From assembly GCA_015654475.1 (NCBI GenBank), contig JAATGV010000038.1, positions 1 through 64,000 on the forward strand: a stretch of DNA of 64,000 bases, written 5' to 3'. The DNA comes from Actinomycetales bacterium. Its GTDB lineage: Bacteria; Actinomycetota; Actinomycetes; Actinomycetales; Microbacteriaceae. How positions within the stretch are numbered: the first letter of the stretch is position 1; each line of letters opens with the position of its first letter. The notes under the pieces were generated by a model. It saw only the letters and a list, made by a program, of their open reading frames with translations. It was not told the DNA's origin and searched no databases. Below are positions 1-64,000 of this stretch, piece after piece. The translations under genes and the position numbers were made by a program.

Positions 1-654
1 GAAGAAGTCACCGACATGCAGCGCACCGTCAAGGGCGAGGTCATTGCATCGACATTCGACCGCCCGGCTGAAGACCACACCATCGTGGCGGAGTTGGCCA
101 TTGAGCGCGCCAAGCGTCTCGTTGAGCTCGGTCACGATGTCGTCGTGCTGCTCGACTCGATCACCCGTCTTGGCCGCGCGTACAACTTGGCCACCCCTGC
201 CTCCGGAAGAATCCTTTCCGGCGGTGTGGATGCGGCTGCGCTATACCCGCCCAAGCGCTTCTTCGGTGCGGCCCGCAACATCGAGGATGGCGGCTCGCTT
301 ACCATCATCGCCTCGGCACTTGTTGAGACTGGCTCCAAGATGGACGAGGTCATCTTCGAAGAGTTCAAGGGCACTGGCAATATGGAGCTTCGTCTCTCGC
401 GTCAGCTGGCAGACAAGCGCATCTTCCCCGCGGTCGACATCAACGCCTCCGGCACCCGCCGCGAGGAACTGCTGATGGGCGCAGACGAGATGAAGATCGT
501 CTGGAAGCTGCGCCGAGCCCTCGCCGGCCTCGAACAGCAGCAGGCGATCGAAGTCGTGCTTGGTCGCCTCAAAGAGACGCAGTCGAATGTCGAGTTCCTG
601 ATGCAGGTCCAGAAGTCATCGCCGGTCGCCGGCGTCGGTGGGAAAGAAGACTAA
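1..654 (+). CDS. rho: Transcription termination factor Rho, C-terminal part (5' end outside window)
   Basis: Hexameric RNA-dependent ATPase/translocase that terminates untranslated transcripts. The visible 217 residues are the C-terminal half of the motor domain. They contain the Walker B stretch [16 protein letters not shown], the [15 protein letters not shown] segment, and the [20 protein letters not shown] region followed by the [13 protein letters not shown] loop, all highly conserved in Rho. The reading frame is open from base 1, so the N-terminal RNA-binding domain and Walker A lie upstream. prfA follows within 10 bases. Rho next to release-factor genes at the head of the atp region is a common actinobacterial arrangement. 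Confidence 0.97.
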
Positions 655-661
655 GGCAGCG

Positions 662-1744
662 ATGTTCGAGTCAGTAGAGACACTGCTGGCTGAACATGAG
701 GAGTTGCAGGTAAAACTCTCCGACCCCGCTGTTCACGCCAATCCGGCTCTGTCAAAGAAGTTGAACCGGCGCTACGCCGAATTGTCGACCATCGCGGCGG
801 CCTATCATCGCTGGATCAATTCGAATGACGATCTGGCTGCTGCGCGGGAGCTGGCTGGTGAGGACGCATCCTTCGCGGCCGAGCTTCCAGCGCTTGAGCA
901 GTCTGCCCATGAGTTCGAAGAGAAGCTACGACGCCTGCTCATTCCCCGTGACCCCAACGATGGCCGTGACGTCATCATGGAGATCAAGGGTGGAGAAGGC
1001 GGCGAAGAGTCCGCACTGTTTGCCGCCGATCTGTTCCGGATGTATTCGCATTACGCCGAGACGAAGCACTGGAAGGTCGAGGTTCTCGACAAGACGGAGT
1101 CCGACCTTGGCGGTTACAAAGACATTTCCCTCGCGATCAAGGGCAACTCGACTGATCCGGCTGAGGGAGTCTGGGCCCACCTGAAATACGAGGGCGGGGT
1201 GCACCGCGTGCAACGTGTGCCTGTCACAGAATCCCAGGGCCGCATCCACACCTCGACCACCGGCGTGCTGGTGTTTCCTGAAGTGGATGAGCCAGAGGAA
1301 GTCGAGATCGCCGCCAACGACATCCGCATCGACGTGTTCCGTTCGTCCGGCCCAGGCGGCCAGTCGGTCAACACCACCGACTCGGCGGTACGCATTACCC
1401 ACCTTCCTACAGGGATTGTGGTGTCGATGCAGAACGAGAAGAGCCAGATTCAGAACCGCGAAGCCGCAATGCGCGTGCTGCGTGCCCGCATTCTGGCCGC
1501 GCAGCAGGAGCAACTCGATGAAGAGGCTTCTGCGGCCCGCAAGAGCCAGATTCGCACCATGGATCGCTCGGAGCGCATTCGCACATACAATTTCCCGGAG
1601 AACCGCATCGCCGATCACCGCACGGGCTACAAGGCATACAACCTCGATCACGTCATGAACGGCGCGCTCGATCCGCTGATCGAGTCCGCCATCCAAGCCG
1701 ACGAAGAGGCACGGTTGTCTCAAATCGGCGAGAAAGAGGACTAA
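662..1744 (+). CDS. prfA: Peptide chain release factor 1
   Basis: Class I release factor that reads UAA/UAG and triggers peptidyl-tRNA hydrolysis on the ribosome. The protein is 360 aa, the usual RF1 length. The codon-reading tripeptide PVT (residues 187-189, in VPVTESQGR) marks RF1 rather than RF2, and the catalytic GGQ is at 232-234 ([17 protein letters not shown]). The ATG at 662 gives the conserved N-terminus [15 protein letters not shown]; a GTG at 638, inside the end of rho, is possible but adds unconserved residues. The glutamine of GGQ is the target of the methyltransferase encoded 7 bases downstream. Confidence 0.97.
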
Positions 1745-1751
1745 GGCCCAT

Positions 1752-2654
1752 ATGAGCATGACCGTGCCTCCGCTTGGCATCTTTGACGAACTTTCGGCCG
1801 CTCGCGATGTGGCGACCCTCATGCGACTCGCCACTGAGCGGCTGCGCGCGGCGGGCGTTCCATCACCAGTCGCCGATGCCGAGATTCTGATTGGCCTCGT
1901 TCTCAACGGCACCCGCGGCCAGGTGCAGGCTTGGGTGATTTCTGGTCGGGAGGTCTCGTCGTACGAGGCCGCGCAGATCGCCGCATTCGTGCTGCGCCGC
2001 GCCGGTCGTGAGCCGTTGCAATACATCACAGGAGTTGCGGCTTTTCGTGGTATCGAGCTGAGCGTCGGGCCAGGTGTGTTCATTCCGCGTCCTGAAACCG
2101 AGACGCTTGTGGATGCGGCGCTAGACCTGCTGCCAATGGGCGGGCGCATTCTTGATCTGGGTACGGGGTCAGGCGCGATCGCGTTGTCGGTCGCCTCCGA
2201 GCGACCAGACAGCGAGGTGGTTGCCGTCGAGGCCTCGGCGGTGGCTTTCACCTGGGCAAAACAGAATCTCCGTCACCTTGCGCTGGGCAACGTTCACATC
2301 GTTCATGGAGACTTCGCCGATCCGTCCACCTATGCGACCATCGAAGGCGGGCCAGTCGACGTGGTTGTCACGAACCCGCCGTATGTGCCGTCATGGGCTA
2401 TTCCGCGTGACCCGGAGGTGTGGCTGCACGATCCCGAGCTGGCTCTGTATTCGGGTCAGGACGGTCTGGACGCTATTCGCCAGATTGCTGCAGTTGCGCG
2501 GCCGTTGGTGAATCCTGGAGGATCGCTGCTGATCGAACACGGCGAAGACCAGGGCGAGAGCGTTCGTGAAGTGCTTTCCTCCGCCGGTTGGCAGAATCCG
2601 CAGACGGCAGCAGACCTGACAGGGCGCGATCGGGTCACTTCGGCTCGTCGTTGA
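1752..2654 (+). CDS. prmC: Release factor glutamine methyltransferase
   Basis: SAM-dependent N5-glutamine methyltransferase that modifies the GGQ glutamine of release factors. The 300-aa protein has the N-terminal helical domain, then a Rossmann methyltransferase domain with the SAM-binding loop LDLGTGSG (about residues 134-141) and the diagnostic NPPY at 208-211, which holds the target glutamine amide. It sits 7 bases after prfA, the standard pairing. The start is the first ATG of ATGAGCATG; the second ATG is an alternative two codons later. Confidence 0.95.
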   Translation: MSMTVPPLGIFDELSAARDVATLMRLATERLRAAGVPSPVADAEILIGLVLNGTRGQVQAWVISGREVSSYEAAQIAAFVLRRAGREPLQYITGVAAFRGIELSVGPGVFIPRPETETLVDAALDLLPMGGRILDLGTGSGAIALSVASERPDSEVVAVEASAVAFTWAKQNLRHLALGNVHIVHGDFADPSTYATIEGGPVDVVVTNPPYVPSWAIPRDPEVWLHDPELALYSGQDGLDAIRQIAAVARPLVNPGGSLLIEHGEDQGESVREVLSSAGWQNPQTAADLTGRDRVTSARR

Positions 2655-2725
2655 GCAGGTGGCTCCCGATAAGCCCAAGACAGTAAGTCGCTAGAATAAG
2701 CGGGTATTTCGAAGGAGTCGCGTCA

Positions 2726-3385
2726 ATGCCTCAAACGTTCGACTGTTCGCAGCCTACGCAACTCGTTGCCGGTTTGCGCGCCGCCAGGAGGACTATCGCG
2801 GCGGGTGAGCTTGTCGTTACGCCGACGGACACTGTTTATGGCATCGCCGCAGACGCCTTCAACGCCGCTGCCGTGCAAAGATTGCTCGATGCAAAGGGCA
2901 GAGGTCGCAATGTCCCTCCTCCTGTGCTTGTCGCCGATGAGGCGACTATGGCCGCTCTTGCCGCCGAGGTGCCGGATGTGGCCCGCGACCTTATCGCCGA
3001 GTTCTGGCCAGGAGCGCTCACTCTCGTTTTCACTGCTTCCCCGACTTTGGCGTGGGATCTTGGCGAGACGGCAGGCACCGTGGCCATTCGCATGCCAGAC
3101 GATCCTGTTTGCCTCGAACTGTTGCGTGATACGGGACCGCTCGCGGTCTCGTCGGCCAACATCCATGGCGCGCCTGCCGCGACCAACGTGCATGATGCCG
3201 AGCAGATGCTCACGGACTCGGTTGCCGTCTACCTTGATGGTGGCGCGTCGGCAGGCTCAGAGGCGTCGACGATTCTGGATGTGAGCGCCGCGGATTCCAC
3301 GGGAGTTGTGCGCATCCTGCGCCACGGCGCTATCGGCGTCGACGAGATTGTGACGGTGGTCGGCGATCTCAAGGTTGTCGGGTAG
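2726..3385 (+). CDS. tsaC: L-threonylcarbamoyladenylate synthase (Sua5/YrdC family)
   Basis: Makes threonylcarbamoyl-AMP from threonine, bicarbonate and ATP for t6A37 modification of ANN-decoding tRNAs. The 219-aa protein is a single YrdC domain with the N-terminal TPTDTVYGIA motif, a lysine/arginine-rich nucleotide-binding segment (DAKGRGRNVPPPVLV) and the PLAVSSANIHG motif. It lacks the C-terminal Sua5 domain of longer homologues. Start: ATG preceded by GAAGGAG at a good distance. A -10-like TAGAAT at 2692-2697 in the 71-base gap could supply a local promoter. The stop overlaps the next start by one base. Confidence 0.93.
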   Translation: MPQTFDCSQPTQLVAGLRAARRTIAAGELVVTPTDTVYGIAADAFNAAAVQRLLDAKGRGRNVPPPVLVADEATMAALAAEVPDVARDLIAEFWPGALTLVFTASPTLAWDLGETAGTVAIRMPDDPVCLELLRDTGPLAVSSANIHGAPAATNVHDAEQMLTDSVAVYLDGGASAGSEASTILDVSAADSTGVVRILRHGAIGVDEIVTVVGDLKVVG

Positions 3386-4521
3386 TGCGCGGATACCTGA
3401 TCATCGGGGTGGTCACGGCTGTCATCTCGTTTGTGGCGACCTGGGTGGTGTGGCGCACGGCTATGCGCTACAAGTTGTATCCGGCCATTCGTTCTCGCGA
3501 TGTACATACTCGTCCGACGCCGCGGCTCGGTGGCGTCGCCATCTTCGCCGCATTTGCTGTAGCGCTTGTGACCGCGTCGCAAATCGGCTGGTTTTCCCAA
3601 CTGTTCGAGGGGCACCAGCTGTGGGCTTTGCTTCTTGCCGGTGCATTCATCTGCGGCCTGGGAATTGTGGATGATATCTGGGACCTGGATTGGTACACCA
3701 AGCTGGCCGGTCAGCTTCTCGTCGCCTGGTGGCTTGCCTGGCAAGGCTTTCAGATCGTCTCGCTTCCCATCGACGGTGTGCTCATCGGCTCAAGCACGGG
3801 GCTGCTGGCGCTGACCATGCTCGCTATCGTGCTCGTCATGAACGCGGTCAACTTCATTGACGGGCTCGATGGGCTCGTCTCCGGGGTGGTGCTGATCGCG
3901 GGCTCCGTGTTTTTCGTGTACAGCTATCTCGTTGCAGTTCAGGTCTCGTCGAGCACGGCAAACAGCTATTTCACGATGGGATCGCTTATCGCAGTGATCA
4001 CCGTCGGCGCCGTCGTAGGGTTTCTTCCCTTCAACTGGCATCCGGCTCGTATCTTTCTCGGCGACTCGGGTGCGCTTCAGCTGGGCATGTATCTCTCGGT
4101 TGCGAGCATCGCGGTGACGGGTCAGGTCGATCCGTCGTTCTTGGAGCAGAAATCGTTGTGGCTGCCAACGGTGATGCCGATGATCGTTCCGCTCGCCATC
4201 CTGATCGCACCGCTTCTCGACTTCACGCTTGCGGTTGTGCGGCGGCTGCGCGCAGGCAAAAGTCCGTTCGCTGCAGATCGCATGCACCTGCACCACCGGA
4301 TGCTCGACGCTGGGCATGGTGTCGTTTCGGCCGTCTTCGTGTTTTACGCGTGGACGGCCTTGGTCTCGATTTGCTCGATCGCCCTCATGTTCTGGCGCTG
4401 GCAGGCTGTGTTCCCCTTTGCCGTCGTCGGGTTCGTGCTGTGTGTAGGGTTGACGTTCAGGCCCGTGATTACGCGCCGCTATCGTCGTCGGCGCAAGAGG
4501 AGATCCAGTGAAACCGTCTGA
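3385..4521 (+). CDS. WecA/TagO/MraY-family undecaprenyl-phosphate sugar-phosphate transferase
   Basis: Polytopic membrane enzyme (378 aa, about 11 hydrophobic segments) that transfers a sugar-1-phosphate from a UDP-sugar onto undecaprenyl phosphate, starting synthesis of a cell-wall-linked glycopolymer. Family signatures: HTRPTPRLGG near the N-terminus, the acidic GIVDDIWDLDW loop, VNFIDGLDGLVSG, the LGDSGALQLG loop, and the cytoplasmic HLHHRMLDAGH histidine loop typical of the WecA/TagO branch. GTG start at 3385 overlaps the tsaC stop by one base. A gene of this family directly before the atp operon is common in actinobacteria. Exact sugar specificity (GlcNAc-1-P is usual) cannot be read from sequence. 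Confidence 0.9.
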   Translation: MRGYLIIGVVTAVISFVATWVVWRTAMRYKLYPAIRSRDVHTRPTPRLGGVAIFAAFAVALVTASQIGWFSQLFEGHQLWALLLAGAFICGLGIVDDIWDLDWYTKLAGQLLVAWWLAWQGFQIVSLPIDGVLIGSSTGLLALTMLAIVLVMNAVNFIDGLDGLVSGVVLIAGSVFFVYSYLVAVQVSSSTANSYFTMGSLIAVITVGAVVGFLPFNWHPARIFLGDSGALQLGMYLSVASIAVTGQVDPSFLEQKSLWLPTVMPMIVPLAILIAPLLDFTLAVVRRLRAGKSPFAADRMHLHHRMLDAGHGVVSAVFVFYAWTALVSICSIALMFWRWQAVFPFAVVGFVLCVGLTFRPVITRRYRRRRKRRSSETV

Positions 4522-5014
4522 GGTGATGCGCCGCTCGTTGAAATGGTCGGCTGTTCTCGCCGTCGTGGTGGGATTCGTCGGTGCCACGATTGGCACGGTC
4601 GTTGCAGGACCGACTGGAGCGGCCGGCGCGTTCTGGGGCGCAGGCATGGCGCTTGTCTTTCTCGGCGTCACCACGGTGAGCATTCGGGTGGCGTCCCACT
4701 TTTCGCCGACCGTCTTCTTTGCGATCGTGATGGGCTCGTGGATGCTCAAGACGATAGTCTTCCTCGTGATCGTCTTTCTGGTCGGGCGCAGCGGTACCGT
4801 GAACGGTACTGTGCTCTTTATTTGCCTCGTCGTGGTGATGATCGGCACTCTTGCCATTGACGTGTGGTCATACCTGGCGGGACGGATGCCGTATGTCGAC
4901 GACTCGGTCCTTGAGCAAAAAGACGAATCTTTGGTACAAAACGACGACATTGAGAACGTTGACGACAAAGTATCGCCTGACGTGCCGAGTTCATGGGACT
5001 CGAAACAGAGTTAA
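4508..5014 (+). CDS. AtpI-like small membrane protein preceding the ATP synthase operon
   Basis: A 168-aa protein with four predicted membrane segments (roughly residues 13-34, 39-60, 72-94, 97-120) and an acidic, charged C-terminal tail of about 45 residues. Its place directly before atpB and its topology match the poorly conserved actinobacterial AtpI-like family, whose members are thought to help assemble the c-ring or carry Mg2+. Sequence alone does not show this. The GTG start lies 14 bases inside the upstream gene, so translation is probably coupled. Confidence 0.7.
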   Translation: MKPSEVMRRSLKWSAVLAVVVGFVGATIGTVVAGPTGAAGAFWGAGMALVFLGVTTVSIRVASHFSPTVFFAIVMGSWMLKTIVFLVIVFLVGRSGTVNGTVLFICLVVVMIGTLAIDVWSYLAGRMPYVDDSVLEQKDESLVQNDDIENVDDKVSPDVPSSWDSKQS

Positions 5015-5110
5015 TGTAAGCTAGTCCACGTTGTGCGAAAACGCCGCCCGACACAGTGCCATCGGCGACACCGCGGTCAGATGGTTAGCTAGAGTCAGGA
5101 GACAGAGCAG

Positions 5111-5932
5111 TTGGTTAGCGAATTGGTATCCCTCGCTCTCGGTGTTGGCGTGTCAGAAGCCGGCAGCGGCGGGTTTGAAGGCCCAACCGTCAACGAGTTT
5201 TACCCTGACGCCCTGTTCTTCATCGGCACTCCGTTCGAAATCAACCGCATCATGCTTGCGCGGTTTGTTGCGGTCGCCCTCATCCTGCTGATCTTCGGTT
5301 TCGGCGTCCGCCGCCTTAAAGTCGTTCCCGGTCGTGGTCAGAACATCGTCGAGATGGCAGTTCAGTTCGTTCGGGTGTATATGGCTGAGGACTTGCTTGG
5401 CAAGGTCGACGCCAAGCGCTTCATGCCACTGCTCACATCCATCTTCTTCACCGTGTTCTTCATGAACATCACCGGCATCATCCCTGGCATCAATATCGCC
5501 GGAACGTCGCTGATGGGTGTTCCCCTGCTGCTCGGCCTGCTTGCCTGGGTGATGTTCATCTACGCGGGCATCAAAAAGCACGGTGGCCACTTCTTCTTCA
5601 AGGCATTGTTTCCTCCAGGCGTGCCCAAGCTGCTCTATATCCTCATTACTCCTATTGAGTTCATCTCGACCTTCATCTTCCGGCCCATCACTCTTGCGTT
5701 GCGACTCCTGATGAACATGTTCGTCGGTCACATCCTGCTTGTCCTGTGTTTCACCGCGACGTCATTCTTCTTGTTGAACACCGATGGTTTGTGGAAGCTC
5801 ATCGGCGCCGGCACTTTCGCCTTCGGCTTGATCTTCACTCTGTTCGAGATTCTCGTCTCTGTGCTTCAGGCATACATTTTTACACTCCTCACCGCCAGCT
5901 ACATTCAGATGTCGTTGGCAGAAGAGCACTAG
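5111..5932 (+). CDS. atpB: F0F1 ATP synthase subunit a
   Basis: Membrane stator subunit forming the proton half-channels against the c-ring. The 273-aa protein has 5-6 hydrophobic helices and the conserved helix ALRLLMNMFVGHILL carrying the essential arginine (Arg198); the late polar helix (FEILVSVLQAYIFTLL) is also typical. The start is TTG, supported by AGGAGA at 5097-5102 eight bases upstream; the GTG one codon later is the only nearby alternative. First gene of the atpBEFHAGDC operon. A 96-base gap with TAAGCT as a weak -10 candidate precedes it. Confidence 0.96.
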   Translation: MVSELVSLALGVGVSEAGSGGFEGPTVNEFYPDALFFIGTPFEINRIMLARFVAVALILLIFGFGVRRLKVVPGRGQNIVEMAVQFVRVYMAEDLLGKVDAKRFMPLLTSIFFTVFFMNITGIIPGINIAGTSLMGVPLLLGLLAWVMFIYAGIKKHGGHFFFKALFPPGVPKLLYILITPIEFISTFIFRPITLALRLLMNMFVGHILLVLCFTATSFFLLNTDGLWKLIGAGTFAFGLIFTLFEILVSVLQAYIFTLLTASYIQMSLAEEH

Positions 5933-5954
5933 GGCCTGGGCTGAACAAGCTTGA

Positions 5955-6212
<258 letters not shown>

Positions 6213-6381
6213 ACGCGGCCATTGCATTGTGATGGCTAGTCCGAGACGATTCACTCAGATCACTCAGAGATAGGGTCACGGCCTTGGCACTCACACAGCG
6301 AAAACACTTATTCAACACTGGCACTCTTGGCGGTACGGCTCTCCGGTCGCACACTGCGCAGGGTGGACGGGAAAACGAAAA

Positions 6382-6924
6382 ATGGTGACATCAACACTCA
6401 TTCTCGCGGCGGAGGAGGAGACTCATAATCCTCTGATCCCAGCTGTCCCCGACCTCGTTTGGGGAACTGTCTGTTTCGTGATCGTGTTTGTGTTCTTCTG
6501 GAAGTTCGTGTTACCGCGACTTCAGAAGATGCTCGACGATCGGTCGGCTGAGATCGAAGGCAGCATCGAGGCGGCGCAGAAGCAGCAGGCTGAGGCTTCC
6601 GAGGCCCTCGAACACTATGCCGAGCAGCTTGCAGAGGCGCGCCAGGAGGCTGCCAAGATTCGTGAGACCGCCCGCAATGAGGGACAGCAGATTCTCGTCG
6701 AGCTCAAGGCTCAGGCACAGGCCGAAGCCGAGCGCATTTCGCAAAACGCGCAAGTTCAGATTGCCGCTGACCGTAAGGCCGCGTTCTCTGAGCTCAAGTC
6801 GGAGATCGGAATCCTTGCGCTCGATCTGGCATCCTCGATCGTCGGTGACTCGCTTGCAGACGACAAGCGCTCTCAGGCCGTTGTCGAACGCTTCTTGGCC
6901 GATCTAGATGGGGCATCGAAGTAA
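6382..6924 (+). CDS. atpF: F0F1 ATP synthase subunit b
   Basis: Peripheral-stalk subunit: 180 aa with one N-terminal membrane helix (about residues 22-42, LVWGTVCFVIVFVFFWKFVL), the conserved PRLQKMLDDRSAEIEG junction, then a long Ala/Glu/Gln-rich coiled coil that dimerises and holds delta. It is a separate b subunit, not the b-delta fusion found in mycobacteria. A 169-base gap separates it from atpE and holds no gene. atpH begins two bases after its stop. Confidence 0.95.
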   Translation: MVTSTLILAAEEETHNPLIPAVPDLVWGTVCFVIVFVFFWKFVLPRLQKMLDDRSAEIEGSIEAAQKQQAEASEALEHYAEQLAEARQEAAKIRETARNEGQQILVELKAQAQAEAERISQNAQVQIAADRKAAFSELKSEIGILALDLASSIVGDSLADDKRSQAVVERFLADLDGASK

Positions 6925-6926
6925 TC

Positions 6927-7730
6927 ATGGGAAGTGCAACGCGGGAATCGGTGGCTGCAGCCAGGGCAGAGCTTGCCAGTGGCGCCGTGCCGATCTCGCT
7001 CGAATTCGCGGAAGAGCTTTTTGCGGTCGTCGACGCGTTTTCGGCCGTGCCGCAGTTGCGTGCTCGACTTGCGGATCCGTCCAGCGAAGTCGACGAGAAA
7101 GCGGCGCTTGCCCGGCGCGTGTTCGGTGGCAAAATCGACGATGCGGTGGTCGACTTCGTCATCTCGCTGACCAAGACCCGCTGGTCCAGCCCGCGGCAGC
7201 TGACAAACGGCCTCCGCGATCTGGCGGTCGAAACTCTCGCCCGTGTGGCGAGCGCGCGCGGTGCTCTTGAAACCGTTACTCAGCAATTGTTCGAGGCAAG
7301 CAGGATTTTCGCCAAGAACCGAGATCTGCAATTGGCCATTCCGAGCGTTCGCACCAATACGCGCGCCGGTGAGCTTGTCGATTCGTTGTTTGCCGGCAAA
7401 GTCGAGCCAGAGGCGCTCGCGCTGATTCGGTATGCCGCCACCCACAACCGTGGCGGATCCATTGCCTCCGTTCTTACCGACTTCGTTGCGATTGCGGCGG
7501 AGACCGACGGGCGTGCGCTTGCTCTCGTGACGACTGCGCATCCGCTCACACCAGCACAGCAGAAGAAGATGGTCTCGGGGCTTGAGTCGGAATTCGGCGA
7601 AAAGCTGCATGCCGCATACATCGTCGACGAGGAAGTTCTTGGCGGAGTACGCGCCGAAATTGGTTCACAGGTCATCGACGCGACGACCCGCACACGCTTG
7701 AGCGAGCTTCGTGCCGCGCTCACACAGTAA
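6927..7730 (+). CDS. atpH: F0F1 ATP synthase subunit delta
   Basis: OSCP/delta subunit joining the b stalk to the top of the alpha3beta3 head. At 267 aa it is much longer than the enterobacterial protein (about 177 aa), which is usual for actinobacteria. The C-terminal part has the recognisable family pattern VTTAHPLTPAQQKKM, DEEVLGGVRAEIGSQVID and TRLSELRAAL. Located between atpF and atpA in the standard order. Confidence 0.94.
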   Translation: MGSATRESVAAARAELASGAVPISLEFAEELFAVVDAFSAVPQLRARLADPSSEVDEKAALARRVFGGKIDDAVVDFVISLTKTRWSSPRQLTNGLRDLAVETLARVASARGALETVTQQLFEASRIFAKNRDLQLAIPSVRTNTRAGELVDSLFAGKVEPEALALIRYAATHNRGGSIASVLTDFVAIAAETDGRALALVTTAHPLTPAQQKKMVSGLESEFGEKLHAAYIVDEEVLGGVRAEIGSQVIDATTRTRLSELRAALTQ

Positions 7731-7748
7731 AGCTTTGACGAAAGGAAA

Positions 7749-9389
7749 ATGATGGCAGAGCTATCGATCAGCTCCGAGGATATCCGCGGCGCACTTCAGG
7801 ACTTCGCGAAGTCTTACCAGTCGTCGTCTCCTGAGCGCTCCGAGGTCGGCTACGTGATCGATGCCGCTGACGGCATTGCACACGTCGAAGGTCTTCCCGG
7901 CGCCATGGCAAACGAGCTGCTTACTTTCGACAACGGTGTGCTCGGCCTCGCGCAGAACCTTGACGAGCAAGAAATTGGCGTCGTCATTTTGGGAGAGTTC
8001 ACCGGTATCCATGAGGGCCAGGAAGTTCGCCGCACAGGGGAGATCCTCTCCGTTCCTGTCGGTGACGCGTTCCTTGGCCGCGTCGTAGACCCACTCGGTC
8101 AGCCGATCGATGGCCTCGGTGAAGTCGTATCGTCTACTCGCCGTGAGCTCGAGTTGCAGGCGCCAAACGTCATGCAGCGCCACAGCGTTAACGAGCCGAT
8201 GCAGACAGGCATCAAGGCAATCGATGCCATGATCCCCGTTGGACGCGGTCAGCGTCAGTTGATCATCGGCGACCGTCAGACGGGCAAGACCGCAATTGCG
8301 GTTGACACCATCATCAACCAGAAAGACAACTGGGCGACCGGCGACCCCAAGAAGCAGGTTCGTTGTATTTACGTCGCTGTTGGACAGAAGGGTTCGACAA
8401 TCGCCAGCGTCAAGGGGGCACTCGAAGATGCCGGCGCCATGGAATACACAACTATTATCGCCGCGCCCGCGTCCGACCCCGCCGGTTTCAAGTACCTCGC
8501 TCCATATACGGGATCGGCAATCGGCCAGCACTGGATGTACGAAGGCAAGCACGTCCTGATCGTCTTTGACGACCTGTCTAAGCAGGCCGAAGCATATCGT
8601 GCTGTGTCATTGCTGCTGCGTCGGCCACCGGGACGCGAGGCATACCCGGGCGATGTGTTCTACTTGCACTCCCGCCTGCTCGAACGTTGCGCCAAGCTTT
8701 CCGACGATTTGGGCGGTGGCTCGATGACGGGCCTCCCCATCATCGAGACGAAGGCAAACGACGTCTCGGCATACATTCCGACCAACGTGATCTCAATCAC
8801 CGACGGCCAGATCTTCTTGCAGTCAGACCTCTTCAACGCCAACCAGCGCCCGGCGATCGACGTCGGCATTTCGGTGTCGCGTGTCGGTGGTGACGCCCAG
8901 TTGAAGCACATCAAGAAGGTTTCGGGAACTCTGAAGCTCGAACTTGCGCAGTACCGCTCGCTTGAGGCGTTCGCGATGTTCGCTTCCGATCTCGATGCAG
9001 CCAGCCGTCGTCAGCTCGAGCGCGGAGCTCGTCTTACCGAGTTGCTCAAGCAGCCTCAATACGACCCCTACCCCGTTGAGAACCAGGTTGTCTCGGTCTG
9101 GGCCGGAACAAATGGCAAGCTCGACACCATCGAGGTCGAAGACGTTCTTCGATTCGAGAAAGAGCTGCTCGAGTACTTGGCGCGCAATACATCGGTGCTC
9201 ACAGATCTGCGCGAGTCAGGTCAGCTCTCCGACGAGCTTCTTGCAACGATGGAGAAGGGCATTGACGACTTCACCAAGACCTTTGTCGCCAGCGGCAAGA
9301 AAGGCATCGATGAGCCAGGACGGGTTGACGCGAAGGCGATCGACCCGAGCAAGATCCACCAGAAGGAGATCGTCAAACAGGGTCGTTAG
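7749..9389 (+). CDS. atpA: F0F1 ATP synthase subunit alpha
   Basis: Non-catalytic nucleotide-binding subunit of F1 (546 aa). Order: N-terminal beta-barrel (about 1-100), P-loop GDRQTGKT at 174-181, the conserved [16 protein letters not shown] stretch and [25 protein letters not shown], then the C-terminal helical domain. The Gln in the P-loop (RQTGKT) is typical of alpha rather than beta. ATGATG gives two adjacent possible starts, with AAAGGAAA just upstream. Confidence 0.98.
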
Positions 9390-9433
9390 CGCGACCACGA
9401 TGGCGATATTCGGCTAAGGGATAAGGAAGAGTT

Positions 9434-11852
<2,419 letters not shown>

Positions 11853-11853
<1 letters not shown>

Positions 11854-12140
11854 TGGCAATCAAGCCGGAGACGAGGATGACCGTCGAGGTCGTCTCGGGT
11901 GATGCGTTGGTATGGCGAGGCCATGCCGAGATGGTCGTCGCACGCACGCTTGATGGTGAGATCGGTGTCTTGCGCGGGCATGAGCCTGTGCTCGCCATCC
12001 TTGCGCCGGGAGAGGTGCGGATCACGCGAACCGCTGAAGACGGTGGCGGGGTGATTCGCGCGCACGCCGAGGACGGGTTCCTTTCAGTCGAATCGACCAT
12101 CACCCGTGTCGTGGCGCTCAAGGCGGCACTCGTCGACTAG
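11853..12140 (+). CDS. atpC: F0F1 ATP synthase subunit epsilon
   Basis: Rotor-foot subunit at the base of gamma. Only 95 aa: the N-terminal beta-sandwich is complete (MTVEVVSGDALVWRGHAEMVVART, DGEIGVLRGHEPVLAIL), but the C-terminal helical hairpin that inhibits hydrolysis in longer homologues is absent, as in many actinobacteria. The ATG is fused to the atpD stop (TAATG), so translation is coupled. Last gene of the operon; no strong terminator hairpin is visible after it. Confidence 0.93.
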
Positions 12141-12264
12141 GCCGACAATGCCTGCCTGCACCACTAGGTCGACGGGCGTGCCCCGGGCTTGATTGTGCCC
12201 ATGGGGTGCGCGGCTGCTCGTGCGCGCTCGCCCATGTGGATGAGCGTTGCTGAGGCGGGCGTGG

Positions 12265-12368
12265 GTTAACACGGTGACAGGGGTTCGGCCAGAGAATGCA
12301 CATGACACATCCACCGCGTTGTGGTCACTCCACAATGATCTGTGAGTTCTGTCACCGTCAACGTTAAC
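12265..12368. repeat. Inverted repeat around the start of the small membrane-protein gene
   Basis: ACGGTGACAG (12271-12280) is perfectly complementary to CTGTCACCGT (12349-12358), and both arms are flanked outside by GTTAAC (12265-12270 and 12363-12368), with four extra bases on the right. A smaller hairpin TTGTGG-tcact-CCACAA lies inside the loop (about 12319-12335). The right arm lies just inside the GTG start chosen for the next gene, so folding could affect its translation, or the true start may be downstream. Confidence 0.6.
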
Positions 12369-12845
12369 CTGTCGGTCGTGCCTGCGTCTTCTGCTTCCGG
12401 TTCCGCATCCCGCCCAGCGATCATGAGTGCCCCGCCGCCCGTGCGCCGGAGTCTCTACGGAGTCGCTGGATTCAACCTTGTCTCGGCGCTTGCGGGGGCA
12501 TGGGGATTGATCTCTGGCGGCATTGTCGACATGGGGTTGCCTCTGAGCTATCTCGACAACACCCCGTTCGCCAGTTACTTTTGGCCCGGCGTCGTGTTGC
12601 TCGTCATCGTCGGCGGCACCCAGGCCATTGCGCTGATTGCCCAAGCCAAGCGCATGAGTGTGGCCTGGGGGCTACACTCCGTAGCGGGGTTTGGCATGAT
12701 GATCTGGATCTTTGTCGAGATGGCCATGATGCTTGTGTTCTCGGCGTTGCACGTTGTCTATTTCGCCACCGGGCTTGCCCAATGCATTCTGGTTCTGCTT
12801 GCCTTGGGGGTGTGGCCACGCCCGTTTCTCGGCCGCGAAGACTAG
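12342..12845 (+). CDS. Hypothetical four-helix membrane protein
   Basis: Not recognised. The 167-aa reading frame has a Ser/Ala-rich N-terminal 30 residues and then four hydrophobic segments (about 42-62, 76-97, 106-129, 131-155) ending in a short polar tail FLGRED. Coding character is good from about residue 28 on. The GTG at 12342 has no clear ribosome-binding site; ATG at 12423 (MSAPPPVRRSLYG) is an alternative giving 140 aa. It stands alone between the atp operon and a convergent siderophore-interacting protein gene, so context gives no functional hint. Confidence 0.6.
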   Translation: MSSVTVNVNLSVVPASSASGSASRPAIMSAPPPVRRSLYGVAGFNLVSALAGAWGLISGGIVDMGLPLSYLDNTPFASYFWPGVVLLVIVGGTQAIALIAQAKRMSVAWGLHSVAGFGMMIWIFVEMAMMLVFSALHVVYFATGLAQCILVLLALGVWPRPFLGRED

Positions 12846-12926
12846 AGACACCACAGACTGAGATGCGCGGGCCGATGCGTACGGGGCATGCGCACGCGGG
12901 GTAGGGGGCTTGACCGCACGCCCTAC

Positions 12927-13709
12927 TTACTCGTGGGGGATCTCGCCAGAGAAGCCGATTCGCCAGTAGCCGTGGAGATCGATGCGTGATTTCGGCAGAA
13001 ACGAACCATCGCTGAGCGCACGTCGAAGTTGTTGCATGGCCCCCTGCTCGCCTGCTCCCCAGACGACTGCATCGTCCGGAAGGGGAGCGGCGAGTAAGTC
13101 CTGGGTGACCCGTGCAACAAGATCATCCGCAGAGTTGACCCACTCCACCTCGCCACGCGGTTGCCTCCCCAACGGCCTTCTATTGCGCTCTGGCGCGACC
13201 GCGTAGATGCGGAGAAGGATGTTCTGAGGCAATTCCTCGATAAAACGTTCGGCTGCGGGAAAGGCGGTCTCATCCACGGCAATCAGATATGTCGACGGAT
13301 CAGTGGGGAAGATCCGCGACCCGCGTGGGCCCAAGATACCAAGGGCGTCGCCGACCGCTGCATTCGTCGCCCAGCGCCCAGCGACACCGTGTTCATGGAG
13401 CACGAAGTCGAGGACGATGCCTCGCAGTTCCGCGTTGTAGCCGCGAATGGTGTATTCCCGAATGATCGGCACGTGCCCATCGACGGGCTCACGCAACCGC
13501 ATTCCCTTTTCGGGGTCGGGGAGAGCGAGCGATCCATCACTGCCAGGGAAAACTACTTTGACATGGTCGCTGACAGCCAGCGGCACGAACGGGAAGTCAG
13601 CCTCCAGCCCGTCGCCGCCCAGCGTGATTCGGCGCATCGAGGGGGAGAGCGTTTCAACCTCAAGAACGGTGAGCGTTCTGCGATGTATCGGATGCATCGT
13701 GCCGTGCAT
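12927..13709 (-). CDS. Siderophore-interacting protein (FAD-dependent ferric-siderophore reductase family)
   Basis: Cytoplasmic flavoprotein that reduces imported ferric siderophores to release iron. The 260-aa protein has the N-terminal FAD-binding barrel (VETLSPSMRRITLGGDGL, then IREYTIRGYN with the R-x-Y-T-(I/V)-R motif) and the C-terminal SIP domain (LIAVDETAFPAAERFIEELP, VVWGAGEQGAMQQLRRAL, RIDLHGYWRIG). ATG at 13709 is preceded by GGAGGG at a suitable distance; an in-frame extension upstream adds 41 residues with no family similarity. No siderophore transporter or biosynthesis gene lies nearby. Confidence 0.88.
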   Translation of the reverse strand: MHGTMHPIHRRTLTVLEVETLSPSMRRITLGGDGLEADFPFVPLAVSDHVKVVFPGSDGSLALPDPEKGMRLREPVDGHVPIIREYTIRGYNAELRGIVLDFVLHEHGVAGRWATNAAVGDALGILGPRGSRIFPTDPSTYLIAVDETAFPAAERFIEELPQNILLRIYAVAPERNRRPLGRQPRGEVEWVNSADDLVARVTQDLLAAPLPDDAVVWGAGEQGAMQQLRRALSDGSFLPKSRIDLHGYWRIGFSGEIPHE

Positions 13710-13875
13710 CCCCGGTAACCCTCCGCGCCCGCGGGCCGGTTCCGGGCTACCGCCGAAGGACAGGTTCTGTTGGATCACGATGCGCCGTTCGTGATTTTGT
13801 GTGGCGCGTTCGTCGGTTTCAGCACAGCGCAAAACTGTACGTCAGTTTCGTCGCAACATCAAGCATCCTCTGCAC

Positions 13876-14274
13876 ATGCGAAGAATCGCGAGCGGCATTG
13901 TTCGGTTGTGTCCCTGTGACCGGCTGAGCCGGATCCACAGACGCGTTCTTTACGGCTGAGGCGGGCACAGCCGCGCCTGGGGACGACAAGAGCGACAAAG
14001 TAGATACGACGGAACGTGAGCTGATTCCGGGTGTGGAGCCCACCACCGATCACGGTTCCCGTGCCGGAGCAGAAGGCGCTGCGACGGTCGGTGCGGATGG
14101 GTATTGGCGGTATGTCGTGGCGAAGGACGAGGCCACAACCGCGGTCTGTGGCCGGTTCGGGATCCTCAATGTCGCAGACCCGCAACTGACGGCAGGGCTG
14201 ATGGGGGTCGACGGGGCTCCATCGGGGTGCTGGCCCCCGGCATTGGGCCGGGAGATATTCTGTCCCTTTCATGA
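13876..14274 (+). pseudogene. Decayed gene for a secreted LysM-type lipoprotein
   Basis: Read across two frame changes and one stop, this stretch gives a coherent protein remnant: MRRIASG, a shift into ALFGCVPVTG (a shortened signal peptide with a lipobox-like LFGC), an in-frame TGA at 13925, a Thr/Asp/Ala-rich linker, DGYWRYVVAKDEATTAVCGRFGI (first half of a LysM domain, residues split here as DGYWRYVVAK / CGRFGI), then a shift near 14240 into IGPGDILSLS and a stop at 14272-14274. The PGDxLxLS end is the usual second half of LysM. I infer an inactivated wall-associated lipoprotein. The next 86 bases up to glgB hold nothing recognisable. Confidence 0.5.
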
Positions 14275-14360
14275 TCTCGGTGTACGACCAGGACACTCTG
14301 GGAAGGCCGCCCGAATACCGCGAGACCAACGAGTGCGATATTGCGGACTCCTCAACAATG

Positions 14361-16610
14361 TCACTGTACGAAGGAGGTGCCCGTTTCGTGACGGGAGAGA
14401 CCCGAGGAGTCGGTGCTTCGGGCGAGCCAGATTGTGGAAAGCGCTGGCAGATACACCGAAGCGCGGGTATCCGCGTCTGTGCCGTCGCCGTGTGCATATA
14501 CCGTGCCCCAATTGCCGCCGCCGCTGCCCCCATAAACGTCTGCATCGGTGTTGAGCACTTCAACCCATGCGTCGGCAGGAGGTAACTGAAGACTCACCGA
14601 GACATCATCGCCCCCGAAGTTGGTCGCGGAGACGAGGGGAGTGCCCGACCGGTCCCAACGGACAAATGCGATGACGTTGGGCGACCCCGCATCGAGCCAC
14701 CAGAATCCACCAGGCTCAGAGTCGAGCTGCCACAGCGCAGCCACCTCCCGATATCTGGCACCAAGATCAGCAACGAGCTGAAGCACGCCACGGTGTGGCG
14801 CATAGTCGAGCGCATACCAGTCCAGTCCCTTCGCCTCATTCCACTCGGTGCCCTGGCCGAACTCCTGTCCCATAAAAAGCAACTTCTTGCCGGGATGGGC
14901 CCACATGAAACCGAGGTATGCGCGCAGGTTGGCAAGTCGACGGATCTCGTCGCCCGGCATCTTGCTGGCAAGTGAGCCCTTGCCATGTACTACCTCGTCA
15001 TGGCTGATGGGCAACACATAGTTTTCGGAGTAGGCGTACAACATCGAGCGGGTGATGTCGTCGCGGTGCTCGGCCCGCCACATCGGGTCGATCTCAACAT
15101 ACTCGAGTGAGTCGTGCATCCACCCCATGTTCCATTTGAACCCGAAGCCCAGGCCGCCCTGGTCTGTGGCACGCGTGACGCCAGGCCAACTCGTGGACTC
15201 CTCGGCGATCATCATGATGCCGGGGTTCAGCCGGTATGCGGTGGCGTTAATGTGCTGCAACAACGACACCGCCTCATAGTTTTCTCGTCCGCCATCGACA
15301 TTAGGAATCCATTCACCGGCCTCACGCGAGTAGTCGAGATAAAGCATTGAGGCAACCGCGTCGACCCGGAGGCCATCGATGTGAAACTCTTCACACCAAT
15401 ACAGCGCGCTACCGAGGAGAAAATTGCGCACCTCATTGCGGCCAAAGTCGAAGACCTTCGTGCCCCAATCGGGGTGCTCGCCGCGTTTGGGGTCGGCATA
15501 CTCATAAACCGGGCACCCATCAAAGTTGGCCAACGCCCACTCGTCTTTGGGGAAGTGGGCAGGCACCCAATCGCAGATCACCCCAATTCCCGCATCGTGC
15601 AGCGCGTCGATAAGGAACTTGAGCGAATCAGGGCTGCCCCAACGTGACGTCGGTGCGTAGTATCCCGTCACCTGGTACCCCCACGAGCCGCCGAACGGAT
15701 GTTCCATGAGCGGCATAAACTCCACATGTGTGAAGCCGAGTTTGGTCACATAGTCGATAAGCGGTTGGGCGATGTCACGATAGCCGAGCCCCGCCATCCA
15801 CGAACCGAGATGTACCTCGTACACACTGATCGGGGCCTCATGGTGCGGCGTGATCGCACGCTCAGCCATCCACGAATCATCGCTCCACTCGAACGCACTC
15901 AAGTGTGTGAGCGAGGCGGTATCTGGTGCGACCTCGGCCGCCCGGGCGTACGGGTCAGCGCGCATGACCCACTGGCCGGTCGGGGTGAGCAACTCGAACT
16001 TGTACGGCACCCCTTGCTCGACTCCAGGGATGAATAGCTCCCAGACACCGCTCTCGCCAAGTCGCCGCATGGCGTGGCCCTCACCGCTCCAGCCGTTAAA
16101 GTCACCAACTACTCGAGCCGCGGTGGCATTGGGGGCCCAGACGGAGAACGCTCCGCCAGCAATACTGTCGTCTGCCGCGACGGCGTCGACCAAGCGGCAA
16201 CCGAGAAAACGCCAGGGTGCCTCATGCTCGCCGTGTGCAAAAAGATACAAGTCGAAGTCGCTCACAGCCGGAAGGAACCGGTATGGGTCGTCGGCATCCC
16301 ACACCGATTCCCGGTCGGTTCCATCGTCGGTGCTCCAGCGGTAGTGTGCACGAATCCGGTAACTTGGCACGACATCGCGGTGAGCTGCGCTGCCCGCCCA
16401 GACTCCGTGTCCGATATGGTCAAGCGTGACAGCGGTTCCGTTTGTCAAAACAGCTTCTACGCCAACTGCGCCAGGCCTGCGTGCCCGAAAAACTACTCCC
16501 TCCTCAGTGAGGTGCGCCCCGAGTACCCTATGCGGGTCCGAGTGCCGGCCATCTTCGATCGCTCGCAGTTCCTCATCGCTAATGCGAACTGGCGGCTTGC
16601 GAGTGTTCAT
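14361..16610 (-). CDS. glgB: 1,4-alpha-glucan branching enzyme
   Basis: GH13 enzyme that cuts alpha-1,4 glucan and rejoins it as alpha-1,6 branches. The 749-aa protein has an N-terminal domain, a CBM48 module (AFSVWAPNATAARVVGDFNGW) and the (beta/alpha)8 barrel. The nucleophile aspartate lies in DGLRVDAVASMLYLDY and the acid/base glutamate in GIMMIAEESTSWPGV; LPISHDEVVHGKGSL is the third conserved region. ATG start preceded by GGGAGA and 9 bases after the glgE stop, so glgE and glgB form an operon. In the GlgE pathway GlgB branches the linear glucan built from maltose-1-phosphate. Confidence 0.95.
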   Translation of the reverse strand: MNTRKPPVRISDEELRAIEDGRHSDPHRVLGAHLTEEGVVFRARRPGAVGVEAVLTNGTAVTLDHIGHGVWAGSAAHRDVVPSYRIRAHYRWSTDDGTDRESVWDADDPYRFLPAVSDFDLYLFAHGEHEAPWRFLGCRLVDAVAADDSIAGGAFSVWAPNATAARVVGDFNGWSGEGHAMRRLGESGVWELFIPGVEQGVPYKFELLTPTGQWVMRADPYARAAEVAPDTASLTHLSAFEWSDDSWMAERAITPHHEAPISVYEVHLGSWMAGLGYRDIAQPLIDYVTKLGFTHVEFMPLMEHPFGGSWGYQVTGYYAPTSRWGSPDSLKFLIDALHDAGIGVICDWVPAHFPKDEWALANFDGCPVYEYADPKRGEHPDWGTKVFDFGRNEVRNFLLGSALYWCEEFHIDGLRVDAVASMLYLDYSREAGEWIPNVDGGRENYEAVSLLQHINATAYRLNPGIMMIAEESTSWPGVTRATDQGGLGFGFKWNMGWMHDSLEYVEIDPMWRAEHRDDITRSMLYAYSENYVLPISHDEVVHGKGSLASKMPGDEIRRLANLRAYLGFMWAHPGKKLLFMGQEFGQGTEWNEAKGLDWYALDYAPHRGVLQLVADLGARYREVAALWQLDSEPGGFWWLDAGSPNVIAFVRWDRSGTPLVSATNFGGDDVSVSLQLPPADAWVEVLNTDADVYGGSGGGNWGTVYAHGDGTDADTRASVYLPALSTIWLARSTDSSGLSRHETGTSFVQ

Positions 16611-16619
16611 GGCGTCTCC

Positions 16620-18653
16620 CTAGCTGGTGGTCGAATAGTTGATGCGCAAGACGTGGGCAGGAAGGCCGCCCGAATCGAGACGCACAAAGTTGGTATCGGA
16701 CCAGGTCCACTCCGACCCGCTGAGCAGGTCGGTGACCGAGAACGATGTGCCCGCATCGATGCCAAAGGTCGTGAGATCAAGGTGGACGAGTGAGGAAATG
16801 TCCGCGTGCGGCGCGGTGTTCGCGACAACGATGATGCCGCTACGAGACTGCCCATGCGCGGGGTCGGCCGGCGTGTATTTGCTGAACGCCAGGATCGCGG
16901 GATCGTCGGTGCGGTGGATGGTGACGTTGCGCAGCTGATGCAACGCCGGGTTGTCGCGTCGTGCCTGGTTCAGAAGTCGAACAATGTCTTCGATGCTCTC
17001 GCCTCGTGCCCGAGCCGCATCCCAGTCGCGTGGCCGATACTCGTATTTTTCGTTGTCGAGCTGTTCGTCAGCCTCGGGGCGTTTTGCGGTCTCCAAGATC
17101 TCAAACCCCGAGTAGATGCCCCACGAGGGGCTGCCAGTTGCGGCAAGCACTGCGCGAACGATGGATGCGCCGCGACCGCCGTGCTCGAGGTAGGGAGTCA
17201 GAATGTCTGGGGTGGTCACAAAAAAGTTTGGCCGCAAAAAGTGTGCTGTCTCGTGCGAGACCTCGGTGAGGTACTCGGCCAACTCTGTCGCCGAATCACG
17301 CCACGCGAAATAGGTATATGACTGCTGAAATCCCACTTTGCCCAGTGTCTGCATAGGAGTCGGCCGCGTGAATGCTTCGGCAAGGAACACGATCTCTGGG
17401 TGCGCGGCATTGACGGTGCCAATGAGCCACTCCCAAAAGTCAGTTGGTTTGGTGTGCGGGTTGTCGACCCGAAAAATGGTGACCCCTTGCGCGATCCAGA
17501 ATGTGACGATGCGCACCACCTCGGCGCGAATGCCCGCCGGGTCGTTATCAAAATTGATGGGGTAAATGTCCTGATATTTTTTTGGCGGGTTCTCGGCGAA
17601 CGCGATGGAACCGTCGGGGAGCGTGGTGAACCACTCCGGGTGTTCGGCAACCCACGGATGGTCGGGGCTCGCCTGTAACGCCAGATCAATCGCGACCTCG
17701 AGATCGAGCGCCCGCGCTCGTCGAACGAATGCGCGAAAGTCGGCAAGCGTGCCGAGGTCGGGGTGGATGGTGTCGTGGCCGCCAGCGGTCGAGCCGATTG
17801 CCCACGGCGAGCCGGGCTCGCCCGGCGCCGCTTTGATGCTGTTGTTCTTGCCTTTGCGATTGGTGACGCCGATGGGGTGGATGGGGGGCAGATACACGAC
17901 GTCGAAGCCGAGATCGGCAATACGAGGCAGCGCTTTGAGAGCCGAGCGAAAGGTTCCCGACTTCCAGGTACCCGTCGATTTGACGAATCGTGCGCCGACT
18001 GAGCGTGGGAAAAACTCGTACCACGCGCCGTATCCGGCGCGTTCCCGTTCGACAACGAGGGGGAAGGACTCGCTGAGTGTGCTCAGATGAGCTGCCGGAG
18101 CGGTGTCGAACAGCGCCGCAATCTGGCTGGTGGTCGCTCCAGCAAATCGATCGAGCGGCGAAAGGGTGGTGTCGGCAAGGAGTTGCGCCACCTGCGTGAG
18201 CGTAGAACGCATTGCTTTGCTGCGGGACTTCTCACCTGCGACACGGGCGAAAAGTTCGTGGCCAATGGTGCACATCAGCTCAGCGTCAATGCCAAGCGGA
18301 ATCTTGATGCCGGCATCGTGCACCCACGTGGCAAAGTCGTCGCCAAAAGCCCGAAACCGAAACGACCAGCGGCCCTCGGTGACAACGCGGGCAGAGGCGA
18401 CCCAGGTATCCAGCCCATCATTCACATCGCGCAGCCGAAAAAGCTGTGTCGCACCCGCGTGGTCAGTGAGTTCAAGAATCACGCCCAAAGCATCGTGGCC
18501 CTCGCGAAAACTGCGCACCGAGAACGGCACCCACTCGCCGACGTAGGCGCGGGCAGGCCACCTGCCGCCATCAACAACAGGTTGGGGCCCAAGCACCGGG
18601 AAGCGCCCCGCCTGGGTCGATCGTGTCGGGGTGACGTCCGCGTTGGCATTCAC
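16620..18653 (-). CDS. glgE: Alpha-1,4-glucan:maltose-1-phosphate maltosyltransferase
   Basis: GH13 subfamily enzyme that extends alpha-1,4 glucan with maltosyl units from maltose-1-phosphate. Family marks: N-terminal RFPVLGPQPVVDGGRWPARA and VGEWVPFSVRSFREGHD, DVVYLPPIHPIGVTNRKGKNN, the nucleophile in GVTIFRVDNPHTKP and the acid/base glutamate in VFLAEAFTRP. I take GTG at 18653 (677 aa, MNANADVTP); the frame is open to a TTG at 18704 but those residues are not family-like. It is head-to-head with glgP; the two starts are about 100 bases apart, so their promoters share this gap. Confidence 0.93.
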   Translation of the reverse strand: MNANADVTPTRSTQAGRFPVLGPQPVVDGGRWPARAYVGEWVPFSVRSFREGHDALGVILELTDHAGATQLFRLRDVNDGLDTWVASARVVTEGRWSFRFRAFGDDFATWVHDAGIKIPLGIDAELMCTIGHELFARVAGEKSRSKAMRSTLTQVAQLLADTTLSPLDRFAGATTSQIAALFDTAPAAHLSTLSESFPLVVERERAGYGAWYEFFPRSVGARFVKSTGTWKSGTFRSALKALPRIADLGFDVVYLPPIHPIGVTNRKGKNNSIKAAPGEPGSPWAIGSTAGGHDTIHPDLGTLADFRAFVRRARALDLEVAIDLALQASPDHPWVAEHPEWFTTLPDGSIAFAENPPKKYQDIYPINFDNDPAGIRAEVVRIVTFWIAQGVTIFRVDNPHTKPTDFWEWLIGTVNAAHPEIVFLAEAFTRPTPMQTLGKVGFQQSYTYFAWRDSATELAEYLTEVSHETAHFLRPNFFVTTPDILTPYLEHGGRGASIVRAVLAATGSPSWGIYSGFEILETAKRPEADEQLDNEKYEYRPRDWDAARARGESIEDIVRLLNQARRDNPALHQLRNVTIHRTDDPAILAFSKYTPADPAHGQSRSGIIVVANTAPHADISSLVHLDLTTFGIDAGTSFSVTDLLSGSEWTWSDTNFVRLDSGGLPAHVLRINYSTTS

Positions 18654-18739
18654 ACTTTGAGCGTACCAAGTTGTGCGGCCCCTCACTGTCACGGCTGAGG
18701 GCAAATGCGAGTTGGCTATGTGACCGGCACGATGGACTT

Positions 18740-18745
18740 TAGAAT
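18740..18745 (+). promoter_or_regulatory. Probable -10 element for a leaderless glgP mRNA
   Basis: TAGAAT ends seven bases before the GTG at 18753, the distance expected if transcription starts at or next to the start codon. No ribosome-binding site precedes that GTG. No good -35 at 16-18 bases is visible. Confidence 0.4.
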
Positions 18746-18752
18746 AAAGCGC

Positions 18753-21314
18753 GTGAAAGCCATCCGCCGGTTTACCGTCCGCCCCGTTCTGCCTGAGTCG
18801 CTCGCCCCGCTCGATCGACTTGCCAACAACTTTCGTTGGTCATGGAACCTGCCCACGCGTCGGCTCTTTCAGTCGATCGACCCGGCGCTGTGGGCAAACG
18901 TCTCGTCGCCCCTCGAGTTTCTGGGCGCGCTCGACCAATCAACGCTGACAGCGCTCGCCGACGACAATAGCTTTATTGACCGTCTCAACACCGTTGCGGC
19001 AGACCTTGACGAATACCTCACCGAGCCGCGCTGGTACCAGGGCCTGGGTGAGTCTGCCCCCCAGGGCATCGCCTATTTTTCTCCCGAATTCGGGGTGGAT
19101 GGATCCCTGCCGCAATATTCGGGTGGGCTCGGCATCCTTGCCGGCGACCACTTGAAGGCGGCATCTGACCTCGGTGTACCCGTGACGGCCGTCGGCCTGT
19201 TTTATCGATTCGGCTACTTTCACCAAAGCATGACGCGCGAGGGCTGGCAGACCGAAAGCTACCCGCTGCTCGATCCCACCGGTTTGGGTCTCTCCCTGGT
19301 GCGCCACGCTGATCGTTCGCCGGTAGAAATCGCGTTGGCGATGCCCGACGGACCTGCCCTGTTTGCGCGCATCTGGAGAGCACGTATTGGGCGAGTCACT
19401 CTGTTGTTGCTTGACACCGACACACCAACCAACTCCGCCAAACTGCGCGGAATCACAGACCGCCTGTACGGCGGGGGAGGCGAGCATCGGCTTCGTCAGG
19501 AACTGCTTCTCGGAATCGGCGGTCTCCGGGCCGTGCGCGTCTGGAGCGAGTTGCGTGGGCTGCCGCAGCCAACCGTCTACCACACCAACGAGGGGCACGC
19601 AGGTTTTCAAGGCCTGGAACGCATCCACGAGTTCATTGCCCAAGGCCTCGACTTTGATACGGCGTTGCAGCAGGTGCGGGCGTCGACAGTGTTTACGACG
19701 CACACGCCTGTTCCCGCGGGGATCGACCGGTTTGAGCGACCCCTGGTCGAGCGGTATGTCACCGAGACGCTGCTGCCAGGCGTTGAACCCGAGAAGGCAC
19801 TTGCTCTGGGGTGCGAGAGCTACGCCGGCGGCGACCCGAACACGTTCAACATGGCTGTGCTTGGACTACGGCTCGCCAAATCGGCCAACGGCGTCTCGAA
19901 GCTGCATGGAGTCGTCAGCCGAACCATGTTCGGCCCCCTCTGGCCAGGATTCGACCCAAACGATGTGCCCATCACATCGATCACCAACGGTGTGCATGCC
20001 GCAACGTGGATCGCAGACGAACTCACTGACCTCTCGGTACGTGGGTTCGGCAACCCGCGGGCAAGCACCAACGAATGGACAGACAAGGCGCGGGTCTCTG
20101 ACGACGAGCTATGGGGCGTTCGCACGCAACTCAAAGAAAATCTCGTCGCTGACGCGCGTCGGCGCGCCATCGCCGCATACACTTCGGAGTCGCCCACCGC
20201 TGTCGCGCCTGTGTGGCTCGAGACGGTACTCGATCCCACCGTGCTGACGATCGGATTCGCTCGCCGGGTGCCCACATACAAGCGACTCACTCTTATGTTG
20301 CGCGACCCCGAGCGCCTGCGCAAACTCCTGACGGACCCAGAGCGGCCCATCCAAATCGTTATTGCAGGCAAGTCGCACCCGGCAGACGACGACGGCAAAC
20401 AGCTCATCCAACAGCTCATCCAGTTCTCGCAGGGTGAAGACGTGCGTTCGCATATGTTGTTTCTGCCTGACTACGACATGACGATGGCGAAAACTCTCTA
20501 CCCGGGCTGCGACGTGTGGCTGAATAACCCTCTTCGACCACTTGAAGCATGTGGCACATCAGGCATGAAAGCGGCGATGAATGGCGTGCTTAACTTATCG
20601 GTGCTCGACGGCTGGTGGGATGAGTGTTATGACGGCACGAACGGCTGGGCGATTCCCACGGCCGACGGCTCGGCAAGCGAGGACGAGCGGGACGACGTTG
20701 AGGCTGCCGCACTGTATGACCTCATCGAATACCAGCTTGTGCCCACCTACTATGACCGCACAGATGGAATACCAGTCGCCTGGCTCGACCGAGTTCGGCA
20801 CACGATGGCGTCGCTTGGTCCCGTGCTGTCGGCCAACCGCATGGTGCAGGATTACGTTACGCGCCTGTACGTTCCTGCGCACGAGGCGCAGGCGAAACTG
20901 GCAGACAATGCGCACGCTGGTGCACGAGATCTGGCAAGTTACCTTGCGCGGGTGGAGGAGGCGTGGCCTCGCGTTGCCGTGCGGCACGTCGAATCGGGTG
21001 GCGTGGGCATGCAACCCCACGTTGGCGATGAACTGCGGGTGCGCGCCCTCATCGACCTCGACGTGCTGGCTGTCGATGACGTAGTCGTGCATGTGGTCTA
21101 TGGCCGGACCGACTCCAACGACGTCATCGTTGCCGAATTGAGCCACAGCCAGGAGCTGATCCCAGATGCGGCCCTGTCTGATGGGGTGAGCCAGTTCTCT
21201 GGCGTTGTGACCCTCGATGTTGGCGGATCGTTCGGATACAACGTTCGCGTGCTGCCCAACCACCCGCTGCTTGTGTCGCAGGCTGAGCCAGGATTAATCG
21301 CGCAAGCGTCATAG
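18753..21314 (+). CDS. glgP: Alpha-glucan (glycogen/maltodextrin) phosphorylase
   Basis: PLP-dependent GT35 enzyme releasing glucose-1-phosphate from alpha-1,4 glucan ends. With the GTG at 18753 (MKAIRRFTVRPVLPESL, the usual actinobacterial N-terminus) it has 853 residues; the frame stays open to an ATG at 18705. It shows FSPEFGVDGSLPQYSGGLGILAGDHLK near the N-terminus (split here as FSPEFGVDGSLPQY / SGGLGILAGDHLK), HTNEGHAGF, and the PLP site GTSGMKAAMNGVLNLS with Lys606. This is the short bacterial form without the regulatory insertions of animal phosphorylases. Divergent from glgE-glgB. Confidence 0.94.
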   Translation: MKAIRRFTVRPVLPESLAPLDRLANNFRWSWNLPTRRLFQSIDPALWANVSSPLEFLGALDQSTLTALADDNSFIDRLNTVAADLDEYLTEPRWYQGLGESAPQGIAYFSPEFGVDGSLPQYSGGLGILAGDHLKAASDLGVPVTAVGLFYRFGYFHQSMTREGWQTESYPLLDPTGLGLSLVRHADRSPVEIALAMPDGPALFARIWRARIGRVTLLLLDTDTPTNSAKLRGITDRLYGGGGEHRLRQELLLGIGGLRAVRVWSELRGLPQPTVYHTNEGHAGFQGLERIHEFIAQGLDFDTALQQVRASTVFTTHTPVPAGIDRFERPLVERYVTETLLPGVEPEKALALGCESYAGGDPNTFNMAVLGLRLAKSANGVSKLHGVVSRTMFGPLWPGFDPNDVPITSITNGVHAATWIADELTDLSVRGFGNPRASTNEWTDKARVSDDELWGVRTQLKENLVADARRRAIAAYTSESPTAVAPVWLETVLDPTVLTIGFARRVPTYKRLTLMLRDPERLRKLLTDPERPIQIVIAGKSHPADDDGKQLIQQLIQFSQGEDVRSHMLFLPDYDMTMAKTLYPGCDVWLNNPLRPLEACGTSGMKAAMNGVLNLSVLDGWWDECYDGTNGWAIPTADGSASEDERDDVEAAALYDLIEYQLVPTYYDRTDGIPVAWLDRVRHTMASLGPVLSANRMVQDYVTRLYVPAHEAQAKLADNAHAGARDLASYLARVEEAWPRVAVRHVESGGVGMQPHVGDELRVRALIDLDVLAVDDVVVHVVYGRTDSNDVIVAELSHSQELIPDAALSDGVSQFSGVVTLDVGGSFGYNVRVLPNHPLLVSQAEPGLIAQAS

Positions 21315-21341
21315 TCACCGCGCGACGCCAGCGCGACGGCT

Positions 21342-21417
21342 TGGCATTCACAGAGGAAATGCCCGGCATCAAGGGCGCAAATCTCCCTGGCCCCAGGCAT
21401 TTCCTCTGTTAGTGCCA
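21342..21417. repeat. Imperfect inverted repeat between glgP and the transglutaminase gene (copy 1 of a dispersed hairpin)
   Basis: Left arm TGGCATTCACAGAGGAAATG (21342-21361, continuing CC) pairs with the right arm 21396-21417, ending ATTTCCTCTGTTAGTGCCA; the arms differ at three positions over 22 bp. It lies between convergent genes, where a bidirectional terminator is expected, but its arm sequence is nearly the same as the hairpin at 47321-47396. The stop codon of the minus-strand gene lies inside the right arm. Confidence 0.85.
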
Positions 21418-23670
21418 GTCTCGTCGCCCGCGTGACAGCAAAGAAGTCGGGGCGACGACTGCGAAGACTCGGCGCCCAACCCCACGCGAGGTTGTCAGAG
21501 CGGAGATGAGTTGGCGCGCGTGGTCAACTTCAACTGGGGCGCTCTGCAAGCCGCCTGCGCCGCCTGTGGGGCCGACATCCCCCGAGAACACGGCCGCATC
21601 GTACGCTGCGGCTGCGGCTGCGGCGTAACCGGTCATCTCGGCCGACAGCGCGAACGCTCCTCCGATCTGTTCAGCGCATTCGCGCGATGTTGCCCAGCGC
21701 GGGGCCCCCCACCCCAGGTCGCGGGCCGTTGCCACAATCTCGTGCCACAGCGACTCGGAGTTCGCTCGCACCAAACGAGTGCGGCGCTGATGGCGTCGCG
21801 CCAGTGCAGGAAGAACGAGTATCGCCAACACGATGGCAGCGAGTGCTAAACCGAGCACAACGGATGTGAGCGTTACGCCGTTCGATTCTCCCTGCTGCCC
21901 TGTGCTCGCGTTGCTTGCCGAGCTCGACGCGGCGGAGCTCAACGAGTCGCTGGGTGTCGCCGACAGCGTAGGGCTCGGCGATGACGATGAGGGCGAAGGC
22001 GACGTTGACATCGATGACGAAGGTGACGTGTTGGCTCCCACCCCGGGGGTACTGTCAAAAGGCAACCACCCTATCTGCGGTACCCATGCCTCCACCCACG
22101 CGTGCATATCGTCAGAGCTGACCGTGTACTCATTACTCGAGGTCGACGTTCCCTGGGTGTATCCCACAACAATGCGGGCGGGGATGTCGAGCGAGCGGGC
22201 CATCAACGCGAGTGCCCCAGCAAACTGCACGCAGTAGCCCCTCTTCTGCTCTAAGAACTGGCCGGTGACATGTGCCCCGGTGCCTGAGTAGCCTTCCTCC
22301 GCTGGCGCAGTTGTGGAGTAGGTGAATTCGCCCGAGAGAAAGTAGTCCACCAATTCGTTCATCTGGATGAGCGTGGTAGTGCCAGGTGCGACGCGGCGTG
22401 CCGTCTCTGAAACGATGTCGGGGGTCTCTGAGGGCAGTTCTGTCGTTGCCTGGAAATTGGGTCCCGCTACCGTGCCAGAGGTATCGATCAGGGGTGACGT
22501 TCCTGGATCGGACAACGCGCGGCGAATCTCAGCCAGGTCGGTGTACGTCAGTTGGTATGTATCGCCCGACTTCGCCACTCGAGTGGAATATGCACTCATC
22601 GACTCAGCTCCCCATTGCCAGCTCGATGAGAGGCCGGGCGCGTCGTAGGTGTAATGCGGCGCGGGCAACCAATTGGTTCGCACATTCGCAAGCGTGACCG
22701 CCACTTCGGCACTCGCGCGAGACAAAATGCCTTCGTCAGCGAGATGGATCTCGTTGTTGGAATTGATGCTACTGGGGAGCTGCCGCTGTGGAGACAGCGA
22801 GGTGGCCTCTTCATCGTTGCGATCCGGCGTCCAGACTGCGCCCCCAAGGTCTGTGATGGTGGAGAGTGCGAAGTAGGGCGGTGCCGCCTGACCATCGAAC
22901 GTGTAGGTAAAGGCCGTGGATTCATCTGGTTGGGTCAGGTTGTTCGAGAGAACGAGTGCCAGGTTGGTTTGGCTGCCTATTCGTTGCCCGGTGAAGGAAT
23001 TCTGGATACTCGAAGTGGAGGCCAGAGGCGTGCCGATTGCGAGCACGAGGGGGAGAACCAGGGCGGCGGAGAGGATCCGAGATATGGGAGACCACCCCGG
23101 GCCACGAGAGATAAGTAATACGGCAACGTAGCAGACCGCGCACCCAGCAAGCAAAGAAAGCGGGGGAGTCACATCGAGCAGAAGAGGGGGGATGCTGAGC
23201 ACACCGACGGGCAGCAGCCCAGTGAGCGCCGGGATTCGCGCCGGGTAAACGAGTGAGTCGGTGAGTGCGGCAGCCAGCAGGGTCGCGACGAGAACGAGAA
23301 ATGTGATTCCTGGCGTCACAATGGCGGGGGCCTCTTGTTCGATGAGGTCGGTTATCCCCTCATTCACGAGTGACGTCAAAGAACTGTTCGATGCGGCGGA
23401 GCCGTGCGCGATGGTGAGCGAAAAGACCACGACGGCGGAACCTCCGACGACAAGGCCGACGAGCGGCGATAGCCAGCGGGCACCGAGTGCGCGGGCAATC
23501 CCGCTCGACACCCAAAAGGCATAGACAACAACAACAACCTGCACGATCCACTCGCCTGCGAGCAGAACGTCAGAGAGGCTGAGAATCGCGAGGACGAGGG
23601 CCGCAAGTGCAGCAGCTGATGTTGCCCAGTCGCGTGCGTAATTGCGCGCCAACGTGCGTGCGAGCTTCAT
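21409..23670 (-). CDS. Membrane-anchored transglutaminase-like protein
   Basis: 753-aa protein: an N-terminal block of about six membrane helices (residues about 15-220), an extracytoplasmic transglutaminase-like domain, a low-complexity Ser/Pro/Thr linker, one more helix (VVLGLALAAIVLAILVLPAL) and a cytoplasmic tail. The papain-like triad is visible: Cys in GYCVQFAGALALMARSL, His in DDMHAWVEAW, Asp in LPFDSTPG. This domain order is that of the transglutaminase partner of MoxR-DUF58 modules; its substrate is unknown. ATG at 23670 overlaps the DUF58 stop by 4 bases (ATGA), so the three genes are co-translated. Confidence 0.88.
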   Translation of the reverse strand: MKLARTLARNYARDWATSAAALAALVLAILSLSDVLLAGEWIVQVVVVVYAFWVSSGIARALGARWLSPLVGLVVGGSAVVVFSLTIAHGSAASNSSLTSLVNEGITDLIEQEAPAIVTPGITFLVLVATLLAAALTDSLVYPARIPALTGLLPVGVLSIPPLLLDVTPPLSLLAGCAVCYVAVLLISRGPGWSPISRILSAALVLPLVLAIGTPLASTSSIQNSFTGQRIGSQTNLALVLSNNLTQPDESTAFTYTFDGQAAPPYFALSTITDLGGAVWTPDRNDEEATSLSPQRQLPSSINSNNEIHLADEGILSRASAEVAVTLANVRTNWLPAPHYTYDAPGLSSSWQWGAESMSAYSTRVAKSGDTYQLTYTDLAEIRRALSDPGTSPLIDTSGTVAGPNFQATTELPSETPDIVSETARRVAPGTTTLIQMNELVDYFLSGEFTYSTTAPAEEGYSGTGAHVTGQFLEQKRGYCVQFAGALALMARSLDIPARIVVGYTQGTSTSSNEYTVSSDDMHAWVEAWVPQIGWLPFDSTPGVGANTSPSSSMSTSPSPSSSSPSPTLSATPSDSLSSAASSSASNASTGQQGESNGVTLTSVVLGLALAAIVLAILVLPALARRHQRRTRLVRANSESLWHEIVATARDLGWGAPRWATSRECAEQIGGAFALSAEMTGYAAAAAAAYDAAVFSGDVGPTGGAGGLQSAPVEVDHARQLISALTTSRGVGRRVFAVVAPTSLLSRGRRDWH

Positions 23671-24845
23671 CGAACGGCTCCTGCTGCGCGGGCGCTCGCC
23701 CACACCCCGTCGATAGAGGTGGATGTATCGTGCGGGATCGGAACCACGACGACGCTTGCAGTGCGTGCCGAAATTGCCGTTCCTCTGTTTTCTCGGGTGG
23801 AGCTTTTCGCCGTGAACCCGCGCGTTGGGGCGCCGTCGGTGATCACGACGTGCAGGTCGTTCGTCTGAGTCGTATACACGCCGGGAGGGGGGAGAAAGTC
23901 GGCACCGTCTTTTTCATAGTGAACGAGCCCAAGTCGCATGAGCACTGGGGTGGCATCGTATGCCTTGGCTCGGATGGTTTCTCCCGTTGGCAGGAAGAGC
24001 CATGCCTCGTATCCATTCGACGTTGCCGAGCTGAGGAGTGAGGCCGCCGCTGCAACTGCCCATTCGTCTCGCTCGGTTGGCGCGGAGTTGTGGAGCGCGG
24101 ATGCGTCGATCTCGACGATGATGCGCGGCGGCCCGACGTCGTCGGCATCGTTGCGCACTTTGAGGTCGCCGGTGCGCGCGGATGCCTTCCAGTTGATTCT
24201 GCGCATGGGGTCTCCGCGCACATAGTCGCGCAATGTTGCGTCGGGCTCGCGCAGATGCATCTGCGCATCTTTCATGCTGGAGCGATGGGCCGACTCGCTG
24301 TTGGTTGCCCATGCGCCCTGGATTGGGGTGACTGCTGGGGCCACGACAACTCGGTCGGGTGTGCGCGCGCGAACGCTCACCGCCCAGATTCCGAAGGGGT
24401 CGCGCCAACGACAGAGCACTGGCCCGAATTGGTGAATTCCGCGCGCTGGGAACATCGCCTGGTACCGCATCACCTCGTGGACGTCGGCGGCTCGGATGAG
24501 GGCCTGGTTGTCGTCGCTGATGACGTAGCCTGCATAGCGATCTTCCCAGCTCGCAGCGGGCACAGGGGTGAGGCCGTTGCGTTGCGCCGACACGCTGACG
24601 AGCACGGATTCTCCCGCCTTCGGCAGTGCGACGCCGAAGGCACGATAAGTGGTGAATGTGCCTAAGAACAGGGTCATCCAGATCGTGCTGGCAGCGACAA
24701 CGCTGAACGCGAGCGCGCCTGCCCACCCGACTATCGAAAGCGCTGCGATGTTACTGATGACGGTGAGCGCACAGCCCGCACCGGTCAGTGCCACTCCGCG
24801 AAAAGTTGGTCTGATTCGCCGTCGGGACTTCCTGTCGCCCGCCAT
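23667..24845 (-). CDS. DUF58 domain-containing protein
   Basis: 392 aa with two N-terminal membrane helices (about residues 17-60) and the DUF58 signature LRDYVRGDPMRRINWKASAR followed by GDLKVR, within a von Willebrand A-like fold. DUF58 proteins go with MoxR ATPases in most bacteria and are proposed to act with them in assembling or activating membrane or extracellular complexes; the biochemical role is unproven. Overlaps moxR by one base and the transglutaminase gene by four. Confidence 0.9.
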   Translation of the reverse strand: MAGDRKSRRRIRPTFRGVALTGAGCALTVISNIAALSIVGWAGALAFSVVAASTIWMTLFLGTFTTYRAFGVALPKAGESVLVSVSAQRNGLTPVPAASWEDRYAGYVISDDNQALIRAADVHEVMRYQAMFPARGIHQFGPVLCRWRDPFGIWAVSVRARTPDRVVVAPAVTPIQGAWATNSESAHRSSMKDAQMHLREPDATLRDYVRGDPMRRINWKASARTGDLKVRNDADDVGPPRIIVEIDASALHNSAPTERDEWAVAAAASLLSSATSNGYEAWLFLPTGETIRAKAYDATPVLMRLGLVHYEKDGADFLPPPGVYTTQTNDLHVVITDGAPTRGFTAKSSTRENRGTAISARTASVVVVPIPHDTSTSIDGVWASARAAGAVR

Positions 24846-25810
24846 CAGAACGGTTGTGGCGCCTGGATCGAGTCGAGAATCTGGGCCACTAGCTGGCGAG
24901 CTGACGCTCCAGAACTCGCAGATCGCACAATCAGTCGATGGCCGAGCACCGGAATGGCGAGAAACTTGATGTCATCAGGAATCACGTAGTGTCGGCCCGC
25001 CATGAGTGCCCGGGCCTTGGCCGCTGCCACCAACTGCAACGTTGCGCGAGGGCTTGCCCCGAGACGAATCTGGGGGTGACTTCGTGTGGCCCGGGCGATG
25101 GCTACGGCATATCGTTCGATCGCAGGTTCCGTGTGTACGCCATGCGCGAGCGCGATGAGGCCGGTGACCTGCTCAAGGGTGGCAACAGCCGTGAGGCCAC
25201 GGATCGGGTCGGAGAATTCGCGTTGTTGGACGAGGGCGAGCTCGGCCTCTTCATCGGGATATCCGAGCGAGATCTCGGCCATGAACCGATCTCGCTGCGC
25301 CTCTGGCAGGGCAAATGTGCCCTCCATATCCACAGGATTCTGAGTGGCGACGACGCAAAATGGGCGTGGCAATGGCATGGTGGCGCCGTCGATGGTGACC
25401 TGGTATTCGGCCATGGCCTCCAGCAACGCGGATTGAGTGCGTGGCGATGCTCGGTTGATCTCATCTGCGATCACGATATTGGCAAAAATAGGCCCCGGTT
25501 TGATGTCAAACTCGCGGGTTGCAGGGTTGAATACAGAAACGCCCGAGATGTCGCTTGGCAGCAGATCAGGGGTGAATTGCAGCCGGTTCGAGCTACACGA
25601 GATGGACGATGCGAGGCTGCGTGCGAGCATTGTCTTGCCGACGCCCGGCACGTCTTCGAGCAACAGGTGGCCTTCGGCGATCACGACGACGAGAAGCATC
25701 TCAACCGCTTCTGGCTTGCCTTTGATGACACGAGAAATGTTGGTGAAGATTGCGCGCGCTATGGTCGCGGCTGCGGCCGCACTCTCTGGTGTCGTCAAGT
25801 GCTCGGCCAT
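24845..25810 (-). CDS. MoxR-family AAA+ ATPase
   Basis: Chaperone-like AAA+ ATPase (321 aa). Walker A is EDVPGVGKTMLARSLA near residues 55-70, Walker B is NIVIADEINRASPRTQSALL, and sensor 1 is in FCVVATQNPVDMEGTFALPE; the MoxR-type lid with RLGASPRATLQL follows. First gene of the moxR-DUF58-transglutaminase operon. It is likely to act on the products of the next two genes. The 103 bases between it and glgX contain no gene. Confidence 0.93.
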   Translation of the reverse strand: MAEHLTTPESAAAAATIARAIFTNISRVIKGKPEAVEMLLVVVIAEGHLLLEDVPGVGKTMLARSLASSISCSSNRLQFTPDLLPSDISGVSVFNPATREFDIKPGPIFANIVIADEINRASPRTQSALLEAMAEYQVTIDGATMPLPRPFCVVATQNPVDMEGTFALPEAQRDRFMAEISLGYPDEEAELALVQQREFSDPIRGLTAVATLEQVTGLIALAHGVHTEPAIERYAVAIARATRSHPQIRLGASPRATLQLVAAAKARALMAGRHYVIPDDIKFLAIPVLGHRLIVRSASSGASARQLVAQILDSIQAPQPF

Positions 25811-25913
25811 CTACCCGTCCCTCTCACGCTGGTGTGTTGGCTTTCTACGATACCGGCTTCAACCGAACGCACTGAGCGCGCACAGACGGGGCTCAGAACA
25901 CAAACTGTGGGGC

Positions 25914-27959
25914 TCAGGGCAACGCGATGAGCAGCAGGACCGACATCCCCGTTATGCGGACGTGAGCGCCGGGCGGCCACTCGGTATCAGTGTCTTGGGG
26001 TCTCTCCCACGATGAATCCCAGGCGAGGCGGTAGCTCGTCACACCTGCTGGGTGTGGCAGCACGACGGTGACGTCAGACTCAGACCCATGGATGATCGTG
26101 AGTGTCTGATTGTGTTGTTCGAACTCCGGTGTCGACGACGAGAAGTATTGAAGCGTGCGCACGCCGGTGCGGTTCCAGTCGTCGATGCTCATGTTGTGGC
26201 CCTCGGTGTTGAACCACTCCATTTCAGATGCTGAGGGCGTTTCTGTATCGTGTACACCGAATCGGATGGGGCGAAGTGCGGGGTTCTCTGCGCGCAGCTG
26301 CAGAAGGTGGGAGACGGTCTTGCGGAAGTCACGAGATGCGTCGTCAATGTTCCAGTTGATCCAGGTGAGTGCGGAGTCGTGACAGTAGCCATTGTTGTTG
26401 CCTCTTTGCGTGCGTAGCGTCTCGTCGCCCGCGGTAATCATCGGGGTTCCCGCACTGAACACCAGAGTTGCCATGAGGTTTCTTGCAGCGCGATGGCGGT
26501 CACGGATGATCTCGGGGTCTGTTGTCGGGCCGTCGACCCCGAAGTTGAATGAGTGGTTATTTTCGGTACCGTCTCGATTGCCCTCACCGTTGCCGATGTT
26601 GTGTTTGGTGCTGTAGGTGACCAAGTCGGCGAGGGTAAACCCGTCGTGCGCTGTCACGAAGTTAATCGATGCAAGGGGGCCGCGCTCGCGCGCAAAATCT
26701 TGCGCGCTACCCGCAAGCGAGTGTGCCAGCTTGCCGACGGCGCCGCGCACGTGGCCTTGTCTGCGTTCGGCCGCGGTGTCACTGAGCCAGAATGTTCGCG
26801 CGTTGTCGCGGTAGTGGTCGTTCCACTCGCGCCAGGGTTTGTGAAACGAACCAGACTGCCAACCACCGATGCCGACATCCCAGGGCTCGGCGATCATGAT
26901 GGTGTCAGCCAGTGCTGGGTCTGTGGTGATTGCTGTGAGCAGGGGATGCTCAGGATCGAAGTGTGTCTGAGTGTCGCGACCAAGTGTCGCTGCGAGGTCG
27001 AAGCGGAAGCCGTCAATCTGATACTCGCTCACCCAGTGGCGAAGCGAATCCATGACCAGCTGTTGTGGGGCGACTTCGCCAAAGTTCACCGTGTTGCCGC
27101 AGCCCGTTGTGTCGATGTAGCGACCGCGCTTGTCGCGCCGATAGTAGGTGGCTTCGTCGAGGCCGCGGAAGTGGATGAGGGGGCCATTTCGCCCTTCCGC
27201 CGTGTGGTTGTAGACAACGTCGAGCACCACCTGGATGCCGGCACGGTGCAGTTCGCGGATGGCGGTCTTGAGCTCCTCGATGATTGCTGCTGGCCCACTG
27301 GCCTGGGCGGCAGGACTGGCGTATCGGGGGTGTGGCGCAAAGAACCCGACGGTGTTGTATCCCCAGTAGTTGACGAGCCCGAGCGCACGCAGACGCGGTT
27401 CACTTGCGTAGGCGTGGATGGGAAGCAGCTCAAGGGTGGTGACGCCGAGGCCGGTGAGGTGATCGATGATGGCGGGATGGCCGAGGGCCGCGTAGCTGCC
27501 GCGAATTTCTGCGGGGACGTCTGGGTGAGTGTAGGTCAACCCTTTGACGTGCGCCTCGTAGATGACGACGCGATCGCGTGGAGTGAGCGGTCGACTGGTT
27601 TCTTGCCAGTCGAATGGGTCTGGCATGAGAGCAACACTTTGCCAGTCGTGGCCAAAATGCGTGACTGCCGTGGCATACGGGTCAAGGAGCAGCGCATCGG
27701 GGGAGAAGGCCCCTGTGGTGCCGTCGGCACGCAGCGCGTAGAGGCCATGTGGCTTCAGGTCTGGCACTGGAGCGGTCCATTCGTCGCCGACACGGTGAAG
27801 TGCAGTCTCGCTCAGCACCCACGTCGGGTCGATGGGGTCGAGTGTGCATACGGAGACCGACCGTGCCGACGCTGAGAACACCGTCACGGTGGCGAGCCCG
27901 TTGGCATCCCAGCTGACACCTCGCTGAGTGGGCGTCGTGAGGTCGTCGTTCGTGGTCAT
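25914..27959 (-). CDS. glgX: Glycogen debranching enzyme (GlgX-type isoamylase)
   Basis: GH13 enzyme hydrolysing alpha-1,6 branches of phosphorylase-trimmed glycogen. The 681-aa protein has an N-terminal CBM48-like domain (RGVSWDANGLATVTVFSASA), the barrel with nucleophile Asp in DGFRFDLAATLGRD and acid/base Glu in IMIAEPWDVGIGGWQ, and NFVTAHDGFTLADLV. It is shorter at the N-terminus than isoamylases acting on starch, as GlgX proteins are. With GlgP it completes glycogen breakdown in this region. Single gene on the minus strand, separated by the moxR operon from the other glg genes. Confidence 0.93.
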   Translation of the reverse strand: MTTNDDLTTPTQRGVSWDANGLATVTVFSASARSVSVCTLDPIDPTWVLSETALHRVGDEWTAPVPDLKPHGLYALRADGTTGAFSPDALLLDPYATAVTHFGHDWQSVALMPDPFDWQETSRPLTPRDRVVIYEAHVKGLTYTHPDVPAEIRGSYAALGHPAIIDHLTGLGVTTLELLPIHAYASEPRLRALGLVNYWGYNTVGFFAPHPRYASPAAQASGPAAIIEELKTAIRELHRAGIQVVLDVVYNHTAEGRNGPLIHFRGLDEATYYRRDKRGRYIDTTGCGNTVNFGEVAPQQLVMDSLRHWVSEYQIDGFRFDLAATLGRDTQTHFDPEHPLLTAITTDPALADTIMIAEPWDVGIGGWQSGSFHKPWREWNDHYRDNARTFWLSDTAAERRQGHVRGAVGKLAHSLAGSAQDFARERGPLASINFVTAHDGFTLADLVTYSTKHNIGNGEGNRDGTENNHSFNFGVDGPTTDPEIIRDRHRAARNLMATLVFSAGTPMITAGDETLRTQRGNNNGYCHDSALTWINWNIDDASRDFRKTVSHLLQLRAENPALRPIRFGVHDTETPSASEMEWFNTEGHNMSIDDWNRTGVRTLQYFSSSTPEFEQHNQTLTIIHGSESDVTVVLPHPAGVTSYRLAWDSSWERPQDTDTEWPPGAHVRITGMSVLLLIALP

Positions 27960-28121
27960 GGTTTATATTCTTGCCTTCCGATTTGGGAGGTTCGTGCGAA
28001 TCGAACGAAACAACGTGGCGCGTCATGCGGCCTCAACACAGCGTGTTCGTCTACCGGAATCGTAGCCGGTGGTGAGTTGACGTCGGACGTGACCGAGCGC
28101 ATGTGGCGGAAATCACGAATA

Positions 28122-28156
28122 TTGTGAGGCTTGTGAGGCTTGGCAGGCTTGGCAGG
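28122..28156. repeat. Four tandem 9-mers upstream of the arsR-type gene
   Basis: TTGTGAGGC occurs twice (28122-28139), then TTGGCAGGC and TTGGCAGG (28140-28156). It lies in the 298-base gap between divergent glgX and the arsR-type gene, which otherwise holds only the palindrome at 28187-28232. Confidence 0.75.
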
Positions 28157-28186
28157 TGGGCACACGGTGGGTCGTCTGAGGAACTT

Positions 28187-28232
28187 CGCGGATATTACGG
28201 TATGATAAATACGTCATATCGCGATATCCGCG
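28187..28232. promoter_or_regulatory. Palindromic operator-like region of the arsR-sulP operon
   Basis: CGCGGATAT (28187-28195) and ATATCCGCG (28224-28232) are perfect inverted arms; nested in the right half is the perfect 12-bp palindrome ATATCGCGATAT (28216-28227). A -10-like TATGAT at 28201-28206 lies between the arms. AT-rich dyads of this sort at the promoter are typical ArsR-family operators; autoregulation is inferred. Confidence 0.6.
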
Positions 28233-28257
28233 TTTAACGACGTCTCGGAGGCACGTG

Positions 28258-28644
28258 ATGGTTTTTGGCGCAGAAGAACGACCCCTTTACGAGATCAAGG
28301 CAAGTCTCTTCAAGGGCCTTGCCCATCCGTATCGCATCAGGATTCTCGAAATCCTTGCGGCATCCGACGAGGTCTCGGTCACACAAATGATGACTGACAC
28401 GGGGCTAGAAGCATCCCACCTTTCGCAGCATCTCTCCGTGCTGCGCCGATACCACTTGGTCGCCTCAGAGCGCCGCGGCAGCGTAGTCTATTACCGCCTT
28501 GCCTTCGCCCAAGTGGCTGACCTTCTGCGGGTGGCCCGCTTGTTGCTCGCCGAGGTGCTGAGCGCGTCGCAACATCAGCTGACCTCGGTAGATTCGTTGC
28601 CCGATATTCCCACTATCGGCAGCGTGAGTGAGCTGAATCGATGA
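28258..28644 (+). CDS. ArsR-family winged-helix transcriptional regulator
   Basis: 128-aa ArsR/SmtB-type repressor. The helix-turn-helix is seen in VSVTQMMTDTGLEASHLSQH followed by LSVLRRYHLVASERRG and the wing SVVYYRLA. The common metal-binding motif ELCVCDL in the recognition-helix region is absent and there are no cysteines, so it is not a classical thiol-based arsenic or cadmium sensor; the ligand is unknown. ATG at 28258 is six bases after GGAGG; GTG one codon earlier is possible. Its end overlaps the SulP gene by 4 bases (ATGA), so it probably controls that transporter. Confidence 0.88.
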   Translation: MVFGAEERPLYEIKASLFKGLAHPYRIRILEILAASDEVSVTQMMTDTGLEASHLSQHLSVLRRYHLVASERRGSVVYYRLAFAQVADLLRVARLLLAEVLSASQHQLTSVDSLPDIPTIGSVSELNR

Positions 28645-30326
28645 GCGGAATCAACTGGGCGTCGGTGCGGGCGCTTGCGCCGAGCCGAGCCGACTACGCG
28701 GGACTGCGTGCCAGTTGGCGCGGGGATCTTCTTGCCGGTGTCACTGACGGTATCGTTGCCTTGCCTCTCGCATTGGCGTTTGGTGTCAGCTCTGGTGCGG
28801 GTGCCGAAGCGGGTCTCGTGACTGCGATCGTCGCGGGTCTTGTCGCCGCCGTATTCGGTGGCTCATCGGTTCAAGTTTCGGGTCCGACCGGCGCGATGGT
28901 GGTGGTATTGGCGCCGATCGTGTCGAGTCACGGTGTCGGTGCGATTGCGATCGTTACCGTCATGGCAGGCGGAATCGTGCTGCTCGCAGGCGTGTTGAGG
29001 CTGGGCCGAACCGTGAGCTACATTCCGTGGCCCGTGATCGAGGGGTTCACTGTCGGAATCGGAATCATTATCTTTCTGCAGCAAGTGCCGTCGGCCGTTG
29101 GAGTGTCTGGCTCGGGGCATAGCAGCAACGCTGTTATTGCCGCAATCGAATCGGTTGCCGAAGCGTCGTGGCCACAGGCGTTGTTGCCCATCGGAATCGT
29201 TGTTGCGACCGGCGCCATCATGGGAGTGCTGACTCGGCTGAACCCTCGAGTGCCGTCGTCGTTCGTGGCGATCGCGGTCGTAACCGCAGTGGCGGTGGTT
29301 TCTCACTTGCCGCTGGCGTCCATCGGCGCCTTGCCGCACACGCTTCCGTCCCCCGCCATTCCCGACCTCAGCGTGCACAACCTGTCAACGCTTGCGGCAC
29401 CGGCGTTCACGATCGCGGCGCTCGCAGCGATCGAGTCTCTGCTCTCGGCGCGTGTGGCCGCATCCATCTCAGACACCGGGGCATACAACGCCGATCGGGA
29501 GCTTGTCGGTCAGGGGCTCGCCTCGCTCGCGTCGGGGTTCTTTGGGGGGATGCCGGCTACGGGCGCGATTGCGCGCACCGCCGTGAATGTGCGATCTGGC
29601 GCAAAGACCCGCCTGTCAGCGATAGTGCACGCACTCGCACTTCTCGCAGTCGTGTACCTGGTCGCCGATGTGGTCTCGCGTGTTCCCCTCGCGACGCTTT
29701 CAGGGGTGCTCATGATTACTGCGGCTCGCATGGTGTCGCCGTCAATGGTGAAGCGGGTGTTGCATTCCACCCGGGCGGCGGCATTCGTGTTTGTGCTTAC
29801 CGCCATCATTACGGTGTCGTTCGACTTGATTACTGCGGTTGGCATCGGGATTGTCGTCGCCGCGTTCTTCTCGCTTCGCGCCTTGAGCAAGGCCAGTGGT
29901 GTGCGGCGACAAGAAATCGAAGGTGCCGCGGTGCCAGGCGATGAGCGCATCGCTGTGTTCCGGATGCAGGGTGCCCTCTTTTTTGGTGCGGCAGAGCGGG
30001 TGGTCGAGAGGGTAACCGAACACCACGGCATCGAAGTGGTGGTGCTGCGTCTGTCGCACCTGCAGATCATTGACGCGACCGGGGCGCACACTCTCGCCGA
30101 GCTGGTTACCGTGCTCGAGCAGCACGGGGTGACAGTGCTCATTAAGGGGGTTCGGCCAGAACACCGTGCGCTGCTTGACCGGCTGGGGGTGATGTCGGCG
30201 CTGCGCGACCCGAAACACTTGTTCGATAATCTGCCGGACGCGGTCGCGCATGCCCGGGAGCACATTGCTCGTCTCGCGGCGCGGCAGGGCGTCCCGCCTT
30301 ATGTCGAGGATGCCAGTGACTCGTGA
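28641..30326 (+). CDS. SulP-family anion transporter with STAS domain
   Basis: 561 aa. N-terminal SLC26/SulP membrane domain with about 12-14 helices (DLLAGVTDGIVALPLALAFG, GGSSVQVSGPTGAMVVVLAP, GFFGGMPATGAIARTAVNVR are characteristic), then a cytoplasmic STAS domain (about 430-545; FRMQGALFFGAAERV, VVVLRLSHLQIIDATGAHTL). Members carry sulfate, bicarbonate or other anions; no carbonic anhydrase or sulfur-assimilation gene is nearby, so the substrate cannot be named. Translationally coupled to the ArsR-type regulator. Confidence 0.9.
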   Translation: MSGINWASVRALAPSRADYAGLRASWRGDLLAGVTDGIVALPLALAFGVSSGAGAEAGLVTAIVAGLVAAVFGGSSVQVSGPTGAMVVVLAPIVSSHGVGAIAIVTVMAGGIVLLAGVLRLGRTVSYIPWPVIEGFTVGIGIIIFLQQVPSAVGVSGSGHSSNAVIAAIESVAEASWPQALLPIGIVVATGAIMGVLTRLNPRVPSSFVAIAVVTAVAVVSHLPLASIGALPHTLPSPAIPDLSVHNLSTLAAPAFTIAALAAIESLLSARVAASISDTGAYNADRELVGQGLASLASGFFGGMPATGAIARTAVNVRSGAKTRLSAIVHALALLAVVYLVADVVSRVPLATLSGVLMITAARMVSPSMVKRVLHSTRAAAFVFVLTAIITVSFDLITAVGIGIVVAAFFSLRALSKASGVRRQEIEGAAVPGDERIAVFRMQGALFFGAAERVVERVTEHHGIEVVVLRLSHLQIIDATGAHTLAELVTVLEQHGVTVLIKGVRPEHRALLDRLGVMSALRDPKHLFDNLPDAVAHAREHIARLAARQGVPPYVEDASDS

Positions 30327-30725
30327 GACGAGGCGCCGTGATGCGAATAGCTGGATGCGGTGTTCGAACTCTGGACTCAGAGCTATCGACTCAGAATCAT
30401 GACTCAACTGCTGCAGGTTCGAATCGCAGATGAGATCTCGCGATAATCGTCCCTCTTCGGTAAAGGGATCGGTATTCGCGGCCTTGTGGTCTTGCCCGGT
30501 CAGGTGACCGCCCCACCCTCGCGTCAACCAGTTGCGAGCACGTGCAGCTACTCCGCATCCCCCACAGGTATTGTGATAGTTCTGGTCGGTGTGTTTTTTG
30601 TGCTGCGAATCACGTCGGTGTGCTCAGACAAAACACTCGGGCCTTCGCTCCGGGCTTCCGCTCGGAGTGGGGCTCACTCCATCTCGCAACACTCGCGACC
30701 GAGTGTCCGGTTGAAAGGAATCATC
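30327..30725. other. Gene-free stretch between sulP and the GH3 pseudogene
   Basis: No convincing reading frame with coding character was seen on either strand. Two tRNA T-loop-like words (GTTCGAAC at 30362, GGTTCGAATC at 30416) occur, but no cloverleaf can be drawn. The last 30 bases contain the GAAAGGA ribosome-binding site of the GH3 gene. The promoter is not obvious. Confidence 0.6.
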
Positions 30726-32957
30726 ATGACGTTGCCCCCCGTTTCCGCACTCACGCTCGAGCAAAAAGCCTCGCTCACATCCGGCGGCAACGCCTGGCAT
30801 TTTCAAGATGTTCCCGAGCACGGCATCCCAGGTTTCATGATGACTGATGGCCCGCATGGCCTGCGCAAGATGCGGGATGGTGAGACTCTGATGGATGTTT
30901 CAGACTCTGTTCCCGCGACGTGCTTTCCGCCTGCCGCCGGGCTCGCATCGACCTGGAACCCTGCATTGATCCAGAGTGTCGGCGCGGCCATCGGAGAAGA
31001 GGCCATCCAGGAAAAGGTCGCCGTTGTGCTTGGCCCAGGAATCAATATCAAGCGGCATCCATTCGGCGGGCGCAACTTCTAGTACTTTTCTGAAGACCCC
31101 CACTTGGCCGGTGCGGAGGCTTCGGGAATGGTCTCAGGGATCCAGTCTCAGGGAATCGGCACCTCGCTGAAGCACTTCGCTGTCAATAACCAAGAAACCG
31201 ACCGAATGCGTATTTCGGCTGATGTGGATGAGCGCGCTTTGCGTGAGATCTATCTTGCGGCCTTTGAACAAGTGGTGAAGGCGACCCAGCCATGGACCGT
31301 CATGTGCTCCTACAACAAGATCAATGGCACCTATGCGTTCGAGAACTCGTGGCTACTGACCGATGTATTGCGCAACGAATGGGGTTTTCAGGGTGTCGTG
31401 ATGTCGGATTGGGGGGCGTGCCACAACCGTGTCACCGGGATTCAGGCGGGACTCAACCTCGAAATGCCTCCGTCTGGGACCGATAACGACGTTGTTGAGG
31501 CGGTGCGTGAGGGACGCCTCGATGAAGCGCAACTCGACACTATGGCGCAGGGAATCATCGACGTTGCTACGAAAGCCAGTGCGGCCATGTCGCGCGACTT
31601 CCGCTACGACGTCGCTCAGCACGCCGAGGTGGCACGGCAAGCGGCACGCGAGTGCTTGGTTCTGCTCAAAAACGATGACAGCATTCTGCCTCTCAAAAAT
31701 GATGCGTCGATCGCTGTCATCGGTGAGTTTGCTCGCACCCCGCGCATTCAGGGGGACGGGTCGTCGCTGGTGAGCCCCACTCGGTTGGTTTCTTTGTGTG
31801 ATGCGTTACGCGATCGCGGCGTCGATGCCCCATTTGCCCCCGGATTCACGCTTGATGACGCGAACCAGGATGCGGCGCTCACAGAAGAGGCTCTCCTCCT
31901 CGCAGCGCAGGCCGATGTTGTTGTGCTTGCCCTTGGGCTGCCGGCACAGGCCGAGTCCGAGGGATTCGACCGCACAACGCTCGATGTCCCGGCCAAGCAG
32001 ATTGAGCTGCTTTCTGCGGTCGCCGCTGTCAACCCGCACACCGTTGTTGTGCTGTCGAATGGGGCAATTGTGTCGATTGCTCCGTGGCTCGACCGTGCGC
32101 AGGCCGTTGTCGAGTCCTGGCTGCTCGGGCAGTCGGGCGGAGCTGCCCTCGTCGACGCGCTTTTTGGCGATGTCAATGTCTTTGGAAAACTTGCCGAGAC
32201 GATCCCGCTGGCGGTCGAAGAGACACCGGCATACCTAAACTTTCCTGGCGGAGCAGGTCATGTGACCTACGGTGAGGGTGTGTACGTCGGGTACCGCTAC
32301 TACGACACCCTGAATCTCGACGTGAGTTTTCCGTTCGGCTTTGGTTTGTCGTACACGACGTTTGCCATCCATGACATGCAGGCCGTCGCGACGGGCCCGG
32401 CGCACGCATCCGTATCTGTCACGGTCACCAATACGGGATCTGTTGCTGGTGCGGAGGTAGTGCAGCTCTATGTCGCACCGCCTGCTTCGGCTGTGCAGCG
32501 CCCGAGCCATGAGCTCAGAGGATTTCAGAAGGTGTTTCTTGAGCCGGGGGAGTCGGTGACGGTGCAGTATGATCCGAGTGACCGCGCTTTTGCTTACTGG
32601 AACCAGCAACTCGGTGACTGGAAGGTTGAGAGCGGTGACTATGAGATTCAACTCGGCTCATCGTCGCGTGACATCTCAGAACGTGCGATCGTCACCCTAG
32701 ACGGCGACGACAAGCGGCCTGAGCTTGGGCTTGATTCGGTCATCTCTGAGTGGCGCGACGACCCGATTGGCGGGCCACTGCTGACCCAGACTCTTGACCA
32801 GCTCGGCATCGAGTTGCCGGTTCAAGGAACCTCGCTCGAGTCGATGGTGATGCAATCCCCGTTGAGCGTATTTGGCATGTTCGCTCCCGAGCTCACGCGC
32901 GCCCGCGCGATCGAACTTGTGACAAAGTACTCGTCAGCAGAGCAAGGGGCCGACTGA
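30726..32957 (+). pseudogene. GH3 beta-glucosidase interrupted by an in-frame amber codon
   Basis: Full-length GH3 glycosidase (743 codons read through) with N-terminal barrel (SALTLEQKASLTSGGNAWHF, VPGFMMTDGPHGLRK-like IPGFMMTDGPHGLRK), catalytic aspartate in GVVMSDWGA (Asp228), alpha/beta domain and C-terminal fibronectin-III-like domain. Codon 119 (31080-31082) is TAG, inside RHPFGGRNF-stop-YFSEDPHLAG; relatives have Glu here (NFEYFSEDP), so one GAG-to-TAG change explains it. No other stop or shift is seen, and the downstream part keeps good codon structure, so the lesion is recent, or a sequencing error. A restart at an internal GTG/ATG would lose part of the barrel. ATG at 30726 has GAAAGGA upstream. 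Confidence 0.88.
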
Positions 32958-32999
32958 TGACGTGGATTGAATCGGCGTAATCGGCGTAAGACAACATCT

Positions 33000-33038
33000 G
33001 GGGCCTGGGGCCTGGGGCCTGGGGCCTGGGGCTTGGGG
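33000..33038 (+). repeat. Tandem GGGGCCT repeat with G-quadruplex potential
   Basis: Four GGGGCCT units, one GGGGCTT and a final GGGG give six runs of four G separated by 3-base loops (33000-33003, 33007-33010, 33014-33017, 33021-33024, 33028-33031, 33035-33038). It lies in the 416-base gap after the GH3 pseudogene. A short duplication ATCGGCGTA occurs just before it (about 32971-32988). Confidence 0.9.
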
Positions 33039-33047
33039 TGAGCGGAA

Positions 33048-33077
33048 GGCTGAGGCGCAGACCGAAGCGCCTCAGCC
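33048..33077. repeat. Perfect 11-bp hairpin after the G-rich repeat
   Basis: GGCTGAGGCGC (33048-33058) and GCGCCTCAGCC (33067-33077) with an 8-base loop. It could act as a terminator for the upstream gene although no T-run follows. The rest of the gap to 33325 contains no gene that I can support. Confidence 0.7.
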
Positions 33078-33325
33078 GAGCGGCATTGCTGTGACCGGCG
33101 CACACGGCCCGACGATTCGTGGCTGTGGCGATTGCGTCAACGAGCTGGGCCACAGCGCCTTGCCCGTATGCACGAAGCCTGGCCAAAGTTGGAGCGGATT
33201 CAGGCTTGGGCCTGAGCGCGGTGTGGGCAAGAACCTTATGGAAGCGTGCCGAGAATGTTCTCACCTGATGTGGTTCGCGGTTGATCTCTGTAGACATTGA
33301 GCGTGCTCATTTCGTGTTTTTTTAG

Positions 33326-33353
33326 GTAAGTATGTTAGTTTGTACTTACATGG
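33326..33353. promoter_or_regulatory. Operator-like dyad upstream of the transaldolase gene
   Basis: GTAAGTA (33326-33332) and TACTTAC (33343-33349) are inverted arms; TTTGTACTTACATGG (33339-33353) matches the site before the transporter gene (reverse strand, 42102-42121) and the start of the one before gntR (41972-41995). TATGTT at 33331-33336 could be the -10. Binding by the GntR regulator of this island is inferred. Confidence 0.55.
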
Positions 33354-33373
33354 AAACACGAAAGGACATCCTG

Positions 33374-34450
33374 GTGTCAAGCGAAGTGCGATTTCCGCTC
33401 ACAGAAGCGACGGCAACGACCAAGACCAGTCTCTGGAACGACTCGGCGGATCCCGATGAACTCCGCAAGTCCATCGAGTTCGGTGCTGTCGGCGCCACCT
33501 GCAATCCCATCATCGCGCTCGCCGCGATTTCCGCCCATGCCGATCGTTGGCTTCCCCGAATCAGAGAGCTGGCTGCAGAACACCCGACGGCGACCGAGTC
33601 GTGGATCGGATGGAAGATCGTCGAGGAACTCTCTGTCGACGCGGCTTCCCTGCTGCTCCCTGCGTTCCGAGAAAGCGGTGGACGGGATGGACGTCTGTCG
33701 GTTCAGACTGATCCGCGTCTTCACCGAGATGCGGCTGCGCTCGTGGATCAAGCGGTGCGATTCTCGAAACTGGCGGAGAACATCATCGTCAAGATCCCGG
33801 CCACGTCAACGGGGCTTGTCGCAATCGAAGAGGCAACATACCGCGGAGTGAGCGTGAATGCGACGGTCTCCTTCACGGTTCCGCAAGCCGTCGCTGTGGG
33901 CGAGGTGATCGAGCGAGGCCTTGATCGGCGGGAGAGAGAGGGCCTGCCGACAGGAGAATTCGGATCTGTCGTCACCATCATGGGCGGACGGCTCGATGAC
34001 TGGCTCAAGGAGTGGACGAAGCGAGAGCATATTCTCGTGGACCCCGGGATCCTCGAATGGGCGGGCGTCGCGGCAATGAAGAAGGCCTATCAGGTGTTCC
34101 AAGAACGTGGCTTCCGCTCACGCATCCTCTCGGCGGCATTCCGCAACTATCTGCAGTGGTATGAACTTCTTGGCGGCGACTTGGTGGTCTCTCCACCGTT
34201 CGCTTGGCAAGAGGAGATCAACCGCAATTCATTCGTGATTGAGGATCGGATCAACGTTCCTGTTCCTGACCATATCCTTTCTGAGTTGACCGCCAAGGTG
34301 CCTGAGTTCGTTCGCGCCTATGAGGTCGATGGGATGACACCCGCAGAGTTCGACGCCTTCGGCGCTACCAGGAAGACGTTGCGACAATTCTTGCAGGCCG
34401 ACGCCGACCTCGACGCCTTGGTCCGATCGGTGATCGTCCCGGCCCCCTAG
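33374..34450 (+). CDS. Transaldolase-family protein of the inositol island
   Basis: TIM-barrel class I aldolase of the transaldolase/fructose-6-phosphate aldolase superfamily. The Schiff-base lysine is Lys140 in NIIVKIPATSTGL, followed by GVSVNATVSFTVPQA. GTG at 33374 gives 358 aa and has AAAGGA seven bases upstream; ATG at 33350 and 33332 are in frame but the latter lies inside the operator-like dyad. A gene of this family is not part of the textbook inositol route; it may handle a downstream sugar phosphate or act as an alternative aldolase. The shared operator sequence supports membership in the island. Confidence 0.8.
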   Translation: MSSEVRFPLTEATATTKTSLWNDSADPDELRKSIEFGAVGATCNPIIALAAISAHADRWLPRIRELAAEHPTATESWIGWKIVEELSVDAASLLLPAFRESGGRDGRLSVQTDPRLHRDAAALVDQAVRFSKLAENIIVKIPATSTGLVAIEEATYRGVSVNATVSFTVPQAVAVGEVIERGLDRREREGLPTGEFGSVVTIMGGRLDDWLKEWTKREHILVDPGILEWAGVAAMKKAYQVFQERGFRSRILSAAFRNYLQWYELLGGDLVVSPPFAWQEEINRNSFVIEDRINVPVPDHILSELTAKVPEFVRAYEVDGMTPAEFDAFGATRKTLRQFLQADADLDALVRSVIVPAP

Positions 34451-34488
34451 CGCCATGATCGCCCCTCACCTTCATTCATAATGTATTA

Positions 34489-34501
34489 TTGTCCTAACAA
34501 A
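34489..34501. promoter_or_regulatory. GntR operator-like site upstream of iolC
   Basis: TTGTCCTAACAAA contains TGTCCTAACA, which fits the motif I recall for Corynebacterium glutamicum IolR (KGWCHTRACA) and whose reverse complement recurs in the gntR promoter (41984-41993). A -10-like TATTAT (34484-34489) lies immediately before it, so a bound repressor would block transcription. Confidence 0.55.
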
Positions 34502-34548
34502 GAGGAGTGCAGAATCGTGCTGCTCGCACGCACATTGGAGAGTCAACG

Positions 34549-35553
34549 ATGACTAACGGGAAAGATGTTCTATCAATCGGGAGGATAAGCGTCGACATCT
34601 ATCCCAACGATGTCGGGATAGACCTCGAAGATGTCCACTCATTTGGAAAATACCTGGGTGGTTCGCCATCCAACGTCGCCGTTGCGGTGGCCAGGTATGG
34701 GCACACCGCCGACCTCGTCACGAAAACCGGTGACGATCCCTTTGGTACTTTCCTGCACAGGGAGCTGACACGGTACGGGGTTGACGACCGGTTCGTCGCG
34801 ACCGATGCCAGGTATCCCACCCCCGTGGCATTCTGCGCGATCAAGCCGCCTGAGGACTTCCCCCTCTACTTTTATCGGACCCCGACTGCGCCGGATCTGC
34901 AGATCCGACCCGAGGAGCTGGATGCCGAAGCCGTCCGCCAGGCCCGTATCCTTTGGCTCTCCGTGACGGGGCTCTGTCAGGAGCCGTCGCGATCCACGCA
35001 TATTCGGGCCGTCGAACTGCGCGGTGTTGCTCACTCCGACGAGGGTCGGTATACCGTGCTCGACCTCGACTATCGAGATATGTTCTGGGATTCGGCCGAA
35101 GACGCGACAGACGCGATTGCCGAGGTGCTGCCGAGAGCAACGGTGGCTATCGGGAACCGTGCTGAGTGCGCGGTGGCCGTCGGCGCTGGCGAGCCGGACG
35201 ACATGGCGGATCGGATGCTCGACCGTGGCGTCGAGATTGCCGTCGTCAAGCTGGGTTCGGAGGGCGTCATGGCGAAGACCAGGACGGAGCGAGTTGTCTC
35301 GCCACCGATCACCGTGACGACCGTGAACGGGCTCGGTGCTGGCGACGCCTTCGGTGGAGCCTTCTGTCATGGGTTGCTCGAGGGGTGGTCATTGGCGAGG
35401 ACGCTCGACTTCGCCAATGCCGCAGGCGCATACGTCGCCACGCAGATCGCCTGTTCCGATGCGATGCCAACAGAGGACGACGTGCTGAACCTCCTCGGCG
35501 ATCACGTCGAGTCCGAAACGCAATACGTTCCAGGTACGAGGGCAATACGATGA
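34549..35553 (+). CDS. iolC: 5-dehydro-2-deoxygluconokinase
   Basis: PfkB-family kinase phosphorylating 2-deoxy-5-keto-D-gluconate at C6 in myo-inositol catabolism. 334 aa with the N-terminal substrate lid region (GRISVDIYP, KYLGGSPSNVAVAVARYG) and the C-terminal ATP/anion-hole motif TTVNGLGAGDAFGGAF carrying the catalytic Asp. ATG at 34549 follows GGAGAG; an in-frame ATG 42 bases upstream is less likely. Overlaps the next gene by 4 bases. Confidence 0.92.
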   Translation: MTNGKDVLSIGRISVDIYPNDVGIDLEDVHSFGKYLGGSPSNVAVAVARYGHTADLVTKTGDDPFGTFLHRELTRYGVDDRFVATDARYPTPVAFCAIKPPEDFPLYFYRTPTAPDLQIRPEELDAEAVRQARILWLSVTGLCQEPSRSTHIRAVELRGVAHSDEGRYTVLDLDYRDMFWDSAEDATDAIAEVLPRATVAIGNRAECAVAVGAGEPDDMADRMLDRGVEIAVVKLGSEGVMAKTRTERVVSPPITVTTVNGLGAGDAFGGAFCHGLLEGWSLARTLDFANAAGAYVATQIACSDAMPTEDDVLNLLGDHVESETQYVPGTRAIR

Positions 35554-36485
35554 CGCACACGACACAGGCGGGAATCCCCTCGCTTCTTGGCATGATCGAC
35601 TTCGACGACCCGCATCGTTACGCGCAGCTCTCCGAGATTCGGCTCTCCACCCCCGGCGCAATCGCGCAGGCCGCGGCGGCCCGGACACGGTTCTCCGGAT
35701 TCCGCTCTGGCAAGCAGGTATTCATTATCGCCGCCGACCACCCTGCTCGGGGTGCGCTCGGAGCTGGCGGTGACGATATGGCCATGGCGGATCGCCGACA
35801 GCTGCTTGATCATCTGCTCATCGCCCTCGCGCAACCCGGGTGTGCAGGGATACTCGGGTCACCTGACATCCTCGACGACCTCCTGCTCCTCGGTGCGCTT
35901 GAGGGAAAGCTCGTCTTCGGCTCGATCAACAGGGCGGGCCTGTTCGGCTCTTCTTTCGAGTTCGACGATCGAAACACTGGATTTACTCCGGCCGGAATCT
36001 CTCGGGCCGGATACGAGGGCGGCAAGATCCTCGTGCGGATCGCACATGAGGATCGTGCCACCCCGGCCTTACTCAGCAGAGTTGCCGACACCATCGATGC
36101 GCTCGCCGAGCGGGAGCTCTACGCGATGATCGAGCCGTTCGTCTCTATCTGGGAGGGAGGACGAGTGCGCAACCTACTCGATCCTGCCTCCGTCGCGCTC
36201 TCAGTCGGGATCGCGCAGGCGCTCGGCACATCGAGCGCCTACACGTGGATGAAGCTCCCCGTCGTCGACAATATGGAGGAGGTCATGGCCTCGACAACTC
36301 TCCCCACAGTCTTGCTTGGAGGCGACTCCAGCGCGAGTCTTGACACGCTCTATGCGTCGTGGGGGCAATCTCTCGCGCTGCCGGGGGTGGTCGGACTCAC
36401 CGTCGGGCGAACCCTCCTCTATCCGTCCGATGGCGATGTGGCATCAGCTGTCGCAGGCGCAGTCGCGCTTCTCCAGGATCGCTAG
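35550..36485 (+). CDS. Cgl0159-like (beta/alpha)8 aldolase of the inositol pathway
   Basis: 311-aa class I aldolase-like barrel of the family seen in corynebacterial and other actinobacterial iol clusters. Landmarks: VFIIAADHPARGALG near the N-terminus, GKLVFGSINRAGLFG, GGKILVRIAHEDRAT, and SAYTWMKLPVVDN whose Lys is the likely Schiff-base residue. ATG at 35550 is fused to the iolC stop (ATGA), so it is co-translated with the kinase. I infer that it cleaves 2-deoxy-5-keto-gluconate 6-phosphate to dihydroxyacetone phosphate and malonate semialdehyde, replacing IolJ, which is absent. The reaction is not proven by sequence. Confidence 0.8.
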   Translation: MTHTTQAGIPSLLGMIDFDDPHRYAQLSEIRLSTPGAIAQAAAARTRFSGFRSGKQVFIIAADHPARGALGAGGDDMAMADRRQLLDHLLIALAQPGCAGILGSPDILDDLLLLGALEGKLVFGSINRAGLFGSSFEFDDRNTGFTPAGISRAGYEGGKILVRIAHEDRATPALLSRVADTIDALAERELYAMIEPFVSIWEGGRVRNLLDPASVALSVGIAQALGTSSAYTWMKLPVVDNMEEVMASTTLPTVLLGGDSSASLDTLYASWGQSLALPGVVGLTVGRTLLYPSDGDVASAVAGAVALLQDR

Positions 36486-36561
36486 CGGCGATCCACCGGC
36501 TCTCTCGGCTTCCCGTCGCCGGCACTACAGACAGTCTCATTCGAAAGGACAACAGGAAAAA

Positions 36562-38460
36562 ATGTCAAGCACACAGATGACAGTGGGACAAGCACTCGTC
36601 GCCTTCCTGTCGCATCAGTACACAGTCGACGGTGATCGGCGTGTACGCACGATCCCCGCGGTCTTCGGCATCTTCGGGCACGGCCAGGTCGCCGGATTCG
36701 GGCAGGGCATTCTCCAGCAACAACGCACAGATCCGCATGTGCTCCCATATCATCAGGGACGTAACGAGCAAGGAGAGGTCCATCAGGCGATCGGGTTTGC
36801 CCGGCAGACTCGACGGCTGCAGACATTTGCAGTCACCGCCTCGACCGGACCGGGTTCGACAAACATGCTCACAGGTGCCGCAGTCGCGACGACGAATCAT
36901 CTGCCTGCTCTGCTCCTGCCCGCGGACATGTTCGCTACTCGCAGCCCCGACCCCGCCCTCCAGCAACTCGAGCAGCCTTATGGCGGCGACCTCTCGGTGA
37001 ACGACGCGTTCCGGCCGCTCAGCCGCTTCTTCGATCGAGTGTCGCGGCCGGAACAGCTGATCTCCGCACTGTTGAACGCATTCCGTGTGCTCACGGACCC
37101 TGCGGAGACCGGTGCGGTCACGATATCTCTGCCACAAGACGTCCAGGCCCAATCGTTGTGGGTCCCCGACGAGTTCCTCAAGGATCGTGAGTGGCGGATC
37201 CGCCGTCCAGACCCAGAGACGGAGGACATCGCGGCGGCAGTTACTGCCATCCGAGGGGCGCGCAAGCCTCTGATCATCTCGGGGGGCGGGACGCTCTACG
37301 CATTTGCGGAGGAACTCCTCCAAACATTTGCCGAAGCAACTGGTATCCCGGTGGCTTTTACCCAGGCGGGTACCGGCGCACTCAACTGGGACCATCCCCT
37401 CAACCTTGGGGCGATCGGGCACACTGGCACCCAGGCGGCGAACACGTATGCTCGCGAGGCTGACCTGGTCATCGGAATCGGTACGCGCTACGAAGACTTC
37501 ACTACTGCGTCTCGAACCCTGTTCCAGGCTCCTGATGTGTCATTTGTGAATATCAACATCGCCGCATTCGATGCATACAAGATGGGGACATCCATTCCCA
37601 TCGTCGCAGACGCCGGAAAGGCACTTGCGGCCCTGACCGCGGGGCTCGATAGCTACCACACAGCAGACTCGCTCGCGGAGGAGATCTCCGGACTCAAATC
37701 CATGTGGGACGCTCTCGTCGACGACGCCTACGAGACGAGATTTGCCCCGTTGCCTGCCCAAGCTGAGATTATTGGTGCGGTCAACGAAGCGGCCGGCGAA
37801 ACCGGGATCGTCGTGTGCGCGGCGGGGTCCCTTCCGGGCGATCTGCACAAGCTCTGGCGCTCTCGCAACTCGTATTCCTATCACGTCGAGTACGCCTATT
37901 CGACGATGGGGTACGAGATCGCAGGTGGCCTCGGCGTCAAGCGTGGCGCTCCGGATCGCGAGGTTTACGTGATGGTTGGCGACGGCTCGTACTTGATGAT
38001 GAGCTCGGAGTTGGTCACGGCTGCGGCGGAGGGCATTCGAATTATCGTCGTGCTCATTCAGAACGACGGATATCAATCCATCGGGGCACTTTCGGAGGAT
38101 CGTGGCTCGCAGCGTTTCGGAACCGCGTTCCGCACCCTCGACCGCGACACGGAGAGCTTCGATACGGGAGAGCCGGTGAAGGTCGACCTGGCGGCCAACG
38201 CGGAGGGCTTCGGCGCGACCGTGTTCCGGATCGAACCGGGAGACACGGTGATCGAGGATCTCCGAGCCGCGCTTGAGATGGCACGTCACATCGCCGGCCC
38301 CGTCGTCATCCATCTCCATAACGATCCGCTCCTTTCTGCACCGGATTCACAGGCGTGGTGGGAGGTTGTCGTCTCCGAGGTATCCGATCTTGACTCGACC
38401 AAGAAGGCACGTGTCGAGTACGAGAAGAACAAGGCAGATCAACGGCCCTACGTCGGCTGA
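36562..38460 (+). CDS. iolD: 3D-(3,5/4)-trihydroxycyclohexane-1,2-dione acylhydrolase
   Basis: ThDP-dependent ring-opening hydrolase of inositol breakdown, giving 5-deoxy-glucuronate. 632 aa in the order ThDP-PYR domain (FGIFGHGQVAGFGQGI, HQGRNEQGEVHQAIGFA with the activating Glu), central domain (ARKPLIISGGGTLYAFAEELL) and ThDP-PP domain with the metal/diphosphate motif VGDGSYLMMSSELVTA ... LIQNDGYQSIG. ATG at 36562 preceded by AACAGGAAA; the reading frame is open further upstream but overlaps the previous gene. Gap of 76 bases from the aldolase gene. Confidence 0.95.
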   Translation: MSSTQMTVGQALVAFLSHQYTVDGDRRVRTIPAVFGIFGHGQVAGFGQGILQQQRTDPHVLPYHQGRNEQGEVHQAIGFARQTRRLQTFAVTASTGPGSTNMLTGAAVATTNHLPALLLPADMFATRSPDPALQQLEQPYGGDLSVNDAFRPLSRFFDRVSRPEQLISALLNAFRVLTDPAETGAVTISLPQDVQAQSLWVPDEFLKDREWRIRRPDPETEDIAAAVTAIRGARKPLIISGGGTLYAFAEELLQTFAEATGIPVAFTQAGTGALNWDHPLNLGAIGHTGTQAANTYAREADLVIGIGTRYEDFTTASRTLFQAPDVSFVNINIAAFDAYKMGTSIPIVADAGKALAALTAGLDSYHTADSLAEEISGLKSMWDALVDDAYETRFAPLPAQAEIIGAVNEAAGETGIVVCAAGSLPGDLHKLWRSRNSYSYHVEYAYSTMGYEIAGGLGVKRGAPDREVYVMVGDGSYLMMSSELVTAAAEGIRIIVVLIQNDGYQSIGALSEDRGSQRFGTAFRTLDRDTESFDTGEPVKVDLAANAEGFGATVFRIEPGDTVIEDLRAALEMARHIAGPVVIHLHNDPLLSAPDSQAWWEVVVSEVSDLDSTKKARVEYEKNKADQRPYVG

Positions 38461-38524
38461 CAGCAGGCGTATGCCGGTCGAAATCACACAGCATTCACAT
38501 TGAGGAAAGGAACTACACACCATC

Positions 38525-40036
38525 ATGAGCACCCCAACTACGCCTATCGTCGAGCATTACGTCGGCGGCAAAACCTATTCGGGGGAAGGCACTGAAACCC
38601 TTCCCATAGAAAATCCTGCGACGGCGCAGGTCATCGGAGAGCTTCGTCTCGGTACCCTTGCCGATCTGGACAAGGTGGTCGAGGTAGCAACGGAGGCTGC
38701 GGCGGTCTGGGGCGACTACTCCATTGCGAAGCGAACAGCCGTGCTATTCGCATTCCGCAAGCTCTTGGTTGAGAATACCGATGCGCTCGCGCAGATAATC
38801 AGCGCGGAACATGGCAAAACCTTTGACGATGCCAAGGGCGAGATTGCCCGCGGCCTCGAGGTCGTCGATTTTGCCTGCAGCGCGCCGACGCTCCTTAAGG
38901 GCGAGTTCTCGGATCAAGCATCCACCGGCATCGATGTCCATAGCATTCGGCAGCCGCTCGGCGTCGTCGCGGGCATTACACCATTCAATTTCCCGGTCAT
39001 GGTTCCGCTGTGGATGTGCCCGACTGCAATCGTCGCGGGTAATGCTTTCGTGCTCAAACCATCGGAGAAAGTTCCCTCTGCCGGCAACTTCCTCGCCGAT
39101 CTGTGGACGCAAGCCGGCCTTCCTGACGGAGTCTTCAGCGTGTTGCATGGTGGCCGTGACATCGTGACGGGGATCCTTGACCACCCGGGCATCTCGGCCG
39201 TCTCGTTTGTCGGGTCAACGGCAGTCGCGAAGATCATCCAGGAGAGGGGCACATTGGCAGGCAAACGCGTCCAGGCCCTCGGAGGCGCGAAGAACCACGC
39301 GATTGTGATGCCGGACGCGGACATGGACATGGTCGCCGATAACCTTGCTGCTGCTGCCTTCGGTGCCGCAGGCGAGCGCTGTATGTCGATCTCGGTGGCG
39401 ATCGCAGTAGGTGACGCGGCCGATCGGCTCGTGACAAAAGTCGTTGAGGCGGGCAAGAAGGTTTCCGTCAATGTCGGCATCGCACCCGGCGCCGACATGG
39501 GGCCGGTCATTACGAAGGAATCCAAGGAGCGTATCGAGCGACTTATCACGACTGGCGAAAAGGACGGCGCGAAGGTCGCTCTGGATGGTCGCGGCTACAC
39601 GGTGCCCGGCTACGAAGAGGGTTACTTTGTCGGCCCGACCGTTCTCGAGAACGTGCCGCTGGCGAGCGCTGCCTACGCAGAGGAGATATTCGGTCCGGTG
39701 ATCGAGATCATTCGCGTCGAGACTCTGCAGGAGGCGATCGACCTCGTCAACGCAAACCCCTATGGCAATGGGACGGCAATCTTCACCAAAAATGGTGCGG
39801 CTGCGAGAACCTTTCAACGGAAGATCAACGTGGGCATGGTCGGCGTCAACGTGCCGGTGCCGGTGCCGGTGGCATATCACTCGTTCGGCGGTTGGAAAGA
39901 CTCGTTGTTCGGCGACTTGCACATGTACGGCCCGGATGGGATCCGCTTCTACACGCGCGGCAAGGTCATTACGACCCGCTGGCCTGACGAGAAGGGGGTC
40001 GCCACCAGGGCCTCGTTCAACTTTGAAGCACGCTGA
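38525..40036 (+). CDS. iolA: Methylmalonate-semialdehyde dehydrogenase (CoA-acylating)
   Basis: Aldehyde dehydrogenase family enzyme converting malonate semialdehyde plus CoA and NAD+ to acetyl-CoA and CO2, the last step of the route. 503 aa; NAD-binding region KPSEKVPSAGNFLADLW, VSFVGSTAVAKIIQERG, and the catalytic Cys286 in FGAAGERCMSISVAIAVG, a context typical of MmsA/IolA rather than hydrolysing aldehyde dehydrogenases (no general-base Glu in the usual place). GAGGAAAGGA precedes the ATG. Last gene of the iolC-aldolase-iolD-iolA unit, with a strong hairpin behind it. Confidence 0.94.
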   Translation: MSTPTTPIVEHYVGGKTYSGEGTETLPIENPATAQVIGELRLGTLADLDKVVEVATEAAAVWGDYSIAKRTAVLFAFRKLLVENTDALAQIISAEHGKTFDDAKGEIARGLEVVDFACSAPTLLKGEFSDQASTGIDVHSIRQPLGVVAGITPFNFPVMVPLWMCPTAIVAGNAFVLKPSEKVPSAGNFLADLWTQAGLPDGVFSVLHGGRDIVTGILDHPGISAVSFVGSTAVAKIIQERGTLAGKRVQALGGAKNHAIVMPDADMDMVADNLAAAAFGAAGERCMSISVAIAVGDAADRLVTKVVEAGKKVSVNVGIAPGADMGPVITKESKERIERLITTGEKDGAKVALDGRGYTVPGYEEGYFVGPTVLENVPLASAAYAEEIFGPVIEIIRVETLQEAIDLVNANPYGNGTAIFTKNGAAARTFQRKINVGMVGVNVPVPVPVAYHSFGGWKDSLFGDLHMYGPDGIRFYTRGKVITTRWPDEKGVATRASFNFEAR

Positions 40037-40040
40037 TGAG

Positions 40041-40072
40041 ATACAAATACTGAATTAAATACAAACACTGAA
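40041..40072. repeat. 14-bp direct repeat after iolA
   Basis: ATACAAATACTGAA (40041-40054) and ATACAAACACTGAA (40059-40072) differ at one base. They lie directly between the iolA stop and the terminator hairpin. Confidence 0.8.
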
Positions 40073-40073
40073 A

Positions 40074-40101
40074 GAAGGCGGGCCCTGCGGGGCCCGCCTT
40101 C
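40074..40101. terminator. Bidirectional terminator hairpin between iolA and iolB
   Basis: GAAGGCGGGCCC (40074-40085) and GGGCCCGCCTTC (40090-40101) form a perfect 12-bp stem with loop TGCG. It lies between convergent iolA and iolB. A-rich sequence on the left side would give a U-tract for minus-strand transcripts; the plus side ends in TGACGTTTC. Confidence 0.85.
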
Positions 40102-40208
40102 TGACGTTTCCGAGCCGCTGCAGGGGCAGAAGGCGGTTGGCGGTTGCGGCTGGCCCTTGTCCATGCAGAGGCGCCAGTGCAACACGCTGTGGGTGTGTTT
40201 GCCTCACG

Positions 40209-41114
40209 CTAGACGTGGAAGGGCAGACGTGGGTCGACGTTTTCCTGCTGCCACGCGGCGCGAAGCCAGCCGTAGTCCGGATCATCTGTGATAAGCCAGT
40301 CGCGCACGGGCCCGGGCCCGGCCATGACGTTCAGGTAGTAAAGGTCGTACCCCGGTGCGGCCGCTGACGGACCATGCCATCCGTAAGGGATGAGCACTGT
40401 ATCGCCGGTGCTGACCCGCGCAGAGATCTCTAGGTCTCGCCGGTCGGCACTGTACGCATGCTGTAATCCGAATGGCCTCGTCTCAGCGGGCGCAAATGGC
40501 GCGAAATCCGGGTTGACACGTGATTCGAAGTAATAGATTTCCTCGAGGCTCGTCTCTGTCGGCGACTCGGTGTCGTGCTTGTGCGCCGGATACGAAGACC
40601 AGTTTCCAGACGGGGTAATGACTTCGCACACGATGAGCTTGTCTGCCTCAAGCGCCGCTGGCGTTCCGAAGTTGTGCACCTGGCGCGAGCAGGTGCCCGC
40701 GCCGCGCAGCTCCACGGCGGTCTCCTCTGCGGCGATAAAGGCGGTCGGATGCGAGGTGGATGCGGGTGCCGACGCAACGGCGATGCGTCCTGCTGAGCCT
40801 GCGATGATCGTGATCCCGTGCGCGATGCCGACATAGAGGACATCCGTTGGTCCAGCGAAGACGCTCTCCCTGCCGCGGAGAGTGTGCTGCTCCGCTCCGT
40901 CGATGCGGACGTGGTATGGCCCTCCCGAGAGCGGAACGACGATGCGTTCCTCATCGAATGGCGCGAGTTCCAGGCTGTCTCCTGGGGATACCTGCGCCAC
41001 ACGAATTCCGGTGTGGGCCCATCCCTCGATGTGTCTTTCGGAGTCGGAGGCTCCGAGCGAGACTTCCCATTTGCCGCTTGTCGCGGTACCGCGTGGATAC
41101 GTCCACTGTGTCAT
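40209..41114 (-). CDS. iolB: 5-deoxy-glucuronate isomerase
   Basis: Bicupin isomerase converting 5-deoxy-glucuronate to 2-deoxy-5-keto-gluconate. 301 aa; the second cupin has SYPAHKHDTES with metal-binding histidines and LEEIYYFESRVNPDFAPFAP (acidic ligand), then TVLIPYGWHGPSAAAPGYDLYYLNVMAGP (shown here as two parts: TVLIPYGWHGPSAAAP, YDLYYLNVMAGP), all diagnostic of IolB. Same strand as gntR and 77 bases after it, so probably in one transcript with the regulator. Confidence 0.95.
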   Translation of the reverse strand: MTQWTYPRGTATSGKWEVSLGASDSERHIEGWAHTGIRVAQVSPGDSLELAPFDEERIVVPLSGGPYHVRIDGAEQHTLRGRESVFAGPTDVLYVGIAHGITIIAGSAGRIAVASAPASTSHPTAFIAAEETAVELRGAGTCSRQVHNFGTPAALEADKLIVCEVITPSGNWSSYPAHKHDTESPTETSLEEIYYFESRVNPDFAPFAPAETRPFGLQHAYSADRRDLEISARVSTGDTVLIPYGWHGPSAAAPGYDLYYLNVMAGPGPVRDWLITDDPDYGWLRAAWQQENVDPRLPFHV

Positions 41115-41191
41115 GTGCGATTCCCTTCGCTTTCGCTGTGCCGGTGGTGTGTCAGGTTCCTGCTCCAGAGAGGCGATGGTCTCACGCAGGT

Positions 41192-41959
41192 CTAGTGCTG
41201 GATGAGGGTTACCTCGAAGGAGTAGGAGTCTGCTCGATAGAGATGGGTGCCGGCCTCGACGACTCGGCCCATGTCGTCAAGCGTCGTGCGTTCCATCGTG
41301 ATCAGGGGAGCGCCGAGTTCGACTTCGAGTAGTTCGGACTCCTCGGCTTTGGCAACCGTCGCGCCCATTCGCTGGTATGCGAGCTTGAAGGTGACGCCGG
41401 CGAGGCGCATCCGGTGGTACATCCCGCCTTCGATCAGCTCGGCTTCGGTGAACGTGGCGATGTCTTCACGCACCCAGTTGCGCATGATCGCGAGGGGACG
41501 GCCATCGGCGAACCGAAGCCGTTTGAAATAGTAGACGGAGGCGCCCTCGGGAAGGCCGAGAGTCTCAAGGATGTCGGCTTCGGCGGGAAGGTGAGTGAAT
41601 TCGAGGACCTGGGTCTTCGGCTTCTTCCCTGTGCGCACGAGGTCGTCAAAGAGGCTGGAGAGCTCAAGCGGGCGGCGCATGTGGTTCGAGATCACTTGTG
41701 TGCCGATGCCGCGCTTGCGAACTACAAGCCCTTGCCGGACGAGTTCGCTCATTGCCTTGCGCATGGTCGGCCTGGAGACGTTGAGTTGATTGGCGAACTC
41801 AACCTCGTTGTCGATGCGCGTGCCCGGTGCAAGCTGCCCGTCTCGGATCGCGGTCTCGATGGCCGTCACAACTTGGTGGTAGAGGGGGACAGGGGAGGAC
41901 CTGTCAATCGATATGTCCAATCGAGTATCGATGATGGGCCCCTCTCGTCGTCGCGCCAT
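41192..41959 (-). CDS. GntR/HutC-family transcriptional regulator, probable regulator of the inositol island
   Basis: 255 aa: winged helix of the GntR family (PVPLYHQVVTAIETAIRDGQ, EFANQLNVSRPTMRKAMSEL, LVRKRGIGTQV; about residues 20-90) and a C-terminal UTRA effector domain (about 105-250, with RLRFADGRPLAIMRNWV and RADSYSFEVTLIQH). It lies in the centre of the iol genes and is divergent from the transporter operon. ATG at 41959 has AAGG upstream; GTG three codons earlier is possible. The gene's own promoter carries an operator-like site, suggesting autorepression. Ligand is unknown, an inositol-derived intermediate being the natural guess. Confidence 0.88.
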   Translation of the reverse strand: MARRREGPIIDTRLDISIDRSSPVPLYHQVVTAIETAIRDGQLAPGTRIDNEVEFANQLNVSRPTMRKAMSELVRQGLVVRKRGIGTQVISNHMRRPLELSSLFDDLVRTGKKPKTQVLEFTHLPAEADILETLGLPEGASVYYFKRLRFADGRPLAIMRNWVREDIATFTEAELIEGGMYHRMRLAGVTFKLAYQRMGATVAKAEESELLEVELGAPLITMERTTLDDMGRVVEAGTHLYRADSYSFEVTLIQH

Positions 41960-41971
41960 CTCTGACACGCC

Positions 41972-41995
41972 TTGTGTACTTATGTTAGGACATTA
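41972..41995. promoter_or_regulatory. Operator-like site in the gntR promoter
   Basis: TTGTGTACTTATGTTAGGAC followed by ATTA joins both words seen at the other island promoters: TGTACTTA (shared with 33341-33348 and, reversed, the transporter site) and TGTTAGGACA, the exact reverse complement of TGTCCTAACA at the iolC site. Confidence 0.55.
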
Positions 41996-42090
41996 CACCC
42001 TCAAAGGTTGAATTGTGGTGTTTTGTCAAGGGATTTGAGGCAAGGATCGAACCCATCATGTTTAATGGGAACTCAGTCAAGTTGCTCAAT

Positions 42091-42119
42091 TTGAGAGATT
42101 GTCAGTATGTAAGTACAAT
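42091..42119 (+). promoter_or_regulatory. Promoter of the transporter operon with overlapping operator
   Basis: TTGAGA (42091-42096), a 17-base spacer and TACAAT (42114-42119) form a good sigma-70-type promoter. CAGTATGTAAGTACAATTG (42103-42121) overlaps the -10; reversed it reads CAATTGTACTTACATACTG, matching the site before the transaldolase gene. The 335-base gntR-transporter gap otherwise holds no gene; the leader to the ATG at 42295 is about 170 bases. Confidence 0.65.
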
Positions 42120-42294
42120 TGAGGAGTTCGGCGGATATGTCGAACAGATCACGTGGATTAGTCAAGGAAGACAGGCGATGATCAATGGAGACTCACAGCG
42201 AACGCACCCCCTGCGCTATGTCTCCACAGGCTACTCGCCTCGCCTTTCCCCTCATCCGCGTTGAGACCGCGTAGTTCGCAAAGGAGAGAACCCG

Positions 42295-43770
42295 ATGTCA
42301 ACCGATACACCCGCCAACCACAGCGGCACCATCCCACCTGAGGCCTTGCCCACAGATGCCGATTATGACGCTGCCGAAGAGGTCGTCAAGAAGACCCGAC
42401 GCAAGCGAATCATCATCCTGTCCACAATCGCAGCGCTCGGCGGCGGCCTCTATGGGTACGATACCGGGGTCATCTCCGGTGCGTTGCTCGCAATGGATGT
42501 CCCCGGGTCGGGCCTGGTGCTCAACGACTGGAGCAAAGGCCTCATCACATCAATGCTCCTGATCGGCGCGGCGTTCGGCTCATACTACGGCGGACGCATG
42601 GCCGACACGTTCGGTCGTAAGAAAATGATGCGCGTCGCCGCAGTGTTCTTCGTGGCCGGTGCTGTCTTATGCGCGCTCGCTCCGACGCTCAGCGTCCTCC
42701 TCGCCGCCCGCGTCATCCTCGGAATCGGTCTCGGCGCCTCAAGCGTCATCGTCCCGCTGTATATCGGAGAAATGGCGCCCGCGCGCAGCCGGGGTCGACT
42801 CGTATCCATCAACACGGTGATGATCAACGTCGCGCAGTTCTTGGCAATCATGATCAACGCATTTGTCGGCATCCAGCAGCCGTGGGACTGGAGGATCATG
42901 CTCGGGGCGGCGGCGCTGCCAGCGATCATCTTCGGAGTCGGGACGTTCTTCGTGCACGAGACGCCCAACTTCTGGGCCCACCGGGGTGAGGATAGAAAGG
43001 CCCGCGAAGTTCTGCTGCTTACGCGCAGCCCGGAGGAGGCTGAGCAGGAGCTCTACCTCATTAAAGAGAACATCAAAGCAGAGCGGGCGAGCAAGGACCT
43101 TGGCCGCCTCATCAACTTCGTGAAGACTCCCTGGCTACGGCGCACCCTCATCGCCGGTATCGGCGTCGCAATGATCAACCAGTTCACGGGTGTGAACGTC
43201 ATGATTTACTTTGCGCCGACGCTGTTCGCCCAACTCGGATTCAATCCGTCCAACGCTCTCCTCGCATCGGTGCCGATCGGTCTGGTCAGTATGATTGCCG
43301 CCCTAGTCGGCGGTCTCGGGTTCATCGACCGTTTCAATCGGCGGCCCTTCCTCATGGTTGGGCTGGCGGGCGTGGCCATATGTCACGTCTGCGTGGGGAT
43401 CGCGTATGCGTTCGTTGACCCGTCGAACCCCACCCTGAGCTCCGCTATTGTGCTACTCGGCTTTATCCTGTTGTTCCTCGCCGTCAATCAGGGCATCGTA
43501 AGCCCGGTGACATGGCTGCTCATCGCTGAGGTGTTCCCATCGAAGGTTCGCGGTCAAGGCATGGGGCTGTCGGTTCTCAGCATGAACGTTGTGAACTTCG
43601 TGATCTCACTTCTCTTCCTTCCCGTACTCAATGCCATTGGCGGCCAGATGACCTTCTGGCTGTTCGCTCTTCTCAACATCGGAAGCATCGTGTTCGCGTA
43701 CTTCTTCTTGCCCGAGACGCGTGGAAAGAGCCTCGAGGTGATTGAGAAAGAAGCTCGGGCCACGCACTGA
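42295..43770 (+). CDS. iolT: MFS sugar-porter, probable myo-inositol transporter
   Basis: Proton-coupled sugar porter of the major facilitator superfamily, 491 aa with 12 membrane segments. Family motifs: GYDTGVISGAL in the first helix, GGRMADTFGRKKMM between helices 2 and 3, the ETPNFWAHRGEDRKA loop, GVGMINQFTGVNVMIYF-like IGVAMINQFTGVNVMIYFAP, LIAEVFPSKVRGQGMG and the C-terminal FLPETRGKSLEVIE. Specificity is inferred from location among iol genes and the resemblance to IolT. First gene of a five-gene operon; AAAGGAGAG precedes the ATG. Confidence 0.9.
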   Translation: MSTDTPANHSGTIPPEALPTDADYDAAEEVVKKTRRKRIIILSTIAALGGGLYGYDTGVISGALLAMDVPGSGLVLNDWSKGLITSMLLIGAAFGSYYGGRMADTFGRKKMMRVAAVFFVAGAVLCALAPTLSVLLAARVILGIGLGASSVIVPLYIGEMAPARSRGRLVSINTVMINVAQFLAIMINAFVGIQQPWDWRIMLGAAALPAIIFGVGTFFVHETPNFWAHRGEDRKAREVLLLTRSPEEAEQELYLIKENIKAERASKDLGRLINFVKTPWLRRTLIAGIGVAMINQFTGVNVMIYFAPTLFAQLGFNPSNALLASVPIGLVSMIAALVGGLGFIDRFNRRPFLMVGLAGVAICHVCVGIAYAFVDPSNPTLSSAIVLLGFILLFLAVNQGIVSPVTWLLIAEVFPSKVRGQGMGLSVLSMNVVNFVISLLFLPVLNAIGGQMTFWLFALLNIGSIVFAYFFLPETRGKSLEVIEKEARATH

Positions 43771-43836
43771 CCCTCAACCAACCTGTAACGCGGCCGCGGA
43801 GCGAATCTCGCCGCCGTCTCGAAGAGAGAAGACAAC

Positions 43837-44607
43837 ATGAACAAGCTATCCATTTGCTCGGAGATGGTCTACCTCGACCTCCCGCTGGCCGAGCGCGCCG
43901 CACGCATTCACGAGCGTGGGTTTGGCGTCGAGATCTGGGCTCATGCCTTGGACGAGTATGACCAGATCGCCAGTTGGGGAATTCCGATCGAATCGATGCA
44001 GGGGTACGTGCACGGAAACCTTGCACTGCAGGAGGACGCCGACGAGATGGTCGCAACCGCAAGGGAGGTCATCCCCTACGCGCACGCCCTCGGATGCACC
44101 ACCCTCGTCATCCATGGCGCGGAACTTGTCAACGGTACGGCGGCAAAGCCGATCGATGTTGTTACCCCGGCGATGTGGCTTACCGCATTTCAGACGCTCG
44201 AGCGATTTGCTGTGCTCGGCGAGGAAGCCGGTGTCACCTTCTGCCTCGAAAACCTCAACTTGCGAGTCGACCATCCCGGAGTTCCGTTCGCGACAGCTGC
44301 CGACACCCTGACCCTCGTCTCGGCCATCGACAGCCCGAATGTCAAGATGATGCTCGACCTCTACCACGCCCAGCAAGACACGGGGCACCTGGTCGACACC
44401 GTGCGTGAGTCGAATCGTCACATAGGAGAGATTCAGGTGGCGGATGTTCCTGGGCGCTGCGAGCCGGGAACGGGAGAAGTCAACTACGGCGCTGTTGCCC
44501 AGGCTGTCGCGGAAATTGGCTACACAGGGACGATCGGCATGGAGGCATATGCATCAGGTGACTCCGACCTCGCCCTCGACCGTTTTCGGGCATCGATGAC
44601 CCTGTAG
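43837..44607 (+). CDS. TIM-barrel sugar isomerase/epimerase family protein (hydroxypyruvate isomerase-like)
   Basis: 256-aa xylose-isomerase-like barrel. Metal-binding pattern of the family is visible: Glu in TFCLENLNLRVDHPG, Asp/His in VKMMLDLYHAQQDTG, His in SNRHIGEIQVADVPGRCEPGTGEVNY (parts SNRHIGEIQVADVPG and TGEVNY) and Glu in GTIGMEAYASGD. The DVPGRxEPGTGE stretch resembles hydroxypyruvate isomerases more than IolE or IolI. In this operon it may interconvert inososes or act on a side product; it could fill the role of IolI/IolH. Gap of 66 bases after the transporter. Confidence 0.8.
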   Translation: MNKLSICSEMVYLDLPLAERAARIHERGFGVEIWAHALDEYDQIASWGIPIESMQGYVHGNLALQEDADEMVATAREVIPYAHALGCTTLVIHGAELVNGTAAKPIDVVTPAMWLTAFQTLERFAVLGEEAGVTFCLENLNLRVDHPGVPFATAADTLTLVSAIDSPNVKMMLDLYHAQQDTGHLVDTVRESNRHIGEIQVADVPGRCEPGTGEVNYGAVAQAVAEIGYTGTIGMEAYASGDSDLALDRFRASMTL

Positions 44608-44646
44608 ACCCCAGACCCATAAAACACATACCCGAACGGAGAAACA

Positions 44647-45216
44647 ATGCTAACTTCGACAACCAAACCGACACTCGACGCGATTCTCGCTGCGTTCGAT
44701 GCCACGTGCGATGAACTCAATGCGCTCAGCATCGATACGGAGGCCCTCGTCGCCGCCCTGCGCGAGCAGGAGGAGCAGCTACGGGTGCCGACGATCGATC
44801 TCGACACGGCATGGAAGATCGGCACCACGCTGCACGATGCTGCGGCAGCCAGGAATCTGCCTGTTGCAATTCACATTCAACTCGGAAACCAAGTGGTTTT
44901 CCACTGCGCCGTCGCCGGGGCGGTCGCCGACAACGACACGTGGGCGCAACGCAAGACCGCTGTCGTCGCGCGCTATGGCCAGTCTTCCGCGCGCGTCGGA
45001 TATAGCTTCATTCTCAACGGTGAAGATTTCGATGCCAATTGCCGTTTGCCGCTCGGCGAGTATGCGGCACACGGGGGAGCGTTCCCGCTCACCCTCTGCA
45101 CGGGCGTCATGGTAGGCGTTGTGGCGGTCTCTGGCCTCCCGTCATTGCACGATCACTCGCTGGTCGTCGCGGCGCTCGGATCGTTGCTGAGCACGGACGA
45201 TTACCTCAACGATTAG
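44647..45216 (+). CDS. UPF0303 / heme-degrading-domain (HbpS-like) protein
   Basis: 189 aa belonging to the GlcG/HbpS-like (DUF336-related) fold, UPF0303 branch: DLDTAWKIGTTLHDAAAARN, LPVAIHIQLGNQVVFHCAVAG, DNDTWAQRKTAVVARYGQSS, YAAHGGAFPLTL and MVGVVAVSGLPSLHDHSLVV (the last two are the most conserved family blocks). The first 50 residues are predicted helical. Members of the wider fold bind heme or cobalamin, others have no known ligand. Its place in an inositol operon suggests an accessory role in catabolism, but I cannot name it. Confidence 0.8.
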   Translation: MLTSTTKPTLDAILAAFDATCDELNALSIDTEALVAALREQEEQLRVPTIDLDTAWKIGTTLHDAAAARNLPVAIHIQLGNQVVFHCAVAGAVADNDTWAQRKTAVVARYGQSSARVGYSFILNGEDFDANCRLPLGEYAAHGGAFPLTLCTGVMVGVVAVSGLPSLHDHSLVVAALGSLLSTDDYLND

Positions 45217-45224
45217 AAACAGGT

Positions 45225-45261
45225 CGCTTGTGGCCGCCACGACCGATGGCGGCCACAAGCG
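45225..45261. repeat. Perfect 14-bp hairpin inside the iolT-iolE operon
   Basis: CGCTTGTGGCCGCC (45225-45238) and GGCGGCCACAAGCG (45248-45261) with loop ACGACCGAT. It lies between the UPF0303 stop and the iolE ribosome-binding site (AAAGGAG). No T-run follows. Could be a partial terminator or mRNA-processing/stability element that separates expression of the first three and last two genes. Confidence 0.85.
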
Positions 45262-45280
45262 ATGAAAGGAGATGGATGCG

Positions 45281-46168
45281 ATGAGCACTATTCGGCTTGC
45301 CGCCGCGCCGATCGCGTGGACGAATGACGATATGCCCGAACTCGGCGGGAGCACGCCATATCAGCAGGTACTCAGCGAAATGGCGCTGGCCGGGTACGAC
45401 GGAACGGAGATCGGCAACAAGTACCCGAAAGATCCGGCCGAATTGCTTCCAGAACTGAAGTTGCGCGGCCTCCGAGTTGCGAGCGCATGGTTCAGCTCAT
45501 ATCTGACCACGCGATCGTTCGACGAGAATGCTCGCGAGTTCGTCAAATTTCGCGACTACCTGCACGCGCTTGGAACGAAGGTCATCAATGTTGCCGAACA
45601 GGGGCACTCCATCCAAGGACTCATGGATGTCCCGGTGTTTGACGACAAACCGACATTCACGGACGACGAGTGGGACCAGCTCTGCCGGGGGTTGGAAAAA
45701 TTTGCCGATCTCGCCGCGAAAACCGGTCAGCGGGTCGTGTATCACCACCACATGGGTACGGGAGTGCAAACCACTGCCGAGATCGACCGACTCATGGAGA
45801 GCACAGACCCTGACAAGGTCTTTCTTCTTCTGGACGTGGGGCACCTGCGCTTCTCGGGCGAGGATCCCGCGGCAATCGCATCGACGTACCGAAACCGTAT
45901 CGGTCATGTCCATCTCAAAGATGTGCGGCTTGACGTGCTCGCAACCGTCAAAGAGTCGCGCTTGAGCTTTCTTCAGGCCGTGCTCGCTGGAGTCTTCACC
46001 GTTCCCGGCGACGGCGAGACTGACTTCGAACCCATCCTGAGACCCCTCATACAGTCGAACTTCGACGGATGGTTCGTGGTTGAGGCTGAGCAGGATCCGG
46101 CACGGGCGAACCCTCTCGAATATGCGCTCGCTGCTCGCCAGTATCTGCGCGAACACATCGGCATCTGA
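45281..46168 (+). CDS. iolE: Myo-inosose-2 dehydratase
   Basis: Metal-dependent dehydratase turning 2-keto-myo-inositol into 3D-trihydroxycyclohexane-1,2-dione, the substrate of IolD. 295-aa xylose-isomerase-like barrel; IolE features are the N-terminal LAAAPIAWTNDDMPELGG, YDGTEIGNKYP, RVVYHHHMGTGVQT, and metal-ligand segments FLLLDVGHLRFSGEDP, IGHVHLKDVR and GWFVVEAEQDP. ATG at 45281 is nine bases after GGAG; an ATG three codons earlier is too close to that site. Confidence 0.92.
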   Translation: MSTIRLAAAPIAWTNDDMPELGGSTPYQQVLSEMALAGYDGTEIGNKYPKDPAELLPELKLRGLRVASAWFSSYLTTRSFDENAREFVKFRDYLHALGTKVINVAEQGHSIQGLMDVPVFDDKPTFTDDEWDQLCRGLEKFADLAAKTGQRVVYHHHMGTGVQTTAEIDRLMESTDPDKVFLLLDVGHLRFSGEDPAAIASTYRNRIGHVHLKDVRLDVLATVKESRLSFLQAVLAGVFTVPGDGETDFEPILRPLIQSNFDGWFVVEAEQDPARANPLEYALAARQYLREHIGI

Positions 46169-46206
46169 ATTGTCCTCGCTCGCGGAGACAGGAAAAGGAA
46201 ACAACA

Positions 46207-47268
46207 ATGGCTAATTCGACAAAACGCATGGCGATCATCGGTTACGGTTTCTCGGGCAGTGTCTTTCATGGACCACTGATCACGGCGACACCGGGGCTTG
46301 AGGTGGCTGCTATCGTCGCCCTTCAACCCGCGCAACGCGACCGCGCAGCCGCGGACTTCCGCGACGCGGAGATTTTCGCAGACATCGATTCCCTTTTTGC
46401 TCGAGCGGGTGAGTACGACGGCGTTGTCGTTGCGACGCCGAACGAGACACACCTTGCCATCGCCTCGGCCGCGTTGGAGACCGGCCTGGCGGCAGTGATC
46501 GACAAACCCCTCGCCCCCTCCGCCGCCGAGGTGCGAGCGCTCATTGCAGTGTCTGAGAGGACTGGAATCGGATTCAGTGCGTTCCAGAACCGTCGTTTCG
46601 ATAGTGAGGTCCTCAGTCTCAAGAAATACCTTGCCGAGGTCAGCCTCGGTACCGTCGTTCGATACGAGTCTTGGTATCGGTTCTTTACACCGGAGGTCCA
46701 GGCTGGCTGGCGGGAGGTCGCGAGCCCGGCCACTGCGCCGGGGGTGCTGCACGACCTGGGCGCGCACATCATCGACCAGGCAATAGAGTTCTTCGGCCCT
46801 GTCGCGTCGGTCTACGCCGAACTTGACTGCCTCCGCCCGGGTGCATCCGTGGCGGATGACTTCTTCGTCTCGCTTCAGCACGTCGATTCACCCGTGCGCT
46901 CGCATGTTCGCGGCACGCTGCTCAGCTCGTCCGACTTGCCTCGGGTCATCGTTCAGGGGACGGAGGGCTCGTTGCAGATTGACGATCAAGACCCGCAGGA
47001 GGACCAGCTCAAGGCCGGGGCCCACCCTGGAGACGTTGGGTTCGGAGTCATGGCCAATCCCCATGTGCTTCATGTATCACGCGACGGGTCGAGGGTTATG
47101 CTCCCAGCGGTAGACGGGGACCAACGGGAGTTCTATCGCAGGTGGGAGTCCTACCTCTCCCACCGCGGCGGAGTGCCAGTCGCCCCTGACCAAAGTCTGC
47201 ATCTCCTCACGGTCCTTGACGCGGCGCTGCAGTCGGCCGCGTCGGGTCGAGCCGTGAGCATCGACTGA
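46207..47268 (+). CDS. Gfo/Idh/MocA-family oxidoreductase, probable (scyllo-)inositol dehydrogenase
   Basis: 353-aa NAD(P)-dependent dehydrogenase. Rossmann motif MAIIGYGFSGSVFHGPLI, cofactor-side DGVVVATPNETH and the family EKP motif as VIDKPLAPSA; catalytic-domain PGVLHDLGAHIIDQA with Asp/His. The N-terminal SGxVFHxPLI wording resembles YvaA/YdgJ/IolW scyllo-inositol dehydrogenases rather than IolG. Last gene of the transporter operon and the only oxidoreductase in the island, so it may feed either scyllo- or myo-inositol into the pathway. Confidence 0.82.
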   Translation: MANSTKRMAIIGYGFSGSVFHGPLITATPGLEVAAIVALQPAQRDRAAADFRDAEIFADIDSLFARAGEYDGVVVATPNETHLAIASAALETGLAAVIDKPLAPSAAEVRALIAVSERTGIGFSAFQNRRFDSEVLSLKKYLAEVSLGTVVRYESWYRFFTPEVQAGWREVASPATAPGVLHDLGAHIIDQAIEFFGPVASVYAELDCLRPGASVADDFFVSLQHVDSPVRSHVRGTLLSSSDLPRVIVQGTEGSLQIDDQDPQEDQLKAGAHPGDVGFGVMANPHVLHVSRDGSRVMLPAVDGDQREFYRRWESYLSHRGGVPVAPDQSLHLLTVLDAALQSAASGRAVSID

Positions 47269-47320
47269 CGTTGGTGCTGGCTTAGTTCGCTGATGCCGAT
47301 GCTGGCCTGGTCCGCTGCGT

Positions 47321-47396
47321 TGGCAGTAACAGAGGAAATGCTCGGGGTCTGGGAGAATAGTCACTCAGGCCCCGAGCATTTCCTCTGTTACTGCCA
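47321..47396. repeat. 27-bp perfect inverted repeat (copy 2 of the dispersed hairpin)
   Basis: Left arm 47321-47347 (TGGCAGTAACAGAGGAAATG then CTCGGGG) is perfectly complementary to the right arm 47370-47396, loop 22 bases. The outer 21 bases of each arm match the element at 21342-21417. It lies in the 301-base gap between the inositol operon and the cysteine desulfurase gene and could end transcription of the former. An 11-bp direct repeat CTTTCTTGCGG (47483-47493 and 47511-47521) follows in the same gap. Confidence 0.92.
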
Positions 47397-47555
47397 GCAC
47401 GCTGTCGGGCAGGGCGATCTGAGCATAGGACAACCCAGAATCGCGCGACCGAGCGCGCCAGTTCTCGGGGATGAGAGAAACTCTTTCTTGCGGGGATTAT
47501 TTCTTAGGGTCTTTCTTGCGGTGATCGTTCGTCGAAGCGCCACTGGCAAGCCGCG

Positions 47556-47561
47556 TAATCT
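47556..47561 (+). promoter_or_regulatory. -10-like element directly before the cysteine desulfurase start
   Basis: TAATCT ends eight bases before the ATG at 47570 and no ribosome-binding site is visible, consistent with a leaderless transcript. No clear -35. Confidence 0.35.
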
Positions 47562-47569
47562 TGAGCCCT

Positions 47570-48775
47570 ATGGCGATTTATCTGGATAACGCTGCGACCA
47601 CGCGAATGCGGCCTGAGGCGCTCGCGGCGTTTGTGGCGCAGGCTCAGGCGGCAGGCAATCCATCGTCGACCCATAGTGCGGGGCAGGACGCCAGGTTCGC
47701 CGTCGAATCTGGTCGAGTAGAGGTTGCCTTGTCGCTCGGCGCCGACCCGGCAGAGGTGATATTCACCGGTGGCGGCACGGAATCCATCAACATAGCGATC
47801 AAGGGCCTGTATTGGGCGGCTGTCGCACGTGATCGCACGCGCAACGTCATCGTTGCACCCGAGGGCGAGCACCACGCGACTCTTGAGTCTCTCGAATGGC
47901 TGGAGCAGGCCCAGGGCGCTGAAGTGGTGTGGGTGCCGGTGGATCGGGATGCGCGGGTGTCTCCCGAAGCAGTCGCTGCAATTTTGGCCGAGCGTGCAGG
48001 CGAGGTCGCTGTGGTGACGCTCATGTTGGCGAACAATGAGGTCGGTACTGTTCAGCCGGTCGCTGAAGTCGCGGCGATCGCCCGAGAGGCGGGGGTGCCG
48101 GTGCATGTCGATGCCGTCTCTGCCTATGGCCAACTGCCGATCGACTTTCGCCGTTTGGGGGTTTCGGCGTTGAGCGTTTCGGCTCACAAGATCGGCGGGC
48201 CGGTTGGTGTTGGGGCGCTTGTGGTGCACCGTTCGGTGTCGATCTCGCCGCTTGTGCATGGGGGAGGGCAGGAGCGGCGCATTCATAGCGGGACGGTCAA
48301 CACGGCGGGTATCGCCGCCTTCGCGGCCGCAGCTGCGGCTATGCACGCAGAATTGGAGGCGGAGGCCGGGCGTTTGCGCACACTTCGCGACGAACTGATT
48401 GCCGGCATCTCGGCCGTGGTTCCGCAGGCGATTGTGACGGGCGACCGCGGCGTCGACCCGAGCGCTCCTGGCCGGCTCCCAGGCAACGTGCATGTGGTCT
48501 TGCCTGGCTGCGAGGGCGACTCGATCGTATTCCTGCTCGATCGCGAGGGCTTTCTTGCGTCGAATGGCTCGGCGTGTACGGCTGGTGTTGCGCAACCAAG
48601 CCATGTGTTGCGTGCGATGGGGTTCAGCGAGCAGGATTCTCGCAGCGGGCTGCGAATCACGCTTGGCCACGACACGAGTGCTTCAGACATCCACCGGCTG
48701 ATAGATGTTCTGCCCGGTGTGTATGCGGCCGCCTTGGATGCGGGCATGGCGGCGCGGGAGCCGCAGACGTTTTAG
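47570..48775 (+). CDS. Cysteine desulfurase (NifS/IscS family)
   Basis: PLP enzyme taking sulfur from cysteine to give a persulfide. 401 aa; starts MAIYLDNAATTRM, PLP lysine Lys207 in SVSAHKIGGPVGVGAL, and persulfide Cys336 in SNGSACTAGVAQPSHVL. The long active-site loop and SACTAG wording are of the IscS/NifS group I type. mnmA lies about 1.2 kb downstream on the same strand, so the most likely role is sulfur donation for tRNA 2-thiouridine; no iscU or suf gene is present here. ATG preferred over TTG at 47561. Confidence 0.93.
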   Translation: MAIYLDNAATTRMRPEALAAFVAQAQAAGNPSSTHSAGQDARFAVESGRVEVALSLGADPAEVIFTGGGTESINIAIKGLYWAAVARDRTRNVIVAPEGEHHATLESLEWLEQAQGAEVVWVPVDRDARVSPEAVAAILAERAGEVAVVTLMLANNEVGTVQPVAEVAAIAREAGVPVHVDAVSAYGQLPIDFRRLGVSALSVSAHKIGGPVGVGALVVHRSVSISPLVHGGGQERRIHSGTVNTAGIAAFAAAAAAMHAELEAEAGRLRTLRDELIAGISAVVPQAIVTGDRGVDPSAPGRLPGNVHVVLPGCEGDSIVFLLDREGFLASNGSACTAGVAQPSHVLRAMGFSEQDSRSGLRITLGHDTSASDIHRLIDVLPGVYAAALDAGMAAREPQTF

Positions 48776-48805
48776 TCGACCGGCGCTAGCGCGATGGCTC
48801 TGCCG

Positions 48806-49111
48806 CTACTGTTGCGGGCCGAGGATCTCGGTTATGCGATCGAGTTTGGCAGTGATCTGGCCGGTGTAGCCCTTGCGAATGTCGCACTTGATGACCAGCG
48901 AGACACGGTCGGAGTCTTCTTGGACCGCCTCCGTGGCACGGCGAACAACATCGAAGCATTCGTCCCACGTGCCTTCGATGGTGGTGAACATTGAGCCTTC
49001 CTCCCGGGGCAGGCCGGATTCTCTGATGACCTTGATGGCTTTGGCAACCGAGTTGTGCACCGAGCCATCGGGGTTTGAGACGGATGGGGCGACGGAGAAT
49101 GCGACAAGCAT
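48806..49111 (-). CDS. MTH1187/thiamine-binding family protein
   Basis: 101-aa single-domain ferredoxin-like protein of the MTH1187/YkoF-type family: starts MLVAFSVAPSVSNPDGSVHNSV, then AIKVIRESGLPREEGSMFTT (two conserved blocks) and the DRVSLVIKCDIRKGYTG strand. Relatives bind thiamine or its hydroxymethylpyrimidine part; no thi gene lies near. Convergent with the cysteine desulfurase gene, 30 bases apart. Confidence 0.85.
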   Translation of the reverse strand: MLVAFSVAPSVSNPDGSVHNSVAKAIKVIRESGLPREEGSMFTTIEGTWDECFDVVRRATEAVQEDSDRVSLVIKCDIRKGYTGQITAKLDRITEILGPQQ

Positions 49112-49195
49112 GGGATTCCTTTCGGCGAGACGACACCTCTATCATGCCTGTTCGTTGACCGATGCGTGCTGCTGCGGCTGTCCGCGCGGGCGCCG

Positions 49196-49795
49196 TCAGT
49201 GTGCGCCGTCGGCGGGGCTGGGCACCCGCGTCGTTGTATCGGCGCGTCCAAGCATCATGGTGATGACTCGGTTGGCATTGAGGGGGACTATTCGTGTGTT
49301 GGGGTGCATGCGTGCCCATACGCGGAACAGCTCGTCGGCGAAGCCCTGGTCGACGAAGTCGACTTTTGCGAAGTCGAGATCGACATGACGAAACTTTTCG
49401 AGTCCGGATGCGATGCGTCTTGCTTCACTACGGCTCAGAAACTCGCCGTCGAGGCGGACCAAGGAAATGCGGGTGCGGCTGTGGTCGAAACTCCCGGTTT
49501 CGGGGGAGGTGAAGTTGTTGAAGATGTCGGCGAGGTTGCGCGTCTTTTGGGTGGCGATGGTGAGGCTGATACGAGTTCCGATGGTGAATTCGGTCACGCC
49601 GGCTGCTTCATCGTTGATTGTGTTGTCGACAATCAGGGCCAAGCCGTTTGCTTCAAGTTTGAATGTGTCCACGGCTTTGGAGGTGAAGAAGATCCCCTCG
49701 CCGCTGTGACGACCTGGCGCTGTGGTGCGTTTGCCTTTCAGGATTTCAAAGATTGCGTCTAGAGATTTGGGGTCACTCTGCGAAGCGCTGAGCCA
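49196..49795 (-). pseudogene. Truncated ATPase-DUF4325 (STAS-like) regulator, 5' part lost
   Basis: The C-terminus is a complete DUF4325 domain (RISLVRLDGEFLSRSEARRI, LDFAKVDFVDQGFADELFRV). Upstream in frame is the rear of a histidine-kinase-type ATPase domain (SLDAIFEILKGKRT, then the G-box RHSGEGIFFTSKAVDTF). A TGA at 49796-49798 stops the frame before the N-box, and no ATG/GTG/TTG occurs between it and the GTG at 49672, which lies behind the G-box. Weakly protein-like sequence continues past the stop to about 49890, then the mnmA promoter region begins. Intact relatives have an N-terminal DNA-binding part and the whole ATPase fold, so this is a remnant. Confidence 0.72.
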
Positions 49796-49953
49796 TCAAG
49801 TGGAGAAGATTTGGCGCAGGGTGGAGATTTTCTCACCGGATGAGGCGGTGGCGGAGATGCCGGATTCGAAAGGCGGTTGCCGTGTCGGTGGTCACGGTTA
49901 AGCTAGTACAACCAGATTTCAGTACAGCCAGATTTCAGAACGGATGGGCGCAC

Positions 49954-53627
<3,674 letters not shown>

Positions 53628-53652
53628 GGCGGGACGGCTGCGAAATCCCGCC
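53628..53652. terminator. Weak hairpin directly after ligA
   Basis: GGCGGGA (53628-53634) and TCCCGCC (53646-53652), 11-base loop, beginning at the base after the ligA stop. No T-run. Possible weak terminator for the mnmA-ligA unit. Confidence 0.4.
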
Positions 53653-53805
53653 GCAGGGGAATCCTCGAAGCGCTGTAGACCTTAGGCGGGCGGCACCGAC
53701 GGATAGTTCAGTGCGCCTGCATCGCCCATTCACGGTCGCTTCCAAGCGGGTCATGTCGGGCAGGGACAAAAAGAGCACAGGTACAGCATTTATGATGGGA
53801 GGCAA

Positions 53806-54732
53806 ATGGCCCCTGGCAGCTTTCCTCAAGACGAAGGTGTTGGCCGGCGCGTGCGGAATATGGGAGAAGTCGTGAGTTCTGGCGGTGCGTGGCAAGACTG
53901 GTTACCCGAGTATGCTGCCGAGTTCCTGTTTTCGCCGCGCAATGATGACGACAAGTACCGGCGTGGGGTCGTGGGTCTTGTCACCGGGTCGCCTGCCTAC
54001 CAGGGCGCTGCGCTGCTCGGAACGGCGGCTGCAGCACGCAGTGGCGCTGGAATGGTTCGCTACGTTGGTCCGCCTGCGATGAGCAACCTTGTGTTGTTGC
54101 GCAGGCCGGAGATCGTGCTCGGGATGGGCCGGGTACAAGCGTGGGTGCTCGGCTCTGGTGTTCCTGCCGACAAAAACAGCTCGCAACGCGAACACGTTCG
54201 CGCCGCGCTTGGGGAGAACCTGCCGACCGTCGTCGATGCGGGCGCCATCAGCGATGCACTTCCGTTCGTCGGCAGGACAACCTCTAAGCCATTCATTTTT
54301 ACCCCGCACGCGAGCGAGCTTGCCAGCATGCTCAAAGAGCTCGGCTTCCCCACCTCTCGGCAGGCCATCGAGGCCAACCCGGGTGGCCACGCGATCGTGA
54401 CAGCGCAGCTGGTCGGTGCAACGGTGCTGCTCAAAGGCAAAGACACGTGTGTCGCCAACCAGAATGGCACGGCTCTCGTAGTGCGCAGCCTTCCATCGGT
54501 GCTTGCAACGGCGGGCACCGGCGACGTGCTGGCGGGCCTCATCGGCGGCCTGCTCGCCATTGCGAGTTCCCGCATGGATCTTACCCATCCAGACAACTTG
54601 GCGATGATCGCGGCTACCGGTGCATACATCCACGGTCGGGCGGCGACGCTGGCTTCCCAGGGCCGGCCCATTGTCGCGGACGATATTTCCGATCACATTC
54701 CGGCGGCGATCGCCGAGCTCATAGCCCGCTGA
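53806..54732 (+). CDS. nnrD: ADP-dependent NAD(P)H-hydrate dehydratase
   Basis: Ribokinase-fold repair enzyme that dehydrates damaged NAD(P)H hydrate using ADP. 308 aa as annotated; visible motifs are GLVTGSPAYQGAALLGTAAA, VVDAGAISDAL, FTPHASELASML, TVLLKGKDTCVANQNG and the catalytic/ATP-site LATAGTGDVLAGLIGGLLA. The epimerase domain (NnrE) of fused homologues is missing. Start uncertain: ATG 53806 lies nine bases after a -10-like TATGAT (53791-53796) and could be leaderless; GTG 53872 has GGGAG five bases upstream and gives a more usual 286 aa. Confidence 0.9.
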   Translation: MAPGSFPQDEGVGRRVRNMGEVVSSGGAWQDWLPEYAAEFLFSPRNDDDKYRRGVVGLVTGSPAYQGAALLGTAAAARSGAGMVRYVGPPAMSNLVLLRRPEIVLGMGRVQAWVLGSGVPADKNSSQREHVRAALGENLPTVVDAGAISDALPFVGRTTSKPFIFTPHASELASMLKELGFPTSRQAIEANPGGHAIVTAQLVGATVLLKGKDTCVANQNGTALVVRSLPSVLATAGTGDVLAGLIGGLLAIASSRMDLTHPDNLAMIAATGAYIHGRAATLASQGRPIVADDISDHIPAAIAELIAR

Positions 54733-54764
54733 GCGCTGCCTGCAGATTGCGCCGGGATCGGCTC

Positions 54765-55568
54765 TTAGTCCTCGTTGATGGTCGCCAGCGCGTCGGAGTG
54801 GATGGCGCCGTTGGTGGCGAGGCCTGAGCCACCCCAAATCCCTGGCGTACCATCCATCGCGCTGAACGATCCACCTGCCTCGCGCACGATCACATCCAGT
54901 GCGGCAAGGTCATACGGCTCGACGCCCCACTCACCGGCAAGATCGATCGCTCCCTCGGCCACAAGCATGTAGCCCCAGAAGTCACCGAATGCGCGGTTTC
55001 GGCCTGTTGCATCGATAAGCCGAAGCAGCGCGTCGGTCTTGCCTGCCTGCTGCCAGTACGAGAACCCGTTGTAGCTGAGAAAAGCCTCGTTCAGCGCCGG
55101 AGTTCGCGACACGTGGATGCGCCGGGCCTGCGGTTCGTGACCGTCTCCTTGGCCGGTGGCCGATTCCAAAACGAACGCCCCTTCGCCTGCTGCAGCAAAC
55201 CAGCGCCGCCCAAGAGCCGGTGCGCTGACGACTCCGACGCTTGGCACGCCGTCGATCGCGAGCGCGACGAGAGTGCCCCAGATGGGCACACCTCGCACAA
55301 AGTTCGCTGTGCCGTCGATGGGATCGATGATCCATTCGCGGCCGCTGCGCTGCCGGGTGCCGCCGCCGAACTCCTCCCCGAGCACCACGTCGTCGGGAAA
55401 CCGGGTGGTGATGGCTGTTCGGATCGCTGTCTCTGCCTCGAGGTCGGCCTGCGATACGGGGGTTTGATCGGCTTTCTGCCGAACCGCGAGAGCTGGATCA
55501 CGAAAAAGCGGCACCGTGATGGCATCGGCGAGATCGGCGAGGTGGTGGGCGAATTCGAGATCATTCAC
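54765..55568 (-). CDS. hisN: Inositol-monophosphatase-family phosphatase, probable histidinol-phosphatase
   Basis: Mg2+-dependent phosphatase, 267 aa. Metal-site motifs VLGEEFGGG, REWIIDPIDGTANFVRG and VEPYDLAALDVIVREAGG are those of the IMPase fold. Actinobacterial HisN (histidinol-phosphate phosphatase) shows the same layout and sits near aroA-rsgA in relatives; substrate assignment is by that analogy. Convergent with nnrD, 32 bases apart; no link with the inositol island. Confidence 0.85.
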   Translation of the reverse strand: MNDLEFAHHLADLADAITVPLFRDPALAVRQKADQTPVSQADLEAETAIRTAITTRFPDDVVLGEEFGGGTRQRSGREWIIDPIDGTANFVRGVPIWGTLVALAIDGVPSVGVVSAPALGRRWFAAAGEGAFVLESATGQGDGHEPQARRIHVSRTPALNEAFLSYNGFSYWQQAGKTDALLRLIDATGRNRAFGDFWGYMLVAEGAIDLAGEWGVEPYDLAALDVIVREAGGSFSAMDGTPGIWGGSGLATNGAIHSDALATINED

Positions 55569-55724
55569 ACGTTCAACCCTACGGGATCGCGATGCGAGAG
55601 AATCCGCCAGCCCGCGGACGTTTCGATACGGTCATCTGCTCGAACAGGGCAACGGCGGATCGTGAGGGAGGCCGATTTTCGGCTCGGGTGTTTGGCCCTG
55701 GGCCATCGGCACGGGCCTGCGGCG

Positions 55725-56774
55725 TTAACTGAGCGTGGCGAGAAGCCGTTGCAACGAGTCGAGCCTTGCGGCTGAGGACTCGTCGAGCTTGCCCTGCTGA
55801 ACCGCCTCGATAATGGCGCAATCGGGGGAATCTGGGAGATGGGTGCAGCCGCGTGGGCAGTTCTCGGCCACTGCCGCGAGGTCGGGAAACGCGCCAAGGA
55901 TGTTTCCTGGATCGATATGACCGAGGCCGAACGAGCGCACGCCGGGAGTGTCGACGATCCATCCCGCCTGCACGAAACCTTTGGCAGCCTGCGCAAACGC
56001 ATCCACCCCATCCAGGGGGAAAGCCACCGCAGAGGACGAGGTATGCCGGCCACGCCCCGTCACAGCGTTCACATGGCCTGTCGCCCGGGCCGCGTCTGGA
56101 ACGAGCGCGTTGATCAGCGTTGACTTGCCAACCCCGGAATGCCCGACGAGCACCGTGAAATGCCCCGCGAGCAGGTCGGTCAGCTCGTCGAGGGCAGGGT
56201 TGGCGATGGATGTCGCCACCACAGGAAGGTCTGCCCCCGCAATAGCGCCGAGCAGAGGAGCCGGATCGGCCAGATCGGTTTTGGTGATGCACAACAGCGG
56301 AGAGATGCGGGCATCGTATGCGGCCACGAGATAGCGGTCGATGAGACGCGGTCGTGGCTCGGGGTCGGCCGCAGCGGCCACGATGAGCATCTGGTCGACG
56401 TTCGCTACGATCGTGCGTTCGACATGGTCTGTGTCGTCTGCGCTTCGGCGCAGCATGGTTGTGCGCTCGCCCACGCGCACGATTCGGGCAAGAGAGCCGT
56501 CGGTCCCCGACGTGTCGCCGACCACGTCGACCCGATCGCCGACGACGATCGCCTCATCGCGCAACTCGCGGGCCCGCGATGTTGTGACGGGGGTCCCGGC
56601 AACCATCACGCGGTACCGGCCGCGATCCACTCCGACCACGAATCCGGGAAGAGCCTGGGCGTACGTGGGCCGCTGCTTGGTGCGTGGCCGATTGCCCTTG
56701 GGGTTGGGGCGAACGCGCACGCTCGTCTCGTCATAGTCGTCGTAGTTGATGCCCGGCGGCTGGCGATTAGCCAA
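55725..56774 (-). CDS. rsgA: Ribosome small-subunit-dependent GTPase A
   Basis: Circularly permuted GTPase assisting late 30S maturation; 349 aa. N-terminal OB fold; GTPase motifs in permuted order G4 (CITKTDLAD), G1 (VGHSGVGKSTLINAL), G2/G3 (RGRHTSSSAV, DTPGVRSFG) and a C-terminal zinc-binding motif ENCPRGCTHLPDSPDC. Start is TTG at 56774, six bases after GGAGG, inside the end of aroA (8-base overlap); the protein then begins MANRQPPGINYDDYDE. A longer frame to 56840 would overlap aroA by 74 bases. Confidence 0.93.
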   Translation of the reverse strand: MANRQPPGINYDDYDETSVRVRPNPKGNRPRTKQRPTYAQALPGFVVGVDRGRYRVMVAGTPVTTSRARELRDEAIVVGDRVDVVGDTSGTDGSLARIVRVGERTTMLRRSADDTDHVERTIVANVDQMLIVAAAADPEPRPRLIDRYLVAAYDARISPLLCITKTDLADPAPLLGAIAGADLPVVATSIANPALDELTDLLAGHFTVLVGHSGVGKSTLINALVPDAARATGHVNAVTGRGRHTSSSAVAFPLDGVDAFAQAAKGFVQAGWIVDTPGVRSFGLGHIDPGNILGAFPDLAAVAENCPRGCTHLPDSPDCAIIEAVQQGKLDESSAARLDSLQRLLATLS

Positions 56775-58140
56775 GCGGCACCTCCATGGTGGTCGTCGTG
56801 CGACCGGACCGGCCGAGCATCGCGGTCCACAACTCGACAAACTCGGGCAGCGTTTTCGTGGTCGACGCTATGCCCTCGACCTCGACCCCTGGCACCAGAA
56901 GGCCGACGAGCGCGCCAGTTGTCGCCATCCGGTGGTCGGCATAACTGCGCCAGACGCCGCCATGCAGTTTCGCGGGGCTGATGACAAGGCCATCCTCGGT
57001 TTCGACGGCATTGCCGCCAAGGCCGGTGATCTCGGCGGCGAGTGCGGCGAGGCGGTTGGTCTCGTGACCGCGCAAGTGGGCGACGCCGCGCAGGGTGCTC
57101 GGCGAGTCTGCGAGAGCGGCGAGTCCTGCGACCGTCGGTGTCAGCTCGCCGCAGGAGGAAAGGTCGATGTCGATGCCGCGCAAGCGCCCTGTGCCGGTCG
57201 CGGTGAGCGCGTCTCCGTCGATCTGGATGTGTGCGCCCATGCGTTCGATAATGCTCGGGAACATGTCACCGACCTGGGTGGTGGTTGTCGGCCAGCCCAT
57301 GATCGTGACGGAGCCCTCGGTGAGCGCTGCCGCAGCGAGAAAGGGCGCGGCGTTGGAGAGATCGGGTTCGATGGTGACATCGGCGCCGCTGAGCGCTCCG
57401 GGATCGATGCGCCAGCGTGAGTCGCCGATTTGCGTGATCACGCCTCCGCGGCCCGCCACCGACTGGATGGTCATGTCGATGTGCGGAAGGCTCGGCAACG
57501 ATGGGCCGTCATGGATCAGGTCGAGGCCGTTGTCGAAACGGGGTGCGGAGAGCACGAGACCGGACACGAACTGGCTCGATGCCGACGCATCGATGGTGAT
57601 CGTTCCTCCGGAGACGCTGCCAGTGCCGTGCACGGTGAACGGCAGGGCTCCACGGCCATCGTCGGCAACATCCACCCCGAGTGCCCGAAGTGCATTGATG
57701 ACTGTGCGCATTGGGCGAACACGTGCGCCGGGGTCGCCATCGAAGTTGGCCGGGCCTAGTCCGAGGGCCGCAACGGGCGGCACGAACCGCATCACAGTGC
57801 CAGCAAGGCCGCAGTCGATGCTTCCGCCATGCAGTTCGCCTGGGGTGACTAACAGGTCTGGCCCGAACAGACCGTCGCCGTCGACCTCTTCGATGCGAGT
57901 GCCGATCGCTCGCAACGCATCGACCATCAAGTTGGTGTCGCGGGAGAAGAGGGGGCGTCGGATCCGCGACGGACTCGATGCCAACGCGGAGAGAACCAGC
58001 TCGCGGTTCGTGAGCGACTTCGAGCCGGGAATCTGCGCGATAAACGAGATCGGATCGCCGGCAATCGGCGCAGGCCACAACTTTTCGGCCGAAGATTGCG
58101 GGTCGGATCCGTCATTTGGGGAATTACGGGAAATGCTCAT
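56767..58140 (-). CDS. aroA: 3-phosphoshikimate 1-carboxyvinyltransferase (EPSP synthase)
   Basis: Sixth step of the shikimate pathway, joining PEP to shikimate-3-phosphate; 457 aa in the two-domain inside-out barrel fold. IPGSKSLTNRELVLSALA contains the PEP/S3P lysine and SLTNR motif, followed by GLAGTVMRFVPPVAALG and RSYADHRMATTGALVGL. First gene of aroA-rsgA, with hisN downstream. Its first codons overlap, on the other strand, a SigR-type promoter for the sigma-factor gene. Confidence 0.95.
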   Translation of the reverse strand: MSISRNSPNDGSDPQSSAEKLWPAPIAGDPISFIAQIPGSKSLTNRELVLSALASSPSRIRRPLFSRDTNLMVDALRAIGTRIEEVDGDGLFGPDLLVTPGELHGGSIDCGLAGTVMRFVPPVAALGLGPANFDGDPGARVRPMRTVINALRALGVDVADDGRGALPFTVHGTGSVSGGTITIDASASSQFVSGLVLSAPRFDNGLDLIHDGPSLPSLPHIDMTIQSVAGRGGVITQIGDSRWRIDPGALSGADVTIEPDLSNAAPFLAAAALTEGSVTIMGWPTTTTQVGDMFPSIIERMGAHIQIDGDALTATGTGRLRGIDIDLSSCGELTPTVAGLAALADSPSTLRGVAHLRGHETNRLAALAAEITGLGGNAVETEDGLVISPAKLHGGVWRSYADHRMATTGALVGLLVPGVEVEGIASTTKTLPEFVELWTAMLGRSGRTTTTMEVPLG

Positions 58141-58145
58141 CAGTT
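58119..58145 (+). promoter_or_regulatory. SigR/SigH-type promoter for the sigR-rsrA operon
   Basis: GGGAAT (58119-58124), 18 bases, GTT (58143-58145): an exact fit to the actinobacterial SigR/SigH consensus GGAAT-N18-GTT. It reads toward the sigma-factor gene and lies across the beginning of aroA. Positive autoregulation, as in Streptomyces and Mycobacterium, is inferred. Confidence 0.75.
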
Positions 58146-58264
58146 ATGAGTCTATTGAGGGCGGTCCCGATAAGGGGACTCCTTCGCCAACGTGAACGCC
58201 TGCTCCTGCAGAGAAAGCATGAGGCCACCAATGAAGAGCGCAGTGCTCGAACATCGTCGAACGC

Positions 58265-58270
58265 TAGACT
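58265..58270 (+). promoter_or_regulatory. -10-like element before the short sigR start
   Basis: TAGACT ends eight bases before the ATG at 58279, compatible with a vegetative, leaderless transcript. No good -35 is present at 17 bases. Confidence 0.4.
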
Positions 58271-58278
58271 ATGGCCCC

Positions 58279-59154
58279 ATGGATGAGGTCGAGGCAAATG
58301 CCGATTTTGTGGACGACATGGGCGAGAGGCGAACTGATGGCGTGAATGTCATCAGGAGCGACTCGCGTGTCGATGCCGACCACGAGACGAATGGTTTCGA
58401 TGCTGAGTCGTCAACTGGCACAGATCGGCTTGCTGATACGGAGCCAGAAGCGGTTTCGGAGCCGGAAGAGAATCTCGACTCGGGCAATCCACTCCAGACG
58501 TCGGACGATGGCGCTGTAACGTCAGCCGAGGCCCCGTCTGAGCTAGAGAAGATCGTTGACATTGACACGTTGTCTGCCGCTCAGCTCAGCGACTTGTTCC
58601 AATTCCAGGCAATGCCGTTCGTCGACCAGCTGTATGCGGCCGCTATTCGGATGACGCGCAACCAGTCGGACGCTCAAGACTTGGTTCAGGAGACCTACGC
58701 GAAGGCTTTCGCGGCTTTCCGCAATTTTCGGCAAGGCACGAACCTGAAGGCCTGGCTGTACCGGATCCTCACCAACGCCTTCATCAACACGTATCGCAAG
58801 AAGCAGCGCGACCCATACTCAGGCAGTATCGACGAGTTGGAAGAGTGGCAGATCGGCACAGCCGAATCGGCGACGGCTATGGCCTCCCGCTCGGCCGAGG
58901 CGGAGGCGATCGACCACATGCCGGATGGGCGGGTCAAGGATGCTCTCCAAGCGTTGCCGGAAGATTTTCGTCTCGCCGTCTATCTTGCAGACGTAGAAGG
59001 CTTTGCCTACCAAGAAATTGCCGACATGATGAAAACACCGGTCGGCACTGTGATGAGTCGGCTGCACCGCGGCCGCAAACTATTGAGGAAGTACCTGATG
59101 GACTACGCCGTTGAAGCGGGTCTGGTGGATGCCAAGAACGGAGCCACATCGTGA
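58279..59154 (+). CDS. sigR: ECF sigma factor of the SigR/SigH (thiol/oxidative stress) type
   Basis: Redox-stress sigma factor. Region 2 ([60 protein letters not shown]) and region 4 ([40 protein letters not shown]) are complete. With ATG 58279 it is 291 aa and carries an unusual acidic N-terminal extension of about 85 residues. Other in-frame starts (GTG 58192, ATG 58219, ATG 58231 with GAGG upstream) lie behind the SigR-type promoter and would add 16-29 residues. The anti-sigma gene overlaps its end by 4 bases. Confidence 0.9.
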
Positions 59155-59456
59155 GTGAGAATTGCCATTGCCCAGAAGCGCGGGTTCTGCAGTTGGAGGA
59201 CTATATCCACAACGAACTCTGCGCCGAAGACGCCGCAGATATTCGTGCGCACATCGCCTCGTGCCCTGAGTGCCGAAACGAACACAAGGTCGGCCTGGTG
59301 CTGACCCAGGTGATCGCAAGGTCCTGTGCTGAGAGCGCGCCGGATGAGCTTCGCGCTCAGATTCTTGCCAACCTGCGGAACATCCAGTCCGGCCATGCCG
59401 GTGGCAGTTCGGTTGAGGCTTCTGATGTTGAGGCTGGCGGGCGTTCGTTCGCTTAG
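59151..59456 (+). CDS. rsrA: RsrA-type zinc-associated anti-sigma factor
   Basis: Redox-sensitive anti-sigma factor holding SigR inactive until its cysteines are oxidised. 101 aa with the ZAS motif H-x3-C-x2-C as HIASCPEC, preceded by [20 protein letters not shown] (first cysteines and the sigma-binding helix). The C-terminal 30 residues are low-complexity. GTG start within the sigma gene's stop (GTGA) couples their translation, so stoichiometric production is expected. Confidence 0.92.
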
Positions 59457-59683
59457 CTGAGCGGGGTCGGCCGGCCACGCGCATGGTTGTGCGCGCCTCG
59501 GTGACGTTCGGCGTGGCTCGAGATGTAATCGGGCTCGGGCATCGACCGGGCCTGAGCCTGTAGCGTACGTTGGTCCCTGCCACGCACAGGGGGGTGCCTG
59601 TTCGTTGGATTGGGTCTATGTGCACCCTCTCGGTCGGTCCCTGTTGCGTGCGTGGCGCATACCGTGCTCGATTCCCTTCGGCG

Positions 59684-59806
59684 CTTGAGGCACAATCAGT
59701 TTTTTCCCGCCGAGTTTGAGGCGCACCCAGATCCACCTTGCCTGGTTGAGACGCACCCAGATTCACCGTGCCGGGTTTGAAGCACAACCAGATCTATCCC
59801 GTCGGG
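59684..59806. repeat. Four tandem copies of a 30-31-bp repeat downstream of rsrA
   Basis: Units at 59684-59714, 59715-59745, 59746-59775 and 59776-59806, each starting (T)TTGA(G/A)(G/A)C and containing CAGAT or CAGTT, ending near GCC(G/T)GG. Similarity is moderate (units 2 and 3 closest). A fifth partial match, GAGACACAACCAGCTTC, lies near 60199. No reading frame with coding character crosses them. Confidence 0.75.
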
Positions 59807-59863
59807 TGCCCGCCCGGATCGCTGCACTGCGTCTGGCATGGCGTTATTCGTGGTCCACTTCCC

Positions 59864-60168
59864 TGCAGACGCCCCCATCCGAAATCTCGAACCCTGAACG
59901 TGGAATCTCGGCAGAACTGCCGCGGAGCGCATACTCGCGCTCCGCTTTCGTGCAGACGCCCCCAAACGAATGCCAGATCCGCTTACCCATTACGTGGCCG
60001 ATGCCCGAAATAGCGGGCAACACGTCGAGAGTCTGCGGTCCGTGGGAGCTTCGGGTGGGGGCGTGTGCTTTTTGTAGCGGATGGCGTATGTGCGTTGGCT
60101 GTGTCGGTTACGCGGGCAACGCAGCGGATATATGTAGGCTGCAGAGGTTTCGGGTGGGGGCGTCTGCA
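59864..60168. repeat. Two direct and two inverted copies of a 20-bp C-rich element
   Basis: TGCAGACGCCCCCATCCGAA at 59864 and TGCAGACGCCCCCAAACGAA at 59951 on the plus strand; inverted copies TTCGGGTGGGGGCGTGTGC at 60050-60068 and TTTCGGGTGGGGGCGTCTGC at 60148-60167. The outer pair forms a near-perfect 21-bp inverted repeat 263 bases apart. The whole 59457-60273 interval holds no gene that I can support. Confidence 0.82.
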
Positions 60169-60273
60169 GATTAAGCGATAAGAGCGTCGCCCGGTGGCGA
60201 GACACAACCAGCTTCGGGGCCTCCCCGGCCTCATGCCCCAACCCGGCTTCAGACGCTACTACTGTTGATGATC

Positions 60274-60750
60274 ATGGCGACACCAGACTTTATTCTCGAT
60301 CTGCGCAAAAAAATTGGCACGGCCCCGCTATGGCTTTCCGGCGTGACAGCGGTGATCGTGGACGAGCAAGCGCGGGTGCTGCTTGTGCGGCGCACCGACA
60401 CAGGTGCGTGGACTCCGGTCACCGGAATCATCGATCCGGGTGAGGAGCCCGCTGTCGCCGCGGAACGCGAGGTTCTCGAAGAGGCAAACATCGTTGCCGA
60501 GGTGACGCAGTTGGCGTGGGTGCATTCGCTGCCCCCGATGACATACCCCAACGGGGATCAGTCTCAGTATCTCGACATCGTCTTTGTCGGCCGCCATGTT
60601 TCGGGTGAACCGTTTCCCTCCGATGGCGAGAATACTGATGCGGGATGGTTCTCGGTAGATGATTTTCCGGAACTCAGCGCCGACATGCGGCAACGCGTCG
60701 CCGTGGCACTTGCCGCGCAAGAGGGTGCCCCTGCGCGGTTCGAGCGCTAG
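60274..60750 (+). CDS. Nudix hydrolase
   Basis: Pyrophosphohydrolase acting on a nucleoside diphosphate linked to another group; 158 aa. The Nudix box reads GIIDPGEEPAVAAEREVLEE followed by A, matching G-x5-E-x7-R-E-U-x-E-E apart from the trailing Gly. The N-terminus LWLSGVTAVIVDEQARVLLVRR is typical of a subgroup with unknown substrate. Starts TTG 60265, ATG 60268 and ATG 60274 are all possible with no ribosome-binding site. Its stop shares bases CTAG with the convergent response-regulator gene. Confidence 0.88.
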   Translation: MATPDFILDLRKKIGTAPLWLSGVTAVIVDEQARVLLVRRTDTGAWTPVTGIIDPGEEPAVAAEREVLEEANIVAEVTQLAWVHSLPPMTYPNGDQSQYLDIVFVGRHVSGEPFPSDGENTDAGWFSVDDFPELSADMRQRVAVALAAQEGAPARFER

Positions 60751-61409
60751 AGCAGTTTGCGTTCGAGAGCCCAGGCTGTGAGTTCGTGCCGCGATGACAA
60801 CTGCAGTTTGCGCAGCACTGCGGAGACATGAGTTTCGACGGTCTTGATCGATATATACAGTTCTGATGCCGTTTCGCGGTAGCTGTACCCGCGAGCAATC
60901 AGCCGCATCACTTCTTGCTCTCGCGCCGAGAGCCGGTCGAGCTCATCATCGGCGTGCGCGGTCTCACCGCCGGCAGCCCCGAACACGTCGAGTACGAAGC
61001 CGGCGAGCTTCGGCGAGAAGACCGCGTCGCCATCTGCTACCCGGCGCACGGCATCAGATACTTCGGCGCCTGAGGAGCTCTTGGTGATGTATCCGCGGGC
61101 GCCCGCCCGGATCACGCTGACCACATCATCCGCAGCGTCAGAGACGGAGAGTGCCAAGAAGCGGGGCTGTCCGCCACCGGCGTGAACGCGTTCGATCACT
61201 TCGGTGCCCCCGCCGCCTGATCCTCCGGGCAGGTGCACGTCGAGCAGCACGACCTCGGGATTCGACTCCAGGATTTCGGTCACGCCAGCATCCACATCCG
61301 CCGCTTCACCGACAACACTGAGATCCGGGGCGAGTTCGCTGCGCAGGCCAGAACGAAAAATGGAGTGATCGTCGATGATCACAACGCGGTGGATCCGATC
61401 GGGGGTCAT
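60747..61409 (-). CDS. NarL/LuxR-family response regulator
   Basis: 220 aa. Receiver domain with acidic pair Asp13-Asp14, phosphoacceptor Asp57 in VVLLDVHLPGGS and Lys in ARGYITKSSSG; C-terminal LuxR helix-turn-helix (DRLSAREQEVMRLIARGYSY, ELYISIKTVETHVSAVLRKL). Overlaps the kinase gene by 4 bases, so they form a two-component pair. By analogy with PspC-type kinase pairs it may respond to envelope stress; targets are unknown, the divergent PspC-domain gene being a candidate. Confidence 0.92.
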   Translation of the reverse strand: MTPDRIHRVVIIDDHSIFRSGLRSELAPDLSVVGEAADVDAGVTEILESNPEVVLLDVHLPGGSGGGGTEVIERVHAGGGQPRFLALSVSDAADDVVSVIRAGARGYITKSSSGAEVSDAVRRVADGDAVFSPKLAGFVLDVFGAAGGETAHADDELDRLSAREQEVMRLIARGYSYRETASELYISIKTVETHVSAVLRKLQLSSRHELTAWALERKLL

Positions 61410-62908
61410 GATGTGCTCGATTCTGTGGATGTCTGCTGCTGTGCTGTACGGGCCGGTTCGGCGGATGCTTCGGGCGCTGCAGCGCGACTCTGCAACGTGA
61501 CCGATGTTCCCACACCTCCGGGTCCCGCGGTGAACACGGCGTCACCTCCGGCTGTGCGCAGCCTGCCGATGATGGAGTCACGCACTCCGTGCCGGTCGTC
61601 GGGAATGGTTTCGAGCGCGAAACCGGGGCCGCGGTCGATGACGTCGACACGACAACGTTCGGGCCCGCGCTCAATGAACACGGAGACTGCACCGCCCGCG
61701 TGTTTGGCCGCATTGGTCATGGCTTCGCGCGCCGCGAGGGTCAGTGCAGGGACGAGGTGGCCCGAGCTCTCGTGCTCACCCGAGCCACCTGTACCAACGG
61801 AAACAACCTCAAATGTGACCGGGTAATCGGCCTCGAGCTTCGCCGCGTGTGTCTTCAGCTCGGTCACGATGTCATGAACGGTAGCGGTCGGGTCGCCAAG
61901 CGTCTCAGCGAAGAGCCATTCGCGCAACTCTCTCTCTTGAGCTCTCGCGATGCGTGAGACGTCGCTGTGCGCGGGCGACTTCTGTTGAATCACGGCGAGT
62001 GTCTGCAACACCGAGTCGTGCAGGTGCGCAGCGATCGTTTCGCGTTCCGACTCGCGGGCACGGGCTGCGCGTTCGTCGGTGAGATCACGGCTGAGCCGGA
62101 TCAGCCATGGGGCCAACGCGATCAGGACGGCAAGCAGCGCAGCGAATGCGGCGGCGAACATGGTCCAGATGTTGGGGTGTGAACTGTTCGCGAAGATCAG
62201 CAGGATCCCTGTGATGACGAGACCGATCGCGCCGACCACGTTCGCGTAGGGCCGGGCAGCCGGGCGAGTAGCGCCGGGGATGAGTTCGCTGACCTGTTGC
62301 CAGGCGAGCGCCACTCCTGCCCCGATGACGACAAGCGGCACGATTACTGCCACCGGCACATCTAGTCCAAGTCTCTCCGCCACCAGGAAAGCACCGATGA
62401 CGACCAGCGCCGCACCAACCAGAATGGCGGAGAAGCCGACGGATGCGGTCCAGCCTCCCGAGGCGATCCCTGAGTCGTGCGTGCTCGCTGTGGTTGCTGT
62501 GGTCTCTGTATCCGCGGCCGCCGCTGACCCTGCGGGGGATTCGCGCAGGCGGGCGCGCCTTCGGTTTGTCCCTGTCGAGGCAGCGGTCTCGGTTCCGACG
62601 GGAGCATGTGCAGCATGTGGTGTTTGCGCAGCACTCGCGGTGGCGTCGGTGTGCTGCACGGCCTGGCGTTGTGCTCGTTGACCGGGCCGCGCTAGCGCCA
62701 AGTCGCGGCGCCGCGGTTCGCGAGCGATTTCGGTTGGTGTCGTGGCCCACAGCCACGCGTAAAGCAGTGCTCCGCTTCCGCCGACGAGCGTCAGCGCCGC
62801 TATTCCCGCGCGAACGGCAGCCACGGGCACACCCGTGTGGTCGGCGAAGCCAGCGCAGACTCCGGCGATCACACGTTCGCGTGGGCGGGACATGCGTTCG
62901 GTGAGCAT
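61406..62908 (-). CDS. PspC-domain sensor histidine kinase (HisKA_3 type)
   Basis: 500 aa. N-terminal PspC domain (RPRERVIAGVCAGFADHTGV with one hydrophobic helix), an Ala/Thr-rich linker, four further membrane helices (about 155-270), the dimerisation/phosphoacceptor helix ETIAAHLHDSVLQTLAVIQQ and the ATPase domain (REAMTNAAKHAGGAVSVFIE N-box, VDVIDRGPGFAL G1, GVRDSIIGRL G2). The C-terminal tail is low-complexity. Start ATG 62908 preferred; a TTG four codons earlier is possible. Divergent from the next PspC gene. Confidence 0.91.
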   Translation of the reverse strand: MLTERMSRPRERVIAGVCAGFADHTGVPVAAVRAGIAALTLVGGSGALLYAWLWATTPTEIAREPRRRDLALARPGQRAQRQAVQHTDATASAAQTPHAAHAPVGTETAASTGTNRRRARLRESPAGSAAAADTETTATTASTHDSGIASGGWTASVGFSAILVGAALVVIGAFLVAERLGLDVPVAVIVPLVVIGAGVALAWQQVSELIPGATRPAARPYANVVGAIGLVITGILLIFANSSHPNIWTMFAAAFAALLAVLIALAPWLIRLSRDLTDERAARARESERETIAAHLHDSVLQTLAVIQQKSPAHSDVSRIARAQERELREWLFAETLGDPTATVHDIVTELKTHAAKLEADYPVTFEVVSVGTGGSGEHESSGHLVPALTLAAREAMTNAAKHAGGAVSVFIERGPERCRVDVIDRGPGFALETIPDDRHGVRDSIIGRLRTAGGDAVFTAGPGGVGTSVTLQSRAAAPEASAEPARTAQQQTSTESSTS

Positions 62909-63032
62909 GCATCCATCCAAACACTGAACGACAGAAAACGAGCATCCGAGCCCGCGATACCACGCGATATGGGGGATAAGTCAGGGAGAACCCTGATAGC
63001 GGATCGACGTGTGGTCCGAGCAGAATTGCTGC

Positions 63033-64000
63033 ATGGCCTCGAACCAACAATCGCCACTGCCTCCGCAGAGCACACCAATGCACGGTTTTTTCGAATGGGT
63101 GCGCAGCCTTGGACTTGTCAGGGGGGATGATCGGTGGCTTGCCGGTGTCTGTGGCGCGATCGCCGCACGAACCGGGCTCGACCCGATCATCATCCGGGGT
63201 GTCGCTATCGTGGCGGCAATCTTTGGGGCTCCAGTACTTGCCGTATACATCGCAGCCTGGGTGCTGTTGCCCAATGCGCAGAACGAGATCGTGGCTCAGC
63301 GAGTTGTCGCGGGCCGCATCGGCGGTCGCGAGGTGTGGGCGATCATTGCCGTGGCCGTGATCGTCTTCAGCCTGTTCGGCGGGGCATGGACGTGGTGGGC
63401 CGGCTCAACCTGGTGGGCACACAGTTGGGGCGCCCCGGTGCTTGGCGTCATCTGGACTCTGCTCGTGGTCGGCGGCGTCATCGCTCTCGTGGTGGCATTG
63501 TCGAACCGCAAGAAAACCCAGGATCCGGGTGTCGGCGGCCATGGCGATCCGGCATACCAGGCGCAGGCAAGCGCGGATTCTGCACAAGGGCGACCGCAGG
63601 GTACCGGGATGCCTGAGACCGGGCCAGGTGCGGGGCAGGGCGCAGCGCAACAATCTGATGCAGGCAATTGGGAACAATGGGCGCAAACTTTCACCGTGCC
63701 TACTCAGTCGAAGGAGCCGGATGCCTACGGCGTTCGGTCGGCACGGCGAGTGTCGCGAGCGCCGGCAAGTCTCGTGCTCATCAGCCTCGGTGCAGTGCTG
63801 CTTGTCGGCGCGGCAGCGGGTGTGACGCAATACCTTCTCGCGGGCGGCTATGGGATCGCCAAGTGGTATCCCGACGCCATTATCGTCGCCATCGCCGCAA
63901 TGGTCGCCGCTGCTGGATTGGCGATGGTTCTTTTCGGCATGGTCGGATTCCGTGCGCCGGGAGTCGCAACGCTCGCCGTGCTCGGGTGCATTGCGCTCGC
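63033..64000 (+). CDS. PspC-domain membrane protein (3' end outside window)
   Basis: At least 322 residues, open to the window edge. An N-terminal PspC domain (LVRGDDRWLAGVCGAIAART, then a helix VAAIFGAPVLAVYIAAWVLL) is followed by further membrane helices around 110-130 and 145-165, a Gly/Gln-rich cytoplasmic linker, and three more hydrophobic segments before the edge. Divergent from the PspC kinase-regulator pair with 124 bases between starts, the arrangement in which such membrane proteins act with the kinase. No ribosome-binding site is obvious before the ATG. Confidence 0.85.
   Translation, partial: MASNQQSPLPPQSTPMHGFFEWVRSLGLVRGDDRWLAGVCGAIAARTGLDPIIIRGVAIVAAIFGAPVLAVYIAAWVLLPNAQNEIVAQRVVAGRIGGREVWAIIAVAVIVFSLFGGAWTWWAGSTWWAHSWGAPVLGVIWTLLVVGGVIALVVALSNRKKTQDPGVGGHGDPAYQAQASADSAQGRPQGTGMPETGPGAGQGAAQQSDAGNWEQWAQTFTVPTQSKEPDAYGVRSARRVSRAPASLVLISLGAVLLVGAAAGVTQYLLAGGYGIAKWYPDAIIVAIAAMVAAAGLAMVLFGMVGFRAPGVATLAVLGCIAL

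Follow-up and report, generated by a model that had tools for sequence, protein, structure and literature searches.

An in-frame amber codon in a GH3 glycoside hydrolase gene and single nonsense codons in further conserved genes of the same Microbacteriaceae assembly

Introduction

The reading of UAG as a sense codon is known from suppressor tRNAs, from pyrrolysine and from changes of the genetic code. In those parts of the literature on natural amber suppressors and on glutamate-inserting suppressors that were at hand, nothing was found that bears directly on the case described here. Belinky et al. (2021, PMC7918605), in the sections used for this work, describe stops within the frames of conserved bacterial genes as widespread and some of them as perhaps read through.

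Here we describe a GH3 glycoside hydrolase gene in which a TAG takes the place of a conserved glutamate codon. It lies in a Microbacteriaceae assembly (GCA_015654475.1); the window, i.e. the whole stretch of DNA analysed, comprises positions 1 to 64,000 of contig JAATGV010000038.1. The genome of the window is called G000 and a sister genome used for comparison G008.

Results

The GH3 gene occupies positions 30,726 to 32,957 of the forward strand and has 744 codons, from an ATG at 30,726 to a TGA at 32,955-32,957. The frame is not one continuous frame: it is broken at codon 119 by a TAG at 31,080-31,082, while its 742 other sense codons are open. Since 743 aligned residues are open around this single stop, the frame is not a product of chance. 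A Shine-Dalgarno-like GAAAGGA, read from the sequence, is located at 30,713-30,719 on the same strand, 6 bases 5' of the ATG. The piece before the stop (30,726-31,082, forward strand) has 118 residues, and the motifs SDWGA (residue 227) and ESEGFDR (residue 410) are both beyond it. The open frame after the stop (31,083-32,957, forward strand) has 624 residues and its first possible start is a TTG at 31,104. An earlier note on this DNA had described a single amber codon in an otherwise intact GH3 gene at the site of a conserved glutamate, and both statements were confirmed.

The glutamate was present in all 109 homologous loci aligned at this site, encoded by GAG in 80 and by GAA in 29, and none of the 109 contained a stop. 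These loci were the best 80 of 570 matches together with 29 from a search of genomes of the same family, i.e. a high-scoring set and not a random draw. In the family search 117 of 398 genomes had a GH3 match, the window's own genome being included among the rows, and no other GH3 match listed had an internal stop. Thus a stop conserved among relatives, as programmed readthrough or a regulatory stop would imply, was seen neither in the aligned loci nor in the other family matches listed. The genome of the window has three further GH3 matches, the nearest 43% identical and all without internal stop; a near-identical second copy was not among the matches listed for it. None of the viral contigs searched matched a sequence pattern taken from the surroundings of the stop, and plasmid records contained GH3 genes of partial coverage only, 101 of 102 at 60-80% identity. 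Two further candidates were dismissed as internal stops: a TAG on contig C17, under a second GH3 gene, terminates that very gene, and a stop in a GH1 homolog is the natural end of the gene.

When the stop is read through, PF00933, PF01915 and PF14310 all score above their Pfam cut-offs, and the N- and C-terminal domains and the Fn3-like domain that define the GH3 family are all there. The best solved relative is 5wab, an enzyme named 'putative beta-glucosidase', with 961 bits over residues 2-689. The best NCBIfam model, NF041610 for exo-alpha-(1->6)-L-arabinopyranosidase, reached 1164.8 against a cut-off of 1300. Thus the label beta-glucosidase given by the earlier note is a guess at family level. 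Judged from the sequence the substrate is unproven and beta-glucosidase only a putative name.

Apart from the stop the gene resembles a working gene. Among highly conserved columns of the alignment it deviates at 1 of 25 before the stop and at 2 of 95 after it. Two or more deviating columns after the stop site were counted in 19 of 110 rows, the window's row included; among the rows whose nearest neighbour is about equally far away, 19 in number, the count ranged from 0 to 4. GC3 is alike on either side (0.669 before and 0.671 after the stop). The codon score of the part after the stop exceeds that of 57% of the large genes; the part ahead of the stop scores lower, in the bottom quarter. An old pseudogene would carry more lesions or show relaxed conservation; here there is one stop, and conservation is in the usual range. 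A real stop would probably be of recent origin.

Several features were noted in the surroundings. A tandem repeat of CTGGGGC with 5.9 copies is located just 3' of the GH3 gene at 32,998-33,038. Next to the GH3 gene, at 34,507-41,114, lie genes of inositol catabolism, namely iolC, iolD, methylmalonate-semialdehyde dehydrogenase and iolB, each scoring above its cut-off. ARAGORN called a tRNA-Gly at 40,840-40,913 on the forward strand, opposite the iolB frame; it was absent from the Rfam scan of the window and from the tRNA search of the genome and is probably a false call.

If UAG were a sense codon in this organism, release factor 1 (RF1) should be lost or changed and TAG should be avoided as a terminator. 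The RF1 gene prfA (638-1,744, forward strand, with a putative start codon) scores 480.5 bits with TIGR00019 (cut-off 423.25), has no internal stop and contains the PCRF and RF-1 domains, so that it is full-length and intact; the earlier note had called it present and normal. In samples of the genome, TAG terminates 100 of the 287 predicted genes with at least 200 amino acids (530 kb) and 207 of the 586 with at least 150. A further in-frame stop occurs within 10 codons after 21.7% of TAG, 22.6% of TAA and 28.1% of TGA terminators. In-frame stops are therefore no closer after TAG than after the other two, which gives no hint of backup stops. Among 45 tRNA matches of the genome (30 + 15 loci, typed by ARAGORN) none had the anticodon CUA. 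With an intact RF1, a common TAG terminator without extra backups and no CUA among these tRNAs we conclude that UAG is not generally decoded. General recoding, which the earlier note considered unlikely given its normal RF1, is rejected on the intact RF1, on the use of TAG as terminator for about one third of the predicted genes and on the other types of in-frame stop reported below.

The search for an amber suppressor tRNA proposed in the earlier note gave a partial answer: neither the 45 matches nor a pattern search of the genome for CUA tRNAs yielded one, and tRNA-Glu was seen in pieces, with no whole copy among the matches. With the tRNA-Glu of G008 as query, pieces were located in G000 at positions 1-55 of contig C24 and 1-48 of C42, both starting from the contig's first base, and at 19,272-19,320 of C16. 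Contig C26 breaks off 19 bases ahead of its tRNA-Asp; in G008 tRNA-Glu comes next in that row. In our reading the fragmentary tRNA-Glu is a short gene present in repeated copies, which the assembler failed to place. The piece on C42 covers the anticodon and the T-arm and did not match the CUA pattern, which argues against CUA there, provided that the T-arm is standard.

The GH3 stop is not unique within its genome. Four more conserved genes were found interrupted by one in-frame nonsense codon each. The gene of polyphosphate kinase 1 (ppk) has a TAG inside its middle domain as delimited by Pfam (L211 16,484-16,486, i.e. G000 C29 16,484). Matches to ppk were obtained in 38 of 40 genomes searched, the window's included, and the stop occurred only in the window's own; 29 aligned relatives have Ala (13), Ser (5), Gly (5), Glu (4), Thr (1) or Arg (1) at its site. 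The gene of uracil phosphoribosyltransferase (upp) has a TGA at the site of an arginine (L262 13,605-13,607, i.e. G000 C22 53,605-53,607, minus strand) and was found with 1.18 Mb of the sister genome as reference. The gene of an ABC exporter resembling cydD, which scores below the CydD cut-off, has a TAA in the ATPase domain (L270 3,522-3,524, i.e. G000 C14 23,522-23,524, minus strand). A search for ABC domains returned one TAA-interrupted gene among the matches listed of 75 in G000 and none among those listed of 108 in G008. GH3, ppk, upp and cydD are genes that many bacteria can lose.

The fourth gene, gltX, is normally essential. Its TAG (L331 2,620-2,622, i.e. G000 C42 14,764-14,766, minus strand) interrupts the sole match above the cut-off of the glutamyl-tRNA synthetase family; a second match is shorter and below it. 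An ATG stands directly after the TAG. The two solved relatives among the matches listed have glutamate at the site of the stop, which aligns to arginine in E. coli. We know of no bacterium that lives without charged tRNA-Glu.

The frequency of such stops was compared between the two genomes by a search with 1,669 query frames, the set used for G008 being partly different. In G000 four of eight hits were kept (GH3, ppk, upp and the cydD-like gene) in 344,813 aligned bases, a figure in which some overlapping loci are counted twice. The four dropped hits (L194 8,564, L211 15,266, L256 6,787 and L261 15,790) each had a single supporting query and lay close to where an alignment ends or next to a gap. 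The gltX gene was in the searched set but below the filter; a separate query revealed it, and it stands outside this count. In G008 no internal stop was judged real in 422,435 aligned bases, where five listed hits were dropped by judgement and not gene by gene: each rested on one or two queries, their alignments were weak or at an edge, and one, with 989 bits, came from a presumed antisense frame. The chance of four versus none is about 0.04, and that of three versus none, with the given GH3 finding left out, 0.09. Other thresholds gave similar lists, with 3 hits in G000 versus 1 in G008, or 21 hits in G000 of which many were judged to come from antisense query frames. Thus the contrast between the two genomes is modest, suggestive and not firm. 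A separate scan of 530 kb for interrupted frames gave 23 candidates including GH3; 9 were submitted to Pfam, and among those ppk was the sole clear interrupted gene. No frameshift was found in G000 and one doubtful case in G008.

The five stops comprise three TAG, one TGA and one TAA; single-base changes drawn from the codon usage predict 54.5, 19.4 and 26.2%, respectively. All three types of stop stand in frame, so that the set as a whole is not accounted for by a decoding of amber codons. Among the codons one step away from TAG, GAG is its most frequent source (22.8%), and stops at glutamate sites alone are therefore no sign of decoding as glutamate.

The assembly has 42 contigs and is 98.3% complete with 0.9% contamination. 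If the stops kept in the comparison with G008 were random wrong bases, they would imply a rate of about 3 to 4 per 10,000. Changes private to either genome were counted at 10,083 sites with E. coli as the outgroup (478 in G000 vs 444 in G008; radical one-base changes 3 vs 3) and at 3,847 sites with named contigs as the outgroup (485 vs 491; radical one-base changes 23 vs 25). Because only about a dozen extra base changes would be expected in the larger set, the test is too weak to decide. Among the private one-base changes G:C>T:A was slightly commoner in G000, with 24 of 157 vs 18 of 150 in the first set and 35 of 170 vs 21 of 151 in the second. For C:G>T:A the surplus of G000 was clear with the named contigs as outgroup (53 of 170 vs 16 of 151), the first set giving 33 of 157 vs 29 of 150. 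The lower G+C content of G000 (0.599 vs 0.679 in G008) may be enough to explain this. A search with E. coli rRNA gave no match in either genome sample.

Discussion

The earlier note had offered recent inactivation, a strain polymorphism, a sequencing error or suppression as causes of the GH3 stop. The list was sensible, and the other interrupted genes change the weights within it. Single stops of all three types in further conserved genes, gltX included, shift the weight from one inactivation towards base errors or a lineage rich in nonsense changes. We infer that the TAG is a wrong base in the consensus, with a probability of about 0.46, slightly likelier than a real inactivation. It is the normally essential gltX, with a TAG in its sole match above the cut-off, that makes us rate error slightly above recent inactivation. 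One wrong assembled base would have turned the glutamate codon into TAG, the GH3 gene of the living strain being intact, and the same process would have placed the nonsense codons in ppk, gltX, upp and the cydD-like gene. Such an error is also favored by the lack of frameshifts among the interruptions found in G000, by a GH3 gene without decay, by stop types as predicted for random changes and by the contrast to G008. Against it stand the good statistics of the assembly, the absence of a clear excess of private changes in what is a weak test, the fact that the four genes other than gltX can be lost, and the modest size of the same contrast to G008.

A real and recent loss is nearly as likely as an error, at less than even odds. 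One base would have changed in the strain, so that the gene would be polymorphic among strains or a young pseudogene, and RF1 would terminate translation at codon 119, leaving a piece of 118 residues without the catalytic motifs. The intact RF1, the otherwise intact gene with its ordinary conservation (2 of 95 conserved columns deviating after the stop) and the good assembly statistics all agree with such a loss. The three uninterrupted GH3 matches could cover part of the function, and bacteria can often do without ppk, upp and cydD as well. However, a real loss leaves gltX unexplained unless there is readthrough or a split enzyme. Moreover, young pseudogenes usually include frameshifts, and none was found here.

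Amber suppression is very unlikely. A suppressor tRNA would insert a residue, perhaps glutamate, in competition with RF1, and GH3, ppk and gltX would be made in full. TAG accounts for three of the five stops, including that in gltX, and glutamate is invariant at the GH3 site, present in the two listed solved relatives of gltX and in 4 of 29 relatives of ppk; tRNA-Glu, moreover, was seen only as pieces, and its genes are not readable in full. Yet UGA and UAA stand in frame as well, TAG ends 207 of 586 genes with backup stops no commoner than after TAA or TGA, and no CUA anticodon turned up among the 45 tRNA matches or by pattern. In addition, the site in gltX aligns to arginine in E. coli, and sites of glutamate are to be expected anyway with GAG as the commonest one-step source of TAG. 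Still less likely is a natural suppressor, perhaps a duplicated tRNA-Glu in the assembly gaps, that inserts glutamate often enough even for gltX while RF1 ends one third of the genes.

Least likely of all is a regulated or leaky expression, in which the stop would lower the output by inefficient termination or translation would restart downstream: the frame stays open, a TTG lies 8 codons past the stop and the consulted sections of Belinky et al. (PMC7918605) suggest such a role for in-frame stops generally, but the GH3 gene is free of internal stops in all other relatives listed, no strong Shine-Dalgarno run is visible ahead of the TTG, and the product of a restart would lack about one sixth of the protein including part of the N-terminal domain.

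If the GH3 stop is an error or marks a young pseudogene, it matters for little more than annotation, in which the protein should be marked as interrupted and given no fixed substrate. Should the living strain carry the amber codon of gltX, the cell would have to translate past it, use a split enzyme or take another route, which would be surprising.

The gene is like the bifidobacterial-type GH3 enzymes (5wab and the NF041610 family) in its full set of domains, with at most 62% identity to Bifidobacterium loci; unlike them it scores below the NF041610 cut-off and is interrupted by a TAG. With known cases of UAG suppression or reassignment it shares UAG inside conserved genes, gltX included. It differs from them by the presence of RF1, by TAG as a common terminator, by the lack of CUA among the tRNAs found and by UGA and UAA in frame as well. 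The in-frame stops and young pseudogenes described in the sections of Belinky et al. (2021, PMC7918605) available here are alike in a single nonsense codon within a conserved frame and in the occurrence of all three stop types; the present case differs in that a single genome of the genus is compared and a base error is possible. Rather than a new genetic code we most likely see a fresh instance of a known phenomenon, or an artefact.
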